Of a stretch of 60,955 nucleotides of DNA, positions 1 through 60,955 are shown piece after piece (within the stretch, counting starts at the first letter, position 1; every line of letters begins with the position of its first letter). The notes beneath the pieces were generated by a model. It had not been told where the DNA came from. It was given only the letters and a program-made list of their open reading frames with translations, and did no database searches. The translations under genes were made by a program, and so were the position numbers. Source of the DNA: Candidatus Krumholzibacteriota bacterium (GTDB taxonomy: Bacteria; Krumholzibacteriota; Krumholzibacteriia; Krumholzibacteriales; Krumholzibacteriaceae); the NCBI GenBank assembly GCA_030609325.1, contig JAUWCL010000019.1:1-60955 (forward strand). The letters are read 5' to 3'.

Positions 1-354
1 TGGGTTACGACTCGGAGGGCGCAAGCATACAGCATGCTCGACGTGCTTACAGACGCAGCGATTCCGGATGTAGAGAGCTTCTTTTCCCTCTACAACCCGA
101 CACCAAACCCGTGCCATACCTCGACCTGCATCGAGTGGGCAATGCCCAGCGATGCCAATGTTCGTCTCCAGATCTTCGACGTGGCGGGCCGCCTCGTGGC
201 AACACTCGTCGACACGAGGAAGACAGCCGGGAGGCATGGAGTTGTCTGGGACGGCATAGACCAGCACGGAAACAAGGTTACATCTGGAGTCTACTTCGCC
301 CGTATCGCGTCTGGGAAATGGTCCCCCATGCGCAAGATTATTCTCTTGCGGTAG
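1..354 (+). CDS. C-terminal part of an exported protein with a FlgD-like sorting domain (5' end outside window)
   Basis: The frame is open from base 1 to a TAG at 352-354, so only the last 117 codons of a larger protein are seen. The last ~85 residues form a FlgD-like (FlgD Ig-like / T9SS-type) C-terminal domain: NPTPNPC, then IFDVAGRLVATLVD, then VVWDGIDQHG, then SGVYFARI, closing with KIILLR. In FCB bacteria such domains end large secreted enzymes and adhesins and act as a sorting or anchoring module. The catalytic or binding part lies upstream of the window, so function cannot be named. The same kind of tail ends the GH13 gene at 54998-57487. The following ~195 bases hold no convincing gene. 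Confidence 0.8.
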   Translation, partial: WVTTRRAQAYSMLDVLTDAAIPDVESFFSLYNPTPNPCHTSTCIEWAMPSDANVRLQIFDVAGRLVATLVDTRKTAGRHGVVWDGIDQHGNKVTSGVYFARIASGKWSPMRKIILLR

Positions 355-549
355 AAAGATATATTGTGGCTACACCCGCCCATAATCCCTTGTTCGCTTG
401 GGGAGGGCGTGGTAGAATGATCATAAATCTTAACGTCCCCAAATGGATTTCCCGAACGTGAAGCCGGGAAACCGCATTTTAGAGATAATTCTCGCCACAA
501 ATCGCAAGTAGATTCGGGGACTTAGATCTAGATAATCGGATGGTAAACC

Positions 550-1650
550 ATGAGGATATCTTTAGGTCAAAGAGATTTCATGGATAGAATAAAACTTCCA
601 AAAAGAGTGATGCTTCCGTCACTTGCTGTTGTTCTTGTCGTCCTGCTTCTGTCGCCTATCAAGGTCCCCTATGCAGTCAAAGTGCCAGGGAAGATAATAC
701 CTGCCCAGGAATGGGTGCTGGAAAGAGGCGTGGACGGTCGCCTGATTTCCTGTTTGCGAGATTACATGAAAGGGGCCACAAAATCGTATTCTGTGACACA
801 ATTTGAACGGGGAGATGCAATGAGTTTCACGCTTTCCCCGTCAATTGCTCAAGATGCCTTTATATCGACTGATGATACAATTGGGTGGGTCTATTCCAAT
901 GACCTAGAACATCGCTTGACCGAGCTTAGAGGAGAGCTGTCGATTACCGAGGCATCCTTGAAATCGCTAAGAACCGGCGAGAAACAATCTATCCTCCATG
1001 AAACAAAACAGCTTTTGATCTACGCAAGGAAACAGGTTGAAGAACATCAGAAAATAGTGGAGCGTCAGTCTGTTTTATACGCATATAAAATTATTACGAA
1101 AGAAGAATTCGAACAAGTTGAAGGCGAGGCCGCACTGTTAAGCATCAATGTCGCTGTTGCCGAAGCGCGGGTGGAATCTGCCAGAAGCGGCGAAAAGCCG
1201 GAAGAACTGGAAATTGTTCAGTCACGCATCGATGCACTCGAGGGAGAGATGGCGGCCCTCCAGAAACGGCTTGAAATGTTCACAGTTTCATCCCCGATTT
1301 CAGGATATATCACAGCGGGGTTTTCAGGAGATACCCTTCTGATCGTTTCAGATACAACGAATTACGTAATCTTTTTGCCGATAATGTGGCACGAAAAGCA
1401 GTATGTCTCCTTGCACCAGGAATTGGAATTCAGCATATTGAAAATATCCGGGGACGGCTCTGGTGAACTGATCAATATCGAAAACCACGTCCATTACTTG
1501 AGGGGTGAGCCGGTAGTGTTGGCTACTGCGCTGGTAAAATTCGATTCGCTGCCTGTATTCTCTGGAATGATAGCGCAGTGTGTGATTAATTGCCAACCGG
1601 TCACCCTGTTCGAATACTTAAAAAGGAAGATCAAGACTTTAGTGGCATAG
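550..1650 (+). CDS. HlyD-like periplasmic adaptor (membrane fusion) protein
   Basis: The 366-residue protein has one N-terminal membrane segment (about residues 21-37), then the first half of a barrel-sandwich (lipoyl-like) domain (KVPGKIIP, GVDGRLI), a long charged coiled-coil hairpin (about 115-240) and the second half-motif (SSPISGYITAG), followed by a beta-barrel-like region. This order is that of HlyD/EmrA-type adaptors, which link an inner-membrane partner to the outer membrane. No ABC, MFS or RND transporter is next to it. Instead it is followed at once by VTC-domain and DUF4956 genes, so it probably works with them. The start could also be the ATG at 580. The three genes are clearly more A+T-rich than their neighbours, which suggests acquisition by transfer. 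Confidence 0.75.
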   Translation: MRISLGQRDFMDRIKLPKRVMLPSLAVVLVVLLLSPIKVPYAVKVPGKIIPAQEWVLERGVDGRLISCLRDYMKGATKSYSVTQFERGDAMSFTLSPSIAQDAFISTDDTIGWVYSNDLEHRLTELRGELSITEASLKSLRTGEKQSILHETKQLLIYARKQVEEHQKIVERQSVLYAYKIITKEEFEQVEGEAALLSINVAVAEARVESARSGEKPEELEIVQSRIDALEGEMAALQKRLEMFTVSSPISGYITAGFSGDTLLIVSDTTNYVIFLPIMWHEKQYVSLHQELEFSILKISGDGSGELINIENHVHYLRGEPVVLATALVKFDSLPVFSGMIAQCVINCQPVTLFEYLKRKIKTLVA

Positions 1651-1652
1651 AA

Positions 1653-2471
1653 ATGTACTCTTTACGATTGGAATATAAATATCTGGTCCCCAAAGATTTG
1701 GTAGGGGATATCCGCTCGGCGATGCGGCCGTTCGTTGAAATCGACACTTTTGCAGACCGCAGAGACGTCAAGGAATACACTGTCCGGAGTATATATTTCG
1801 ATACACTCAAGTACGATTGTTACTTCGATAAATTAGAGGGGATAAAGACACGAAAAAAATTCAGAATTCGTGGTTATAACCACCCGGATAGCGACAGTAT
1901 AGTATTTCTGGAAATTAAACGGAAGTATCTTAACTATATCGAGAAAAGCAGGGCACCTTTATACAAGAACAATATCGATCAACTTTTCCTCACCAAGGAT
2001 ATGGATAAATATATCATATCGTTGAACGGAAACGGGGAAGAGCAGGATAATGCTCGCCGTTTCCTATATAACTTCTACAAAAAATCGTTACGACCGACTA
2101 TTTTAATTGTATATGAAAGGGAAGCTTTCTACGGGAAATTCAATAAACATTTACGCTTGACCTTCGATAAATATCTGCGCAGTACTATCTATCCCTCATT
2201 GGATCAGCTCTTCAAAGAAGACAAGACCAAGCATGCTATGCCCAAGTATTTCATCTTAGAGGTAAAATTCTACAACGGCCTGCCTGCCTGGATAAGAAAC
2301 ATTGTCAGAACGTATGACCTTCATCGAATGGCACTCTCGAAATATACAATATCCCTGGATTCTCACAGAGATAAAAAGACGAGCTTAAGAATGCTGTCGA
2401 CCCCATTACTTCAAAATATTCATTGGACCAATCATTTAAATAGGGCTGACGATATAAAGCAATCCGTTTAA
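1653..2471 (+). CDS. VTC-domain protein (polyphosphate polymerase domain)
   Basis: The product is a 272-residue protein of the VTC/CYTH-like triphosphate-tunnel superfamily, whose eukaryotic member Vtc4 makes polyphosphate from ATP. Tunnel signatures appear in order: EYKYLVP near the N-terminus, SIYFDT, KTRKKFRIRGY, FLEIKRK, RPTILIVYEREAF, LRLTFDKYLRS, FILEVKFYNGLP and a final SKYTISLD. The basic and acidic residues expected to line the tunnel are therefore present. The ATG at 1653 is chosen because it lies 2 bases after the adaptor stop and gives the family's usual N-terminus; a longer frame from 1590 would overlap the adaptor. Pairing of VTC and DUF4956 genes recurs in bacteria. Polymerase activity itself is inferred from the family. 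Confidence 0.88.
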   Translation: MYSLRLEYKYLVPKDLVGDIRSAMRPFVEIDTFADRRDVKEYTVRSIYFDTLKYDCYFDKLEGIKTRKKFRIRGYNHPDSDSIVFLEIKRKYLNYIEKSRAPLYKNNIDQLFLTKDMDKYIISLNGNGEEQDNARRFLYNFYKKSLRPTILIVYEREAFYGKFNKHLRLTFDKYLRSTIYPSLDQLFKEDKTKHAMPKYFILEVKFYNGLPAWIRNIVRTYDLHRMALSKYTISLDSHRDKKTSLRMLSTPLLQNIHWTNHLNRADDIKQSV

Positions 2472-2482
2472 ATGGAATCAAT

Positions 2483-3157
2483 ATGCTAGAGGATATTCAG
2501 AATGTACTCGGGTTTTCAACCTCAACGGGAGAGGTTGTTGGAAATCTGTGTGTCGCTCTCTCATGCGGCTACTTTATTTCACTGATTTACCGGTTCACAT
2601 ATAAAGGTCCGGGGTATTCTGTATCTTTTGCACACTCGATCATTCTATTATCGATGATCACATCTGTCGTCATTATCGTCATCGGGAACAACCTGGCTCG
2701 GGCGTTCGGTCTGGTTGGTGCCATGTCGATAGTGCGTTTTCGAACCGCCGTTAAAGAGACGCGGGATATCGTTTTTATATTCTTCGGGTTGACTATCGGG
2801 ATGGCGGCGGGAGTGGGATTACATAAACTTGCCGTTATCTGCACTCTTTTCATCGGAATGGTTCTATTCCTTTTCTCAAAATATTCCCTTACAGAATCCC
2901 GGCAGAAGGAATACCTCCTTCAGTTCTCTTCCACGCAAAACGGATCAAAGTCACCCCCCTATATTCCCGTAATGGATAAATATTGCAGTCACCACAAGGT
3001 GATCAACGTAAAATCTGTCGGGGAAGATGATATGTTGGAGCTCTCCTATTACGTGAAGCTTAAAGATCTAGAGAATAGTAGCGAGTTCACGAGCGAGTTG
3101 CAAAAAGTCAAAGGTGTTCAATACATCAATTTGTTCTTCGACGAAGAACAATTTTAA
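2483..3157 (+). CDS. DUF4956 membrane protein
   Basis: This 224-residue protein has about four hydrophobic segments in residues 20-135 and a soluble C-terminal ~80 residues. The family hallmark, GAMSIVRFRTAVKETRD followed by IFFGLTIGMAAGVG, lies at about residues 78-113. The C-terminal part (ELSYYVKLKDL, VKGVQYINLFF) resembles a small ACT-like fold. It starts 11 bases after the VTC gene and closes the cassette. DUF4956 proteins often sit beside VTC proteins; the biochemical role is unknown, but a membrane partner for polyphosphate synthesis or transport is a fair inference. Its A+T-rich codon use matches the two genes before it. Confidence 0.85.
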   Translation: MLEDIQNVLGFSTSTGEVVGNLCVALSCGYFISLIYRFTYKGPGYSVSFAHSIILLSMITSVVIIVIGNNLARAFGLVGAMSIVRFRTAVKETRDIVFIFFGLTIGMAAGVGLHKLAVICTLFIGMVLFLFSKYSLTESRQKEYLLQFSSTQNGSKSPPYIPVMDKYCSHHKVINVKSVGEDDMLELSYYVKLKDLENSSEFTSELQKVKGVQYINLFFDEEQF

Positions 3158-3222
3158 TGGACAGGCTTTCCCGGTTAGTGTCTTCCTGTTTTCAATTGCA
3201 CCATAATGAATTTTCGACGAGG

Positions 3223-4950
3223 TTACTCTGTTTCGAGAATCGGCATGACGGACGCCGACGTATCGGGAGAAGAAATCTCACCTACCAGGCTTTCTTCGTC
3301 CAGGAGCGCGCGCCGAATCGCGTACCAGTCGCACCTCGGATACATTGAACCGATGGCTATCTTCGTGCACGAATCCTCCATGCTGCTGGGAAAGACACCG
3401 AGGAACAGTTCGATGATCTTCGCGTGGTCTATTACCACGTCTATTCCCTCGTCCCGGAGATATTCGCCGAGATTGCCGGATTCGAGCGCAAAGAACGCGT
3501 CGCGGTTGACTTTACCGTCGAGGTTGATGACCTGTCTGTTGCACAGGTATCCGATGGTGCCGCATTGAAAAACGCCAAGTATCTCCCCTTCTTCAGTGTT
3601 CGCTTCTATCCACTGCGCGATATCGTAATACGGATATACCGGGTGCGAGCGAAATGCCTGCGAATACGAAAAGAACGAGAAGAGGAACAAATATACCGCG
3701 GATGCAGCGACGGCCGCCCTTCTCACCGTGACGGACCTGGCTCGCAGCCAGTCGAATCCGTCCTGAAGGAAGAATGCGAAGTATATGCACGCGATCAGGT
3801 ATACCGGAAAGAAGTAGCGAAGGAAAAAGAAGGAGCCGAATATATAGATCGAATACGAGAGCATGAGCAGGCCGGAGTATATAAGGAGGAAATTTACCTC
3901 TCCCCTCCTGGACCTCTCCTCGTCCCGGCGCCATATGAACACCGCGATTCCTGCGCCGATGAGTAGCAGAAATCCGGCGATGTTGCTGATGATCCTGAAT
4001 GCAGCGCCCGTGCCAAGCATGGAATCGAGCCTTTCCGCGGAGCGGAAAAGGACCTGTACGGGCGGGATGACCTTGAGAGACGATACTGCGTGCTCGAAAT
4101 GAACCCAGATAAACGAGATATCGGGGCCGCAGAAGGCGAGTGACTCCTCTCCGAATCCAAAATACGAGGCGTAGGCCATGGACAGGAACCGCGTCGCCCT
4201 GCCGCTGTCCTGGATGATACTGCCGCTCTCGATGATATTGAAGAGGAACCACGGCCCGTAGAATATTACGACTCCTGCCGGCACCAGAGCCATTCTTGCC
4301 AGTATCCTCGATGACGCTCCCCTTCTTCGCAGCACGAGAAAGTAGTCCGGTACCACGACAAGGGCGAGGAATGCGCCGTCGATCCTCGAAAGGATACATA
4401 GGCCTAGCAGCAGGCCGAGGGCGAAGAACCGCGAGGCCTGAGGGTCATCCTCTCCCCTTATTCTCTCGAGATAATACCAGACGCTTGCTACGATCATGAA
4501 GGAGGCTATCGCCGTCTCCAGGCCGTTCGCCGTCTGCCTTGTCACGATAGGCGAAAAGGCCCAGATCATGGCGGCGGCGAGCGAAGCGGAGAATCCGACA
4601 TACCTTTTAGCGATCTTGTAGAGCAGATACGCAGTCATGCCGGTAAAAACAGCAAGCAGGGAAAGCGCGATATGTATCGGCAGGGCTGGGTCACCGCCCG
4701 TGATCATGAAGACCGGGACGAGCAGGAATACGTAGAGCGGCTGAAATCCGGTAGTCGGGTGGACTCCGTCGAACGTCATCCCGTCGCCTTCGGCAATGTT
4801 GCGGGCTATCTGGAAGGCGTAAAAGCTGTCGTCGTATAGATAGCCGTTCCTTGCGAGCGTGGAGAAATCCTGCCACGCCACGGCCATATGGAAGGCCACG
4901 ATGACAAAAAGCACGCAGACCGCGAGCGTGTTACGTCTTTTATCTGACAT
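3223..4950 (-). CDS. Polytopic GT-C-type glycosyltransferase-like protein (GT39/ArnT-like)
   Basis: The 575-residue protein has roughly ten to twelve membrane spans. After the first span comes the first periplasmic loop with DDSFYAFQIARNIAEG and HPTTGFQPLY, which matches the acidic-pair loop of GT-C lipid-linked sugar transferases (GT39/PMT, ArnT and related families). A soluble C-terminal part (about 470-575) includes EEGEILGVFQCGTIGYLCNRQVI-like sequence. It would transfer a sugar from a polyprenyl-phosphate donor at the outer face of the inner membrane; donor and acceptor cannot be read from the sequence. It lies alone behind a candidate promoter at 5020-5048. Confidence 0.72.
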   Translation of the reverse strand: MSDKRRNTLAVCVLFVIVAFHMAVAWQDFSTLARNGYLYDDSFYAFQIARNIAEGDGMTFDGVHPTTGFQPLYVFLLVPVFMITGGDPALPIHIALSLLAVFTGMTAYLLYKIAKRYVGFSASLAAAMIWAFSPIVTRQTANGLETAIASFMIVASVWYYLERIRGEDDPQASRFFALGLLLGLCILSRIDGAFLALVVVPDYFLVLRRRGASSRILARMALVPAGVVIFYGPWFLFNIIESGSIIQDSGRATRFLSMAYASYFGFGEESLAFCGPDISFIWVHFEHAVSSLKVIPPVQVLFRSAERLDSMLGTGAAFRIISNIAGFLLLIGAGIAVFIWRRDEERSRRGEVNFLLIYSGLLMLSYSIYIFGSFFFLRYFFPVYLIACIYFAFFLQDGFDWLRARSVTVRRAAVAASAVYLFLFSFFSYSQAFRSHPVYPYYDIAQWIEANTEEGEILGVFQCGTIGYLCNRQVINLDGKVNRDAFFALESGNLGEYLRDEGIDVVIDHAKIIELFLGVFPSSMEDSCTKIAIGSMYPRCDWYAIRRALLDEESLVGEISSPDTSASVMPILETE

Positions 4951-5019
4951 GATTCGCGCAGGTTCGTTATCTGAAGATGATTTTGCGAATTTCTTTCATT
5001 TATAAGAACTTAGACATTA

Positions 5020-5048
5020 AATGTACAACAATGGCCGACAGAAGTCAA
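5020..5048 (-). promoter_or_regulatory. Candidate sigma-70 promoter for the gene at 3223-4950
   Basis: On the minus strand the sequence reads TTGACT (5048-5043), a 17-base spacer, then TACATT (5025-5020). Box quality and spacing fit a housekeeping promoter about 70 bases upstream of the ATG at 4950. The region 4951-5149 holds no gene. Confidence 0.45.
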
Positions 5049-5149
5049 CGGCGGCTTCTAAAGCGTTCAGGGACGGGTATCTGCACGGATATTTCAATGC
5101 AGGAAGAGGAACTGCGGGGTTTTTAAATTCGTTTATAATTGACGTCGGA

Positions 5150-7189
5150 TCAGCGGAATTCGATCAGGATGTCGCTCTCTCCATTGGGCTCGAGAATAAT
5201 GAAAGGTACGGGGTCGTCCATATGCTGCTCCCTCGACAGCACCGCGGGGGACTCGACATGCAGGCCACCGTCCCAGTGATAGGGCAGCAGCACTCTCCTG
5301 GGCAGGTTACCTCCCTCATCCCGGCTCAGTGTGACTTCGATCCGTCCGTACGAGGAACGGATCGAAATACCGCGCTCCTCCAGGGATCTGCCGGCCTGTT
5401 CGACCTCCCAGAGAGAGAAATGCCTCGATCTCCATACCGGGTCGCGATCGAGTATTCCATCAATGTATTCGCGGCAATCGGGTGTAGAAGTCAGGATCCA
5501 TCGTATGTTGTACAGATGGATATATCTCCAAAACATATCCGGTCCCATATCCGGCAGGGACTTCCCCATCGCCCGGCACATGTGGAAATTGGTGAAGTTG
5601 TGTCTGATGAAGGCCCAGGGGTACGGTCCGCCGATCTGCTCCACGCCGGTGAACTGGGGTATCATAGCAGACAGAAAACTGTCCCCGAAATTCCAGGCGG
5701 GGCCGTCCTCCATCATCAGCCTGCCCGAAGGCCCTGTGTGCTCCACGAGCGCGCCGATGAGTTTCTCTACTTCAGGCGTGAAGGTCGTGCTCAGGGTGTG
5801 GCGATAATATGCCCTGGAAGCGAGTAGCGCGAATACAGGTGAGCTGACGAGCAAAACTATCAGGACGGCAGTTCTCACCGCTCTGTATATAGACCTCGAA
5901 GTGATGACATCCTTCGCTCCCCTGAACAGCAACGCAAGGCCGGCGCCTGACAGAGGCGCCATGAATATCAGCGCTGGTACGAGGAATCTTCCCGGTTCCA
6001 TCTGGTCGAATATCGGTATGTAGATCCCGAACGCGGCGATGATCAGCATAAAGAGGCTCCCTGCAGCGGGGGCAGCCATCTCTTTTGATCTTCCGCTCCG
6101 GATAAGATGGACGAGTCCCGTTATCGACAGGGCGACGAGCAGGAGCGCCGGCAGATTGCCCGGCTTGACGAAGATCTCCAGTAGACCCTTTACAGCGTCT
6201 ATCTGAAAGAAGGTCTCCGAGGGGATCTTTATATCGAGATACCTGAAGAACGGGACTAGCCAAACAGCATTTACCGCAATCACCAGAAGGCACCAGGCAA
6301 CGAGTCTCGCGAGCAGCCTCAGCGCCCACTTCCGATGTTTCTCTCCCGCGGGAACGACTCGCCGCTCCATGAAAAATAGCGCGAGAAAAGGAACGGGAAG
6401 AAGGATGACTGCGGTTGGATGTATCAGGAAAGCTAGCGGCCCGATGATCCAGAATTTCCTTATCCTCTCCTCACGTAGAAATGATCTGAAAAGGCCGGCT
6501 ATGTAGACCGACAGATGTGATACGGTCAGGAAGGAGAACATCCCCGCGAACCGGAATTCCCCTACATACGGTCTCCCCCAGTGCCAGAAAGCGAGCAGAA
6601 CGAGCGTGGACAGTACCGATTCCTCGAAATCGAATCCAAGCCGCCTGCTGCCCGCGTATATTGTAAACACAAGCAGCAGATAACCAGTAAGGATGAAGAA
6701 CTTGTACGACATTGCCGTATCGAGCAAACCGGGGAGCGAACACCACAGCTCGACTCCCTTGGAGTCTATGTCGAATACCGTTCCGCCGGGGTATCCCGCC
6801 ATGAAGTACGGATCGTATGTGTGCAGCCTGTACGATTCCCGAAAGACCTCTTTCGCCCTGACCACCTGTTGATAGTGAAGTGCATGATCGAGCGACAGCA
6901 CAGGCCTGGAGTTGATGATATCCTCGGGCGGAAAGAAGAATAGCGTTGCTATGAGGTGAGCTCCGAATATCACAGCGATGACCGTATTTCTGCGTTCACC
7001 GCCGATCAGCCTGATCAGTGGTCGTATGGCTGCTATAACCGCTGCGGAAAGGAACAGTATGGATTGAATCGTGATTGCCCCTGTTCCGAAGCCTCTCAGC
7101 GTAGCCGTTAAGCCGAGAATCATGGAAATGACGAGCAGAACCAAGTCGGAATTTCTAATATTTGCCGGTGCTTGATGTCCAGTTTTCAT
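5150..7189 (-). CDS. Large polytopic membrane protein, GT-C-like (PTPS-related membrane family)
   Basis: The protein of about 679 residues has some twelve membrane spans in the first 500 residues and a soluble C-terminal domain. The first large loop has SLDHALHYQQV and YDPYFMAGYPGG, as in the membrane family annotated as 6-pyruvoyl-tetrahydropterin synthase-related, thought to be GT-C-like transferases. The C-terminal part has SGRLMMEDGPAWNFGD and IRWILTSTPDCREYI, typical of the lumenal domain in these proteins. Start choice is uncertain: the ATG at 7189 precedes the first membrane segment, but ATG 7258 or TTG 7264 are in frame, and none has a strong ribosome site. It is the last gene of a run that begins near 14036. 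Substrate unknown. Confidence 0.62.
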   Translation of the reverse strand: MKTGHQAPANIRNSDLVLLVISMILGLTATLRGFGTGAITIQSILFLSAAVIAAIRPLIRLIGGERRNTVIAVIFGAHLIATLFFFPPEDIINSRPVLSLDHALHYQQVVRAKEVFRESYRLHTYDPYFMAGYPGGTVFDIDSKGVELWCSLPGLLDTAMSYKFFILTGYLLLVFTIYAGSRRLGFDFEESVLSTLVLLAFWHWGRPYVGEFRFAGMFSFLTVSHLSVYIAGLFRSFLREERIRKFWIIGPLAFLIHPTAVILLPVPFLALFFMERRVVPAGEKHRKWALRLLARLVAWCLLVIAVNAVWLVPFFRYLDIKIPSETFFQIDAVKGLLEIFVKPGNLPALLLVALSITGLVHLIRSGRSKEMAAPAAGSLFMLIIAAFGIYIPIFDQMEPGRFLVPALIFMAPLSGAGLALLFRGAKDVITSRSIYRAVRTAVLIVLLVSSPVFALLASRAYYRHTLSTTFTPEVEKLIGALVEHTGPSGRLMMEDGPAWNFGDSFLSAMIPQFTGVEQIGGPYPWAFIRHNFTNFHMCRAMGKSLPDMGPDMFWRYIHLYNIRWILTSTPDCREYIDGILDRDPVWRSRHFSLWEVEQAGRSLEERGISIRSSYGRIEVTLSRDEGGNLPRRVLLPYHWDGGLHVESPAVLSREQHMDDPVPFIILEPNGESDILIEFR

Positions 7190-7276
7190 TTCAGATCTGA
7201 TTCTGACGGCACGATTAACCAAGTATAGAGAGGTGATTGTACATCTTTTTAGTGGCATTCTCAAGACCAGCCATCA

Positions 7277-8290
7277 CTATACCGATTCCCGTCCGTATAT
7301 GAGACTCTTCTCAGTGGCGCCTCCGAGAAGAAGCCACAGGAAGAACGGTCCGCCGAGCAGGGCCGTAATGACCCCCACAGGAATCTCTGCCGGAGCGATA
7401 ACCGTCCGCGCCAGGGTATCGCACAGCACGAGAAACGTTCCGCCGAAGAGGAATGACGCCGGCGCGAGCCTCGCATGTCTCTCTCCGACTATCAACCTGC
7501 AGATGTGAGGGGCCATCATGCCGACGAACGCAATCGGTCCGCATACGGATACAACGCCTCCGACAAGGAGCGAGGCCGCTATGAATATGCGTCTCCTCGT
7601 CCTCTTCACTTCCACTCCCCTGCCGGCAGCTATATCGTCGCCGAGTGAGAGAAGGTCGAGTTCCCGGAGACTGGCGAATACGATCGAGACTCCGGCAGCC
7701 ATGAATGGAACGAGTGTCCAGATACTCGAGTATCCGATCGTCTCTACCCCTCCCATCAGCCATCTCACTATCCTGAACGACTGCGTGAAATCACTCATGT
7801 ACTGCATAAAAAGAATGAGGCTGGAGAAAAAGAAATTGATCGCTACTCCGGCGATAAGCATCGTCGCGGTCGAGAATCCCCGCCTTACCTTCGTAAGGCC
7901 GTATACGAGCGCTATCGAGACGGCCGCCCAGAAGAAGGCGCTGATGGATTGTCCGGACAGCCAGGCCATTCCGAAGGCCAGGCCCAGCTTCATATAGAGC
8001 GCCGCTCCGAATGCGGCGCCGCTCGAGACCCCGAGCGTGAACGGGGTAGCGAGCGGATTTCTGAACACCGCCTGGAATGCCATCCCGCTGAGAGCGAGCG
8101 ATGCTCCGGCGATAAAACCTACGAGCACCCTCGGCACGCGTATCCGCCAGAAGATCTCTCTGACAACGCTTTCGCCTTCCATCATCGCGGCGGGCGTTAT
8201 CCTTTCGATGCCGATGAACGGTGCGATCAGCAGCACTGCCGCAGCGGCCAGAAGTAACCCTGTCATCGTCATCTTCTCTTTAGCCGTCAT
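7277..8290 (-). CDS. FecCD/BtuC-family ABC transporter permease
   Basis: This 337-residue permease of the iron-siderophore/vitamin B12 importer family has about nine to ten spans. Family signatures are PRVLVGFIAGASLALSG and VFRNPLATPFTLGVSSGA in the first third, and GPIAFVGMMAPHICRLIVG with HARLAPAS near residue 265, the coupling region for the ATPase. The ATG at 8290 overlaps the end of the ATPase gene by 11 bases, so the two are translated together. No periplasmic binding-protein gene is in the window, so the substrate (ferric chelate, haem, cobalamin or other) cannot be named. Confidence 0.9.
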   Translation of the reverse strand: MTAKEKMTMTGLLLAAAAVLLIAPFIGIERITPAAMMEGESVVREIFWRIRVPRVLVGFIAGASLALSGMAFQAVFRNPLATPFTLGVSSGAAFGAALYMKLGLAFGMAWLSGQSISAFFWAAVSIALVYGLTKVRRGFSTATMLIAGVAINFFFSSLILFMQYMSDFTQSFRIVRWLMGGVETIGYSSIWTLVPFMAAGVSIVFASLRELDLLSLGDDIAAGRGVEVKRTRRRIFIAASLLVGGVVSVCGPIAFVGMMAPHICRLIVGERHARLAPASFLFGGTFLVLCDTLARTVIAPAEIPVGVITALLGGPFFLWLLLGGATEKSLIYGRESV

Positions 8291-9080
8291 ATTCGATCAC
8301 GTCCGGAACGATGATATCGCATCCGGCGTCCGGATGAGGGATGCAGTCAAATTCCCTCCTGTATATCTTCTCTAGGACACCTGACGAGATCAGGTCCACG
8401 GCAGCGCCGGAATACTCCAGCCTGCCCGAATCGAGGACCAGCACCCTTCCACTCGTAAGGATCGCCCTGTTGATGTCGTGGGTCACCATCAGCACCGTGG
8501 TCCCGAGTCTTCCATTGATCTCCCTGAGCAGACGCATGACACTTCGTTCGTGACCGGGATCGAGAAAGGCCGCCGGCTCGTCGAGGAGCATCATTTCCGC
8601 TCCCTGCGCCAGCGCGGCAGCGATCATCACGAGCTGTCTCTCTCCACCGCTGAGCCCTGCCATCCGCCTGTCTGCCAGAGCGTCGATGCCTGTGAGTTCC
8701 ATCGACTCTCTTACTGCCGATCTGTCGGAAGCGCGGCACGCAGTGAACGGGCTGAGGTAAGGATATCTTCCCGTCATGACGAATTCCTCGACTGTGAAAG
8801 GCAGATAGCGCGAGTCCGCCTGCGGGACATATGCGGCGTACGATGCCAGTTCCTTCTGCCCGAGCAAGTGCAGATCTATCCCGTTTATCCGGACGGCGCC
8901 TCCGTCGAACGGAAGTATCTTCATCAGGCACTTGAGCATGGTTGTCTTGCCCGCACCGTTCGGCCCGATAAGGGATACGAACTCCGCGCGCCCTACCGCG
9001 AAGGAGACCGAATCCAGTATCCGTTTCCTGCCTATCGAGCACCCGAGGGAACCGACCTCCAATATCGGCGATCCGGTCAT
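8280..9080 (-). CDS. FecE/BtuD-like ABC transporter ATP-binding protein
   Basis: The 266-residue ATPase pairs with the permease that follows. Walker A is GPNGAGKTT, the Q-loop region has YVPQADSRYLPFTVEEF, the signature is LSGGERQ and Walker B is MMLLDEPAAFLDPGH, followed by the switch histidine in VTHDINRA. The ATG at 9080 gives a 4-base ATGA overlap with the nitroreductase stop and the family's normal N-terminus; the reading frame runs further upstream without sense. The C-terminal 40 residues (IYRREFDCIPHPDAG) are as in iron-chelate ATPases. Confidence 0.9.
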   Translation of the reverse strand: MTGSPILEVGSLGCSIGRKRILDSVSFAVGRAEFVSLIGPNGAGKTTMLKCLMKILPFDGGAVRINGIDLHLLGQKELASYAAYVPQADSRYLPFTVEEFVMTGRYPYLSPFTACRASDRSAVRESMELTGIDALADRRMAGLSGGERQLVMIAAALAQGAEMMLLDEPAAFLDPGHERSVMRLLREINGRLGTTVLMVTHDINRAILTSGRVLVLDSGRLEYSGAAVDLISSGVLEKIYRREFDCIPHPDAGCDIIVPDVIEYDG

Positions 9081-9613
9081 TCGCGGTACTCCCTGATCTC
9101 GTCGAGCGCCTTTCTTTCCTTCTCGTTCATCTCTCCCGCCGGATAGCCGAGGGTTATCAGGACGGTGACCTCCCATCCCGCTGGGAGGCCGATCAGCTTC
9201 CGGATCTTTCTCTTTTTGAACCATCCGAGCCAGCATGTTCCGAGACCGAGTTCAGCCGCCTGCAGAACGAAGTGCTCCCCCGCTATCCCTGCATCTATCA
9301 GGTCGTACCTCGTTCCTTTCAGACCCGCGCCTATCCTGTGTGTGACCAGGTGCCTCGCCGAAGCCATGACGACGATGACGGGAGCGTCTGCAGCCCACCT
9401 GTTCGGCACGGGCAGTTCACCGAGGCATTTCTTCGCTATCCTGTCCTTCAATCCGCCCTGCGTCACTATGAAGCGCCAGGACTGGGTGTCGCACGCCGTC
9501 GGCGCGTGTCTCGAAGCTTCGAGGCACTTCTCGATCAAATGCCTCGGGACCGGATCGGGGCGATAGCGCCTTACGCTTCTCCTCTTTTTAACGATTTCGA
9601 TGAATTCCGGCAT
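9077..9613 (-). CDS. Nitroreductase-family flavoprotein
   Basis: This 178-residue FMN-binding nitroreductase-fold protein has the N-terminal FMN phosphate motif KKRRSVRRYRPDPVP, the ASRHAPTACDTQSWRF segment, and the C-terminal LGLGTCWLGWFKKRKIRKLIGLP and TLGYPAGE motifs. It probably reduces a quinone, nitro or flavin substrate with NAD(P)H; the physiological substrate is unknown. The ATG at 9613 is chosen because it gives the normal family N-terminus MPEFIEIVKKRRS. It shares an ATGA junction with the ABC ATPase gene and follows the ThyX gene by 26 bases. A second nitroreductase lies at 34504-35028 and is not a close copy. Confidence 0.87.
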   Translation of the reverse strand: MPEFIEIVKKRRSVRRYRPDPVPRHLIEKCLEASRHAPTACDTQSWRFIVTQGGLKDRIAKKCLGELPVPNRWAADAPVIVVMASARHLVTHRIGAGLKGTRYDLIDAGIAGEHFVLQAAELGLGTCWLGWFKKRKIRKLIGLPAGWEVTVLITLGYPAGEMNEKERKALDEIREYRE

Positions 9614-9639
9614 TACGGATTCCCGGTCGCGGACCTGGC

Positions 9640-11046
9640 TTATCCAAACAAATCTTTTTTCCGCTTGTCGAACGAGTCCTTGCCGCAGAGAAGCATCGAC
9701 CCCGAAGGGATCCTCTCCACGGCGAGTGCGCACATCATATTGGAGAGCCGTCTGATTTCCCACTGCGCGTGTATGTCGCTTCTCATCCTCGAGAAGTGAT
9801 AGAGTTCCCTGAGATTGATATCGAAGAGCACCCTCCTCCTGTGCGCGTTGAGAAGTGCATAATCGCGCGCTTCCTCCACCCTGGAGTCGATTTTTCTGTA
9901 GATGCGTCCGGCCTTCGACGCGGCTTCCTTGAGAACGCCGACTTTCCCGGCCTTTCTCACGGAATCCGGAACCGATATTCCGAGTGAGGGAATGTAGTCC
10001 TGAACGATGATCGTGGCCATTCTGTGGCGCTTGAGCTGCGCGAAGCACGAGGAAGAGACGATAACCTCGAAGAGGATCCGGATATTCTCGAATTCCCGCC
10101 AGACGCTGTCGTGCGGCTTCATATTCTTCATCGTAGAGGCGATGATCGCGGCCCGTTTCTTCTTTCCGAGCTTCGCGGCCTTCCGCATCGAATCGGAGTA
10201 GCTCATGCCGGTCGAGGAGAATATCAGTGACGCAGCCAGCCGCCTGTCCGCATCGGGCGTCACATCGACGAGGACGGCTTCCGGGCCTCCTCTCACGATG
10301 GATGCATCCTTTCCTCCAGCCTTACCGCGGATCTCCGCTCTTACCGAAGGTACAGACCTGAAATACTCCGTCGGATCGGGGTACTTCACAAGTGAAGGCG
10401 CTATCCTGCCCGCCAGGCCGTAAAGCCTGGAGGCAAATTCCCTCAGCTCGGCGAGAGGGTGCGATGCGAGACTGCTGATCATGTACTCGAGCTCCCTCGC
10501 GTTCACCGTCATCCCGAACTGTGCCGTGGTAGCGAGCGGCATCAGGTACCTCGCGTCCTCCTTCGCCCTCTCGTCATCCCCACCGGCGGCCCTGATACTC
10601 TCGTACAGTCTCAGGTAAGTATCCGACAGATATCTCATCAGGCCGTTGAAATCCCTCTTCAGCCCTGCCCCGGAGATCTCTTCGGGAACGACGAAATCCC
10701 GGCCGAGCCTTATGTAGCGCTGTGATTTCTCCGTGAACGAGGCGAGCCTGAAATGTTCGACTGCCTCGACTGCGAGCCTCGAGATCCCCATCACATCGAA
10801 GTTGAAGACGGCGTGCTCGGCGATCGACGAATGGCCGAGCCCGAAGACGATAGTCCGGTTCGAGTTTCTCGCCTTCTCTACGTCCTTCCTCGCCTCTTCG
10901 CGCAATCGGGTGACCTCACGGGGATCACGGCTGATCCTCGCATACGACGCGGATATTATCTCGGGCGTCATCTCCTCGTACCGGTCGCCCGCGAGTTCCC
11001 TGATCGTCTTCGCGTCTATGTTGTAGCCACCGAGCCTTACCTTCAT
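9640..11046 (-). CDS. thyX: Double-length ThyX-like flavin-dependent thymidylate synthase (two ThyX domains)
   Basis: The protein has 468 residues, about twice the usual ThyX length, and contains two ThyX-like halves. Half 1 (about 65-220) has GHSSIAEH, EHFRLASFTEKSQRY (101-111), YLMPLATTAQFGMTVNARELE and a final ELREFA helix. Half 2 (about 310-445) has KRHRMATIIVQDY (339-351), LNAHRRRVLFDINLRELYHF and HAQWEIRRLS. The family signature RHRxxSxNExSxR is therefore split: half 1 keeps the SxR end but has HFR for RHR, and half 2 keeps RHR but lacks SxR. ThyX normally makes dTMP from dUMP with FAD, NADPH and methylene-folate. The start is ATG 11046, or ATG 11049 in front of it. No thyA is in the window. 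Confidence 0.82.
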   Translation of the reverse strand: MKVRLGGYNIDAKTIRELAGDRYEEMTPEIISASYARISRDPREVTRLREEARKDVEKARNSNRTIVFGLGHSSIAEHAVFNFDVMGISRLAVEAVEHFRLASFTEKSQRYIRLGRDFVVPEEISGAGLKRDFNGLMRYLSDTYLRLYESIRAAGGDDERAKEDARYLMPLATTAQFGMTVNARELEYMISSLASHPLAELREFASRLYGLAGRIAPSLVKYPDPTEYFRSVPSVRAEIRGKAGGKDASIVRGGPEAVLVDVTPDADRRLAASLIFSSTGMSYSDSMRKAAKLGKKKRAAIIASTMKNMKPHDSVWREFENIRILFEVIVSSSCFAQLKRHRMATIIVQDYIPSLGISVPDSVRKAGKVGVLKEAASKAGRIYRKIDSRVEEARDYALLNAHRRRVLFDINLRELYHFSRMRSDIHAQWEIRRLSNMMCALAVERIPSGSMLLCGKDSFDKRKKDLFG

Positions 11047-11060
11047 CATTACCGTTCCCG

Positions 11061-14036
11061 TCAGAAGCTGAACAGGACGCTTCCGTAGTATCTCCACTCC
11101 TCGCCCTCTGTGTACGAAAGCTCCGGGACGAAAGGATCGTTGTACTCTATCGTATCGAGACCGTACGCTCCCATGAACGTTGCGGCGAGCGGATAGCCGA
11201 AGAAGGTGAACCCGCTCAGCCTCAGCTCGTACCCGACTCCGGTCTGCGGATCTGCGATATCGAACGTATTCTCGTTCCAGGCCTTGCCGGCCTCGGCGAA
11301 GACGGCCGCGTATATAGACCGGAAATAGAGGCCGGGGATCTGGTAGTCGATATTCCTCCAGATCGGGAAGCGGTACGTCAGGCGCCCCATGGCGTTCTTC
11401 ATACCTCCAATGCTGTAATACGAGTATCCCCTCAGGCCGTCACGGCCGCCCAGATGCAGATAGAAGAAGTCGTCGATCTCCTCGCGGTCTATCCATCCGC
11501 CCCTCAGGAATACCGTGAGGGCGTGGGACCACAGTGGAAGCGGCAGGTACTCCTCGTACAGGAGGACGTATCGCATGAAATTGTTGTCGCTGTACAGAGG
11601 CTGGAACGAGTACTCGAAATCGCCGGACGACAGCTTGGCCCGGACGGCCGCTCCCTCGATGTGCAGCGATCTCCCGCCTCTCGGGTTGATGTTCGATTCG
11701 ACGCCTTTCCTGATATTCCTGTAGTCGTACATCAGGGTCACTTCGTCCGCCTTGTAGTAGTTCCATCCCAACTCTATACCGATCTCCTGCCACGCGTTTA
11801 TATTGACGCCGTACTCGCCGTGGTTGTACCTGATCGAGATGTCCTTGCGCCTCCTGAGCGTCTCCTGCTCGAACTCGAGCTTACATGTGAAGTAGGCGTC
11901 CCAGAGATCGTACCTGTACCTTATCTCTCCCGCCGAGGGGTCGGCGATCTCCCAGTACTTCCGCATCCTCAGCAGATCGAACATGAAGGTCGGCTTGAGC
12001 TGCCTGAACTCTGCTCCGAGCTGGAGATCGAACTCGCCGTCGAACGACGCCGAGGCAGCCGCATAAACGCTCTGCCTGTCGAGGAAATCCCTCGAATCGA
12101 GTGCGAATCCGAGACGGAACTTGTCGTCGTATACCATCAGCCTCGGGAAGAGAAACGGTATCGTGTAGGTGACCCTGTAATCCCCGCTCACCTCAAGTGA
12201 ATCGGTCTGGAATCCGGTCTTTCCTCCGCCGATAAAGGTAGCCCTCTCCGCAAGCAGCCACTCGTCCACCGCCGGTTCGGGCGCGACCGCAGAAGCCCGC
12301 CAGTCTCCGATCCGCCTTATCTCGTATCCGTTCCTTCCGAACGCGGCGAACAGTAGATCATTCCCGTCCTCACTCGCCTGGAAGGCGCCGCCGACCACAT
12401 TGGTGACCATCAGGTCGGCGCCTGTGGCAATGTCCCTGAAATAGACGTTGAATATCCCCGTCCTGTCGCTCGAGTAGAAAAAACCGCTGCCGTCCGCCGT
12501 CCAGCGAGGATCCCTCTCGTCCGCGCGTGTATCGATCAGGACCGTCTCCTCGGCGCTTTCGGGAGCGATAAGGACAATATCCCTGCTCAGTCCGTCGAAT
12601 CTCGACGCCAGTAATCCGCGTTTCGACCAGGAAAGACCGGTATACCTCCTGCCCGGGATGCTGCCGGACAACATCCGGATATTTCCGTCTTCGAGATACA
12701 TCATGCCGACGCTGCTGAAACCGTCTCCGCTTATTATAAAGGCTATCCTCTTCCCCTCTGGCGAGGAGACGGGACCCGACGCCTTCAGTCCCTCGGTCAG
12801 GCGTCCTTCCTTCTCCGATCCGATGCCGCATGCATAAACGTCGTTAAATTCGTATCCATGCCTGTTATCGTCGGATTTCCTCGAATAGAGCAGCGTCCTG
12901 CCGTCGGCAGTTACGCATGCTCCCGAAGAGAGGTCGCCGGCTATTGTCTTCTCTTCACCGCCGGCACTGACATGCACGAGGTCCACATCGCGGTACTCTC
13001 TGCCCATGTTGGAGAGATAATAAAACCCGCCGTTCCCGTCAGAAACGGGATAGTAGTTGAAGAAGCCGTTTCCCGCCATCTTTGAGCCGTACCTGCCGGG
13101 AGAAATGTTCTTTACCCTCTCTGCGTACGCCTCGGTGATATCTTTCTTCCACGCGCAGTAGAGCTCTCCCTCGGATATTCCGAGGACCTCCCTGCTTGCG
13201 CCACCGAAGCCGGCGCGCCAGAGCTTCCCGTGGGCTGAGGCGAGTTGGCCAATCTTGTCCTCGCCGTACCTTTCGGCGATGTACCTGACAAGCGAGTACC
13301 CCTGGTTGTACAGGAGCTCGGCGTCTGCCGAGCTTTTCCCGAATACGCCCATCTGATCGAGCGTCAGGAAACGGTCCCCGATCACCGCCATGCGAAGGAC
13401 CATATCCCTGTGCGAATCCCAGATATCGTGCCTGGCGCCCGCCGCCTGATACTGCGCAATGCCCTCGGCGAACCAGTTCGGAACCGATTCCCCGGACAGG
13501 GGGAACGAACCGGTAAAGTTGGGGTATCCGGTTATTACGTCGGGGCGCTTTTCCTTCTCGAAATTGAAGACCTGGAGGTAGATCGCCGGCATCCAGCGGG
13601 GCATCTTCATCGAGGCCTGCAGCGACACCATGTGTGTAAATTCGTGAGTGATTACGTTCCTCAGCCAGTCGGCGTTCCCCCTGAGTTGAAAATCGATGTC
13701 ATCCGTATCGATGTCGATTCTGTCGAGATAGTAGTATGCCGCACCTTCGGGCAGGCCGGCACTGTCTGTTATATGGATGTGGACCCTGGCGGGCCTGTAG
13801 TCGTACAAGGTAGTGATCGGGAGGTATATCTCCTCGGCTATACGCGCCACCTCGAATGCGCTCGCCTCCACTCCTTCATGGAAATGCACTGCGAAATGGT
13901 CCGTATCGATCGTCTTCCAGTCGAGCTCGGAGTGATTCCACGCAGAAATGTTCCCCGCGGATATCAGCAGCACAGGCAAAACCGCGAGAAAAGTACAGAC
14001 TGACGATTTTCGAACGCGCATGCCGGCAAGCCCCAT
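11061..14036 (-). CDS. Exported metalloprotease-like / TolB-type propeller / outer-membrane barrel protein
   Basis: The 991-residue protein starts at ATG 14036, behind GGAGG with 8 bases spacing, followed by a signal peptide (about residues 1-33). An N-terminal domain carries a zinc motif HEFTH at 131-135 and a downstream glutamate in WFAEGIAQY (~191), as in gluzincin peptidases of the MA clan. The middle (about 300-590) has WD40-like/TolB propeller repeats such as SPEGKRIAF and WTADGSGFFYSSDR. The last ~350 residues alternate in beta-strand pattern and end in SVLFSF, a C-terminal phenylalanine typical of BamA-type outer-membrane barrels. It would sit in the outer membrane with a protease and propeller in the periplasm. 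The substrate is unknown. Confidence 0.78.
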   Translation of the reverse strand: MGLAGMRVRKSSVCTFLAVLPVLLISAGNISAWNHSELDWKTIDTDHFAVHFHEGVEASAFEVARIAEEIYLPITTLYDYRPARVHIHITDSAGLPEGAAYYYLDRIDIDTDDIDFQLRGNADWLRNVITHEFTHMVSLQASMKMPRWMPAIYLQVFNFEKEKRPDVITGYPNFTGSFPLSGESVPNWFAEGIAQYQAAGARHDIWDSHRDMVLRMAVIGDRFLTLDQMGVFGKSSADAELLYNQGYSLVRYIAERYGEDKIGQLASAHGKLWRAGFGGASREVLGISEGELYCAWKKDITEAYAERVKNISPGRYGSKMAGNGFFNYYPVSDGNGGFYYLSNMGREYRDVDLVHVSAGGEEKTIAGDLSSGACVTADGRTLLYSRKSDDNRHGYEFNDVYACGIGSEKEGRLTEGLKASGPVSSPEGKRIAFIISGDGFSSVGMMYLEDGNIRMLSGSIPGRRYTGLSWSKRGLLASRFDGLSRDIVLIAPESAEETVLIDTRADERDPRWTADGSGFFYSSDRTGIFNVYFRDIATGADLMVTNVVGGAFQASEDGNDLLFAAFGRNGYEIRRIGDWRASAVAPEPAVDEWLLAERATFIGGGKTGFQTDSLEVSGDYRVTYTIPFLFPRLMVYDDKFRLGFALDSRDFLDRQSVYAAASASFDGEFDLQLGAEFRQLKPTFMFDLLRMRKYWEIADPSAGEIRYRYDLWDAYFTCKLEFEQETLRRRKDISIRYNHGEYGVNINAWQEIGIELGWNYYKADEVTLMYDYRNIRKGVESNINPRGGRSLHIEGAAVRAKLSSGDFEYSFQPLYSDNNFMRYVLLYEEYLPLPLWSHALTVFLRGGWIDREEIDDFFYLHLGGRDGLRGYSYYSIGGMKNAMGRLTYRFPIWRNIDYQIPGLYFRSIYAAVFAEAGKAWNENTFDIADPQTGVGYELRLSGFTFFGYPLAATFMGAYGLDTIEYNDPFVPELSYTEGEEWRYYGSVLFSF

Positions 14037-14093
14037 AAAACAATCCTCCATCAGAAGAAACGACCATCCGACAAGTGTCCTGAAAATATAGCA

Positions 14094-14133
14094 CACGGTG
14101 AAGCCCCTTCCCAACGGTTAAGACTTCACCGTG
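14094..14133 (-). terminator. 10-bp inverted repeat downstream of hflC (possible terminator)
   Basis: CACGGTGAAG (14094-14103) is an exact reverse complement of CTTCACCGTG (14124-14133), with a 20-base loop. On the minus strand it follows hflC and is trailed by a short T-containing stretch rather than a clean U-run. It may be a weak terminator or an RNA-processing hairpin. Confidence 0.35.
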
Positions 14134-14169
14134 CATCTTTTCAGTGTTTTCGGATCCCGCTCGGGTCCG

Positions 14170-15141
14170 CTACCTGCGATCGATCCTTCTCAGGTACCTG
14201 TAAAGATCGGTATCCGTCGTTAGGATGATCCGGTTGTTTTCTCCGATCGTTTCCTTGTATACATCTAGCGTCTTGAGAAACGAGTAGAACTCCGGGTCCT
14301 GCCTGTAGGCGTCGGCGTATATCTTAGTCGCCTTCGCATCGGCCTTTCCCCGGATCGTCTCCGATCTCTTGTACGCCTCGGAGTATATCCTGTTGAGCTC
14401 CTTCTCCTTCATTCCGCCGATCTCGGCCCGTTTCCCTTCGCCCTCGCTGCGGTACTTCGAGGCGATCCTCTGGCGCTCGGAGATCATCCGCTCGTAGACC
14501 TTCTTGCGGACATCTTCAATATAGTTGAGCCTCTTGATATGGACGTCGAGGAGCTCGATACCGTACTGCGGGACGAGCTCGGAAGCACGCTCGAGGATCA
14601 TCTTCGTCAGCAGTTCCCTGCCGATCTCGACCTCCTCGAGGACGCCCACGGCCGCTTCCTCTTCGTCACTTATGATGTCGTCGCCCTCGGGAATCTCTTT
14701 CCGCTTCTCCAGTATCGTGTTCGAGTTCCTTACAACCTCCACGAGGACGAAACTCGAAACGATGTCCCTCGATGCGGAGTCTATGATGTCGTCCAGCCTG
14801 GAATGGGCTCCCCGGACATTGCCGACCGATGTATAGAAGCGCAGGGGATCGGCTATCCTCCACCTTGCCGTGGTGTCGAGCCAGATATACTTCTTGTCGG
14901 CGGTCGGGATCTGGTCCGCGGACGAATCCCAGTTCAGTATCCTCCTCTCGAACCTGTGAAGGGTTTGGATCATGGGGGTCTTGAAATGAAGCCCCGCATC
15001 CTTGATCGCTCCGCCGACGGGGCGGCCGAACTGGGTGATGATCGCCTGCTCCGACTCGCTCAGCTTGTAGAAGGCGTTGGAGATCAGAATGAACAGTATC
15101 ACCGCCACGACCAGGATTCCTATCGTCTTTCCGGTAATCAT
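14170..15141 (-). CDS. hflC: HflC, SPFH/band-7 membrane protein
   Basis: This 323-residue band-7 protein has an N-terminal signal anchor (about 5-24) then SEQAIITQFGRPVG and GLHFKTPMIQTL, the SPFH entry motif, and a long alpha-helical region (RISERQRIASKYRSEGEGKRAEI) ending in FYSFLKTLDVYKE and a hydrophobic LTTDTDLYRYL tail, as in HflC. HflK and HflC assemble into a periplasm-facing cage around FtsH and modulate its proteolysis. The hflK stop and hflC ATG overlap as TGATG; an in-frame GTG just upstream (15144) is less likely. No ftsH is in the window. Confidence 0.93.
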   Translation of the reverse strand: MITGKTIGILVVAVILFILISNAFYKLSESEQAIITQFGRPVGGAIKDAGLHFKTPMIQTLHRFERRILNWDSSADQIPTADKKYIWLDTTARWRIADPLRFYTSVGNVRGAHSRLDDIIDSASRDIVSSFVLVEVVRNSNTILEKRKEIPEGDDIISDEEEAAVGVLEEVEIGRELLTKMILERASELVPQYGIELLDVHIKRLNYIEDVRKKVYERMISERQRIASKYRSEGEGKRAEIGGMKEKELNRIYSEAYKRSETIRGKADAKATKIYADAYRQDPEFYSFLKTLDVYKETIGENNRIILTTDTDLYRYLRRIDRR

Positions 15142-16115
15142 CACTGACCACCCCCCTTCCCGCTCTTCCCCACATCGAGATGGGGCAGTATCGCTTTCTG
15201 GTTTTCGTCGATGATGATGAGCTCCTTGATCCTGGGCAGTATTTCGTTCATCGTCTCGAGGTAGAGCCTGCGCCGCGTGACGTCAGGCGCGTTCCTGTAC
15301 TCCCTGTAGACCTGGTTGAATAGAGCGACGTCGCCCAGCGACCGGTTTATCCTCTGCATGGCATAACCTTCCGCCTCGGCGATCCTCTGCTCGGCTTCAC
15401 CCTTTGCCTTTGGGATTCTCTTGTTGTAGTCCTCCCACGCCTCGTTGATCATTTTCTCCTTGTCCTGCTTGGAGCGGTTGACCTCGTTGAACGCCGGCTT
15501 GACCGGTTCGGGAGGGTTGACGTCCTGCAGCTTCACCGTGACGATCTGGAGCCCCGACTCGAACCCGTCGAGCAGCTCCTGCAGACCGACCTCGACCTCC
15601 TTGGCGATTGCTATCCTGCCGACCGTGAGCACGTCGGTAACCTCCCTGTCTCCGACGACAGTTCTAACAACGGCCTCGGACATCGCTCTGAACGTCTCCT
15701 GTGGATCCCTTATCTTGAAGAGAAAGTTGTAGGGATCCTTGATCTTGTACTGGACGATCCACTCGACCTCGGCAACGTTCAGATCGCCGGTGAGCATCAG
15801 GGATTCCTCGAGATATCTCCTGCTGCTGTACTGCGTCCTGACGTCGGCCTTCAGCGTCCGGAACCCGAACTCCTGCTTGAAGACCTTCTTGACCTTGACC
15901 TTGGTAACGCTCTCGATCCCCATCGGGATCTTGATGTGCAGCCCGGGCTCCGTGCTGCGGATGAACTTCCCGAATCTCTGGATCACTCCTACTTCGTCGG
16001 CTCCGACCGAGTAGAGGCCCGACGCGATCAGGATGACGAGTATGATGATGTACACCGCGTTCCTGATCCTTCCGCCGCCGACATTGTAGGACTGATCTCC
16101 TACCTGTACCTTCAT
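15141..16115 (-). CDS. hflK: HflK, SPFH/band-7 membrane protein
   Basis: The 324-residue partner of HflC has a short N-terminal segment (KVQVGDQSYNVGGG), one membrane anchor (about 19-36), then DEVGVIQRFGKFIRSTEPGLH and IKIPMGIESVTKV, the SPFH domain, and a helical RIPKAKGEAEQRIAEAEGYA region typical of HflK. The ATG at 16115 is preceded by AAGGAGG at 7 bases and gives the normal start; upstream codons in the same frame do not fit the family. The protein lacks the Gly/Pro-rich N-terminal extension seen in Escherichia coli HflK. It is the first gene of hflK-hflC. Confidence 0.92.
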   Translation of the reverse strand: MKVQVGDQSYNVGGGRIRNAVYIIILVILIASGLYSVGADEVGVIQRFGKFIRSTEPGLHIKIPMGIESVTKVKVKKVFKQEFGFRTLKADVRTQYSSRRYLEESLMLTGDLNVAEVEWIVQYKIKDPYNFLFKIRDPQETFRAMSEAVVRTVVGDREVTDVLTVGRIAIAKEVEVGLQELLDGFESGLQIVTVKLQDVNPPEPVKPAFNEVNRSKQDKEKMINEAWEDYNKRIPKAKGEAEQRIAEAEGYAMQRINRSLGDVALFNQVYREYRNAPDVTRRRLYLETMNEILPRIKELIIIDENQKAILPHLDVGKSGKGGGQ

Positions 16116-16264
16116 CCTGTACCTCCTTGGGGAATATCCGGCTTTCACGCCGGACCGGCCGTGGCTTGCTACGCATACCGCATTCATCACAAGTACAGCC
16201 ACCGGGGCCGGATTATTCGAATGACTATTACGGATTCGACGTTAATTCAGAATTCGGCGGTTCG

Positions 16265-17377
16265 TCAATAGATATCTCCGGTGTGCCTGTACTGGTATCT
16301 CGCGCGGCAGGTCCCCTCGCTCGAGACCATGCAGGGCCCGTGCGGCCTGCGCGGCGTGCAGCCCGTTCCGAACTGCGGGCACTGCTCCGGCTCGGACTCC
16401 CCGAGTATGACCTCATGGCAGATGCATCCGGGCCTGACGTCCTCTGCCTCGGCGGAGGGCTCGAGCCCCAGGCGCGTCAAAGCATCGATACCGGAATACT
16501 CCGTCCTCAGCACCAGCCCGGAGAGAGGGATCGAGCCTATGCCCCTCCAGTTCGACGGGGCCGGTTCGAATACCTCGTCGATGAGTTCCTGCGCCTTTAC
16601 GTTGCCATTTTCCGAAACGACCCTCCTGTAAAGATTGAGGACCGAAAAGGGTGGTCCGGCGAGCACCATCTCCGTCAGCCCGAGGATCCCTCTCAGGATG
16701 TCGACAGGCTCGAAGCCCGATATCACCGCCGGCACCCCGTACTTTTCCTCGAGGAAGGAGTATCCTTTCCTCCCGAGCACGGTGCTGACGTGTCCCGGCA
16801 GGATGAAACCGTCGATCGACCCCCTCCCTTTCTCAAGGAGGAATTCAAGGGCTGGCGGGATGAGCCTCATGGACCGGATTATCGAGAAGTTTTCCGGAAC
16901 ACCGGCTCGTATAGACGCCGCGATCGGTCCGGCGGTCGTTTCGAAACCAACGGCGACAAAAACGACCTCTTTCCCGGGATTCTCCGACGCGATCTTCACG
17001 GCGTCGAGCGGGGAATAGACGACCCTCACGTCGCATCCGTCCGCCTTCATCAGCTCCAGCGAGGTGTCTCCCGAGGGCACCCTGAACATGTCTCCAAACG
17101 TCGTCACGATCGTATCCTCGCGTCTTGCCGCCTGAACGGCGAGATCTATATCGGCTGCGGGGCATACGCAGACCGGGCAGCCCGGTCCGGCGATCAGCCT
17201 GAGACCGTCGGGCAACATCGATCTGATCCCCGCCTTCGCTATTGATTGTTCGTGGGTACCGCACACGTGCATCAGGGATAGCGGACGCGGCAGGACCAGA
17301 TCGGCGAGCCGGCTGCTCAGCCCCTGCGCCATCGCCGGATCGTGAAACGATCCATAGAGTCCGTCTCTACTGTTCAT
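16265..17377 (-). CDS. hypD: HypD, [NiFe]-hydrogenase maturation protein
   Basis: The 370-residue iron-sulfur protein acts with HypC as the scaffold on which the Fe(CN)2CO group is built. Signatures in order are MHVCGTHEQSI (near 36), GPGCPVCVCP (near 65), TTFGDMFRVPSG, GFETTAGPIA, LPGHVSTVLG and the C-terminal cysteine cluster CICHEVILG, CPQFGTGC and GPCMVSSEGTCRARY, which binds the 4Fe-4S cluster. The ATG at 17377 overlaps hypC by 11 bases. It is the last gene of the hdr-mvh-hyp operon; hypE and hypF are missing here. Confidence 0.96.
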   Translation of the reverse strand: MNSRDGLYGSFHDPAMAQGLSSRLADLVLPRPLSLMHVCGTHEQSIAKAGIRSMLPDGLRLIAGPGCPVCVCPAADIDLAVQAARREDTIVTTFGDMFRVPSGDTSLELMKADGCDVRVVYSPLDAVKIASENPGKEVVFVAVGFETTAGPIAASIRAGVPENFSIIRSMRLIPPALEFLLEKGRGSIDGFILPGHVSTVLGRKGYSFLEEKYGVPAVISGFEPVDILRGILGLTEMVLAGPPFSVLNLYRRVVSENGNVKAQELIDEVFEPAPSNWRGIGSIPLSGLVLRTEYSGIDALTRLGLEPSAEAEDVRPGCICHEVILGESEPEQCPQFGTGCTPRRPHGPCMVSSEGTCRARYQYRHTGDIY

Positions 17378-17624
17378 CGTTATCGGGGGATTCGACACTT
17401 CCGGTCATCCCGGCACGGTATACCTTTTTGATCAGCTCGAGTGTCTCCCGCGCCTCTTCCGGGTCGAGTTTCTCTATCGCGTAGCCGGTGTGCATCAGTA
17501 TGAAATCACCGATCTCCGCGCCCTCGAGAAGATCGAGCCTGACGTCTTTCCTGATGCCGCCGGCCTCGGCTACGGCCTCGTTGCCGTTTATCTCGGTGAT
17601 CTCCATAGGAATCGCCAGGCACAT
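17367..17624 (-). CDS. hypC: HypC, hydrogenase maturation chaperone
   Basis: This 85-residue HypC/HupF protein begins MCLAIPMEIT, with the essential Cys2 that carries the iron centre, and continues with DVRLDLLEGAEIGDFILMHTGYAIEKLD-type sequence of the small OB-fold. It hands the Fe(CN)2CO unit from HypD to the hydrogenase large subunit. Its ATG overlaps the hypB stop as TAATG. The acidic tail (PDNDEQ) is not part of the family core. Confidence 0.95.
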   Translation of the reverse strand: MCLAIPMEITEINGNEAVAEAGGIRKDVRLDLLEGAEIGDFILMHTGYAIEKLDPEEARETLELIKKVYRAGMTGSVESPDNDEQ

Positions 17625-18286
17625 TATACAATCCTGCTTTCCGTATATAGCTTTTCGATCCAGCCGGTCCAGTCCTCGATCCCGGCTCCCGACCTGCAGG
17701 AGAGCTCGATGATCTCGATGTGGTGATTGATATCCGAGGCTTCGCGTCTTGCCTTGGCTATATCGAACTCGACCATCTCGATCAGATCGACCTTGTTGAG
17801 GATCAGAAGGCGGGATTCGCTGAACATCAGCGGGTATTTCTTCGGCTTGTCGTCTCCCTCGGTAATGCTCAGCAGCATCACTCTCGCATCGACGCCGAGA
17901 TCGAACTCGGCCGGGCATACGAGATTGCCGACGTTCTCTATCAGCAGTATGTCCATCGAGTCGAGGTCGAGCTGATGGAGCGCCGAATGGACCATCGCCG
18001 CATCGAGATGACATACGCCGCCGGTCTGTATCTGGTGCACCTCTATGCCCAGCGCACCGACCCTCTCGGCGTCTCTTGTGGTCTGGAGATCGCCCTCGAT
18101 GACCCCGATCCTGTACTTGTCCTTCAGCAGCGGGATCGACTTTACCAGCAGCGAGGTCTTGCCAGCCCCGGGAGCGCTCATGATGTTTAGCGAGAACACA
18201 CCGTGTCTGTGGAGCATTTCGCGGTTCTCCGCCGCGATCTCCCTGTTCCTGTCCCTTAGATCCTCGCCAACGTTTATCTGGTGCAT
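17624..18286 (-). CDS. hypB: HypB, nickel-insertion GTPase
   Basis: The 220-residue SIMIBI-class GTPase inserts nickel into the hydrogenase large subunit with HypA. The P-loop is APGAGKTSLL (about 38-47), then EGDLQTTRDAERV, GGVCHLDAAMVHSAL, ENVGNLVCPAEFDLG (the metal-binding Cys region) and NKVDLIE. It lacks the N-terminal CxxCGC site and the histidine-rich stretch found in some HypB proteins, so nickel storage is unlikely. The ATG at 18286 overlaps the hypA stop (TAATG). Confidence 0.95.
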   Translation of the reverse strand: MHQINVGEDLRDRNREIAAENREMLHRHGVFSLNIMSAPGAGKTSLLVKSIPLLKDKYRIGVIEGDLQTTRDAERVGALGIEVHQIQTGGVCHLDAAMVHSALHQLDLDSMDILLIENVGNLVCPAEFDLGVDARVMLLSITEGDDKPKKYPLMFSESRLLILNKVDLIEMVEFDIAKARREASDINHHIEIIELSCRSGAGIEDWTGWIEKLYTESRIV

Positions 18287-18639
18287 TACGAACCTTCCTC
18301 GTCCAGTAGAATATAATCTACTTCCATCTCCCTGCCAGCGATAATCTCCACCCCTCCCGATCCGCATTCGGGGCACCTGAAAACCAGGTCCTCGGGATGG
18401 AACTCGCTCGAACAGGCGGAGCACTTTCCCATAAGGGCAACCCTGTCGCATTCGAGCCTGCCCCCCTCCGCCCTCGTCCCTTTCGAGAGGATCTCGAAGG
18501 CGAATTCGAGGGACTCGAAGTTGATGCCGGCCATCTCTCCTATCCGCAGGTGTATGACGTCAATCGTCCCGGCGCCCTCCCTGTCGGCAGTCGCCGTGAC
18601 GATCTCAAGGAGGTTATGCATCACGGAGACCTCATGCAT
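18286..18639 (-). CDS. hypA: HypA, nickel metallochaperone
   Basis: This 117-residue protein begins MHEVSVMHN, with the N-terminal Met-His-Glu that binds nickel, and contains the zinc-ribbon cysteines CSACSSEF and CPECGSGG (about 73-95). It delivers nickel together with HypB. The ATG at 18639 overlaps the preceding protease gene by 8 bases. Confidence 0.94.
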   Translation of the reverse strand: MHEVSVMHNLLEIVTATADREGAGTIDVIHLRIGEMAGINFESLEFAFEILSKGTRAEGGRLECDRVALMGKCSACSSEFHPEDLVFRCPECGSGGVEIIAGREMEVDYILLDEEGS

Positions 18640-19162
18640 CCCTGTTCTTCCTCTCGTCGAGGCCTATCGAGATACGAGGTCCGTCCAGCCCCTTGACGAG
18701 GGTTTCGACTTCGTCCGCGATGAGTGGAAGCGATTCTTCCACCTTCTGGGTGCAGCCCTCGTATAGAGTGAGCATGTCTTCTCCCTGTATGGCGAATATC
18801 GTCACCTCGCCGGGCATATGCAGGCCCAGCTGCCTTCCCAGCTCGAGGGCGGTGACTATATCGATATCGTGGCATGAAGACAGCCTGGGAGTGATCTTCA
18901 GATCGTCTGCCCTGAGCCGGAATACCGTGCCCGCCTCCTCGCCGTCGAGGAGGATCGCGTCGACCAGAATGGCCCTGTCGAAGCCTCCGAGCATCTCCAT
19001 CAGGTTCATCCCGACGCTATCCGTCTCGATAACGGATACGTCGTCTCCGAACCTTCCGGACAGCATGCGCGAGACATACACCCCGGCGCCGTCGTCGCTC
19101 AGGACAGTATTACCCAGCCCGATGATAACCGTTTTTATCGGATTTCTCCCGGAATCTTCCAC
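18632..19162 (-). CDS. Hydrogenase maturation endopeptidase (HybD/FrxA-like)
   Basis: The 176-residue protease removes the C-terminal tail of the [NiFe]-hydrogenase large subunit after nickel insertion. Likely nickel-sensing residues are the acidic pair in GNTVLSDDGAG (D23/D24), D68 in AILVDAILLDG and H98 in SSCHDIDIV, matching the Glu/Asp, Asp and His ligands of HybD. The start is GTG at 19162, 7 bases after the large-subunit stop. Its place beside the large-subunit gene, which keeps a 25-residue tail, supports the role. The C-terminal ~20 residues are charged and not conserved. Confidence 0.92.
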   Translation of the reverse strand: MEDSGRNPIKTVIIGLGNTVLSDDGAGVYVSRMLSGRFGDDVSVIETDSVGMNLMEMLGGFDRAILVDAILLDGEEAGTVFRLRADDLKITPRLSSCHDIDIVTALELGRQLGLHMPGEVTIFAIQGEDMLTLYEGCTQKVEESLPLIADEVETLVKGLDGPRISIGLDERKNRDA

Positions 19163-19168
19163 GATGCG

Positions 19169-20629
19169 CTACCTCGATACCTCATTCAGTATCTTGCCGT
19201 CGAGATCGCGTATCTCGATGGTCAGTGGCATCTTTCCGGGCAGACTGTGCGTAGCGCAGCTGAAGCACGGATCGTACAGACGGAATGCCATCTCGACCAT
19301 GTTGAGCAGCCCTTCGGTCACCTCGCCACCCGGCTTGATGAGGTTCTGGGCCGCCTTCTTGACGGCCATGTTGATCGAGGCGTTGTTGTTCGTCGTGCCG
19401 ACAATCAGGTTTGCCTTGGTCACGATTCCGTTCTCGTCGGTCCAGTAGTGATGCGTCAGTGTTCCGCGAGGGGCCTCGATGATTCCCACACCCTCGCTCG
19501 GCGTGGTCGAGGGAATCACCCTCACGTTCGGATCTGTGATCTCCGGATCGTTGATCAGCTCCTGCATCCTTTCAGCCGCATAAAGAATCTCGATGAGCCT
19601 CGCCCAGTGGTTTACCATGAGCTTGTGGCACGGTTTTCCGCCGACGGTCTCGAACATCTTCTCGTATTCCGCCTGTGCTTTCGGTGTCGCCATGCCATCG
19701 GCCGCATTGAACCTCGGAAGCGGGTTCGCCTGATAGAGCGATGTCTCCGCTCCCTCGACGAAACCCATCCATCCCCTGTCCTTGATATAGGGAAACTTAA
19801 GGTACGACCAAGGCTCGACATGCTCGGCGATATAATCCATGTACTCCGTCCCCGAGTACCTGAACATTTCCCTGCCCTCGACATCGACCATGCGGACCTG
19901 ACCGTCGTAGAAGTTGACCTTGTTGTTCTCGTCGACAAGCCCCATGTAGTGCGTGACCTGCTCGAAGATTCCTCCCATTATCAGATCGAGATACGTCTCG
20001 TTGGCAAGGACGAGATCGTTGAAGAGCTTGAGGCCCAGTTCGCCGAAGCCGATCTGTTCATCGGCAAGGCTCTTGACCTTCTCTGCGTTCTCCTCGCTGA
20101 GCGCTCGCATCACTCCGCCGGGAATGTTCCAGACGGGATGCGTGGCCCTGCCTCCGACCAGTATCTGGATTTCCTGCGATATAGCGCGCTGCCTGACCAC
20201 CTCGCCGCCGAGTTCGAGACCCACCTTCGCTATCAGGCCGAGGACGTTCCGCTGCGCCTTGGGAGCATCGGGACCGACCACGAAATCGGGCGCGGCAAGT
20301 GCGTAGAAATGCGCCGCATGGCTGTGAATGAAGTGAGCCATGTAGTAGAGTTCGCGAAGTTTTTTCGCAACCTCCGGTATGTCGACGGAGAAGACGTTGT
20401 CGACCGCCTTACCCGCAGCCATGTGATGCGCCGCCGGGCATACGCCGCATATCCGCGGCATGATGCGAGGTATCTCCTCGATGGGAAGCCCCTCGACGAA
20501 CTTCTCGAATCCTCTCAGCTCGGGGATCTGGATATAAGCGTTCTCGACCGAGCCGTCATCATTGATAAAGATACTGATCTTGCCGTGGCCCTCCAGCCTG
20601 GTGATGGGATCTATCTCCACGCGCCTCAT
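19169..20629 (-). CDS. mvhA: [NiFe]-hydrogenase large subunit (MvhA-like)
   Basis: This 486-residue catalytic subunit has the N-terminal nickel ligand motif RICGVC (Cys61, Cys64) and the C-terminal motif DPCFSCATH (Cys455, Cys458), followed by a 25-residue tail that the neighbouring protease would cut after His461. It begins [17 protein letters not shown], as in F420-non-reducing (group 3c) hydrogenases. It oxidises or produces H2. Its start overlaps the small-subunit gene as ATGA. With MvhG, MvhD and HdrABC it would pass electrons from H2 to a flavin bifurcation site. The frame extends upstream of 20629 but only as overlap with mvhG. Confidence 0.95.
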   Translation of the reverse strand: MRRVEIDPITRLEGHGKISIFINDDGSVENAYIQIPELRGFEKFVEGLPIEEIPRIMPRICGVCPAAHHMAAGKAVDNVFSVDIPEVAKKLRELYYMAHFIHSHAAHFYALAAPDFVVGPDAPKAQRNVLGLIAKVGLELGGEVVRQRAISQEIQILVGGRATHPVWNIPGGVMRALSEENAEKVKSLADEQIGFGELGLKLFNDLVLANETYLDLIMGGIFEQVTHYMGLVDENNKVNFYDGQVRMVDVEGREMFRYSGTEYMDYIAEHVEPWSYLKFPYIKDRGWMGFVEGAETSLYQANPLPRFNAADGMATPKAQAEYEKMFETVGGKPCHKLMVNHWARLIEILYAAERMQELINDPEITDPNVRVIPSTTPSEGVGIIEAPRGTLTHHYWTDENGIVTKANLIVGTTNNNASINMAVKKAAQNLIKPGGEVTEGLLNMVEMAFRLYDPCFSCATHSLPGKMPLTIEIRDLDGKILNEVSR

Positions 20630-21579
20630 ATTTTTTTCCTCCTGAGGATCGATGCGGCAGTGCTGAACCTGTGAAAAGTCCTCAAGGGATCGACGATGCC
20701 GTCCAGCACCGCATCGATCTCCTTCTCCTCCTTCGGCTCGATGACCGAAGCGAGCGCGCTGATCATCCTTATTCCCTGGTCGTGCACCCCTTCCAGGGGA
20801 CCGTAGCATCCCCTGCACGGCGCGCCGGAATTGATGCATCTGGCGCCGCACCCCTCTCTCGTGACCGGCCCGAGACAGATAAGACCTTGCTCAAGCAGAC
20901 ATTTTTCCGGATCAGGGATCATGTTGAGCGGCCTCTTGATCTCGCTGATCTCCTTCTCCTCCCTCTCCCTCGGGCATTCGTCGCAGAGCGTCTTAGTGCC
21001 GGCTCCGATGACCGATCCCTTCGGCGGCAGCTCGCCGTTGAAAACCGCCGTCAGCGCGTTGACGATCTGCTGCGGGACCGGCGGACATCCCGGAATGTAA
21101 TAATCGACGTCGACGACCTGGTCGAGCGTCTTGACAGTGTTGTAGAACCTCGGTAGCTCAAGCTCGTTTCCGTCCACAGTCGACCTCTCCAGCGGCATTG
21201 TGCCTTCGGGATTAACGGTCGATTCGGTCTCCGAGTAGACGCGCTCGAGAATCGACTGCTTCGTGTGATAGTTGGCCAGGCTGGGCAGCCCTCCGATATG
21301 GGCGCAGGTACCGAGAGCGACCATCGTCTTCGATTTGCGTCTAAGTAGTTTCGCGATTTCCTCGTTCTCGGAGTTCCTGACCGCACCGCTGTAGAGAACG
21401 AGGTCGAACTCTCCGTCCTCCATCGCCCTGACGTCGTCGTTTTTGAAGTCCATAGCAATGGGCCAGAAGAGAAAGTCCATCTTTTCGGCGACGTCGAGGA
21501 TCTTCTCATGGATATCAAGTACCGCGACGTCGCAGCCGCCGCAGCCGGCTCCCCAGTATATCCCGCCTTTAAGCTTCAT
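20626..21579 (-). CDS. mvhG: [NiFe]-hydrogenase small subunit (MvhG-like)
   Basis: This 317-residue iron-sulfur subunit relays electrons from the nickel site. Proximal-cluster cysteines occur in [21 protein letters not shown] and [12 protein letters not shown]; the C-terminal part has further cysteines ([40 protein letters not shown]) for two more clusters. There is no twin-arginine signal, so it is cytoplasmic. It overlaps mvhD by 11 bases and mvhA by 4. Confidence 0.94.
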
Positions 21580-22054
21580 TGGCTACACCGCTTTCTTCTT
21601 TGTCAGCTTCATGAGGATCGATATCGTCTTTCATCGCTTCGGCAAGAGAATCCTTGATTCCCAGCGGCCCGAGTTCGCGGATCTGATCGGTAAACTCGTC
21701 CACTATTTTCGCGAACCTCTCTCCCTCAGAGGCAGCGACCCATTCGAGGCGCACCCTCTCCGGTTCGACACCGTACTCGTGAAGTATCCGCTTGAGCAGC
21801 CGGTGCCTTCGCAGGGCCTTGTAGTTGCCCTCCTGGTAGTGACAGTCCCCGGGGTGACAACCTGCGATGAGTACGCCGTCGGCGCCCTCGTAGAGGGCCT
21901 TCATGATGAAGGTCGGCTCGATCCTGCCGCTGCACATCACCCTGATCGACCTGATGTTCGGGGCGTACTTGATCCTCGCCGTCCCCGCGAGATCGGCACC
22001 CGTGTAGGAACACCAGTTGCAGAGGAACCCGACTATCTTCGGTTCGAAAGTCAT
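21569..22054 (-). CDS. mvhD: MvhD-like delta subunit ([2Fe-2S] adaptor between hydrogenase and HdrA)
   Basis: The 161-residue MvhD/FrhD-family protein has [16 protein letters not shown] near the N-terminus, [23 protein letters not shown] and [16 protein letters not shown], the full pattern of the family. It joins the hydrogenase to HdrA through a 2Fe-2S cluster. All positions that can be selenocysteine elsewhere are cysteine here. It is about 20 residues longer than usual, with an acidic C-terminal tail. It lies 31 bases after hdrA. Confidence 0.94.
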
Positions 22055-22085
22055 TTCGACATCCCTTCGGTATTTATCTTTTTCC

Positions 22086-24062
22086 TCACGCCGAGAGGAT
22101 ACCCTCTATCTCGGCGAAGATCTGCCTGTCCTCAAAATGCTTGGCCGAGATCGCGTTGCTCGGGCATCCGGCGGCGCATGTGCCGCATCCCTTGCAGAGC
22201 GCCTCGTTCACGACAGATACGCCCTTCTCCTCGTCGTACTTGATCGCGAGATACGGGCACAGGGAATTGCAGATCTTGCAGCCGGAGCACTTGTCCTCGT
22301 CCACCGACGCGGTGGCGGATTCGATCTCGATCTTCTCCCGCGTGATCATCGAGAGAACCGCGCTCGAAGCGGCAGACGCCTGTGCAACGGTATCGGGAAT
22401 GTCCTTCGGGGACTGGCACGCGCCGGCTATAAAGACGCCGTCGGTCGTCGTCGCCACTGGACCGAGCTTCGGATGCTTCTCAATGATAAAACCGTCCTTG
22501 CCGATGCTGACGCTGCAGAGACCGGCGATATCGGCAAGGCTCTCGTGTGCCTCAAGGCCGGTGCAGAGCACAACCATGTCGAGAGGTATCCTTCTGACCT
22601 TTCCGACCAGCGTATCCTCGACCTCGACAACGAGCTTGCCCTTCTCGGCCTCTTCGATCGGTACCTCGGTGATCTCGGCGACCTTTCCCCGGACGAACCG
22701 GACATCCTCGCCGAGCAGCCTGTCGTAAAACTCCTCGTATCCCTTGCCGAAACAGCGGAGGTCGATGTAGAACTCGTATACTTCTGCGTCGATCTTCTCT
22801 TTAATAAGATGTGAATACTTCAGGGCGTACATGCAGCAGACCCTCGAACAGTACTCGTGATAATGCTTGTCGCGGCTTCCTACGCAGTGAACGATCCCGA
22901 TCGACTTGGGCTCGCTTCCGTCGGCCATCCGGATATTCCCGCCGGTACTACCTGACGCGCAGTTCATTATCTCGAACTCGATCGCTGTCAGGACATTGTC
23001 GAGCTTTCCGTAGCCGTACCTTTTTATCGGGGTCGGATCGAAAGTCTGGAAACCGGTTGCAATGATGATGCTGCCCACCTCGAACTCGATCAACTCGTCC
23101 TCCATATCGTAATTGATCGCGTTGCGTTCGCAGACCTCGGCGCAGATGCCGCACTTGCCGTTCTTGAAACGGATACAGGTATCGGCGTCTATCACCGGAA
23201 TCGCCGGCACTGCCTGCATGAACGGTATATATATGGAAGTCGTAGGCCCGATCGAGAGCTTTTCATGGACGTTGCCCTTGCGGGGCACCCGCGTTCCCGG
23301 GCACTTCTCCCAGCAGGCGCCGCATCCGTTGCACAGATCCGCGTCAACGTACCTGGTCTTCTTTCGGACTGTGACATTGAAGTTTCCGACATAGCCGCCT
23401 ATATCCTCGACCTCCGACCAGGACATCAGCTCGATGTTCTCATGCTGACCGACCGATACCATTTTGGGCGTCAGGATACATGCCGAGCAGTCGAGCGTCG
23501 GAAAGGTCTTGTCGAACTTGGCCATGTGGCCGCCGATCGAGGGCTCCTTCTCGACGAGAACGACCTTCTTGCCGGCTTCGGCAAGGTCGAGCGCCGCCTG
23601 TATGCCGGCTATGCCGCCGCCTATGACCAGAGTCCTCGGGTTGATCGGGACTTCCCTCTTCGTCAGTGGCTCCTGAAGCCTCGTCCTTCTTACAGCCGCT
23701 TCTATCAGGCCCTTCGCCTTGTCCGTCGTCCGTTCGACATCTACGTGCACCCACGAGCACTGCTCGCGGATGTTGGCCATCGTAAAGAGGTATTCGTTCA
23801 GGCCTCCGCGGGTGCACACGTTCCTGAATGTCTTCTCGTGCATCAGCGGAGAGCAGGACGCGACAACGACCCTGTTGATCAGGCCATCCTCGATATCTTT
23901 CTGGATGAGCGACTGCCCGGGATCGGAACACATGAACTTGTATTCCCTCACGAGCGTGACGGCATCGAGCCCTTTGGCGAACTCGACCACCTCGTCGATG
24001 TCCACCCTGCCGGCGATGTTCGTGCCGCAGTGGCAGACGTATACACCAATACGTTCAGACAT
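22086..24062 (-). CDS. hdrA: HdrA, FAD-containing heterodisulfide reductase subunit
   Basis: This 658-residue HdrA carries the bifurcating FAD. The N-terminal part (1-130) has [12 protein letters not shown]-like sequence and [10 protein letters not shown]; a Rossmann fold follows with [12 protein letters not shown] at 147-158. Four ferredoxin-like or extra cluster motifs occur: [23 protein letters not shown] and CGICAEVC in the inserted region, and [12 protein letters not shown] and [12 protein letters not shown] at the C-terminus. GGGGAG-type RBS sequence (GGGAG, 6 bases) supports ATG 24062. In methanogens HdrA splits H2 electrons between ferredoxin and heterodisulfide; in this bacterium the disulfide partner is unknown. 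Confidence 0.95.
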
Positions 24063-24063
24063 A

Positions 24064-24972
24064 TCACGCTCCCTGTAGTATCTGTTTCATCGGCCTTGTC
24101 ATCTTCACCGCGAGCCTTTCCAGCCCAAGTTCTTTCGGCTGTTTTCCCATCGCCAGCCCTATCAGCTGCGTGAAGTATATGACCGGTATATCGAATTTCG
24201 TTCCGAAGAGGCTGTTCACCTTCGGCTGGTATACATCGAGGTTCATCTGGCAGAGGGGGCATATTGTGACGATGCAGTGAGCCCCGTTATTCTCAGCGTC
24301 GGCGAGTATACCCCGGCAGAGCTTGAGCGCCTGCTTCTCCTCGGTGCCTATCAGTGAGGATCCGCAGCACTTCGTCTTCATCGAGTACTTTACGCATGTA
24401 GCGCCTGTCGCCTCGATCAGCCTGTCCATGCAGACCGGATCGTCTGGATCGTCGAAACCCTCCTCGTTTTCCTCGCCTGCACCGAATCCGTAATACATCG
24501 GCCTGACTATCTGGCAGCCATAGTACGGTGCGACATTAAGGTCCTCGAGCTTTCTGCTCGCCAGTCCGGTGATCTTCTCGAGTCCGACATCGTTGATTAT
24601 CACATCGAGGATATGCCGGACGCGTATGTTCCCGCTGTAGCTCAGGCCTCCGGCCTCGAGCGCCACTCCGAGCTTTTTTCTCACCTCTGGATAATCGTTG
24701 AAATACCTGTTGGTCTTGTTGAGAACAAGATAGCATGCGCTGCACGGCGTCACGACGTCTCTGTGGAATTTCTCGGCCATAGCGAGGTTCCGTGCCGAGA
24801 TTGCGAAGCTCATCATCTCGTTGACCGACATGTAGGCGGTCGCTCCGCAGCAGTTCCAGTCGTCGAGTTCCTCGAGCTCGACTCCCATCGCGGGCACGAC
24901 CGCGTCGATCGATTCCTGGTAGAGATTGGCCGTCGATTTTACCGAGCATCCAGGATAATACGTGTACTTCAT
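24064..24972 (-). CDS. hdrB: HdrB, heterodisulfide reductase subunit B
   Basis: The 302-residue protein has two CCG domains, each binding part of a non-cubane 4Fe-4S cluster: WNCCGATAY (Cys41-Cys42) and KTKCCGSSL (near 200), with the paired cysteines YPGCSVKST at the N-terminus and TPCSACYLV in the first domain. This is the disulfide-reducing subunit. It begins directly after the hdrC stop, with GGAG in the hdrC end serving as ribosome site. Confidence 0.95.
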   Translation of the reverse strand: MKYTYYPGCSVKSTANLYQESIDAVVPAMGVELEELDDWNCCGATAYMSVNEMMSFAISARNLAMAEKFHRDVVTPCSACYLVLNKTNRYFNDYPEVRKKLGVALEAGGLSYSGNIRVRHILDVIINDVGLEKITGLASRKLEDLNVAPYYGCQIVRPMYYGFGAGEENEEGFDDPDDPVCMDRLIEATGATCVKYSMKTKCCGSSLIGTEEKQALKLCRGILADAENNGAHCIVTICPLCQMNLDVYQPKVNSLFGTKFDIPVIYFTQLIGLAMGKQPKELGLERLAVKMTRPMKQILQGA

Positions 24973-25551
24973 CTACATCTCCTCGAGCTCGTCGATCTTT
25001 TTCAGGATCTTTCTCAACTGTTCGATGTTCTTTATCTTGTGCGGCATGAGGGGCAGCCTGCCGTTCGAGAAAAGCCGCCATCCCTGCGGCACGAAATTGA
25101 GCGCGTTGAAGGGCTCTGCCGATAAGATGTATCGTGCCATCAACTCGGTTTCGTGGTTACGCCCGTACTTGTTCACCATACGGACGAAATTTTTCGACAG
25201 CGCCGATGCCTTCCTGCCCTTCTTCGCCTTGCCTTCCTTGATGGCGATGCGCTTGAGTGCGTACATGACGTCGGTGATCTTGATCTCCTTGGGACATCTC
25301 ACAGCGCATGAATAGCAGGACGAGCAGTACCATATGGTATTCGATTCGAGCACCTCGTCCCTGAATCCGGCCCTTATGAGGGAGAATATCTTCCTCGGAG
25401 CGTAGTCCATGACGGCTCCCTGCGGGCATGAACCGCTGCATGTCCCGCACTGGATGCACTTCTTTATCTCGTGTCCACCGGGAAGCGAATAGATCTCGTC
25501 GAGAAAGTCGTGATCCAGCACAGACTCGTAAACTACTTCTCTTTCAAGCAT
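24973..25551 (-). CDS. hdrC: HdrC, heterodisulfide reductase subunit C
   Basis: This 192-residue iron-sulfur protein has two 4Fe-4S motifs, CIQCGTCSGSCP (Cys32, 35, 38, 42) and CSSCYSCAVRCP (Cys76, 79, 82, 86), and a helical C-terminal half. It carries electrons from HdrA to HdrB. It is soluble, with no cytochrome b subunit beside it, so the complex is the cytoplasmic HdrABC type rather than HdrDE. It is the first gene of an eleven-gene operon behind the promoter at 25631-25658. Confidence 0.94.
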   Translation of the reverse strand: MLEREVVYESVLDHDFLDEIYSLPGGHEIKKCIQCGTCSGSCPQGAVMDYAPRKIFSLIRAGFRDEVLESNTIWYCSSCYSCAVRCPKEIKITDVMYALKRIAIKEGKAKKGRKASALSKNFVRMVNKYGRNHETELMARYILSAEPFNALNFVPQGWRLFSNGRLPLMPHKIKNIEQLRKILKKIDELEEM

Positions 25552-25630
25552 TTAACTACCAACCTCGCAGGATTTTAAAGGCTCCTGAATCGATTGAGAG
25601 GCAAAAAAAAACGAAAGGTCTCGACACGGG

Positions 25631-25658
25631 ATTCTACTATAGACAAATAAAAAGTCAA
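25631..25658 (-). promoter_or_regulatory. Candidate promoter of the hdr-mvh-hyp operon
   Basis: On the minus strand TTGACT (25658-25653) is followed by a 16-base spacer and TAGAAT (25636-25631), about 80 bases upstream of hdrC. The flanking 25600-25690 segment is strikingly A+T-rich. A perfect TATAAT on the plus strand at 25677-25682 may serve the divergent lipoprotein gene, but no good -35 box goes with it. Confidence 0.55.
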
Positions 25659-25824
25659 CTATATTTTAAGTCGTTGTATAATTAGGATATTCGGTGTCTT
25701 TTTGTCGGTTGCGGTCCTCCCGGACCCCCTCTTCTGCCCGGATCCATGTTTCTTGATGCATTTCAAGCGGTTCGGCGTTATAATCGCCCACGTACCCGAC
25801 CTGTATGAGCCGAAAGGAATGATG

Positions 25825-26955
25825 ATGAAAAGGGTTTCGATCGTCGCCGCGGGCCTGCTGCTCGCGTTTACCGTATCCTGCGGAGATTCCGCCCTCAAGT
25901 ATTACAACCTCGGTGTCGAGGCCGCCCAGAGGGACAACATAGACGAAGCCATCGCCCAGTGGCGAAAAGCCGCCGAATTGAATCCTTCCGATCCGGATAC
26001 GAGGTACAATCTCGGTATGGCCCTGCTAGGACGGGAGGAATACGCCGAGGCTGAGGAGCATTTCCTCGCTGCGGCCAGAATACAAAGCGACGATTACAGA
26101 CTCCAGTACGGGCTTGGACACTCGCTCGAGATGCAGGGCAAGTATGCCGAGGCGAAAAAAGCTTACAGGTATTCGATCAGCCTCAAGTCGAGCTTCCACC
26201 CTCCCTACTCCGGACTGGGCACCATCGCTCTCGAGCAGGATCTCTACAGCACGGCCGAGAAATACGCGACCGAGGCACTGCATTATTCCCCCTACGACAA
26301 GCGGGGAAACCTCGTGCTCGCCGAGGCCTATTACATGCAGCAGAACTACCAGGCCGCCTACGCCCAGCTTATTTCCTCGCGGGAATGGATCGGCACGGAG
26401 CCCGATTATCTTCTGCTGCTCGGGAAGGTGATGAACGCAAGGCACATGTACGCCGACGCCATTCAGACCCTGCTGACGGCGAAGGATGCGGGCAAGTCTG
26501 GTACCGACCTCTTCCTGCATCTCGGTATCGCATCGTTCGGGACAGACGACTTCAAGGACGCCCGGGAGTACTACCGCCTCGCTCTCTACAGGGACAACAC
26601 GAACGCCGATGCGTGGACAGGGCTTGCCAGGACGGAATACGAGCTGGACTACCTCGAGGAATCTCTCGAGGCTTGGAACAGGGCACGCGCCCTCGCACCG
26701 GACGATCCCGAGATCGATCTCGGCATAGCCATAATCCATATCCACACGAGGAATTTCGAGGAAGCGGTGACCGTACTCGAGAAACTCAGGGCCAGAGATA
26801 ACGCGCCCCCCAGGACCCTCTACTATCTGGGCCATGCGCTCATGCGGCTCGGTCGCCGGGACGAGGCCAGGAAATCCTTCGCGATGTTCCTGGTGAAATG
26901 GCAGGGGGACGAGGCCCTTGCCGACGAGGTCAGAGAGATACTTGTCACGCTCTGA
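25825..26955 (+). CDS. TPR-repeat lipoprotein
   Basis: The 376-residue protein starts MKRVSIVAAGLLLAFTVSC, a lipoprotein signal with the lipobox cysteine at 19. The rest is about ten tetratricopeptide repeats; clear units include YYNLGVEAAQRDNIDEAIAQW, TRYNLGMALLGREEYAEAEE and IFLHLGIASFG-like sequences. It is anchored to a membrane in the periplasm and probably scaffolds other proteins. The ATG at 25825 has AAAGGA 6 bases upstream; ATGs at 25819 and 25822 directly precede it. The 3' end overlaps the convergent transporter gene by 11 bases. Confidence 0.85.
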   Translation: MKRVSIVAAGLLLAFTVSCGDSALKYYNLGVEAAQRDNIDEAIAQWRKAAELNPSDPDTRYNLGMALLGREEYAEAEEHFLAAARIQSDDYRLQYGLGHSLEMQGKYAEAKKAYRYSISLKSSFHPPYSGLGTIALEQDLYSTAEKYATEALHYSPYDKRGNLVLAEAYYMQQNYQAAYAQLISSREWIGTEPDYLLLLGKVMNARHMYADAIQTLLTAKDAGKSGTDLFLHLGIASFGTDDFKDAREYYRLALYRDNTNADAWTGLARTEYELDYLEESLEAWNRARALAPDDPEIDLGIAIIHIHTRNFEEAVTVLEKLRARDNAPPRTLYYLGHALMRLGRRDEARKSFAMFLVKWQGDEALADEVREILVTL

Positions 26956-27829
26956 CGCGCAGCGGATCTCCCGTCAGAACGACGAACACTCCAGCCAGTA
27001 TCACGGTTCCCCCCAGGATCTCGGTCGGTACTGGCAACTCTCCAAGGATAAGCCACGCGAGCATCGTCGTCCCGATCGGTTCTCCCAGTGTCGCCATGGC
27101 TACGAGCGTCGTCCTCATCTTCCGCAGCGCCCAGTTGAACAGCGAATGACCGGTCACCTGGCAGACCAGCGCCATCATGAAACAGTAGAAATACGTCCGC
27201 GCGGAAAGACCCGTCAGGCCCACTCCCAGGAGAGGCGCAGCCAGCGCGAGAAACAGCGCTGCCGTGCCGTAAACGGGGAAGATATACGCGAGCAGGGTAA
27301 GTTTCGGCCTCAGCCGGCTCCCCACTATGAAATAGCCGGCCACGGCAAGCGCACCCGCCACTGCCAGCAGGTCGCCCTTCCAGTTCTCCCCTCCCGCGGC
27401 GATGTTGCCCCCTCCGAGGATCACGCTCCCCGCAAGGACGAGGCCTATACCGATCCATACCCGTGCCGATGTCCTCTCCCCCCGCACCGTAATTGAGTAT
27501 ATCTCGATGAAGATCGGGCTCGTGGTCACGAATACAATACTGCTCGTGATGCCGGTGAACGACAGCGAGGCTATCCACGAGAGGAAATGCATCGCGAGAA
27601 AGAGCCCTGCCAGGACAAGCAATACTTTCTCCCCACGGCGGAGCGTCATGATCGCGTTGCGTGTTTCGCTCGAGAAGATCACGAACGGCAACAGGATCAG
27701 CGTGGCGAATACGAGCCTCAGGGCGGCGACCGATGCTGCCGGTCCTCCGGCCAGCCTGATAAACACCGCCGCGAAGGATATCGAGACCACTCCGAGTGTC
27801 AGGGCGCCGTATTTCTTCTCATGTCTCAT
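26945..27829 (-). CDS. EamA/DMT-family transporter
   Basis: This 294-residue protein has ten membrane segments arranged as two five-span EamA repeats. Repeat 1 has FAAVFIRLAGGPAASVAALRL and FLSWIASLSFTGITSSIVFV; repeat 2 has VTGHSLFNWALRKM and ATLGEPIGTTMLAWLILGE, the conserved EP motif. Members export or import small metabolites such as amino acids or drugs; the substrate cannot be told. It is a single gene facing the TPR lipoprotein gene. Confidence 0.9.
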   Translation of the reverse strand: MRHEKKYGALTLGVVSISFAAVFIRLAGGPAASVAALRLVFATLILLPFVIFSSETRNAIMTLRRGEKVLLVLAGLFLAMHFLSWIASLSFTGITSSIVFVTTSPIFIEIYSITVRGERTSARVWIGIGLVLAGSVILGGGNIAAGGENWKGDLLAVAGALAVAGYFIVGSRLRPKLTLLAYIFPVYGTAALFLALAAPLLGVGLTGLSARTYFYCFMMALVCQVTGHSLFNWALRKMRTTLVAMATLGEPIGTTMLAWLILGELPVPTEILGGTVILAGVFVVLTGDPLRVRA

Positions 27830-27906
27830 AACGAGTTAATCCTGTTGAAGATTAAACCCCATTCCGGTACATTCTAAAAAGATTATTCACATCGGCGGGA
27901 ACGGAT

Positions 27907-28677
27907 ATGGCTGAAAACAGAAAGAAGAGGGTGCTCGGCGACGAATGGCTCGACTGGGACGACAGGCAGCAGGATAAAGACACGTCGGAGAGCAGGAGTA
28001 CATTTCTCTACCTCTCCCTCGTTGTTCTCGCGCTGTTCGTCATGATCGTCCTGTTGTTCTGGTACCTCATGCTGCCGCGCTTCGAATCTTTCGGCTGGGT
28101 GTGGGCGCTCGTCATCACCGGCATCCTCGGCTCGGCCGCTCTCTCCCTCGTTGTCTGGTACGTGGTGCTCGTCGTCGCGGTTATCTGGAACAAGCGGTAC
28201 ATGAACGTCTGCCTCACACGCGGGAGCAGGCTCTTTTTCATCATGCTCCCCTTTGTCACGAGGCTGGCGGAATCGGTGGGGATCTCCAGGGACAGGCTGA
28301 GCCATTCATTCATCCGTGTCTCGAACGAGCTGGCCGCCCCGGGAAAGGGGCCGGGCCCGGTCCTCGTCCTCTTTCCGCGATGCCTTCGCGCCGACATACG
28401 TTCGAAGGCCAGGGAGATCTGTTCCGGCTACAAAGAGGTCAGGCTTCATACAGCTCCCGGCGGGACGGAGGCGAGAAAGATCATAAACGACACCTCTCCC
28501 GGAGCCATCGTCGCAGTGGCTTGCGAGCGTGACCTTATCGCCGGGATCCAGGACGTAGCGCCGAAGATCCCCGTAATAGGCATTCCGAACACCCGTCCGG
28601 AAGGACCCTGCGCAGATACGACGATCGACACGAACAAGTTGCAGGCGGCGATAGAATACTTCCTGACTCCCCGTTAG
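27907..28677 (+). CDS. DUF116 membrane protein
   Basis: The 256-residue protein has a charged N-terminus, two or three membrane spans (about 33-55 and 62-95), then a soluble DUF116 domain. Cysteines conserved in the family appear as LVLFPRCLRAD, AVACERDLIAGI and TRPEGPCADT, suggesting a metal or iron-sulfur site. DUF116 proteins have no proven function; some lie near translation-initiation formylation genes, which is not the case here. It is divergent from the DMT gene. Confidence 0.85.
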   Translation: MAENRKKRVLGDEWLDWDDRQQDKDTSESRSTFLYLSLVVLALFVMIVLLFWYLMLPRFESFGWVWALVITGILGSAALSLVVWYVVLVVAVIWNKRYMNVCLTRGSRLFFIMLPFVTRLAESVGISRDRLSHSFIRVSNELAAPGKGPGPVLVLFPRCLRADIRSKAREICSGYKEVRLHTAPGGTEARKIINDTSPGAIVAVACERDLIAGIQDVAPKIPVIGIPNTRPEGPCADTTIDTNKLQAAIEYFLTPR

Positions 28678-28781
28678 GCCGTTTCTGGCACATTAATTGA
28701 TAATATTCAATCGGAACGGTACGTCTCGAATCATGGTAAATCGTGCCATTTCTTCCGGCGCGGTATAACAGGGAGTTTGAA

Positions 28782-29417
28782 ATGCCTGTTAGCAATGAAA
28801 TGACAAAAGGTTACGCTTATTCAGACGAGATGACTTCAGGAATCAGAATTCGAAGCGGACTGATGGTGCTGCTCAGTTCCAGCGCAGTGGCGTTCGTGTT
28901 CGGCATGTCTTTCTACTTCGCTCTCGTATCGAGCCAGACGGCTGTCGCTACGCAGTTTCCGGAGCTCGCACCTATCGTGACGAAACTCAAGTCCGTTCTC
29001 GTCGTCAACACAATCGGATTCGTTGCGGTCGTCATCGCATCTTTCTGGTTCCTTTCCAGGATGATCACCTCGAGGATATTCATCCCGCTCGGCATCGTCA
29101 TGACCGGCCTGAGAAAGGCGGCCGAGAACAGATACCCCGAAACGTCCGAGCCCCGCGAGTCCGGACCCTTCGGCGAGTTCGAAGCCAGTTGGAATATCGT
29201 CGTCCACGAGACCCGTGAGAGAGAGAAGCACGAGATAGCCGCTCTCGAGAAGAGTCTCGTCGCCCTTTCCGGCTCGGGAGCCGGCGAAGCAAGGGCCTCC
29301 ATCGAAAAAATGATCGGGGAGAAAAAACAACGTATCTGTGCGGATTCTGCAGGCCGTGAGGATAAATCAGCCCGCAGCAGCGGAACCGACGATGCGCTGT
29401 TCATGCAGCCCGTCTAG
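28782..29417 (+). CDS. Two-span membrane protein with HAMP-like region and coiled coil
   Basis: The protein has 211 residues, with membrane segments at about 26-48 and 73-93 and a short periplasmic loop between. A HAMP-like stretch follows (SRIFIPLGIVMTGLRKAAENRY) and then a charged coiled coil (HETREREKHEIAALEKSL). There is no chemoreceptor signalling tip, kinase or cyclase domain, so it is a HAMP-only signalling-type protein. GGGAG lies 6 bases before ATG 28782; an earlier in-frame start at 28743 is less likely. It ends 4 bases from the convergent CheY-like gene and may work with it. Confidence 0.6.
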   Translation: MPVSNEMTKGYAYSDEMTSGIRIRSGLMVLLSSSAVAFVFGMSFYFALVSSQTAVATQFPELAPIVTKLKSVLVVNTIGFVAVVIASFWFLSRMITSRIFIPLGIVMTGLRKAAENRYPETSEPRESGPFGEFEASWNIVVHETREREKHEIAALEKSLVALSGSGAGEARASIEKMIGEKKQRICADSAGREDKSARSSGTDDALFMQPV

Positions 29418-29421
29418 GCTT

Positions 29422-29784
29422 CTATCCCAAAAGCCTGGATATTTCGTCCAGCAGATGCTTTGTGTTGAAGGGCTTCTCCATGAGGAGATCCGCGTTCAGC
29501 GGCTCGTCGAGCTTTTCCTTTCCGAAATCTCTGGCGGAGAGTATAATTACAGGGGTGTCTCTGAACCTGTCTCCGTTTTTTATTATATTGCAGATCTTGT
29601 AGCCGTCCACGATGGGAAGCATCAGGTCGAGGATCACCAGATCGGGCACCTCACACTCGAGGGCATCCAGGGCTTCCTTGCCGTCGAAAGCAGTTACGAC
29701 ATCATAGCCTGCATGTTCGAGTGTGAATTGCAGTATCCGTGCAAGATGCATTTCGTCATCGACGATCATAATTTTACGAGGCAT
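29422..29784 (-). CDS. Stand-alone response-regulator receiver (CheY-like)
   Basis: This 120-residue protein is one REC domain. The acidic pair is Asp9-Asp10, the phospho-acceptor Asp53 lies in ILDLMLP, Ser83 in ILSAR takes the Thr/Ser place and Lys104 is in LMEKPF. There is no output domain, so it acts through protein contacts. AAAGGA lies 5 bases upstream of the ATG. No histidine kinase is close by; the HD-GYP gene at 30511 and the HAMP-like gene at 28782 are the nearest signalling genes. Confidence 0.93.
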   Translation of the reverse strand: MPRKIMIVDDEMHLARILQFTLEHAGYDVVTAFDGKEALDALECEVPDLVILDLMLPIVDGYKICNIIKNGDRFRDTPVIILSARDFGKEKLDEPLNADLLMEKPFNTKHLLDEISRLLG

Positions 29785-29828
29785 GTAAGTCCTTTACGCT
29801 AATACACGTAGTATTTCGATTCTCCCGG

Positions 29829-29858
29829 AGGTGCATCCCCAACCGGGCGCATGCACCT
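29829..29858. repeat. 8-bp perfect inverted repeat in the intergenic region
   Basis: AGGTGCAT (29829-29836) and ATGCACCT (29851-29858) flank a 14-base G+C-rich loop. It lies just upstream of the CheY-like gene and could be an operator or a hairpin in its leader; neither is shown by the sequence. Confidence 0.35.
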
Positions 29859-29919
29859 GCAGTGAAAGTTACATGCCATAATACCATTCATTTCCACCGC
29901 CTCGAACGATTTTACCCTC

Positions 29920-29948
29920 TCGACACGGATATTTCAATGTGCTATAAT
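29920..29948 (+). promoter_or_regulatory. Candidate strong sigma-70 promoter for the gene at 30032
   Basis: TCGACA (29920-29925), a 17-base spacer and a perfect TATAAT (29943-29948), about 80 bases before the ATG. This is among the best promoter matches in the window and implies strong expression of the small exported protein. Confidence 0.65.
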
Positions 29949-30031
29949 AATTATGTGCAGGGCAAGATATTGAGCGCTTTCGCTCACGCTCTAAATCAAG
30001 TATCGCTGGTAACCAAAAGGGAGTATATAAG

Positions 30032-30427
30032 ATGTCCGCACTGAATAAAAGAGCGATAGTCGTTTCCGCCGCCGTACTACTCATGGTGATCGCCGGTTAT
30101 TCCGTAATGGCAGCGGCGCCAATGATCACCAAGAGCGTCACTCCGATGGAAGACGGTCTCTTCATGGTCAGGGTCCGGATTACGGCGTCCGGTAATAACG
30201 TTTATGCTCTGAGTCTCATCGACCCCGAAGCGGCGATAGTCGACGTATTCGCGCCCAGAGGCTGGATCACGGTCACGGACGGAGAGGATTTTCTGGCGAG
30301 GACGAACACCGCACTCAAAGACGGGAAATCGGTAGAATTCGTCATATATTCCAAGTCCGACAAGGTCGCCTACACCTGGACCGCATTCGGAAAGATCAAG
30401 CAGATAGGAAAGCCGGGAACGCTCTAG
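30032..30427 (+). CDS. Small exported protein of unknown function
   Basis: The 131-residue protein has a signal peptide (about 1-28, ending VMAAA) and a compact mature domain predicted to be beta-rich (GLFMVRVRITASGNNVYALSL, APRGWITVTDGEDFLAR, VEFVIYSKS). I do not recognise the family. A strong promoter at 29920-29948, a GGGAG ribosome site and a strong intrinsic terminator at 30452-30502 show a single-gene, probably highly expressed unit. Confidence 0.75.
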   Translation: MSALNKRAIVVSAAVLLMVIAGYSVMAAAPMITKSVTPMEDGLFMVRVRITASGNNVYALSLIDPEAAIVDVFAPRGWITVTDGEDFLARTNTALKDGKSVEFVIYSKSDKVAYTWTAFGKIKQIGKPGTL

Positions 30428-30451
30428 GGCTTTACAGGCTGAAGGGATGGC

Positions 30452-30502
30452 GCCCGGGATGATCATCACACGTGAGGATGATCGTCCTGGGCTTTTATTT
30501 TC
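30452..30502 (+). terminator. Intrinsic terminator of the small exported protein gene
   Basis: A long G+C-rich hairpin: the arm GCCCGGGATGATCATC (from 30452) pairs with GATGATCGTCCTGGGC (to 30492), with wobble pairs and a short loop around 30468-30476, followed by TTTTATTTT. It is a textbook rho-independent terminator reading on the plus strand. Confidence 0.85.
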
Positions 30503-30510
30503 TTCGGGGG

Positions 30511-31962
30511 TCAGGCACCGCTTCCCACGATATACTTGCCTATATCGACGTTTCTGACCGGACTGTCCGAAACGCTGTGCACCCTGTATTTCGACACTCC
30601 CGTCTCGGCATCGGTCTCGCCGAGATCGATGACGGGACCATCCTCTGTCTCGTTGCCGTAGCTGTCGGAGATAATCCTTGCTCTAGGCAGTCTCCCGTCG
30701 ACGCCGATCTCTACGACCACGACCCTCTCCCCGGTCTCGAGGACCAGGACACTCCCGATCGGAACGTTCCCCATCACGCCGAGGAATACATCAAAATATC
30801 GCGGGTGGAATTCCTTTCCTCTCCCCTTCTCCATCAGCTTGAGAGCCTCAAACGGGCTGATCTGTCTCCTGTACGGCCTCCTCGTTGTCAATGCGTCATA
30901 TGTATCCGCTATCCTCACTATGCTGCTCGCCTCGAGGCATTTCTCACCCGGCTTGGGCATCGGGTACCCCTTCATGTCGAAGCGCATGTGGTGCTCGTAC
31001 GCTACACGGCGAGCCAGCACATCCACTCCCTCCTCGCGGAGGATCCTCTCACCGTCCACGGGATGACGCTTGACCTTCTGCCATTCGGTGGGGGACAGCC
31101 TGCTATCCTTGTGGATTATCTCGCGCGGGACATAGAGTTTTCCGATGTCGTGCATGATCGCTGCGGTTCCTATCCGCCCCGTTTCCTCGTCGCTGTATCC
31201 AATGCGCCGCGCAATCGCAGCGGAGATGATTGCGACATTAATCGAATGATCGAACGTATAGTCATCGTATTCCCTCAGCGACTTGAGGAGAAGAAATGTC
31301 GTGCTGCTGCCGCCCTCGCGCTCGATCGTATCGATGATCATCCTTCCCGCCCTGCCGCTCTCGTCCGAGCTGATCTTGGCCAGCTTGCTGAGTACCCCGC
31401 TGATCATGCGGGACGCAGCACTCGCTCCCTCGGGAGCATCCCTCCCCTGGAGCTCGCCCTCCCTCTTCCCAACCTCAACGGGAAGGCGCTCTTTCGATGC
31501 GGCATTGCCGCTCCCGTAGTTTGAATGCCGGATCTTAATCTTCTCAATGCGGCGCCATATCGCCGGCAGGTCTATCGATGTATCGCGCCTGATGCTCGCA
31601 GCCGCGATCTCGACAAACGCCAGGGCCTCGTCAGGGCCGGTTCCTGAAAGGAACTCGATCTCCCCGATCGAGAGACCGTCCAGCGCTCTCCTAAGAAAGT
31701 GTACCGCGTTGTTGTTCGTGTCGGTGATGTCAACCTCGAAGTTGAGCAGGCGTATGGACCCATCGCTCACCCTCAGCACCACTGAAGCCCTGTTGTCAAT
31801 GAGCGAGTCGAGTGACTCCATGAAACCAGCGAGGGCGTTCTGAACCGACGGATGCGAATCGGGAAAAAGATTACTCTGCATCAGGAGTCTGGCCAGGCTG
31901 TGGACCATGGCTTCGAGCTTCCTGAACCCGGCAGGAAGCGTTTCGAGCAGCATCTCGGACAT
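30511..31962 (-). CDS. HD-GYP domain protein (variant motif)
   Basis: The protein has about 483 residues. The N-terminal ~200 residues are an undefined regulatory region (VVLRVSDGSIRLLNFEV). The HD-GYP domain spans about 225-420: HSINVAIISAAIA, MHDIGK (the HD pair), SPTEWQKVKRHP, then EHHMRFDMKGYPMP and RIADTYDALTTRRPYR. The usual HHExxDGxGYP reads HHMxxDxKGYP, with Glu replaced by Met, so c-di-GMP hydrolysis may be altered. A C-terminal beta domain (GSVLVLETGERVVVVEIG) is common in such proteins. The start is probably ATG 31962, but 31953 or GTG 31995 are possible. Confidence 0.88.
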   Translation of the reverse strand: MSEMLLETLPAGFRKLEAMVHSLARLLMQSNLFPDSHPSVQNALAGFMESLDSLIDNRASVVLRVSDGSIRLLNFEVDITDTNNNAVHFLRRALDGLSIGEIEFLSGTGPDEALAFVEIAAASIRRDTSIDLPAIWRRIEKIKIRHSNYGSGNAASKERLPVEVGKREGELQGRDAPEGASAASRMISGVLSKLAKISSDESGRAGRMIIDTIEREGGSSTTFLLLKSLREYDDYTFDHSINVAIISAAIARRIGYSDEETGRIGTAAIMHDIGKLYVPREIIHKDSRLSPTEWQKVKRHPVDGERILREEGVDVLARRVAYEHHMRFDMKGYPMPKPGEKCLEASSIVRIADTYDALTTRRPYRRQISPFEALKLMEKGRGKEFHPRYFDVFLGVMGNVPIGSVLVLETGERVVVVEIGVDGRLPRARIISDSYGNETEDGPVIDLGETDAETGVSKYRVHSVSDSPVRNVDIGKYIVGSGA

Positions 31963-32069
31963 CTGACTGTACCTCTGTACCGTTTTAAAGCACACTATTC
32001 CGATGAATTACGAGCAATTATCGTTCCCCGGAAGTCCGGGAAAGACCCCTGGACGCCCTCCCGTCCCAC

Positions 32070-32096
32070 TTGACCTCTAACACGTTGTGATATAAT
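32070..32096 (+). promoter_or_regulatory. Candidate promoter of the GWxTD-like lipoprotein gene
   Basis: TTGACC (32070-32075), a short 15-base spacer and a perfect TATAAT (32091-32096). The predicted transcript start is just upstream of the GTG at 32104, which favours the TTG at 32137 as the real start codon. Confidence 0.45.
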
Positions 32097-32136
32097 ATTT
32101 AAAGTGTCCCGGAAATCCGCCGGTGGAGGTATTCCG

Positions 32137-34104
32137 TTGCCGAGATCTCTGCTTGCAGTCTCGATTACCGCCATATTCCTTGCCGTTTCGTGCAGCGGCA
32201 TGCATCCGCCTACCCTTGATGACGATTTCATCAATACGAGCGACTACGATCTGCGGGGATGTGTTGCCGACACGATCATGGCGCTCGAGAAGGCTCTGCG
32301 GGCGGACGCGGACGACCCCGAGCTCTACCGCAGGCTCGCCGTCTGCTATCGCGCGGCAGGGACTCCCGAATCGAGGCTCAGATCGATGCAAGCAATCGAC
32401 AGTGCGCTCGAGCTCGATCCGGACAATCCCTCTTATCACGTCGAACGGGGCCTGACCCTCTACGCAAGACAGTTCATCGGCTCGGCCTGCAGGTCGCTGG
32501 AGCGGGCGATAAACCTCGATCCGGGATGCTTCCAGGCGTGGTATCACAGGGGGCGGATCGAGAGAAATCTCTATCTGAAGAACATGTGCTCGAACAGGCG
32601 CCTGGACGACGCGATAAAGTATTACAGCAGTGCGAACAACATATACGGAAGACACGAGCAGACCCTCTTCGATCTCGGGCTGCTCCAGTATCTGAAGGAA
32701 CGGCTCGACCTGTGCGCCGGCTGCGCCCGCGCAGGCGCGGAGTGTTATCCCGAGTCATACAGGTTCCGGCTGCTCTCTGCATGCGTTGCCATGCGCAGGA
32801 CCAGGTTCGAGACGGCCGGGGCTGAATTCGACTCGGCCCTGGCGCTGATGGACGGAGAGACGAGGTACATGTACGAGGACGTCTCCCTCATTCTCCCCAT
32901 GGACGAAAGAGACGCCTACCGTAATCTCGACGGGAGGAATCGCGCCGAGTTCAACCGGAAGTTCTGGATCATGAACGATCCCACCCCGGCGACCACCCTC
33001 AACGAGCGCAGGTCCGAGCATTACAGCAGGGTCTTTCTGGCTGAGTCGCTGCTTACCAACGAAAGGCTCGGCCTCGAGGGAACCGAGACAGCCCGCGGAA
33101 GGGCACTCGTCAGCTACGGGCTGCCGCCGGCCATCCTCCTCGACATGGGCTCGGGTCTTGACGGGCCGTTCGTGGTGTGGACGTATATCCACGGCGACAA
33201 GATGTTCCTGCTCTTCTTCCAGGACGAGTTCCTCAGCGGTAACTATCACATCCCGATCGACCGCAGGTTCCATGACTATGCGATGATAACCGAGGGGATC
33301 CTGCAGAACATCCAGCAGATGTACACATTCCCCATCGAGTACGGATACATACCTGTCGGCGTAGAGAACGTGCAGTTCAGGGGAACGGGAGACGAAACGC
33401 GTGTCGACTTTGCGGTTGCCGTACCCGACTCTACTCTCGACTTCCGGGACGATGAGTACGAGCTGGACTTCACCCTGTTCGACAACGACTGGAACGTCTT
33501 TCGCACGGAGAAGATCTTCTTCGATCCCGACACACTGCATCGTTTCGAGAAGACCTCGGTCGGTTGGCGCGTTCTTCCGTTCAGCATGGAGTTGCCCCCT
33601 CTTCAGCTGGAGAGCAGCTTCGCGCTGGAGATCACCGGCGGGAAACCTCCGGGCAGGGCCGTGTACAGGGGTCCGCTGTCCATACTCGATCTCGGCGGAG
33701 GCCATCTATCGCTCAGCGGGATCAGATTCTCCCTGCAGGATGAAGAAGGTATCTGTACATCACTGATAGATCCCCTGCCTTTATACGAGGCCGGATCCTC
33801 ACTCTGCGTCTCCTACGAGATTTACAATCTGAAGAGGGACGAGGAGAACCTCGCACGATACAGGCTGACCTGGAGCGTCACCTCGTCCAGCGTCCGCGAT
33901 TCGAGATCGGAGCCGCGTGTCTGCATATCGAGCTCGATCGAACAGAGTATCGACGCACGCTCGACATCGGACGCCATGATGCTTGACGCGAGCTTGCTTG
34001 AGCCCGGAAGGTACGTTCTCAAGCTTGAGATCGAGGATCTGGTGGCAGGATCAAGGGTGTCCTTGAAGAAATCTTTCGCGATCATCCCTCGAACGCGATC
34101 GTAA
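32137..34104 (+). CDS. TPR lipoprotein with GWxTD-like domain
   Basis: The start is TTG at 32137: GGAGG lies 6 bases upstream and the resulting protein (655 residues) begins with a lipoprotein signal (LAVSITAIFLAVSC). The N-terminal third holds TPR units (ELYRRLAVCYRAAG, ALELDPDNPSYHVERGLTLY, AINLDPGCFQAWYHRGR). From about 270 comes FWIMNDPTPATTLNERRSEHY, which matches the GWxTD-domain entry motif (FWxxxDPTPxTxxNE), followed by RGRALVSYGLPP in place of GWxTDRGxxYIxYGPP. The C-terminal half is beta-rich. GWxTD domains are common in FCB bacteria and have no settled function. The 3' end overlaps the convergent gene by 23 bases. Confidence 0.75.
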   Translation: MPRSLLAVSITAIFLAVSCSGMHPPTLDDDFINTSDYDLRGCVADTIMALEKALRADADDPELYRRLAVCYRAAGTPESRLRSMQAIDSALELDPDNPSYHVERGLTLYARQFIGSACRSLERAINLDPGCFQAWYHRGRIERNLYLKNMCSNRRLDDAIKYYSSANNIYGRHEQTLFDLGLLQYLKERLDLCAGCARAGAECYPESYRFRLLSACVAMRRTRFETAGAEFDSALALMDGETRYMYEDVSLILPMDERDAYRNLDGRNRAEFNRKFWIMNDPTPATTLNERRSEHYSRVFLAESLLTNERLGLEGTETARGRALVSYGLPPAILLDMGSGLDGPFVVWTYIHGDKMFLLFFQDEFLSGNYHIPIDRRFHDYAMITEGILQNIQQMYTFPIEYGYIPVGVENVQFRGTGDETRVDFAVAVPDSTLDFRDDEYELDFTLFDNDWNVFRTEKIFFDPDTLHRFEKTSVGWRVLPFSMELPPLQLESSFALEITGGKPPGRAVYRGPLSILDLGGGHLSLSGIRFSLQDEEGICTSLIDPLPLYEAGSSLCVSYEIYNLKRDEENLARYRLTWSVTSSSVRDSRSEPRVCISSSIEQSIDARSTSDAMMLDASLLEPGRYVLKLEIEDLVAGSRVSLKKSFAIIPRTRS

Positions 34105-34507
34105 TCAGAGCGATTGGAGGATTCTTGCCCGGGGGCTCCTCCACCGCCTCATCTTCTTCTGGAACCAGCAGGGTATAGAGCGCGTAGCCGACAAAAACCG
34201 CGGCTATCGTCAAACCGACGATGGCCTTGCAGTTAATTCCCTTCCTGCCTTCATCCTCGAGCTCTATCTCGTAGGTCTCAAGCGTATCGGCCGCCGCGGC
34301 AGCCGAAAGGCTGCCCGTCGCCGGCAGAAGAGCACTTGAGTCGACGGCCAGACCTGACAGGTCGAGCATGCCCTTTTCTGTGAAACAGGTCCCGCCGGAC
34401 CCTTCGTCTTCCGGACTTCCCGGCCTGGCAAGCGCCGCCTGTGTGGCGGATACGAAGGTACCTGTCATCAGGAGGATAAGCGACGTTCTCAGGCATCTCT
34501 TCATCAT
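34082..34507 (-). CDS. Small exported protein with C-terminal membrane segment
   Basis: The 141-residue protein has a signal peptide (about 1-26, TFVSATQA), a linker rich in Gly, Ser and Ala, and one membrane span near residue 95-117 (AIVGLTIAAVFVGYALYTLLV) followed by an acidic, proline-rich tail. I do not recognise it. GGGAG lies 5 bases before ATG 34507, inside the end of the nitroreductase gene, so it is coupled to pgsA-nitroreductase. Its last 23 bases overlap the end of the convergent lipoprotein gene. Confidence 0.6.
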   Translation of the reverse strand: MMKRCLRTSLILLMTGTFVSATQAALARPGSPEDEGSGGTCFTEKGMLDLSGLAVDSSALLPATGSLSAAAAADTLETYEIELEDEGRKGINCKAIVGLTIAAVFVGYALYTLLVPEEDEAVEEPPGKNPPIALITIAFEG

Positions 34508-35028
34508 CGCTTCTCCCACTTCTCCTTCATCACGATCTCGTCGAGCGGCTTTCTCTTGCGGAATACCCTATCCACCGCCGGATAACCCACAGGCGTCAGG
34601 GCGATGATCTTGACATCGGCGGGCACCTCGAGTATCTCCCTGACTTCTTCTTCTACAAACGCTCCTATCCAGCATGTCCCGAGTCCCTCGGCCTCGGCGG
34701 CGAGCATGAGATGCTCGAGCGCTATCCCGATATCAACGGGCAGGCTGTTCCAGTAACCGCCCATCTCCTGGTATGCGAGCTCTTCCCTGCCGCATACCGC
34801 CACCACTACGGGGGCTTCGCCGACGAACTTCTGGTTCTTGCAGGCAGGAACGAGCCTTCCACGTGTATCGGCGTCAGTGATCACGATGAAGGTCCACGGC
34901 TGGCCGTTCTTCCCCGACGGCGCCAGCCTGGCTGCTTCCAGTATTCGTTCCAGCTTCTCTTCCTCTACGGGATCGGGCAGGTACGCCCGTGTACTGCCCC
35001 GGTTCCTTATTGCCTCGTAGATGTCCAG
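34504..35028 (-). CDS. Nitroreductase-family flavoprotein with probable CTG start
   Basis: The product is a 174-residue FMN protein of the nitroreductase fold. If CTG at 35028 is read as Met, the N-terminus becomes MDIYEAIRNRGSTRAYLPDPV, the normal family start. Further motifs are AARLAPSGKNGQPWTF, EGLGTCWIGAFVEEEVREIL and TPVGYPAVDR. GGGAGG lies at 35040-35035, 6 bases from the CTG. The only in-frame alternative upstream is TTG 35049, inside pgsA and with no ribosome site; there is no ATG before residue 70. It follows the pgsA stop by one base and overlaps the small exported protein gene. Substrate unknown. Confidence 0.86.
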   Translation of the reverse strand: MDIYEAIRNRGSTRAYLPDPVEEEKLERILEAARLAPSGKNGQPWTFIVITDADTRGRLVPACKNQKFVGEAPVVVAVCGREELAYQEMGGYWNSLPVDIGIALEHLMLAAEAEGLGTCWIGAFVEEEVREILEVPADVKIIALTPVGYPAVDRVFRKRKPLDEIVMKEKWEKR

Positions 35029-35029
35029 A

Positions 35030-35662
35030 TCATACCTCCCTTGCGCCAACTCCGAAGACTTGTTGTATCAACCTTTCTATCACAGACCGCTTCTTGCCGT
35101 CAGTGCAGCACGGCAGTATGTACCTCAGGCCCGAATCGACGGTGATGAAAGTCGTCAACAGCATGGCGACAAATATCACCCAGTGATTTTCCGGTATCGT
35201 ACCCGGGTATAGATAAATATAAAAGATCAGCGAACCACCCACAATACATTGTACGACGGTCTTGACCTTACCGAGCGGGCTCGCGGGAACGAGCGTTCCG
35301 GACCTCTCGTGGACCCTCCAGCGGTATATCGTTATGACCAGTTCCCTGGCGAGGATCACGCATACGAAGAATGAGAACCATGGAGACCTCAACTCGAGGG
35401 CCAGCGCGATGAAGAGAACGGTGATCATCACCTTGTCGGCAAATGGGTCGAGATGGGCGCCAAGACTCGTCGTCTGGTGGAACTTCCTCGCGTACCATCC
35501 GTCGAAATAATCGAGGAGCATGGCTACGAGCAGAAGCGAGGCGGCAACCGCCCTTCGGCCGTTTCCTGAGATCAGCAGAAACGCCGCTGCTAACGCCATC
35601 AGCATCCTGAGCACCGTCAGGACGTTTGGCACCGTGATATCCCTGCGTTCGATCCTTCTCAT
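35030..35662 (-). CDS. pgsA: CDP-diacylglycerol-glycerol-3-phosphate 3-phosphatidyltransferase
   Basis: The 210-residue inner-membrane enzyme makes phosphatidylglycerol-phosphate from CDP-diacylglycerol and glycerol-3-phosphate. The CDP-alcohol phosphatidyltransferase motif D(x2)DG(x2)AR(x8)G(x3)D(x3)D is complete: DYFDGWYAR, then G and LDPFADK (about 51-77). It begins RRDITVPNVLTVLRML, as in PgsA, and has about four to six membrane spans. The C-terminus (IERLIQQVFGVGAREV) extends past the family core. It heads a three-gene run with the nitroreductase and a small exported protein. Confidence 0.9.
   Translation of the reverse strand: MRRIERRDITVPNVLTVLRMLMALAAAFLLISGNGRRAVAASLLLVAMLLDYFDGWYARKFHQTTSLGAHLDPFADKVMITVLFIALALELRSPWFSFFVCVILARELVITIYRWRVHERSGTLVPASPLGKVKTVVQCIVGGSLIFYIYLYPGTIPENHWVIFVAMLLTTFITVDSGLRYILPCCTDGKKRSVIERLIQQVFGVGAREV
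35035..35040 (-). promoter_or_regulatory. Ribosome-binding site that points to the CTG start
   Basis: GGGAGG at 35040-35035, six bases upstream of CTG 35028-35026 and overlapping the last codons of pgsA. It decides the start of the nitroreductase. Confidence 0.6.
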
Positions 35663-35683
35663 GAAATCAGCCGCCGTGGTCTC

Positions 35684-35712
35684 TTGCCATCATCCTCTCG
35701 AAATAATATACT
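35684..35712 (+). promoter_or_regulatory. Candidate promoter of the TonB-like gene
   Basis: TTGCCA (35684-35689), a 17-base spacer and TATACT (35707-35712), about 27 bases before the first ATG at 35739. Confidence 0.5.
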
Positions 35713-35738
35713 AATGCAGGTGAGAATGATAACTGAAA

Positions 35739-36434
35739 ATGGGATTCTCCCGAAAAGACGGCTATATGTCCAGTTCTGACACAACTGCATCTTCCCGTAG
35801 AAAGAGATCCTTCCGCAGTCACGACAGGAGCAGAAAGGCCTGGCTTCTGATCATCGTTGCCACCCTGCTCGTGCACCTCGCCGTCTTCGTTTTCTTCAAA
35901 CTCGAATATCTCGAGGTCTTCCGGACGAAGCTGCCAGGCAAGAAAGGAACATCCGATTTCGTTTATATGAACAGGCCGTTCTCCCTCATCCCCTACCCCG
36001 ATTTTCCCCAGGCCGTCATCGTCGAGAAGCAGCCCTCGGACACGGAAGAGAAGGACCGCGAGAGATCGTTGATCGACGAGCTAGGCGAGCCCTCACTGAC
36101 GATCGATCCGATACAGAGCGGTGGCAGGAGCGGCGGAAGTGACGGAAGGCCCGGACCAAGACTTACCACGGTTGAGCCAAAACCGATAAACATCTCACTC
36201 CCAACCATCCCCGACGATATCAACGGGGAGATCAGTGGAGGAGTCGAGCTGCTTCTCTTCGTCAATGTACAGGGAGAAGTCGAGGAGATCAGGCTGGCAA
36301 GGGGGATGCGGCAGAAATCGCTCAACAGGACCGCCATCGAGGCCGTACGCAGCTACAAGTTCATTCCGGGCGAAATAAAAGGCGTACCCACGGCGATGTG
36401 GGTACGCGTAACGATCGGATTCAGGCCGAGATGA
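35739..36434 (+). CDS. TonB-like energy-transducing protein
   Basis: The 231-residue protein has a basic cytoplasmic N-terminus, one membrane span (about 45-62, AWLLIIVATLLVHLAVFVFF), a periplasmic linker rich in charged residues, Gly and Pro, and a C-terminal TonB domain: GGVELLLFVNVQGEVEEIRL, then SLNRTAIEAVRSYKFIPG. It would couple the proton-motive force to outer-membrane transporters. No exbB, exbD or receptor gene lies beside it. The start may instead be ATG 35766; neither has a good ribosome site. Confidence 0.82.
   Translation: MGFSRKDGYMSSSDTTASSRRKRSFRSHDRSRKAWLLIIVATLLVHLAVFVFFKLEYLEVFRTKLPGKKGTSDFVYMNRPFSLIPYPDFPQAVIVEKQPSDTEEKDRERSLIDELGEPSLTIDPIQSGGRSGGSDGRPGPRLTTVEPKPINISLPTIPDDINGEISGGVELLLFVNVQGEVEEIRLARGMRQKSLNRTAIEAVRSYKFIPGEIKGVPTAMWVRVTIGFRPR
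36382..36407. repeat. 10-bp perfect inverted repeat inside the 3' end of the TonB-like gene
   Basis: GCGTACCCAC (36382-36391), loop GGCGAT, then GTGGGTACGC (36398-36407). It is inside the coding sequence, 27 bases before the stop, and lacks a T-run; it may act as an RNA 3' structure between convergent genes. Confidence 0.4.
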
Positions 36435-36452
36435 TCCGGCAGAGTATTCTAC

Positions 36453-37229
36453 CTACCAGACCTCTCTCTGGGAGTAGACGTCGAATATCCTCAGCGAATA
36501 GTCGGAGAATTCGCCTATCACCTCGGGAATGCCGTCGTTATTGAGGTCGAACGTGCTGATCCGCTCGCCGAACGGCTTGTCCCATTCGAGGTCTATCACA
36601 TAGAACTTGCTGTCGATTATAATTCCCGTGTTGAGGATTATCTCCTTCTGCTCATCCTTGTCGACGTTGGCGACTATGAGTTCGGTCGCCGTGAACTTCC
36701 TCTCGCTGATCCACTGCCTGCTCTTGTCGATCGAATCTATGATGTAGAGCGTGCCGTTTGCCAGGACGATGAACTCCACCTGGGGATCGAGGTCTACGTT
36801 CTCGATGGCGAATGCCTCTATACTCGTGAAATCGTCCTCGATGTTTTCCCAGGTATTGGTATAGTCGTCGAGATTGTAAATCAGGATGCGTCCCGCCACG
36901 GTCGCTATCACGAGTTCGAGGACCCCGTCCTGTTCGATGTCGAGGATATCATAACTTTTTACCTTGGCCCCGAGGTTCGTGATCTCGAATTCCCTCTTCC
37001 ATCCCCTGTTCGTGGCACGCTCTATGTAGATCTTGCCGTAGACGTCAACGTAGATCAGCCCCCATGCGTTCCCGTTGTCGAGTGAGACCACCCTTGCGAA
37101 CGGGAAACGGCCGAAGGCGTCCTGCAGATCGTAGGGATCGACCTGCGCGGCGGCACGCCCGGGACCGCATGTGACGAACGTCATGAGCAGCAGCCACATC
37201 GCCAGAGCGCAGATTGCCGTATTTTTCAT
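36453..37229 (-). CDS. Exported FG-GAP/VCBS-like repeat protein
   Basis: This 258-residue protein has a signal peptide (about 1-29) and a mature part made of repeated blades with aspartate-rich loops: DILDIEQDGVLELVIATV, ENVDLDPQVEFIVLAN, ANVDKDEQKEIILNTG and DLNNDGIPEVIGEF. This pattern (DxDxDGxxE) is that of integrin-like FG-GAP/VCBS propellers that bind calcium. AAGGAG lies 7 bases before ATG 37229. It follows the gamma-glutamyltransferase gene by 22 bases on the same strand and is probably co-transcribed. Role unknown. Confidence 0.7.
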   Translation of the reverse strand: MKNTAICALAMWLLLMTFVTCGPGRAAAQVDPYDLQDAFGRFPFARVVSLDNGNAWGLIYVDVYGKIYIERATNRGWKREFEITNLGAKVKSYDILDIEQDGVLELVIATVAGRILIYNLDDYTNTWENIEDDFTSIEAFAIENVDLDPQVEFIVLANGTLYIIDSIDKSRQWISERKFTATELIVANVDKDEQKEIILNTGIIIDSKFYVIDLEWDKPFGERISTFDLNNDGIPEVIGEFSDYSLRIFDVYSQREVW

Positions 37230-37251
37230 CGTCAGTCTCCTTCCTCTCCTG

Positions 37252-38973
37252 TTATTGCCTGTCATTCTTCCCTGTTCCCCGGGAGAGCCCGCCCCTTCTC
37301 GGATCGGAGATGCCCACCAGTGACGCTCCGTCCTTCATGATGAGCTGCACGTCCCCGATAAGGGAGCGCTGTCTCAGTTCGTGCCCCTTCCTCTCCAGCC
37401 CCACCCTCTCATCAGCCGTGAAGGCGTTTTCCTCGTGGTAGACGAGATCGGGGCCCCACTGGTGATGATACCTCGGAGCGGACACCGCTTCCAGAGGTTC
37501 CATCCCGAAATCGATGATATTCATCATCACCTGCGCGACAGTCGTGATTATCGTCGATCCGCCGGGTGTACCCAGCACCAGCCAGGTCTCGCCGCCCCTG
37601 ACAACGATCGTCGGCGTCATGGAGCTGAGCATCCTCTTTCCCGGCTCTACCGCGTTTGCTTCCCCTCCCGTCAGCCCGTACATGTTCGGGACACCCGGCT
37701 TGACGGAGAAATCGTCCATCTCGTTGTTCATCAGGAAACCGGCTCCCTCGACGACAACGTACGATCCGTACGATCCGTTGAGCGTCGTAGTCACCGCCAC
37801 CGCGTTCCCGCCGACGTCGACTACCGAGTAATGCGTCGTCTCCTCTCTCTCCGGCGCATGACTGCCGCCTGCATCCAGTTCGATGGAGTGTGTCGCCCGT
37901 GTCTTTATGTTCTTTCTCAAGTCATCAGCATAATCTTTTGATATCAAGCTCTCTACAGGAATATCAACAAAATCTGTGTCGCCGAGCCAGCGAGCCCTGT
38001 CGGCATACGCCCTTCTCTCGGCCTCGACGACAAGATGGATCTCCTCGATGTCCCTCACCCCACCCATCTCGTAACCTTCGATAATGTTCAGTATCTCCAG
38101 CAGTACGATGCCGCCGGAGCTCGGCGGCGGCGCGGATATGATATCGAATCCCCTGTAACTCCCTTTCACCGGCTCCCGCTTGACAGCCTCGTACGAAGCC
38201 AGGTCCTCCTCCGTGATCAGGCCGCCCCCTCTCCCCATCTCCGCCGCAATGAGCCCTGCTGTCCTTCCCGAGTAGAAACCGTCCGGGCCCTCTTCCGCTA
38301 TCGCTTCGAGGGTACGGGCAAGATCGGGCTGCACGAGGATATCGCCTGCATCGAATGGCCTTCCTTTCCCGTCGAAGAACTTCGAGAGGCCTGGCCACTT
38401 CTCCAGGTGTACGTACAGCTTCTCGAGCGATGCTGCCAGACGGGGGCCTGCCGGGAATCCCTTCTCTGCCAGTTCGACCGCTGGAGCGACCAGTCCCTTC
38501 CATTCGGCAGATCCATACATCTGGTGAGCCTTCCAGAAGCCTGCAACCGTCCCCGGAACTCCCGAGGCGAGATGGCCGCGGACGCTGAGATCCTCGATGA
38601 CATCGCCCTCCCGATCGAGGTACATGTCCCTGTGCGCCCCCATCGGAGCCTTTTCCCTGAAATCGATGAAGGAGGTCTCTCCCTCCGCCAGGCGCACGAG
38701 CATGAATCCACCGCCTCCGAGGTTGCCGGCGGCGGGATAGCTCACTGCAAGTACGAACCCGACTGCGATCGCCGCGTCGACGGCGTTTCCGCCCGCTTCC
38801 AGCACACGGATACCGGCTGCCGTCGCTTCCGGGCATGCCGATGCGACCATCCCGCCTTTCGACCGGGCGCTCCACTCCGTCGCGTGCGCGCTCGAGGGCC
38901 CGCCCGCCGCAGCGATGATGACGATTACAGGGGAGATCGCCGCAAACAGGGTTCTGTACATTCTGCGGGGCAT
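37252..38973 (-). CDS. ggt: Gamma-glutamyltransferase
   Basis: The 573-residue periplasmic N-terminal nucleophile hydrolase transfers or hydrolyses gamma-glutamyl groups, for example of glutathione. A signal sequence comes first, then GGMVASACPEATAAG, GGNAVDAAIAVGFVLAVS, GGGGFMLVRL and the autoprocessing site EETTHYSVVD, in which Thr380 becomes the new N-terminus and nucleophile. The small subunit has NNEMDDFS, RMLSSMTPTIV and LGTPGGSTIITTV. The start is likely ATG 38973 (ATG 38961 is possible). A promoter lies at 39030-39058. Confidence 0.93.
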   Translation of the reverse strand: MPRRMYRTLFAAISPVIVIIAAAGGPSSAHATEWSARSKGGMVASACPEATAAGIRVLEAGGNAVDAAIAVGFVLAVSYPAAGNLGGGGFMLVRLAEGETSFIDFREKAPMGAHRDMYLDREGDVIEDLSVRGHLASGVPGTVAGFWKAHQMYGSAEWKGLVAPAVELAEKGFPAGPRLAASLEKLYVHLEKWPGLSKFFDGKGRPFDAGDILVQPDLARTLEAIAEEGPDGFYSGRTAGLIAAEMGRGGGLITEEDLASYEAVKREPVKGSYRGFDIISAPPPSSGGIVLLEILNIIEGYEMGGVRDIEEIHLVVEAERRAYADRARWLGDTDFVDIPVESLISKDYADDLRKNIKTRATHSIELDAGGSHAPEREETTHYSVVDVGGNAVAVTTTLNGSYGSYVVVEGAGFLMNNEMDDFSVKPGVPNMYGLTGGEANAVEPGKRMLSSMTPTIVVRGGETWLVLGTPGGSTIITTVAQVMMNIIDFGMEPLEAVSAPRYHHQWGPDLVYHEENAFTADERVGLERKGHELRQRSLIGDVQLIMKDGASLVGISDPRRGGLSRGTGKNDRQ

Positions 38974-39029
38974 CTGAAGCAATCCTGCGTCTGGTGCCTC
39001 GTATCTGTGAATCACACTACTTGAACACT

Positions 39030-39058
39030 ATTCTATCAGTCCGGTTCCTGTTTGTAAA
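39030..39058 (-). promoter_or_regulatory. Candidate promoter of ggt
   Basis: On the minus strand TTTACA (39058-39053), a 17-base spacer and TAGAAT (39035-39030). The 14-base block TTTCGATGTTTACA around the -35 box is identical to one in the ychF promoter at 43860-43888, with the same spacing and -10 box. Confidence 0.6.
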
Positions 39059-39098
39059 CATCGAAAAGATATCGGATTAACAAGCCGTATCGATACCG

Positions 39099-39128
39099 TT
39101 GACCAACGGAGGGGATCTCCCGTATAAT
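39099..39128 (+). promoter_or_regulatory. Candidate promoter of the propeller-transglutaminase gene
   Basis: TTGACC (39099-39104), an 18-base spacer and a perfect TATAAT (39123-39128), about 52 bases before the ATG at 39181. It is divergent from the ggt promoter. Confidence 0.6.
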
Positions 39129-39180
39129 TAGAGGACTCGAAAGTAAACCTCTTACCCTTCCATCCGCTGGAGGAACCGAA

Positions 39181-40815
39181 ATGAGAAGATCGCTGCCCGT
39201 CATCGCCGCCATGCTGACCTTATTCTGCGCCGCCGCCTTCGCCGCGCCTGGAGACATCGAGAAAAAGACCCCCCTGCCCTTCGGGCATCCGACGGGCGTC
39301 GCATGGACAGGCAGCACACTGTGGATTGCGGACAGGAGGACTGATCTGTTCTACGAGCTCGATCCTGGTTCCGGAAACGTTCTGCGCGAGATCGAATCAC
39401 CGGGGTGGTTTCCCTCCGGTCTTGCATGGGACGGCTCCCTCCTGTGGAGCACCGACCCGGGATCAGGTGCGATCTACGCAACCGATCCCGGGACCGGCCA
39501 TACTATAAGAACTCTCGAATCTCCCACTCCCAGCCCGACGGGAATCGCCTGGGATGGAGACGCCCTCTGGATCTGCGACAACAGGACCGACAGGATTCTC
39601 AATATCGACCCTGCCGACGGGACGACGATCGTCTCTTTTCGCGCTCCCGCCACCGACCCGCGCTCGATCGTATTCGGGAACGGATACCTCTGGTGCTCCG
39701 ACCGTGTCAGGGACTGTATATACATGATCGATCCAGCCAGCGGGATGGTCGTGCAGATACTCGACGCTCCCGGGCCGTTCACCTGGGGGCTCGCCTGGAA
39801 GGACGGCTTTCTTCTCAACGCCGACTACCAGGACGACGTCCTGTACAGGATAGTGACGCTCGACGACGAGCTCTACAGGACGAGCGATCCGAGAAAGGCC
39901 GTCGTCGATTTTACTACAGAGGCTGTCGCGACAGGCACTGGCAGTATCGAGAAGCTCGATGTATTCTACGCCGTTCCTTCCGACAGGCCCGGGCAGAAGA
40001 TCCTCGCCGATCTGACCTACCGGCCCGAGCCGGTCATGAAGAAAGACCGCTGGGACCAGAAGATCGCCGCGTTCTCCTTCGAGGGACTCGAACCCGGCGA
40101 GTCGGTCGAGGTGACGATGAAGGCCGCCGTCGAGGCATCTGCTATAAGGTATTTCATCAGGCCCGACAGGGTCGGGAAAAAGATCCCGAAGGATATCAGG
40201 AAGAAGTACCTTGCCGACGACATCAAATACGACATCACCCATCCCTACATCCGGGGAATCGTCAAGGACGTTGTCGGCGACGAAAAGAACCTCTACTGGA
40301 AGGCGAGAAAACTCTATCAGTACCTCATTGCGAATATGGAGTACAAGCTCGCCGGCGGCTGGAATACCGCCCCTACCATACTCGAGCGCAGGAACGGTTC
40401 GTGCTCCGAGTATGCCTTCTCGCTCATCGCCCTCTGCAGGGCTGCGGGAGTGCCTGCGAGATACGTCGGCTCCCTCGTTGTAAGGGGCGACGACGCGAGC
40501 TACGACGACGTCTTCCACAGGTGGAACGAGATCTACCTTCCCGGCTACGGCTGGGTGCCGGTCGACGCCAGCGCAGGCGACAGGGATCTTCCTGCAGATC
40601 AGGGCGCCGCCTTCGGAGGAATATCGAACAGGTTCCTTATCACGACAGAGGGGGCGGGAGGGTCGGAATATCTCGGATGGAGCTACAACCACGAGAACAG
40701 GTGGGTGTCTTCGGGGAAATGCACTGTCAGGATGGAGAGCATAGCCGAGTGGGAACCTCTCGAGGACACGAGCGAGGATATGCTGATCCGCAAGTTGAGA
40801 TGCGGGGACGACTGA
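39181..40815 (+). CDS. Exported beta-propeller + transglutaminase-like protein
   Basis: The 544-residue protein has a signal peptide (1-22), then about five to six short propeller units (GVAWTGSTLWIADRRTDLFYELDP, GLAWDGSLLWSTDPGSG and similar), a linker beta domain (about 240-330) and a C-terminal transglutaminase-like domain (about 375-475). The catalytic triad is visible: Cys in NGSCSEYAFSLIALCRAAGVP, His in DVFHRWNEIYLP and Asp in GWVPVDAS. It may act as a cysteine protease or crosslinker in the periplasm. GGAGG lies 7 bases before the ATG. The propeller-transglutaminase fusion is unusual. Confidence 0.83.
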   Translation: MRRSLPVIAAMLTLFCAAAFAAPGDIEKKTPLPFGHPTGVAWTGSTLWIADRRTDLFYELDPGSGNVLREIESPGWFPSGLAWDGSLLWSTDPGSGAIYATDPGTGHTIRTLESPTPSPTGIAWDGDALWICDNRTDRILNIDPADGTTIVSFRAPATDPRSIVFGNGYLWCSDRVRDCIYMIDPASGMVVQILDAPGPFTWGLAWKDGFLLNADYQDDVLYRIVTLDDELYRTSDPRKAVVDFTTEAVATGTGSIEKLDVFYAVPSDRPGQKILADLTYRPEPVMKKDRWDQKIAAFSFEGLEPGESVEVTMKAAVEASAIRYFIRPDRVGKKIPKDIRKKYLADDIKYDITHPYIRGIVKDVVGDEKNLYWKARKLYQYLIANMEYKLAGGWNTAPTILERRNGSCSEYAFSLIALCRAAGVPARYVGSLVVRGDDASYDDVFHRWNEIYLPGYGWVPVDASAGDRDLPADQGAAFGGISNRFLITTEGAGGSEYLGWSYNHENRWVSSGKCTVRMESIAEWEPLEDTSEDMLIRKLRCGDD

Positions 40816-42267
40816 TCAGCCCTTGATGCAGATCATCGGCCGCAGGCGTGCCACGCGCCTGCTTATCCCTGCGCCCTCCATGATCGCCACGACCCGCTCT
40901 ACGTCCTTGTAGGCGCCGGGAGCCTCTTCCGCGGCGCCCTTCCTGCTGCGGGTCCGCACGATGATTCCCGAGCCGGCCAGATCTCTTATCACGTCCTCGC
41001 CGCGGTATTCCTTCAGCGCCTTCTTCCGCGACTTCATCCGCCCCGCTCCGTGTACGGCGCTGCCGAACGTCTCCGCCATACCCAGTTCGGTACCGACCAG
41101 GATGAACGACGAGGTACCCATAGTCCCTCCGACCAGCACCGGCTGTCCGACCCTGCGGTACCTCACCGGCACCTCATCCCGCCCGGCGGCGAACGCTCTT
41201 GTCGCCCCCTTCCTGTGGACGAGCAGATTCCGCCTGCCTTCGTCAGTATCGTGGGTCTCGAGCTTGAGGTTATTGTGACCGACTTCGTAGAGCGTCCTGA
41301 TCTGCCCGTCGTCGAGACGAAAGAGTCTTTTAAAGGCGTCTCGCACCAGGCCCGATATCGCCTGTCTGTTCGCGAAGGCGCAGTTGATCCCCGCCCTCAC
41401 CGCGGCGATATACTGCTTTCCCTCCGGGCTGTTTATCGGCGCTGCCATAAGTTCGCTCTCGGCGACCGGTATCCCGTATTTCACTGAAGCCTTTCTCAGG
41501 ACGCTCTGGTAGTCCGTCCCTATCTGGTGGCCGAGCGCCCGGCTCCCCGTGTGAATGCTCACTACGATCCCGCCGGGAAGGAGCCCGAACGCGGAAGCGG
41601 CCTCTTCGTCGAATATCTCTTCTACGTACTGCACCTCGAGGTAATGGTTCCCCGAGCCGAGCGTCCCTACCTGCTTAAGCTGCCGCTCCTTCGCTCTCGG
41701 GCTGACAACGGACGGATCGGCGCCGGCGACAGTCCCTCCCTCCTCGATATACTCGAGATCCTCCTCCACCCCGTATCCCCTCTCCAGGACGAAGGACGCG
41801 CCCTCGACGAGGACCCTGTCGATCTCGCGGACGGAGAGCCTGAGAGTCCCCGTCGAACCGATTCCGGCGGGAACGGAATTGAAGAGTTCCTCGGCGACCC
41901 TTTCGCTATTGAGCTCGATACGTTCCTTCGTGACGTCGATGACCATCGACCGCACGCCGCAATTGATATCGAAACCGACTCCGGCGATGGAGACCACTCC
42001 CTCGCCCGTATCGAACGCTCCCACTCCTCCTATGGGAAATCCGTAGCCTGGATGGATATCGGCCATTGCCATCGACGCGCCGACGATTCCGGGAAGGCAT
42101 GCGACGTTTCGTACCTGGGCGAGTGCGTCCCACTGCTTCGTCCTGCTCTCCTTCAGCAGGAATCTCATCGATTCGTCGTCCGCGTAGATTCGTCCTGGAA
42201 CAAGCATCCTGCCCGAGCGGGGAATCTCCCAGAGGAATTCGCCGATCTTCTCGACTTCTACCTTCAA
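40816..42267 (-). CDS. rtcB: RtcB RNA-splicing ligase
   Basis: This 483-residue GTP- and Mn2+-dependent ligase joins RNA 3'-phosphate or 2',3'-cyclic phosphate ends to 5'-OH ends. Metal ligands are seen in GVGFDINCGVR (Asp, Cys), LGSGNHYLEV (His), SIHTGSRALG (His) and VGHNNLKLETH (His); the guanylated histidine lies in SAVHGAGRMKSRKKA. The length matches the family. It follows archease by 24 bases, the usual partner that helps its turnover. Confidence 0.96.
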   Translation of the reverse strand: MKVEVEKIGEFLWEIPRSGRMLVPGRIYADDESMRFLLKESRTKQWDALAQVRNVACLPGIVGASMAMADIHPGYGFPIGGVGAFDTGEGVVSIAGVGFDINCGVRSMVIDVTKERIELNSERVAEELFNSVPAGIGSTGTLRLSVREIDRVLVEGASFVLERGYGVEEDLEYIEEGGTVAGADPSVVSPRAKERQLKQVGTLGSGNHYLEVQYVEEIFDEEAASAFGLLPGGIVVSIHTGSRALGHQIGTDYQSVLRKASVKYGIPVAESELMAAPINSPEGKQYIAAVRAGINCAFANRQAISGLVRDAFKRLFRLDDGQIRTLYEVGHNNLKLETHDTDEGRRNLLVHRKGATRAFAAGRDEVPVRYRRVGQPVLVGGTMGTSSFILVGTELGMAETFGSAVHGAGRMKSRKKALKEYRGEDVIRDLAGSGIIVRTRSRKGAAEEAPGAYKDVERVVAIMEGAGISRRVARLRPMICIKG

Positions 42268-42291
42268 TCTCCGCCGTCTTTCATATCCGGA

Positions 42292-42729
42292 TTACATATC
42301 CACGACGCAGCCGGCCACCCACCGGCCGTCACTGTCACGTTCGACCGAGGCCCCGTACCAGGTCGCCGCCTTGACCTCGGAGAGGAGGCGCTTCCGGCAT
42401 TTTCCGCGGGGGATGCCTCCGATCACGGCGTCGAGTTCCCAGTCTTCCCCACCGCCTTCGAGCCGTTCTATGCTTACCGATACAAAGGCCATATCCTCGA
42501 TATCTGCGAGCGAGAGGAGCTCGTTGAGAAATTCTATGAGGAGCCCGGTCAGATCCCTGCCGCCGATCGACAGCCTGTGATCGGTCTCGGCAGCCGCACC
42601 GATCCTGTCGACCATCAGTTCGAACATCGCGAGCGCCGTCTCCTCAAAGGCCTCGGCAGGGCTTCCCCCCCAGCCGCGGAGGCCCATGTCGGCTGTATGC
42701 TCGAGCGTCTCGTGTCCCCTGCCTGTCAT
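42292..42729 (-). CDS. Archease
   Basis: The 145-residue protein matches the archease family: HETLEHTADMGLRGWG at the N-terminus, AFEETALAMFELM, LLIEFLNELLSLADIEDM and the C-terminal EVKAATWYG. Archease accelerates guanylation and turnover of RtcB and binds Ca2+ through conserved acids (Asp14, Asp144 positions appear conserved). It lies between ychF (3 bases upstream) and rtcB. Confidence 0.93.
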   Translation of the reverse strand: MTGRGHETLEHTADMGLRGWGGSPAEAFEETALAMFELMVDRIGAAAETDHRLSIGGRDLTGLLIEFLNELLSLADIEDMAFVSVSIERLEGGGEDWELDAVIGGIPRGKCRKRLLSEVKAATWYGASVERDSDGRWVAGCVVDM

Positions 42730-42732
42730 GAG

Positions 42733-43806
42733 TCACCTGTTGAACATGAACTCGACGACGTCCCCGTCGCGGATCACGTATTCGTGCCCTTCGGTCCTGA
42801 GGTGGCCGTGATGCTGGACCTCGGCCTCGGAGCCGTACTCAACGAGATCGTCGTAGCTCATCACCCTGGCCCTGATGAATCCCTTCTCCATGTCTGTATG
42901 TATCCTGCCCGCCGCCTCTGGAGCCTTCGTCCCTGCCGGAATGGACCAGGCCTGCAGCTTCCTGTTTGCCGAGGTATAATATCTCACGAGCCCGAGAAGG
43001 CCGTGACATTTCTCCACCAGCCTGTCCCTGGCCTCGCCGGAGATTTCCATCTCCTCCATGAACTCAGCTCTATCCTCGTCCGGCAGTTCGGCAAGTTCCT
43101 TCTCGATCCTCGCCGATATCACGATCGAACACTCACGGCCGAGTTCTCCGAGTGCATCCTTGTATCCCTCTCCATCCTCGCCGGCGTTGAGCACGTAGAT
43201 CACCGTTTTCCCCGAGAGAAGCTGGAGCCTGTCGAAAAGATCCTCATTCCTGACGGAGACATCCTCTCTCGACACCCTTTCGCCTGACGCTGTTTTCTCC
43301 CTTATCCATTCGAGGAAGTCGAGGTCGCCGCGCTCCCCTTTCTTCAGCGCCCTCGACCTGACCTTCTCCTTCGAGATCCAGCTTTCTATTCTCTCGAGGT
43401 CGGAGAGAAAGAGCTCGGTCTCCACGATGGCGGCGTCCCTGAGGGGATCGACGTCTCCAAGTAGATGGCTCACGTCTGGATCCTCGAAACAGCGCAGGAC
43501 ATGCGCGAGGATCGTAGCCTCCCTGACATGATGGAGGAACTTGTTGCCCAACCCCTCGCCCCTGCTCGCTCCCTCGACGAGACCGGCGATGTCGACGTAA
43601 GTTATCGTAGAGGGTATCACTTCTTCCGGTCCGAGAAGCTCGGCCAGCCTGTCCAGTCGCGCATCCGGAACCTCGACTACCCCGCGATTGCATTCGATCG
43701 TGCAGAACGGATAGTTGGAGGCCTCCGCCCCGGCATGAGAGAGGGCGTTGAGAAGTGTAGATTTACCTACGTTCGGCAGGCCGATTATTCCTATGGTGAA
43801 TGCCAA
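42733..43806 (-). CDS. ychF: YchF/Obg-family ATPase
   Basis: The protein has 357 residues. The P-loop GLPNVGKST lies at the N-terminus, then [31 protein letters not shown] and [11 protein letters not shown] (the YchF-type G4 region, which favours ATP), a coiled coil and a C-terminal TGS domain ([25 protein letters not shown]). TTG at 43806 is the start: GGAGG is 7 bases upstream and the protein then begins [15 protein letters not shown], as the family does. The upstream in-frame ATG at 43854 gives an unmatched extension. YchF binds ribosomes and is redox-regulated in other bacteria. Confidence 0.92.
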
Positions 43807-43859
43807 CGTGCACCTCCGTTCGCATGGATTGTCCTCGTGGAACCTCTCCGGCACTGATA

Positions 43860-43888
43860 ATTCTATGACAACGTATGCCGGGTGTAAA
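43860..43888 (-). promoter_or_regulatory. Candidate promoter of ychF-archease-rtcB
   Basis: On the minus strand TTTACA (43888-43883), a 17-base spacer and TAGAAT (43865-43860). The upstream block TTTCGATG is shared with the ggt promoter. Confidence 0.6.
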
Positions 43889-43907
43889 CATCGAAAGAAC
43901 TATAGTG

Positions 43908-43939
43908 AAAAAACGGGCGCCCGCTGTGCGGGAACCCGT
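43908..43939 (-). terminator. Intrinsic terminator of hppA
   Basis: Reading the minus strand, ACGGG...GCGGG arms pair with CCCGC...CCCGT across a 3-base loop, with one 2x2 internal mismatch, followed by six T. It lies 27 bases after the hppA stop and separates it from the ychF operon. Confidence 0.85.
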
Positions 43940-43965
43940 TCGTGCTCACGTTATATTTCCGGACG

Positions 43966-45954
43966 CTACATGAACAGAGGGGCGAAGACAAGTGCCACCA
44001 CTGACATCAGCTTGATGAGGATGTTCATACTCGGTCCGGAGGTATCCTTGAGGGGGTCACCGACCGTGTCACCGACCACAGCCGCTGCGTGTGTGCTCGT
44101 CCCCTTGCCGCCGAGGTTACCCTCCTCGATATACTTCTTCGCGTTGTCCCACGTCCCTCCGGCATTCGCCATGTAAATGCCGGTGAGGACGCCTGTCGCC
44201 GTGGCGCCTGCGAGGAATCCCCCAAGACTCTCGGCCCCGAGAGCGAATCCGATCACCAGTGGCGCTATAACCGCTATGCACCCGGGAAGTATCATCTCAC
44301 GCAGCGCCGACTTGGTGACGATTTCTACGCATTTATCGGTGTCCGGCTCGGCAGTGCCCTCCATCAGACCGGCTATCTCGCGGAACTGCCGCCTTATCTC
44401 TATCACCATCTTGTTGGCGGCCCTGCCGACTCCCTTCATCGTCATAGAGGCGATGACGAACGGCATCATCGCTCCGAGCAGAAGCCCGATGACAGTTTCC
44501 ACATTCGCCAGGTTGATACTGTCGATCCCTGTCGTTTTCTGATAGGCGCTGAAGAGCGCCAGCGCCGTGAGCGCGGCAGATCCGATTGCGAAACCCTTGC
44601 CGATGGCAGCTGTCGTGTTTCCGATCGAGTCGAGCTTGTCTGTGATCTTCCTGATCTCCGGCCCTGCTCCCGACATCTCCGCGATGCCGCCCGCGTTGTC
44701 GGCAATCGGTCCGTACGAATCTGTCGACATAACGATGCCAATCGTCGAGAGCATGCCGACCGCCGAGATAGCGATGCCGTAGAGGCCGCCGCCGAACTTG
44801 AACGCAACGAACATCGCGCCGGCAAGTGTCATCACTGGAAGGATGACGCTTTCGTAACCTATCGCCATGCCGGTGATGATGTTCGTCGCGGGTCCGGTTT
44901 CACTCGCTTCGGCGACTTTCTTGACGGGAGGGCCTGAGGTGTAGTACTCGCTCTCGGCCCCGATCAGGACACCGGCGATGATACCGGCCAGTACGGCCCA
45001 GAACGGCTCGACCGTTCCGACAACCTGCTTCGCGGCAAACCACGCGCCTGCAACAAACAGTACTACCGAAACGTAGAAGCTGTACCTCAAGGCCGACTGC
45101 GGCCCCGCCTTCTTCAGTGCCGATATCGAGAGAATGCCGATTATCGAGGCAACAAGGCCGATCGTGATCAGTACGAGCGGCAACATCATCCTGCCGGCGA
45201 CTTCGGTCGCCGCGTATGTCGCTCCTATCGCCATCGTGGCGACGACGCTTCCCACGTAGCTCTCGAAGAGGTCTGCGCCCATGCCGGCCGTATCACCGAC
45301 GTTGTCGCCCACGTTGTCCGCGATCACTCCGGGGTTCCTCGGATCGTCCTCGGGTATGCCTGCCTCTATCTTGCCGACGAGATCGGCTCCGACATCGGCG
45401 CTCTTCGTGAATACGCCCCCGCCGATCCTGGCGAAGAGGGCGACCGAACTGGCGCCCATCGCGAAGCCGTTGATGATCCTGGGGTCCTTCGTGAAGAGGA
45501 AGTAGAAGCCCAGGCCTACGACACCGATAGCGGCCACTGCCACACCCATGACCGAACCGCCGCCAAACGCTATCGCAAGCGCCTTGCCGATACCGCCGTC
45601 CTTCGCTCCCTGCATGGCCCTGACAGAGGCCCTCGTGGCCGCTTCCATGCCGAGCACGCCGGCGCCCATCGAGCAGAGCGCTCCTGTCAGGAAAGCGATC
45701 GCCGTCTGGACGCCCAGTCCCGGCGTGAATGTCAGGACGATGAAGATGATGACGATGAATGCGAAGATGATCTGGTATTCCTTCTTGAGGAATACGAAGG
45801 CGCCGTCGTGTATCTTTCCGGCTATCTTCTGCATCAGCTCGTTTCCGGCGGGATGGCGCTTCATTTTGAAATACGCGCCGATCGAAAAGATCAGCCCGGC
45901 GATACCGAACCACGGGATAAATCTGGTCACTTGGGACAGGACCTCTGGCGACAT
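43966..45954 (-). CDS. hppA: Membrane-bound pyrophosphatase, K+-dependent type (HppA)
   Basis: This 662-residue protein with about 16 spans hydrolyses pyrophosphate and pumps H+ or Na+ out. Core motifs are [23 protein letters not shown] and [21 protein letters not shown] (pyrophosphate/Mg site), [18 protein letters not shown], and [15 protein letters not shown] at the end. Alanine in GNTTAA, where K+-independent enzymes have lysine, marks the K+-dependent class. Whether it pumps H+ or Na+ cannot be read safely. AGGAGG precedes the ATG. It follows kbl by 22 bases and ends with an intrinsic terminator. Confidence 0.96.
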
Positions 45955-45976
45955 CGGAACCTCCTGTTAAAGTGCT

Positions 45977-47170
45977 TTAAGTAATCACTCCAAGCTCCTT
46001 ACCAACTTTAATAAACGCATTTATTGCCTTGTCCAGATGTTCGCGCGAATGGGCCGCTGATATCTGGACCCTTATCCTCGCCTTACCCTTCGGCACTACC
46101 GGGTAGAAGAAGCCGATTACGTATATCCCCTCTTTAAGAAGCATGTTCGCCATATCCTGCGAGAGCTTCGCGTCGCCGAGCATGACCGGAACGATCGGAT
46201 GGCTGCCCGCGACTATGTCGAATCCCGCCTCTGTCATCTTCTCTCTGAAATACTTCGTGTTCTCCACGAGCGTCTCGAGCATCGGGCTGGGTTTTGACAG
46301 CATTTCGAATGTCCTGATGGCAGCCGCGACCAGGGCTGGAGCGAGCGTGTTCGAAAAGAGATACGGGCGTGAGCGCTGGCGCAGCAGGTCGATTATCTCC
46401 TGCCTCCCCGTCGTGAATCCGCCCGAGGCGCCGCCCATGGCCTTGCCGAGCGTCGACGTGATAACGTCGACTCTGCCCAGCGCGCCGCAGTATTCGACGC
46501 TGCCCCTGCCCGTGGGGCCGAAGAAACCGGTGGCATGCGAGTCGTCGACCATCACCAGGGCGCCGAACTCCTCCGCCACATCGCATATCTTTTCTATCCG
46601 GGCGATTATCCCGTCCATCGAGAAGACGCCGTCGGTCGCCACCATTATCCTTCCCGCGCCGTCGGCCTTCGCAGCCTCGAGCTGCGCCCGAAGGTCCTCC
46701 ATGTCGTTGTTTTTATAACGGTACCTCTTCGCCTTGCAGAGCCGCACACCGTCGATTATCGACGCGTGGTTCAGCTCGTCGCTGATGATCGCGTCGTCCG
46801 CAGACAGGAGGACCTCGAAAAGCCCGCCATTCGCGTCGAAGCAGGAGGTGTAGAGTATCGCGTCGTCGGCCTGGAAAAATTCTGCGATCCCGGCTTCCAG
46901 CGTCTTGTGAATATCCTGCGTCCCGCAGATGAAACGCACCGATGACATCCCGAACCCGTGAGAGTCCATCGAGGATTTGGCGGCGGCGATCAGGTCGGGA
47001 TTGTTAGCGAGTCCGAGGTAGTTGTTCGCGCAGAAGTTGAGGACCTCCTCGCCCGTGCTGACCTTTATGTCGGCCCTCTGCTCGGTTATAATGATCCGCT
47101 CTTGCTTGTAAAGCCCGGCCTCCCTGATCTCCTTCAGTGTCGCCTGGAGATCTTCTTTTATCGTGTACAT
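45977..47170 (-). CDS. kbl: Glycine C-acetyltransferase (2-amino-3-ketobutyrate CoA ligase)
   Basis: The 397-residue PLP enzyme splits 2-amino-3-oxobutanoate with CoA into glycine and acetyl-CoA. Motifs are [65 protein letters not shown] and the PLP lysine in [10 protein letters not shown]. The ATG at 47170 follows AGGAG and gives the family start; the frame also runs upstream into tdh. It lies 23 bases after tdh, the classical pair for threonine breakdown. Confidence 0.95.
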
Positions 47171-47193
47171 CTTTTTCTCCTCGCGTTTCCATA

Positions 47194-48183
47194 TCAGCCT
47201 TCGATCTCGAGATCTCCCCTGCCGTACCTCTCTCCCAGTTCCCCGAGCATCTCCCCGGTCATCCTGGCCAGGTCGTATTCCGGCAGCCATCCCCATTCCT
47301 CTCTCGCGGCAGAGTCGTCCATGTAGTTCGGCCACGACTCGGCGATCGCCTGCCGCACGGAGTCTATCTCGTAATCTATCGTGAATTCCGGAATGTGCTT
47401 TCTGATCTCGGCAGCTATTTCCTCGGGGTCAAAGTGCATCGCCGTCACGTTGAAGGCGTTCCGGTGCTTCAGGTTGGCGGGATCCGCCTCCATCACGTCG
47501 ATTGCCGCCTTGATCGCGTCGGGCATGTACATCATGTCGAGGGAGGTGCCTGCCTTCAGGCAGCATGTGTAGGTGCCGTACAGGATGGCGTGGTAGTAGA
47601 TCTCCACCGCATAGTCGGTTGTACCCCCTCCTGGGAGTGTCTTGCCCGATATGATGCCTGGGAACCTCACCCCGCGAGTGTCTACCCCGAACCGCATGTG
47701 GTAGTAGTCACAGAGGAGCTCGCCCGAGACCTTCGTCACCCCGTACATCGAATGGGGCCGCATGATGGTATCCTGCGGAGTGTTGTCTAGCGGAGTATCG
47801 GGCCCGAACGCGCCGATAGAACTGGGAACAAAGAGACTGCAGCCGTTCTCCCTCGCCACATCAAGGGCGTTGACGAGCCCCTTCATGTTTATCTCCCAGG
47901 CCATCTGCGGCTTCTCCTCGGCAACCACCGAGAGAAGAGCCGCCAGGTGGTATATCGTGTTGATCCGGTAGTCCCTGACGATCGAGTCGAAATCGCCCGC
48001 CGAGAGTACGTCGAGCTCCACGAATGTCCCGGCGCCTTCGAGTATCCCGTGGCTGTCCTCCCGGACGTCGCTCGTGATGACGTTTTCAGCCCCGTATCTC
48101 TCCGCCAGGGCGAATGCCAGCTCGGAGCCTATCTGCCCGAGAGAGCCGGTAAGCAGCACTCTTTTTCCGTTTTCCTTGACCAT
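47194..48183 (-). CDS. tdh: L-threonine 3-dehydrogenase, short-chain (epimerase-like) type
   Basis: The 329-residue protein is of the extended SDR fold. The N-terminal NAD motif is [14 protein letters not shown], the catalytic Ser and YxxxK are in VPSSIGAFG and [13 protein letters not shown], and the substrate part has RFPGIISG and [17 protein letters not shown], matching the NAD-epimerase-like threonine dehydrogenases rather than the zinc-dependent ones. It turns threonine into 2-amino-3-oxobutanoate, which kbl then cleaves. It is 66 bases after the peptidase gene. Confidence 0.92.
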
Positions 48184-48249
48184 CGCACCCCGCTTCTCAA
48201 ACGCTCATTCATTGATGAAACGAATGGTAAATTAGCACATGTGTTCGGT

Positions 48250-50340
48250 CTAATCAAGTTCCTTGAGCGCCCTCTCCGTCGCCTCCATAAGGGCGTCGGC
48301 GCTCACCGGCTTGCCTGTCGCGTTCTTCATCCAGAGGTCCGGCGCTATCCTTCCAGCGACGGCCATCCTCTCGAACTCGACGCCGATGTTTCCCGCCTCG
48401 CGCATCTGTTCCTTGACCTGGAAGGCGATCATGTGTCCGATCGCGTAGTCCGGCAGGTATAGGAACGAGTGGACCATGTGTGAATAGACGGCTAGGATCG
48501 TCACGTCCTTCTTCCCGAATATGTCGGAGAAGTAGGCGTTCCAGACCTCCTTCGAGATCTCTATGACGGCTTTTCTGAACTCCTCCGGCGTCGCGTCGGG
48601 ATTCTCGTACATCCAGTGCCAGGCCTTCATATCTATGAGCGATACGGCGCCGATCTCGGCTGTCATCCAGAACTCGTTTACGATCGACATCGACTCGGCC
48701 CTGCCGCCGCTGTCCTTCTCGAGGCCAAGAAGCATCAGGTCGTTGCCCTGGAAAACGTATGCGAACGCCTCGGTGAACGCCGTGTTCGGCACTCCCTGAA
48801 GCACATAGTAGTCGACGTCGCACAGGGAGAGTACCTGCTCGACGTTGTGGCCGAGCTCGTGGGCGGCGATGTTGAATCCCTTGTAGTCCATCCCCTCTGC
48901 GCCGATCCTCGTGCGCAGGCGGGCGGGCGCCGAACACATGCCGGCACCTGCAGCGTGGCCCGAGCCGCGAGCCGGCTCGACGACGATCTTTCCGGAAAGA
49001 TATTTCGCCCTGTCTTTGGGGAAATCGAGCGCGACGAGCATCCGCTCGATGTCCTTTTCGAAGTCCCTGGCCGTGGGGTATTTCTCCCTCGTAATCTTGT
49101 CGAGTTCAGGCTCGGAATATTTCCCCGTAGACCTGAATCCGTTGTACCAGATGTCGAACGGTTCGAGGTCGCGTCCGAGGTTCTTCTTCGCCATCGCGGC
49201 GATCTCTTTGACGAGGGGAGACGAGCATACCTGTACGAGCATAGCCTCGACCTGCTCTTCGGGGATCTCCCTTCCCTCATTGAACCTTCGCGCTATCAAT
49301 GTCGGGGCGGTGGGCGAGTACTCGTCGACCAGCGTCGAAGCCTCGAAGGTGTCGAACCAGATCTTATAGCGCGTATCCGGTTCGCGGTCTGCCGCGACCT
49401 TTATATCGGCCGGGGGCTCGGTATCCGAGTCGTTGACTTTCGCCGGCCAAACCTCATTGGTGTACGGGTTCCAGTCGACGTGCGGATTGTTCACGACGAT
49501 CTCAGGGATCGTCTGGTCAACTATCCGCTCCATCACCTTCTGGATCATTCTCTGCCTCTCGAGCCCTCCCTCGCTGTTGCCGTAATCGGCCTTGATCTGG
49601 TCCCTGAGGTTCCAGTGGGAGAGAAGTCTCATCTTCGGCGGAAAGAGTCGGTTTCCGGCATCGTCAACGAGGTGGTGCATCCATATGTTGTAATCGGCGA
49701 TATACTGGTCTGAGGCGGCCGATGCCCTGGCCACCTCGAGATTCACCTCGGACGGGACCCTTCGTACGAACCACTGGGCGAGCCTCGCGTCGGCCCACTG
49801 CCGCCTCGTCCAGTTCTTCCCCTCGGTCAGCCTCTCCTCGAGCGTCGTGAGCGGGAAATTGAGAAGCACGGTGAAGGCGAGTTTATTCTTGAAGAAGTCG
49901 TCGGCGACGTGAGCCGACGGGGAATAGGAGGCTGTCACCCTGTCGAATTGGTAGAGCGTGCCTATGTCGAGATCGGCCTGTCTGCCCAGCGCCATCCTTA
50001 TCTCACTCATGTGGCCGTATATACTCTCGAGCATGAATTCCCAGCGGTTGAACAGGTTGTCGAGGGCCTTCTCGTCGCCGGCGAAGTTGTTCCTCACGAA
50101 TACCTCTAACACCTCCGCCCCTCCGTCCTCTTCGCGCCAGAAACCGGCGACCTGGTCCATTCCCTTGATCAGCCTCGCTCTCTGCCCTGTTCCATATTTC
50201 TCCGTCAGTTCCTTCTCGAGCTTCGAGATCGAAGCCTTCATCCAGTCAGGCTTCGAAAGCGCGGAACCGGATATCATCGCGGCCGCCAGTATCACGAACG
50301 AGATACCGAGCAGTCCGCTGATCGATGCGAGTCCCTTCAT
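48250..50340 (-). CDS. Exported zinc metallopeptidase (M3-like gluzincin)
   Basis: The 696-residue protein has an N-terminal signal sequence (about 1-27). The zinc motif is AHELGHNVEQVL (about 500) with a probable third ligand in FTEAFAYVF some 30 residues later, as in MA-clan thermolysin-fold peptidases; overall helical layout and length resemble the M3 oligopeptidase group, with an inserted VEPARGSGHAAGAG loop before the motif. It probably cleaves peptides in the periplasm. It heads the tdh-kbl-hppA run and could feed threonine release, an inference from order only. Confidence 0.78.
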   Translation of the reverse strand: MKGLASISGLLGISFVILAAAMISGSALSKPDWMKASISKLEKELTEKYGTGQRARLIKGMDQVAGFWREEDGGAEVLEVFVRNNFAGDEKALDNLFNRWEFMLESIYGHMSEIRMALGRQADLDIGTLYQFDRVTASYSPSAHVADDFFKNKLAFTVLLNFPLTTLEERLTEGKNWTRRQWADARLAQWFVRRVPSEVNLEVARASAASDQYIADYNIWMHHLVDDAGNRLFPPKMRLLSHWNLRDQIKADYGNSEGGLERQRMIQKVMERIVDQTIPEIVVNNPHVDWNPYTNEVWPAKVNDSDTEPPADIKVAADREPDTRYKIWFDTFEASTLVDEYSPTAPTLIARRFNEGREIPEEQVEAMLVQVCSSPLVKEIAAMAKKNLGRDLEPFDIWYNGFRSTGKYSEPELDKITREKYPTARDFEKDIERMLVALDFPKDRAKYLSGKIVVEPARGSGHAAGAGMCSAPARLRTRIGAEGMDYKGFNIAAHELGHNVEQVLSLCDVDYYVLQGVPNTAFTEAFAYVFQGNDLMLLGLEKDSGGRAESMSIVNEFWMTAEIGAVSLIDMKAWHWMYENPDATPEEFRKAVIEISKEVWNAYFSDIFGKKDVTILAVYSHMVHSFLYLPDYAIGHMIAFQVKEQMREAGNIGVEFERMAVAGRIAPDLWMKNATGKPVSADALMEATERALKELD

Positions 50341-50364
50341 GTTTCTTTCCCTTCCTTTCCGTGA

Positions 50365-50655
50365 CTACCTTGCAAACTGCGGAGGGTGCTTCCGGTTAAA
50401 ACCCGTCCCTTCCTGGTACGCCCTGGCGAACACGAGAAGGTTCTCACCGAAAGAGGGCGATACGTATATGTCTACATCGAGTTCTTCTATTTCTCTCATG
50501 ATCTCTGCCTGACGAGAAGATCGATCGGGATCAGGTCGATCCCCATGCTCCACAGTACATCCAGCACTATCGAATCTGATTCGCGAAAGGAGTTGTCACG
50601 TTCGAAGTCCTCCGGCAGGAATCCGATCCGGAGACTTCCTGTATCCTCGTCAAAA
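50365..50655 (-). pseudogene. Amidase-family pseudogene with several deletions and a frame change
   Basis: On the minus strand, one frame reads LRIGFLPEDFERDNSF then SIVLDVLWSMGIDLIPID, which matches the GSLRIGYL...ALEVLRSLGVELIPVELP part of GatA-like amidases, runs into LLVRQ and stops at TGA. The next frame resumes with EIMREIEELDVDIYVSPSFG, then jumps to ENLLVFARAYQEGTGF and HPP, which is the amidase C-terminus. Between these pieces the usual 40-100 residues are missing, so at least two internal deletions and one frameshift have occurred. The catalytic Lys-Ser-Ser region is absent. It lies directly upstream of the peptidase gene. Confidence 0.7.
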
Positions 50656-50937
50656 TCTTATCTGAATGGTACGTCTGGAAACGCTTACTCCGTACATGAG
50701 GCTTACGTTGCTCGTATAGATATCACGGTATATTGTCGTATTGTCCAGTAAAGTGAGTCCTCTCTCCCATCTCGACTCGATGAGCAGGTCGACCTTTCCG
50801 ATATCCCAGTAGACCTCCCCACCAAATATGAGGCCGAATTCGAAGTTCTGTACCCGCTCCCCGATATCTTCTCTCTCGTCAATGTCATAATACCACTGCG
50901 CATGATCCAAATTTCCTTGTATCCGGAATGTTATCGA
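50650..50937 (-). pseudogene. C-terminal fragment of an outer-membrane beta-barrel protein
   Basis: About 95 codons read SITFRIQGNLDHAQWYYDID, then FEFGLIFGGEVYWDIGKVDLLIESRWERGL and a final VSLMYGVSVSRRTIQIRF. Alternating strands and the terminal phenylalanine fit the last strands of a PorT/OmpW-like barrel. A TGA lies just upstream, no start codon except a TTG within the strand region is present, and no signal peptide exists, so only the tail survives. Its stop overlaps the start of the amidase remnant. Confidence 0.5.
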
Positions 50938-51333
50938 TCTTCAAGGGGGAGCATATTCATATATGGCTGTGTTGTAAAGCGATAATAAAAAATCCGTCAG
51001 GCCCGCGAAGGTTCATCGCCTCGACCATTCTGCCGGGCATTTTCCGGAGCTATTCCCGCCCCTCAGGCATGCCTGGCTCTCGGTCTTCGAACAACATTGC
51101 CATGACCTTATCGCCATAACCTCAACCGGACAGATCCGCAAGAGACAGTGTTCCCGTCACATCGGTCGAGATCTCGACAAGTCCTTTTTCTTCCAGCGCC
51201 CATATCCTTTCGGCCTTCTGCGCAGGACAGCATGCCGCGTCTTCAGGGCTCTATTATAACTCGGCTCTTCATCAACTTCTTCACCCCCGGACAAAATATT
51301 GCACCTGGTCTTTATCCCTCCTGTTTCCGCCGG
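50938..51333. other. Gene-free stretch with a possible small decayed fragment
   Basis: No intact gene is seen. On the minus strand at 51250-51122, a frame bounded by stops reads EDAACCPAQKAERIWALEEK then GLVEISTDVTGTLSLADLSG; the CCP pattern recalls small secreted lipoproteins, but this is too short to name. The rest shows no recognisable feature. Confidence 0.35.
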
Positions 51334-52509
51334 TCAATATATCATATGCTCGTCGATCCTTCCGTACGGCGTGACATCCGTATTGTCGAATGATTCGCTT
51401 ACTATCTTTCCGTTTTTCCGCTGAAGCAGTCCGACTTCATCGAGCAGTTCGTGTGCCTTGCCCGGTATGACCGTCTGGTTGTGAATCAGCCAGTGGATCG
51501 CAGATGGAATACTGAATAACGCAGTCCGCAGATTTCCCTTTTCGAGATTATGGATAAGGGGCGGGAGTTTCTCAGGTACCGCATTGATGCGGGGCGGTTC
51601 CTCGAGCCCCCCGCGCCTGTGTATCCGCACGTTGGCCACATCAAGCATTATCAGGGCCATCGTGACGCAGGATCGCTCGATCAGATGATATCGCGTTCTA
51701 CCCTCGAGCATCTCCTCGATAGGATTGCCGGGGACCTCATCGGTACGGAGAGAGTCGCGGATCCCTTCCCATATGGAAAGATCCTCGCCTTCATAACCTT
51801 CCGGAGTATTCAACGCGTTCTCGATCCTCTCATCAAACATGATGCCTATCGTATGCCTTGCTACGGCGTCACCCATCACCATGCAGACGTAGAGCAGTTC
51901 ACCCGCCGCGTCGGGCACATCGGGCAGATTCAGGGGATAACAGATCCAGGGTCTGTTCAAAACGGTGTCCGAAATACACCTTACAGGCCCGGAATAACAT
52001 CTCATGGACAGTGCGTATTTCTCGGGGTCGAGACCGGCGAGAGGATCGAAGTCGGCCAGCGGGGGACGCCAGGCCTCCCAGCTGAATATGAGGTCCTGGA
52101 TATCGAGGTGATACCCCAGCGCCTCGCCTTCGTCCGTGACGATGCACGGCCTGTTGTCATCCCTGAACAGGAATCGGATCATTGCGTGCCCCGCCTGGGA
52201 GTCCCTCCCCCCTACCTTAGAGACGACGAATACCCACTCTACGCGGTCGATGCCTCCGACAGGAATCCGGACCGTACCGAGGACTGCTTCTCCTGCAACG
52301 GGATTAGAACCTAGGTTCACGTTCTTGACGAGATAGCAGCTTTGGGCGTCGAACCCCGGAGACGATACCTTCCAGTTGACCAGCATCGGCGACATTGCGA
52401 CCGAAAGACCGTTGGGATACGAATCTCGAGTCACCTGTACGCCAATTAGTGGATTTGTCGAGATGCCCAGTATATCCCTGACGTTATACTTGTACAGTTC
52501 CTCGTTCAA
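51334..52509 (-). CDS. Unrecognised 391-residue protein
   Basis: I do not recognise this protein. The start is TTG at 52509 with GGGAG 6 bases upstream; a TATAAT lies on the same strand at 52562-52557. There is no signal peptide or membrane span. Visible features are hydrophilic mixed alpha/beta sequence, several cysteines (SCYLVKN, RPCIVTD, MRCYSG, WICYP), and the stretches AGHAMIRFLFRDD, DIQDLIFSWEAWRPP and RYHLIERSCVTMALIMLDVA. The N-terminal 200 residues look beta-rich, the rest helical. It sits between pseudogene remnants and a phosphodiesterase gene, so its context gives no hint of role. Codon use looks like the neighbours, so it is probably a true gene. Confidence 0.65.
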   Translation of the reverse strand: MNEELYKYNVRDILGISTNPLIGVQVTRDSYPNGLSVAMSPMLVNWKVSSPGFDAQSCYLVKNVNLGSNPVAGEAVLGTVRIPVGGIDRVEWVFVVSKVGGRDSQAGHAMIRFLFRDDNRPCIVTDEGEALGYHLDIQDLIFSWEAWRPPLADFDPLAGLDPEKYALSMRCYSGPVRCISDTVLNRPWICYPLNLPDVPDAAGELLYVCMVMGDAVARHTIGIMFDERIENALNTPEGYEGEDLSIWEGIRDSLRTDEVPGNPIEEMLEGRTRYHLIERSCVTMALIMLDVANVRIHRRGGLEEPPRINAVPEKLPPLIHNLEKGNLRTALFSIPSAIHWLIHNQTVIPGKAHELLDEVGLLQRKNGKIVSESFDNTDVTPYGRIDEHMIY

Positions 52510-52817
52510 ATATCTCTCCCTGTGTGAATCGAGGGCCCTTTTAAGATCTGGGGCGAATTATAGATTACCTTAATCCCCCTCTTCCCGCAACTTCGTTCGC
52601 TCTGCATGGAACGCAGGTTAAAGAGATTGCCTTACCCGCCCTGCGGGTGGCATAATGACTGCCGCATACCTGAAGACTGATAACTATATGTTATCGTGGA
52701 ACTTCGGCCCAATCCAATAACACCGCCTGACAGGAAACATCTATCCAATGAAAGGGCATAGGACATTCCTTTCTTTCAAGTCGATCTTCCTGCAGTCTGG
52801 CTCGCACACGCTGAGTT
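52510..52817. other. Intergenic region without a gene
   Basis: It holds a likely -10 box for the gene at 51334-52509 (52562-52557) and a short perfect hairpin ACCCGC-CCT-GCGGGT (52634-52648) with no T-run. Nothing else is recognised. Confidence 0.5.
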
Positions 52818-54881
52818 TCAGACGTCGCTCCCTTGTTCTTCATCCAGCCAGCCCTTCAGTTCCCTGTATACTGCTTCAGCGCCTATCAGATCTTCCTGCT
52901 CCGTCTTCCAGTGGGATGGCACGAGGATGAATGGCCTGGACTGCAGACCTCCAAGCCCGCCGTGACTGCCGATCAGTTCCTCCAGTGCGGCCACTTCGTT
53001 ATTCTCGGGTCGGCAGAAGCTGTTAACGAGTATGTCGGGGGCGTTCGGAAAACTATCGGTGCGGCGCAGGTGATAAGCAGCGTTGGAGCCGAAATCCTTG
53101 AGCGGATCTTCCCCTTCCACCCTGTCGCCCTTCAGGTAGTATTTTCCGGAAGCGCCGATTACGACCGGGCCGTGCTCCTCGGAATCGACCATGACTAATC
53201 CAATGCCTTCGTGTCCGACAAGCCCCGGAATCAATCCGGGAAAAGCATGATCGATCCGTTCGAAAGTCAGGCGCTCTCGCCATGCGGAAAAATAAATCAG
53301 TCCGAGGTTCCCCGATCCGAGCACTATTACATCTTTCTCCTGATGGGATTCGGGAAATCTCACCTTGGAATCCGCCTGAGGACCGAGCACGACTTTACCG
53401 TCCGTATTGATCCTCTTTTTAATGGCATTTCTGAGTGGTCTCGCTATGTTCTCTTTCTGGTGGTGAATAGCTTCCGTGAGAAAGGCATTGATGTGACCCC
53501 AGTCCTCATCTGTGCCCACGCTGCCCTTAACGGTGAATCTGTCTGCAACGAGCTGCTGTACAAATTCTTCGAAGGACAGTCCGTAACGCTGCTTGAACGT
53601 CGCGCCATTGCACTGCCCGTGGTCAGAGAGGACAACAAAACTATACGGCCGCGGGGCCTCACGGGCGGCATTCTCGAGACGCTCGAACTTCTTGTCGATC
53701 TTGAATAGAACTTTGAACGCATCCTCGGATTCGACTCCCGAGTGATGCGCTACCTCGTCATATCCGATGAACGTGGCATATACGGAAGAGACTCCCGCGA
53801 ACATGTCGCCGATCATAGTATAGACGGTGAGATCGCGTAAAAAGACATTTGTCACCGCCCGGATGACAGGATAAAGCCTCCCTCTCCCATCTCGACCCAG
53901 GCGCGGCGTTACGTTGTTTCTGCACGCTTTCCAGAACTGATATTTTTCGAGGATCATCTCCCAGATCGACAATATCAGCGTGCGGGAAAAATTGTATGGA
54001 TTGGCGAAATAGGCGTAGAAATCCCTCGTGTGGAGTCGGGAAAGATCTCTCAAAGTGCTGGCGGTGTACATTACGCTCGGAGCATCGCCCGAAAACATGT
54101 TGCCGCGGCTTGCGCCATTCAGGGCGAGAAGACCATTTCCATCCGACCTTTGCTCTTCCAGGACTCGAAGCACTGAGGAATCGCTGGAAGCCATGACCTT
54201 GCCCTGTTTCCTGTCGTACCAGCGAAAGGCGACGATATCATGATTGTTGCCGTGCAGGATACCTGCCTGGCTCGCGGATGTCTGGGAGGAAAGATCGCAT
54301 TCCCAGCCGATTATCCTGTGGCTGCCCTCCTCTATCCATCGGGCAAGCGTAGGCATGTGTCCTCCGGCGATCGCCCTCTTGAGGATCTCCTCCGCCAGAC
54401 CATCAATCTCGAGGAAGAGCATTCCGGGCACATCCGTCCGGACAGGCTTTTTCGCTTTTTTCATGCGTCTCCGGATTACGTTGCGGTAATACGAGCTGTC
54501 CTCATCGATGGTGAGAAGGCTGCTGAGTATCGTTGTGATGAGACTTATTTCGAAAGTTATGAGTACGGCGGAAAAGAAATCGCTGATCTCGAAACCGGGA
54601 ACAAACGCCTGCGCGAGATAGATGATGAATCCGTTGAGAATAAGTGAAAATAGGCCGAGGGTAAAAACAGCAAAAGGAATGAGGACATAGCTCAGAAATG
54701 GCCATAACAGTGCATTCAAGAGCGATATGACCACTGCTGACAGGATTGCGGTCTTCAGACTGTCGATCTCCATACCGGGATGGACCCGTTCAAGAATGAT
54801 CAGTGCTGCTGCATCTATAGCCCAGACGACCAGGATACGGGTCAGGGTTTTTCTGATACTCCCGCTCTTGCGAGTCTGCAT
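52818..54881 (-). CDS. Holin-like membrane domain fused to an alkaline-phosphatase-type phosphodiesterase
   Basis: The 687-residue protein has four N-terminal membrane spans in the pattern of the phage-holin-4 superfamily (ILSAVVISLLNALLWPFLSYVLIP, FTLGLFSLILNGFIIYLAQAFVPGFEI), followed by an extracytoplasmic domain of the type I phosphodiesterase/nucleotide pyrophosphatase family. Metal-site signatures are LFLEIDGLAEEIL (Asp), SSQTSASQAGILHGN (nucleophile Ser/Thr), FIGYDEVAHHSG and FVVLSDHGQCNG. AGGGG lies 6 bases before ATG 54881; TTG 54899 is an alternative. The substrate (phosphodiester, pyrophosphate or phospholipid) is unknown. Confidence 0.85.
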   Translation of the reverse strand: MQTRKSGSIRKTLTRILVVWAIDAAALIILERVHPGMEIDSLKTAILSAVVISLLNALLWPFLSYVLIPFAVFTLGLFSLILNGFIIYLAQAFVPGFEISDFFSAVLITFEISLITTILSSLLTIDEDSSYYRNVIRRRMKKAKKPVRTDVPGMLFLEIDGLAEEILKRAIAGGHMPTLARWIEEGSHRIIGWECDLSSQTSASQAGILHGNNHDIVAFRWYDRKQGKVMASSDSSVLRVLEEQRSDGNGLLALNGASRGNMFSGDAPSVMYTASTLRDLSRLHTRDFYAYFANPYNFSRTLILSIWEMILEKYQFWKACRNNVTPRLGRDGRGRLYPVIRAVTNVFLRDLTVYTMIGDMFAGVSSVYATFIGYDEVAHHSGVESEDAFKVLFKIDKKFERLENAAREAPRPYSFVVLSDHGQCNGATFKQRYGLSFEEFVQQLVADRFTVKGSVGTDEDWGHINAFLTEAIHHQKENIARPLRNAIKKRINTDGKVVLGPQADSKVRFPESHQEKDVIVLGSGNLGLIYFSAWRERLTFERIDHAFPGLIPGLVGHEGIGLVMVDSEEHGPVVIGASGKYYLKGDRVEGEDPLKDFGSNAAYHLRRTDSFPNAPDILVNSFCRPENNEVAALEELIGSHGGLGGLQSRPFILVPSHWKTEQEDLIGAEAVYRELKGWLDEEQGSDV

Positions 54882-54997
54882 GAGCACCCCTGCGATCAAT
54901 GGAAGGAATCAGATTATTTTCGTGTCTTTGCTATGGTAGCAGACTGGCAGGTTGAAATAAAAGTAATCGATCAGTCTGTTATTATTGGCTTCCAGCG

Positions 54998-57487
54998 CTA
55001 CCTGAGGAGAACCATTTTCTGTGACTTATCGAACCCGTTCAGGATGAGATGATAGAAGTATACGCCTGAGGCCATGAGCTCGTCCTTCTCGTTCCGGCCG
55101 TCCCAAATCACTCGATGCAGTCCCGCGTCAAGCATCCCATCGACCAGGGTCTTTACCAGGCGGCCTGAAACATCGTGAATCCGAAGTGACACATGCCCGT
55201 ATTCCTCAAGGGAAAACCTGATCGTCGTAGCCGGGTTAAACGGATTCGGATAGTTGGGATCCAGGCTGTTAACGGCAGGAGTCGATGAGTCCACGGCATC
55301 AGTCTGTACGTCACCTTTCTGAAGGACCACGAAGGCCATCTTGGGCAGATTGATGAAAATCGACTGGCTGTAACCGTCGCAGGCCACAGGATCGGGGATG
55401 AGAGTACCGCTGTTGACCGGCCCCGACCCCCCGTACAGGAAATCCTGGCTGTTCAACGCTTCCCTCCAGTAGCCGTCCTGCGGAAGGCCGATCCGGTAGC
55501 CGTTGTAGTCGGTGTTGCTGAAGTTCGCCACCATTACGAAGTCGTTCTCGCCGTCCCATCTCCTGAATCCGATCACGTTCCCGCCCTCGTTGACGTGGTG
55601 CACGTTTCGGGAAGCGCCGGCCTGGAATGCGGGGTTCTTCCTGACCTCGATCAGATCCTGGAAGTAGGCGAAGTATTTGTCGTAGTTGACCTTCTTTGCC
55701 CAGTCGATCCTCTCGTCGTAACCAGTACCGAAGTCGGTGTCTTCCAGCCACTCGCAACCCATCAGAAACGACGGGACGCCCGGAGCGAGCATCACGATCC
55801 CGTGGGCGAGCTTCGTCCTGCCCCTCGTGTAGATGTCGTCGTGGGGAAATGTCGTATCGATGATCTTTACCGCGCGCTCCCCGCCGCTCGATGGCCAGGC
55901 CTCGTCATGCAGCTCGAAGTAGTTGAAAACGCTGGGGCCACTCAGATACTGGCCTCCCCCGTTTATAATATCGCGGATCCTCCACATCTCGGGGTCGCCG
56001 AAGGCGGCATCGAAGATCTCTTCCCGTATCGTATCGGTGAAGTAGTCATAGTACTGGCAGTCGAAACCGGCTCCGCCGAGGCTGGTAGGCCGGGTCACCC
56101 ACGAATCATCGGGCAGCTGTTCCGCCACGACCACTTTACAGGCGAAACGGTTGTCGACGAGGTCGTTGAACTCCTGCATGAGGCTCCACCCACTCCCCTG
56201 GATGGTCATAAAGCTGGTGGCGTCCATTCGGAAGCCGTCGATCCGGTACTCCTCGAGCCAGTGCAGGGCGCTGTGCAGATAATATTCGCGAACTTCGACG
56301 CGGTCGAAGTCGGCCTGGGAACCCCACGGGGTCTCGACCGCAGGATCGTCGAATTAGATCTGCGAGCCGTCGTAATACCAGAGATAATTATCGCTGAAGC
56401 TGAAGTGGTTCCATACGATGTCGAGCAGGGTGGCTATGCCGTTCTGATGCAGTACGTCGACCAGGTACTTTAAATCTTCCGATGTGCCGTATACCCACTC
56501 CGGCGTCCAGGCCGTGATGGGGTTGTACCCGGCCGAGTGGTCACCGGGAAACTCCGTGATGGGATTGATCATGACGGTGTTTATCCCCAGTTCGGCCAGG
56601 TGGCTCGCACGAGCCGCGACGTCGAGATAGCGAGAGGGGTGCTGCGTGGAGCCGAACGGGTCGTTGCGTCCCGCAAAGTTGCCCATATGAAGCTGATAGA
56701 TAATCATCTCTTCCTGCGTCGGCGCCTGGAAATCGCTTACCTGCCACTGGTAGCCAAACGGGTCCTCGATGATGCTGTTCGTGTTGTTACCTGAGTTGAA
56801 GGCTCGCGAACGGGCATCCGGCTTCCAAATGTCTCCCGGGTTGAAGAAATACTTGTACTCATCCCCGGCGGCCACCCCTGTGATATATGTAATAAAGTGT
56901 TCTCCGACGCGTGTCATCGAATTCCCGAGGCCCCAGCCGTTGAAAACTCCCCGGACATGACAGCTCGAAGCTGTGGGAGCCCATACCCTGAAGACGGCGC
57001 CGCCGGTCGCTACCGTGGCTCCCACAGGAGCGTGTTCGAGTGTCGTAAAGTCCAGTCTCCATATCCCATCAACCGGCGCGGTGTCGGACATCCCGGATAC
57101 GCTTAGATAGTCCGTATCCGTGCCGTCGATCAGCTCGATATAGTAGCCGATATCTGATGTGGACGTGGCGGGGATCAGTGCTTCCCATACGTCGTAGGTA
57201 CCGCGCTGATCGACGACGGAAGCAACTACCCACGATGTGGAACCGCCGCCGTCGAGGAAGACGCGGGCTCCCGTGAGATCGTCCCTGTACGACTGGAACC
57301 GGACCGAGAACGCTTCGTTGCCGACCGGGCACAACGGACGCCGGTCCTGCCATTCGATGTGGGAGATCCCGTTCCATTCCACACTGTTGTCCGGACCGGC
57401 CCCGTGGACCGGTACAGCAAACGCGAACAGGCCGGTCAGGCCAAAAATCAATATGAATAGAGATGCAAGGTGCGATGATACCCTCAT
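54998..57487 (-). pseudogene. GH13 alpha-amylase-family gene with an in-frame TAA
   Basis: The frame from ATG 57487 to 54998 is continuous (830 codons) except for TAA at 56356-56354, between YDGSQI and FDDPAVETPWG. Family members normally have Tyr at this point (TAC/TAT), so one base change would restore it. N-terminal part: signal peptide, a starch-binding-like beta domain, a CBM48/E-set (FRVWAPTASSCHVRGVFNGW), then GH13 regions GYNPITAW and LLDIVWNHFS. C-terminal part: RIDGFRMDATS (nucleophile Asp), VVVAEQLPD (acid/base Glu), NYFELHDEAW, and a FlgD-like tail (NPFNPATTIRFSLEEYG, IHDVSGRLVKTLVDG, KMVLLR). It would hydrolyse or branch alpha-glucans outside the cell. Confidence 0.85.
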
Positions 57488-57859
57488 GAAGCTCTCCCGA
57501 TCGTGTAGGCTGCCGTAAGTATGGCCTGCAAGTCTTGCAGATTGAACGTCTTGTTTAAATATAATAGAACCCGTCGTGGCATGCGAATATAGAATGGCGT
57601 CCCTGCCGGAACAGCGCTCGAACCCCTCTGTTCGAGCTCAAGCAGGATCAAGTCTCCAGGATCAAACGCCTTGAACAACTTGTGCGTCTCTCTCATTACC
57701 ATTGCTGATAGAGCCGCAGTTGGAGATAGATGTCGTCAATGCTTTCGTTTGAGTTGAAAATCCATCTCTCTTGCTGCCAGGGTTACAAACCCCTCGCCGC
57801 TAATTGTTTCAGTGTGTGACAGCGTGTGCCCGCCACATCCGTGACGATGCAACATCCTG
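57488..57859. other. Intergenic region without a convincing gene
   Basis: Only short frames are present. One on the minus strand (57702-57484, 72 codons) would overlap the GH13 start as ATGA, but its product matches nothing I know and it has no good ribosome site. No hairpin terminator follows the radical SAM gene. Confidence 0.4.
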
Positions 57860-59311
57860 TCAGCCCTTGCTCGATTCGTGTACACGGAGACGTGGTGCAA
57901 GGACATGCAGATTGTCGCCTGTTGCGGGCAGCGGAAGTGCGGGTTGTAGCAGGTTGCTGTTCCGCTTGAATTCGTGGTATACGTTCTGGCCCAAGCGACC
58001 GTTGTTGCGATAGGAGAGGTTGCCTGCCAGTGTAATAATGGGTTGCTGCCTCTTCCAGAGATTGTATCCCACACGGCGCAGAATTCCTCGCAGAGAATAG
58101 AACTTGCGGTTACAGGAATTCATCTCGTTGATGATTTCGTCCCGGCCGAGATGTTTGTAACGCCCCACGGGAAGTGTCAGCGTGTAGTATTTCCAGTCTT
58201 CGGGAAATTGGTCTAAGGCAATGCGTCCTTCCCCCTCCATCTTCTTCCAAAGGTCGGTCCCGGGCAATGGCGTTAGAAACAGCACGTTGAGGAAATCCAC
58301 GCCATAGCGATTGGCCGTATCGGCGATCTGCAGGCCGATGCCCGGCCGATCGACATCCAATCCCATGATGAACGAGCCGGCAACGCTGATATCGTGCCGC
58401 TGGATCCGGCGTACCGAGGCCCTGAAATTGCGGTCTTTCTGAATGTTGTACTTCTTGTGCACCTCAACCAGCCCCTCGTCGGTAATCGATTCGAAGCCGA
58501 TGAAAACGCCGCCACACCCGGCTCGCCGGGCCAATCGGAGCAGTTCCTCATCATCCGCCATATTGATCGTCGCCTGGCATATCCACTTCTTGCCGAGATC
58601 TGCCTCGATCATCGCCCGGAACAACTCTTTTGCCCGATCGATATGATCCCGACGAGTGCCAATGAGATTGTCGTCCACGACGAGTACTCGTTTCTCCCTG
58701 ATCAACTTGAACTCCTCTACGACATCCTCGACTGGGCGGCGCCGGTACGCCGTTCCGTTAAACGCGCTAACGCTGCAGAAATTGCAGTTGAGCGGACACC
58801 CACGCGTGGTTTGAATGGCCCCGAAATGATATCCGGTTGGCAGGAGATCGTGACGGGCCATCGGCGTTTTCTCCATTTCCGCTTGACCGCCGGCATACAA
58901 AGGCCTCAAGGCTCCGCGCGCCGCGTCTTTCAACACCTGCGCCCAGACGCTCTCGGCCTCGCCCGTCACCACGACATCCACTCGACTCGCGGCTTCCTTC
59001 TGGCGCATGGTGGCGTGGATCCCACCCATCACGACCGGCACTCCCCGGCCACGAAACATCGCGGCCACCTCATATGCGCGGGGCGCCTGAGACGAAAACG
59101 CGGTCACACCCACCAGATCCGTGCGAGGTATTTGCGAATAGTTGGGCACTTCCACATTCTCATCAACCACCGTGATGTCCCACTCCGGCGGGGTAAGGCC
59201 GGCAATCACCAGGAGGCCAAGTGGCTTCCACACGCGGTACTTGTTCCAGTAGTTTTTCTTGTTTGTGATATTCACCAGCGAATTACGGGGGTTGATGAGA
59301 AGCAGGCGCAT
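57860..59311 (-). CDS. B12-binding radical SAM protein
   Basis: The 483-residue protein has an N-terminal B12-binding-like Rossmann domain (LLLINPRNSL, KPLGLLVIAGLTPPEWDITVVDE, VGVTAFSSQAPRAYEVA, VVMGGIHATM) and a radical SAM TIM-barrel with the cluster motif RGCPLNCNFCSVS (Cys near 175-182), then VLVVDDNLIG and GCGGVFIGFESI. The C-terminal ~100 residues resemble the DUF4070 region of HpnP/HpnJ-like enzymes. It lacks the DxHxxG cobalamin histidine in an obvious form. Such proteins perform methylations or rearrangements of lipids or cofactors; substrate unknown. Start ATG 59311 has AGG 7 bases upstream. Confidence 0.88.
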   Translation of the reverse strand: MRLLLINPRNSLVNITNKKNYWNKYRVWKPLGLLVIAGLTPPEWDITVVDENVEVPNYSQIPRTDLVGVTAFSSQAPRAYEVAAMFRGRGVPVVMGGIHATMRQKEAASRVDVVVTGEAESVWAQVLKDAARGALRPLYAGGQAEMEKTPMARHDLLPTGYHFGAIQTTRGCPLNCNFCSVSAFNGTAYRRRPVEDVVEEFKLIREKRVLVVDDNLIGTRRDHIDRAKELFRAMIEADLGKKWICQATINMADDEELLRLARRAGCGGVFIGFESITDEGLVEVHKKYNIQKDRNFRASVRRIQRHDISVAGSFIMGLDVDRPGIGLQIADTANRYGVDFLNVLFLTPLPGTDLWKKMEGEGRIALDQFPEDWKYYTLTLPVGRYKHLGRDEIINEMNSCNRKFYSLRGILRRVGYNLWKRQQPIITLAGNLSYRNNGRLGQNVYHEFKRNSNLLQPALPLPATGDNLHVLAPRLRVHESSKG

Positions 59312-59584
59312 GTACTAACCTTGTGTTATGGCATATATCTATGGTTTTGCAGACGTGTCTCCATCTGCGCGACTAGCCGCAGATACCGGAACAAGCCGCA
59401 GACACCGGACCAATATGTCATTAGATGCCCCCCCTGGTCAAGTCTAATGGTTGCCTCGTTCGTCTTAATTGACCTGCCCCACCTTCTTGTACTACCCTCA
59501 TAGTAAGAACATTGGGGTGACCGGTAGCGTCGGTGGGACTCGCCGTATCTAGCCAACGAAATCCACGTCTAGAGGAGGATTACC

Positions 59585-60628
59585 ATGAGCGCTCTTGCCC
59601 ACATGCTAAGTCCCTATTTTGAAAATCCTTGGATTCAGTCCTTGGGGATCTTCATCCTTTCACTGGTGCTGACCATCGTCGCGCGCTGGAGTCTGCGATT
59701 TATCTTGCACGCATTTGCCCAAAAGACCAAGACCGAGGTGGATGATATCCTGATCCGGGCTGCCAAAAACGTCGTGACCTGTTCGGTCCCGGTCATCGGT
59801 CTGATGGTAGCCCTCGCGCCTTTTGCTCTGCAGACCTCCGTTCCCCGGCGGATGCTGTTCTCTTTGCTTGCTGTGTTGCTAATGCGCGGCGCACTCAACC
59901 TTGTTGACGACCTGTCCAAGTGGCTGGAAAAGAGCTGGGTGAAACGAACCGCGTCTACCCTGGACGAAGGCCTTCTGCCTCTCCTGCGCAAGTCCGTAAA
60001 GACGGCCGTTGTCATCCTTGGTGTTATACTTATCCTTGGGAAATGGGGAGTCCAGATCGGTCCCCTATTAGGCGCCCTCGGTATTGGCGGTCTAGCAATC
60101 GCCTTAGCCTTGAACAGCAGCCTTTCCAACATCTTTTCGGGCATTCAGCTCATATTGGATCGTTCTCTCAATGTGGGTGACAAGATCCAACTCGAGAGCG
60201 GGGATGTGGGAGTGGTGCTGGACATTGGTCTTCGCAGCACCAGGATGCGAACCTACGACAACGAAGTGATTTCCCTTCCAAATTCGCAACTAGCCAATGC
60301 ACGTGTCAAGAACTACACCAAACCCGACACGACTATCCGGGTGACCGTGAATTTCTCGGTGGCCTACGGCAGTGACGTGGACGAGGTCAAACGGGTTGTC
60401 TCGGATGCGATCAGCCAGCTGGATGACATATTGCAGAATCCTGAACCGCAGGTGCTCTTCTTGAATATGAACGATTTCTCACTCGACATGAGTGCCCGGG
60501 TGTGGGTTGATGATTATGGGAAGCAGTTTGCCAGGAAGCTGCAAATGACGGAGTTGATCTACAATACCCTCAATGAAAGTGGCATCGAGATCCCGTTCCC
60601 CACACGAACGGTGTATATGAAACAATAG
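59585..60628 (+). CDS. Small-conductance mechanosensitive channel (MscS family)
   Basis: The 347-residue protein has about four membrane spans (residues 17-38, 66-84, 88-105 and 137-155), the pore helix GPLLGALGIGGLAIALALNSS, then NIFSGIQLILDRSLNVGDKI, the beta domain (GVVLDIGLRSTRMRTYDNEVISLPNSQLAN) and the alpha/beta C-terminus ending in FPTRTVYMKQ. It opens under membrane tension to release solutes. GAGGAGG lies 6 bases before the ATG. It is divergent from the radical SAM gene; the 273 bases between them hold no gene. Confidence 0.95.
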   Translation: MSALAHMLSPYFENPWIQSLGIFILSLVLTIVARWSLRFILHAFAQKTKTEVDDILIRAAKNVVTCSVPVIGLMVALAPFALQTSVPRRMLFSLLAVLLMRGALNLVDDLSKWLEKSWVKRTASTLDEGLLPLLRKSVKTAVVILGVILILGKWGVQIGPLLGALGIGGLAIALALNSSLSNIFSGIQLILDRSLNVGDKIQLESGDVGVVLDIGLRSTRMRTYDNEVISLPNSQLANARVKNYTKPDTTIRVTVNFSVAYGSDVDEVKRVVSDAISQLDDILQNPEPQVLFLNMNDFSLDMSARVWVDDYGKQFARKLQMTELIYNTLNESGIEIPFPTRTVYMKQ

Positions 60629-60642
60629 CGATAATACGATAG

Positions 60643-60816
60643 AATCGGCGCAAGTTCACACACGCCAAGGTGGATGGCCTTCGGGAATCGAAGGCCTGGC
60701 TGAGCGATATAGCCGATATCGAAACGGGGCTGGAAGCGCTCCGGAAAGCGACCGAGAGCTATCACGACGAAGGTCTCAAACTGCTTAAACTTTCTCAAGT
60801 GACTCAAAACGAAGTA
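60643..60816 (+). pseudogene. Possible C-terminal fragment of a serine recombinase
   Basis: A frame bounded upstream by TAG (60640-60642) reads NRRKFTHAKVDGLRESKAWL, then DIADIETGLEALRKATESYH and EGLKLLKLSQ. This heptad pattern and the EGLKLLxLxQ end are like the coiled-coil tail of large serine recombinases. No catalytic domain is present and the frame runs on into the tRNA gene without meaning. The identity rests on pattern only. Confidence 0.35.
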
Positions 60817-60894
60817 TGGCGTCCCCAACGGGATTCGAACCCGTGTTGCCGCCGTGAAAGGGCAGTGTCCTAGACCTGGCTAGACGATGGGGAC
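60817..60894 (-). tRNA. tRNA-Glu (TTC)
   Basis: On the minus strand the acceptor arm GTCCCC pairs with GGGGAC, the anticodon loop is CTTTCAC with anticodon TTC (Glu), and the T-arm reads CGGGTTCGAATCCCG. The D-arm region GTCTAG...CTAGGAC fits bacterial tRNA-Glu. The 3' CCA is encoded (60819-60817). The gene starts at 60894; 61 bases remain to the window end. Confidence 0.95.
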
Positions 60895-60955
60895 GCCTGA
60901 ATTCGTGCAGATGGAATTTTCTGACTACGGGAATCTAGCAGCGAGCCGGGCTCAA

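Follow-up and report, generated by a model that had tools for sequence, protein, structure and literature searches.

The occurrence of a periplasmic adaptor directly before a VTC-type polyphosphate polymerase domain and a DUF4956 membrane protein raises a question: does such an operon make polyphosphate and pass it across the envelope? The original prediction, made from a single contig, described three adjacent genes, 2 and 11 bases apart, with a base composition unlike that of their flanks, and read them as a machine that makes a polyphosphate-like polymer and moves it across the envelope. The stretch analyzed here (hereafter, the window) is that whole contig of 60,955 bases, from a draft genome of 2.63 Mb in 56 contigs (assembly 95% complete). 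The coordinates of the open reading frames confirm the arrangement: three co-directional genes lie within positions 550–3157, with intergenic gaps of 2 and 11 nt. The VTC start is an ATG that lies inside a longer TTG frame beginning at 1590. No cognate ABC, MFS or RND transporter was found within the cassette, and the genes downstream are on the opposite strand and unrelated (one glycosyltransferase-like, followed by FecCD/ABC uptake genes). A possible terminator, a nine-pair hairpin with a T-rich tail, lies at 3131–3151 at the end of the DUF4956 gene; it comes from a consensus scan only, which found 7 such elements in the region vs. 3.1 expected.

Features of the locus, in window coordinates.
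Feature	Position	Strand	Description
C-terminal 117 aa of a probable secreted CotH-type protein, FlgD_ig/T9SS-type tail	1..354	+	remainder lost at contig start
Periplasmic adaptor (membrane-fusion protein)	550..1650	+	366 aa; N-terminal membrane anchor, barrel domains, long alpha-hairpin
Family-specific RGDxxxF-type stretch of the adaptor (R87-G-D...)	808..831	+	R invariant in 50/51 members
Hairpin-tip TolC-docking motif RxxxLxxxxxx(S/T): R172, L176, T183	1063..1098	+	counterpart of the MacA RLS motif by alignment; located in the turn between the two modelled helices
VTC-type polyphosphate polymerase domain, soluble	1653..2471	+	272 aa; PF09359
R71-I-R73 of VTC, equivalent to Vtc4 R264/R266	1863..1871	+	alignment to 3g3q
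DUF4956 inner-membrane protein	2483..3157	+	224 aa; PF16316
Conserved basic residues R73, R85, R87, K91 in the membrane part of DUF4956	2699..2755	+	candidate polyanion path

The departure in base composition also held. The cassette has a G+C fraction of 0.431 (43.1%), vs. a mean of 0.570 (SD 0.020, minimum 0.519) in 2608-nt windows over the rest of the contig, and the GC3 of its genes is 0.48–0.52, vs. 0.64–0.75 in six flanking genes. We rejected A+T-richness as an intrinsic trait of these genes: the G+C content of 58 named triplets differs from that of their flanks by -1.5 points on average. Because triplets elsewhere are thus close to their flanks, the contrast in the window, and a similar one in Candidatus Latescibacterota bacterium CS4-C107 (locus L035, the same as L108), fits acquisition from an A+T-richer donor. 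The genus and family contributed 19 further genomes to the sample, and VTC was found in none of them. In the tree of the concatenated proteins, L115 is the partner of the window (support 0.90), and L035 falls in a clade with a support of 0.48; the window and L035 triplets may stem from one shared acquisition.

The first gene had been called a HlyD-like adaptor, and several lines of evidence bear this out. The protein has no match in Pfam, and its family falls below the Pfam HlyD thresholds; in NCBIfam, several HlyD-type models match it (best 7.4e-8). A profile of the family matches MacA, EmrA and AcrA in the PDB; this family profile was needed, since a phmmer search of the PDB with the single sequence returned coiled-coil noise only. 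In the AlphaFold2 (AF2) model (mean pLDDT 91.5), an N-terminal membrane helix, barrel parts and two hairpin helices (residues 117–178 and 184–242) are evident. A Foldseek search of the PDB with this model gave MacA first (1.8e-15), followed by EmrA, AcrA and MexA; the anchor, barrel domains and alpha-hairpin thus come in the order of membrane-fusion proteins. The RLS motif at the tip of an adaptor hairpin is known to contact TolC (PMC3391258). In the family studied here, its arginine is conserved in 51 of 51 members, its leucine in 46, and a serine or threonine at the last position in 38.

The VTC protein matches PF09359 with an E-value of 1.2e-39 (136.7 bits; curated cut-off, 23), and its family profile matches the yeast Vtc4 structure 3g3q at 3.5e-26. 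Alignment to that structure equates K9, R71, R73, K89, K98, R156 and R168 of the window protein with K200, R264, R266, K281, K294, R361 and R373 of Vtc4, and E203, K205, S229 and K230 with E426, K428, S457 and K458. All of the active-site residues that were mapped are identical to those of Vtc4 and invariant in 18 of 18 homologues, in which 14 active-site positions are identical. Mutating three such residues together (R264A/R266A/E426N) inactivates yeast Vtc4 (PMC9911596). The predicted polymerization of polyphosphate from ATP is therefore strongly supported by the residues. PF09359 was the sole domain found in the 272-residue protein by a Pfam scan, SPX and the VTC transmembrane domain being absent, and no transmembrane segment was found in it. 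It would work like the eukaryotic-type VTC complex but is not a member of it. Neither PPK1 nor PPK2 was found in the window genome (95% complete as assembled), so VTC is its only recognizable polyphosphate polymerase among the families searched. The literature searched yielded no assay of any bacterial VTC.

The third protein matches PF16316 at 8.4e-16 (58.6 bits; curated cut-off, 30.6). It also matches the MgtC/SapB model NF007431 (4.7e-6), with a score of 26 bits that is far below the family cut-off of 214. MgtC/SapB proteins can be regulators rather than channels. The AF2 model (pLDDT 86) places membrane helices within residues 15–137, followed by a C-terminal ACT-like domain; Foldseek returned only weak ACT-domain matches (3ibw, 2.5e-3), and no channel fold was among them. 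The basic residues of the membrane part are strongly conserved (R73 in 47 of 51 sequences, R85 and R87 in 50 each, K91 in 48). The yeast VTC complex has a channel lined with basic residues (PMC9911596), so a polyanion path along these residues of DUF4956 is plausible by analogy. The topology described for Streptococcus SIR_1592 matches that of the window protein (PMC12345266).

Does the triplet hold together in other genomes? VTC is present in 29 of 193 sampled relatives; among 33 VTC loci mapped from these relatives (window included), 11 have strictly the order adaptor-VTC-DUF4956, and in others the adaptor is of another type or missing. A DUF4956 profile scan of 84,980 species gave 316 relatives, and we mapped the best 80 of these, a set that is biased toward relatives of the window DUF4956 and that was not selected for VTC or adaptor. 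Conservation of gene order, proposed with the original prediction as a check, was apparent in this set: of the 75 named loci on contigs that extend far enough to be evaluated, 68 keep the order, six lack the adaptor and one lacks VTC. The loci span Zixibacteria, Ignavibacteria, Bacteroidetes, Calditrichaeota, KSB1, Neomarinimicrobiota, Latescibacterota and others, with median gaps of 3 and 9 nt. The three gene trees are congruent (Mantel r 0.86–0.88; permuted data reached at most about 0.25). Across 80 genomes of the class, nine matches to the adaptor profile exceeded 400 bits, all of them triplet members; the profile was built from those nine loci, and the informative part is the large gap to the next match. 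That match, at 155 bits (G014), is a solitary adaptor gene next to a B12/radical-SAM gene; all lower-scoring matches, under 85 bits, are generic adaptors. For this adaptor type, the concern that it might rarely accompany VTC and DUF4956 elsewhere did not materialize.

These data also bear on whether the adaptor works with an unlinked ABC, MFS or RND exporter, its place in the operon being due to chance or co-regulation. One locus lends this idea some substance: in L039, a different adaptor subfamily and a MacB-type ABC transporter lie beside VTC-DUF4956. The conserved order, the agreement of the gene trees and the confinement of the full-length adaptor family in the class to triplets all speak against it. 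So do the neighbors: among 104 on the same strand beside triplets, no ABC, MFS or RND transporter recurs (ABC ATPases, 3; sodium symporters, 5). For this adaptor type, then, no dedicated transporter recurs just outside the cassette in relatives, which had been envisaged as a counter-indication, and we consider an unlinked exporter very improbable.

The adaptor is common in diderms, not universal. Diderm VTC-DUF4956-CotH loci without it are found at L044, L047–L050, L057, L061 and L062; given these and the six named loci of the close set, the adaptor is not indispensable. Monoderm records, from Planococcus and Pseudobutyrivibrio, have VTC-DUF4956-CotH without an adaptor, and in two sampled VTC genomes that lack Omp85 the locus lacks it too.

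Several other gene contexts were seen. L102, L106, L112 and L120 (WOR-3/Stahlbacteria and relatives) have VTC-DUF4956 without an adaptor and with other genes directly before VTC; in L106, these encode arylsulfotransferase-like and beta-propeller proteins, both T9SS-tailed, plus CotH. An SdiA-regulated/phytase-like beta-propeller gene, possibly for a phosphate-related enzyme, follows DUF4956 in several triplets (4 of the 104 neighbors; L051 2356–3117, L116 8659–9426). A lamin-tail-domain (LTD) protein adjoins VTC in L058 (6231–7907), and LTD is also fused to CotH in L107 and L158. A PLD-like protein of 178 aa is encoded directly 5' of the adaptor in L032 (6409–6945); L033 and L034 have an ORF of 178–179 aa at that place, a correspondence of position and length alone.

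The three genes of the original cassette stood, but the set was incomplete: a fourth partner, represented by the ORF at the contig start, had been missed. This ORF matches FlgD_ig (1.9e-10) and Por_Secre_tail (3e-6) and, across 119 aligned positions, shares 60% identity with the terminal part of the CotH-FlgD_ig protein encoded directly upstream of the L035 triplet; the contig holds the tail alone, and a CotH domain would lie beyond its start. To judge from this match, the ORF belongs to the locus as the C-terminus of a CotH/FlgD_ig protein. The rest of the window assembly yielded no CotH, which is what a gene interrupted by the contig end would give. The tail has a host-like G+C content (57.3%), unlike the triplet, and the CotH gene may therefore not have travelled with it; L035 is similar in this respect (CotH, 54.9%; triplet, 40%). 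Of the 43 triplets having enough flank, 21 have a CotH gene within 3 kb, and 28 of 34 complete CotH proteins near triplets bear a T9SS-type tail. The CotH partners are predicted to lie outside the cell.

The company of CotH prompts comparison with Gram-positive bacteria, in which a set of CotH, polyphosphate polymerase and DUF4956 genes is known at Pel loci (PMC7112168, PMC12345266); a similar gene set occurs in Clostridium perfringens (PMC2879425). By extension of what has been proposed there, the module could modify exopolysaccharides or surface proteins, with the VTC product a short phosphate carrier or signal and DUF4956 an MgtC-like regulator. Contiguity with Pel operons and the altered Pel-dependent aggregation of Streptococcus when CotH or DUF4956 is deleted (PMC7112168, PMC12345266) are in keeping with such a role, as are the MgtC-like score and the ACT-like domain of DUF4956. 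It would leave the co-evolving TolC-type adaptor unexplained, however, and neither glycosyltransferases nor Pel genes are recurrent neighbors of triplets; we regard it as quite unlikely.

In several independent lineages, an outer-membrane component is part of the operon. TolC-like outer-membrane (OEP) genes lie in the operons of L053 (adaptor-OEP-VTC-DUF4956), L055 (DUF4956-adaptor-OEP-VTC, then two CotH genes), L058 (DUF4956-adaptor-OEP-VTC) and L148 (adaptor-VTC-DUF4956-OEP), the OEP and adaptor identities being confirmed by Pfam or the family profile. A Hymenobacter volaticus plasmid (L190, NZ_CP095062.1, 4829–8084) carries adaptor-DUF4956-TolC followed by a T9SS-tailed protein, and no VTC was found on this record. 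DUF4956 can therefore fill the place of the inner-membrane gene next to an adaptor and an OEP, but VTC need not be linked to them: on this plasmid, conduit and polymerase are naturally decoupled. We sought a dedicated OEP for the triplet in the window genome and found none; each of its four full OEPs adjoins another pump.

Polyphosphate might instead go to the periplasm only, the adaptor serving, as scaffold or regulator, to position the synthase close to the machinery for surface polymers or T9SS, with no outer-membrane channel in use. That most triplets have no linked OEP, that the OEPs of the window genome belong to other pumps and that adaptor-free diderm loci exist would all fit. Set against this are the conserved TolC-docking motif, the linkage of OEP genes in independent lineages and the predicted extracellular location of the CotH partners, and we judge confinement to the periplasm unlikely.

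We favor export: the cassette is probably the diderm form of a VTC/DUF4956 polyphosphate synthase-translocase, in which the adaptor hands the polymer to a TolC-like channel. The OEP genes in operons of other lineages and the RLS tip motif add support to the original interpretation, within which we infer the identity of the polymer, the direction of its movement and the assembly of the complex. The cytosolic VTC domain would polymerize phosphate from ATP, and the chain would leave by the tunnel of the active site to enter DUF4956, where the conserved arginines and lysine would line the inner-membrane path. Synthesis would push the chain through the membrane, as in yeast VTC, for which coupling of synthesis to translocation is the model (PMC9911596), so that no ATP-driven transporter would be needed. 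The adaptor would then bridge DUF4956 to a TolC-like channel and hand over the polyphosphate. At the surface, the polymer would most likely serve the neighboring secreted CotH-type kinases and/or surface polymers, to judge from linkage. Counting against export are the adaptor-free diderm loci, the Hymenobacter record without VTC, the MacB of L039, the MgtC/SapB likeness of DUF4956 and the OEPs beside other pumps.

ATP is scarce outside the cell, and we know of no obvious phosphate donor for extracellular kinases. A more specific form of the export model would have VTC, DUF4956, the RLS adaptor and TolC act as a transporter-free, synthesis-driven trans-envelope exporter whose polyphosphate is the phosphoryl donor for secreted CotH kinases outside the cell; this we hold to be possible, if doubtful.

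How does the cassette compare with known systems? Like the eukaryotic VTC complex (Vtc1/3/4), it has a Vtc4-type polymerase domain with the same catalytic residues, and this soluble polymerase is paired with a membrane part that carries basic residues. It differs in having no SPX, in having DUF4956 in place of the VTC transmembrane domain, and in adding a periplasmic adaptor, such that the route would span two membranes. With the Gram-positive Pel-locus set it shares VTC, DUF4956 and a secreted CotH, whereas the monoderm loci examined have no adaptor; moreover, the Streptococcus paper places the three genes only at Pel loci, while here the set is widespread. The adaptor resembles MacA, AcrA, EmrA and HlyD of tripartite efflux and type I secretion in fold, membrane anchor, hairpin and tip motif, yet its partner is VTC/DUF4956, and it forms its own family with an RGDxxxF-type insert. 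DUF4956 recalls MgtC/SapB in its membrane helices and C-terminal ACT-like domain, despite the low model score. Our literature search, which covered only a minority of subscription journals, found no description of the adaptor form, or of a VTC domain together with HlyD, and no route for deliberate bacterial polyphosphate synthesis and secretion.

Many bacterial lineages that have received little study carry the three genes as a set, often next to secreted kinase-like proteins, which are possible users of polyphosphate; CotH lies near about half of the triplets. With a VTC polymerase, a membrane protein, an adaptor of the TolC type and a secreted CotH in one widespread operon, the questions of polyphosphate secretion and of an extracellular phosphate donor become directly testable. 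If the export model is true, a polymer synthase would take the place of the pump as inner-membrane partner in a tripartite system, and DUF4956, along with an adaptor family unrecognized by Pfam, would acquire a function.
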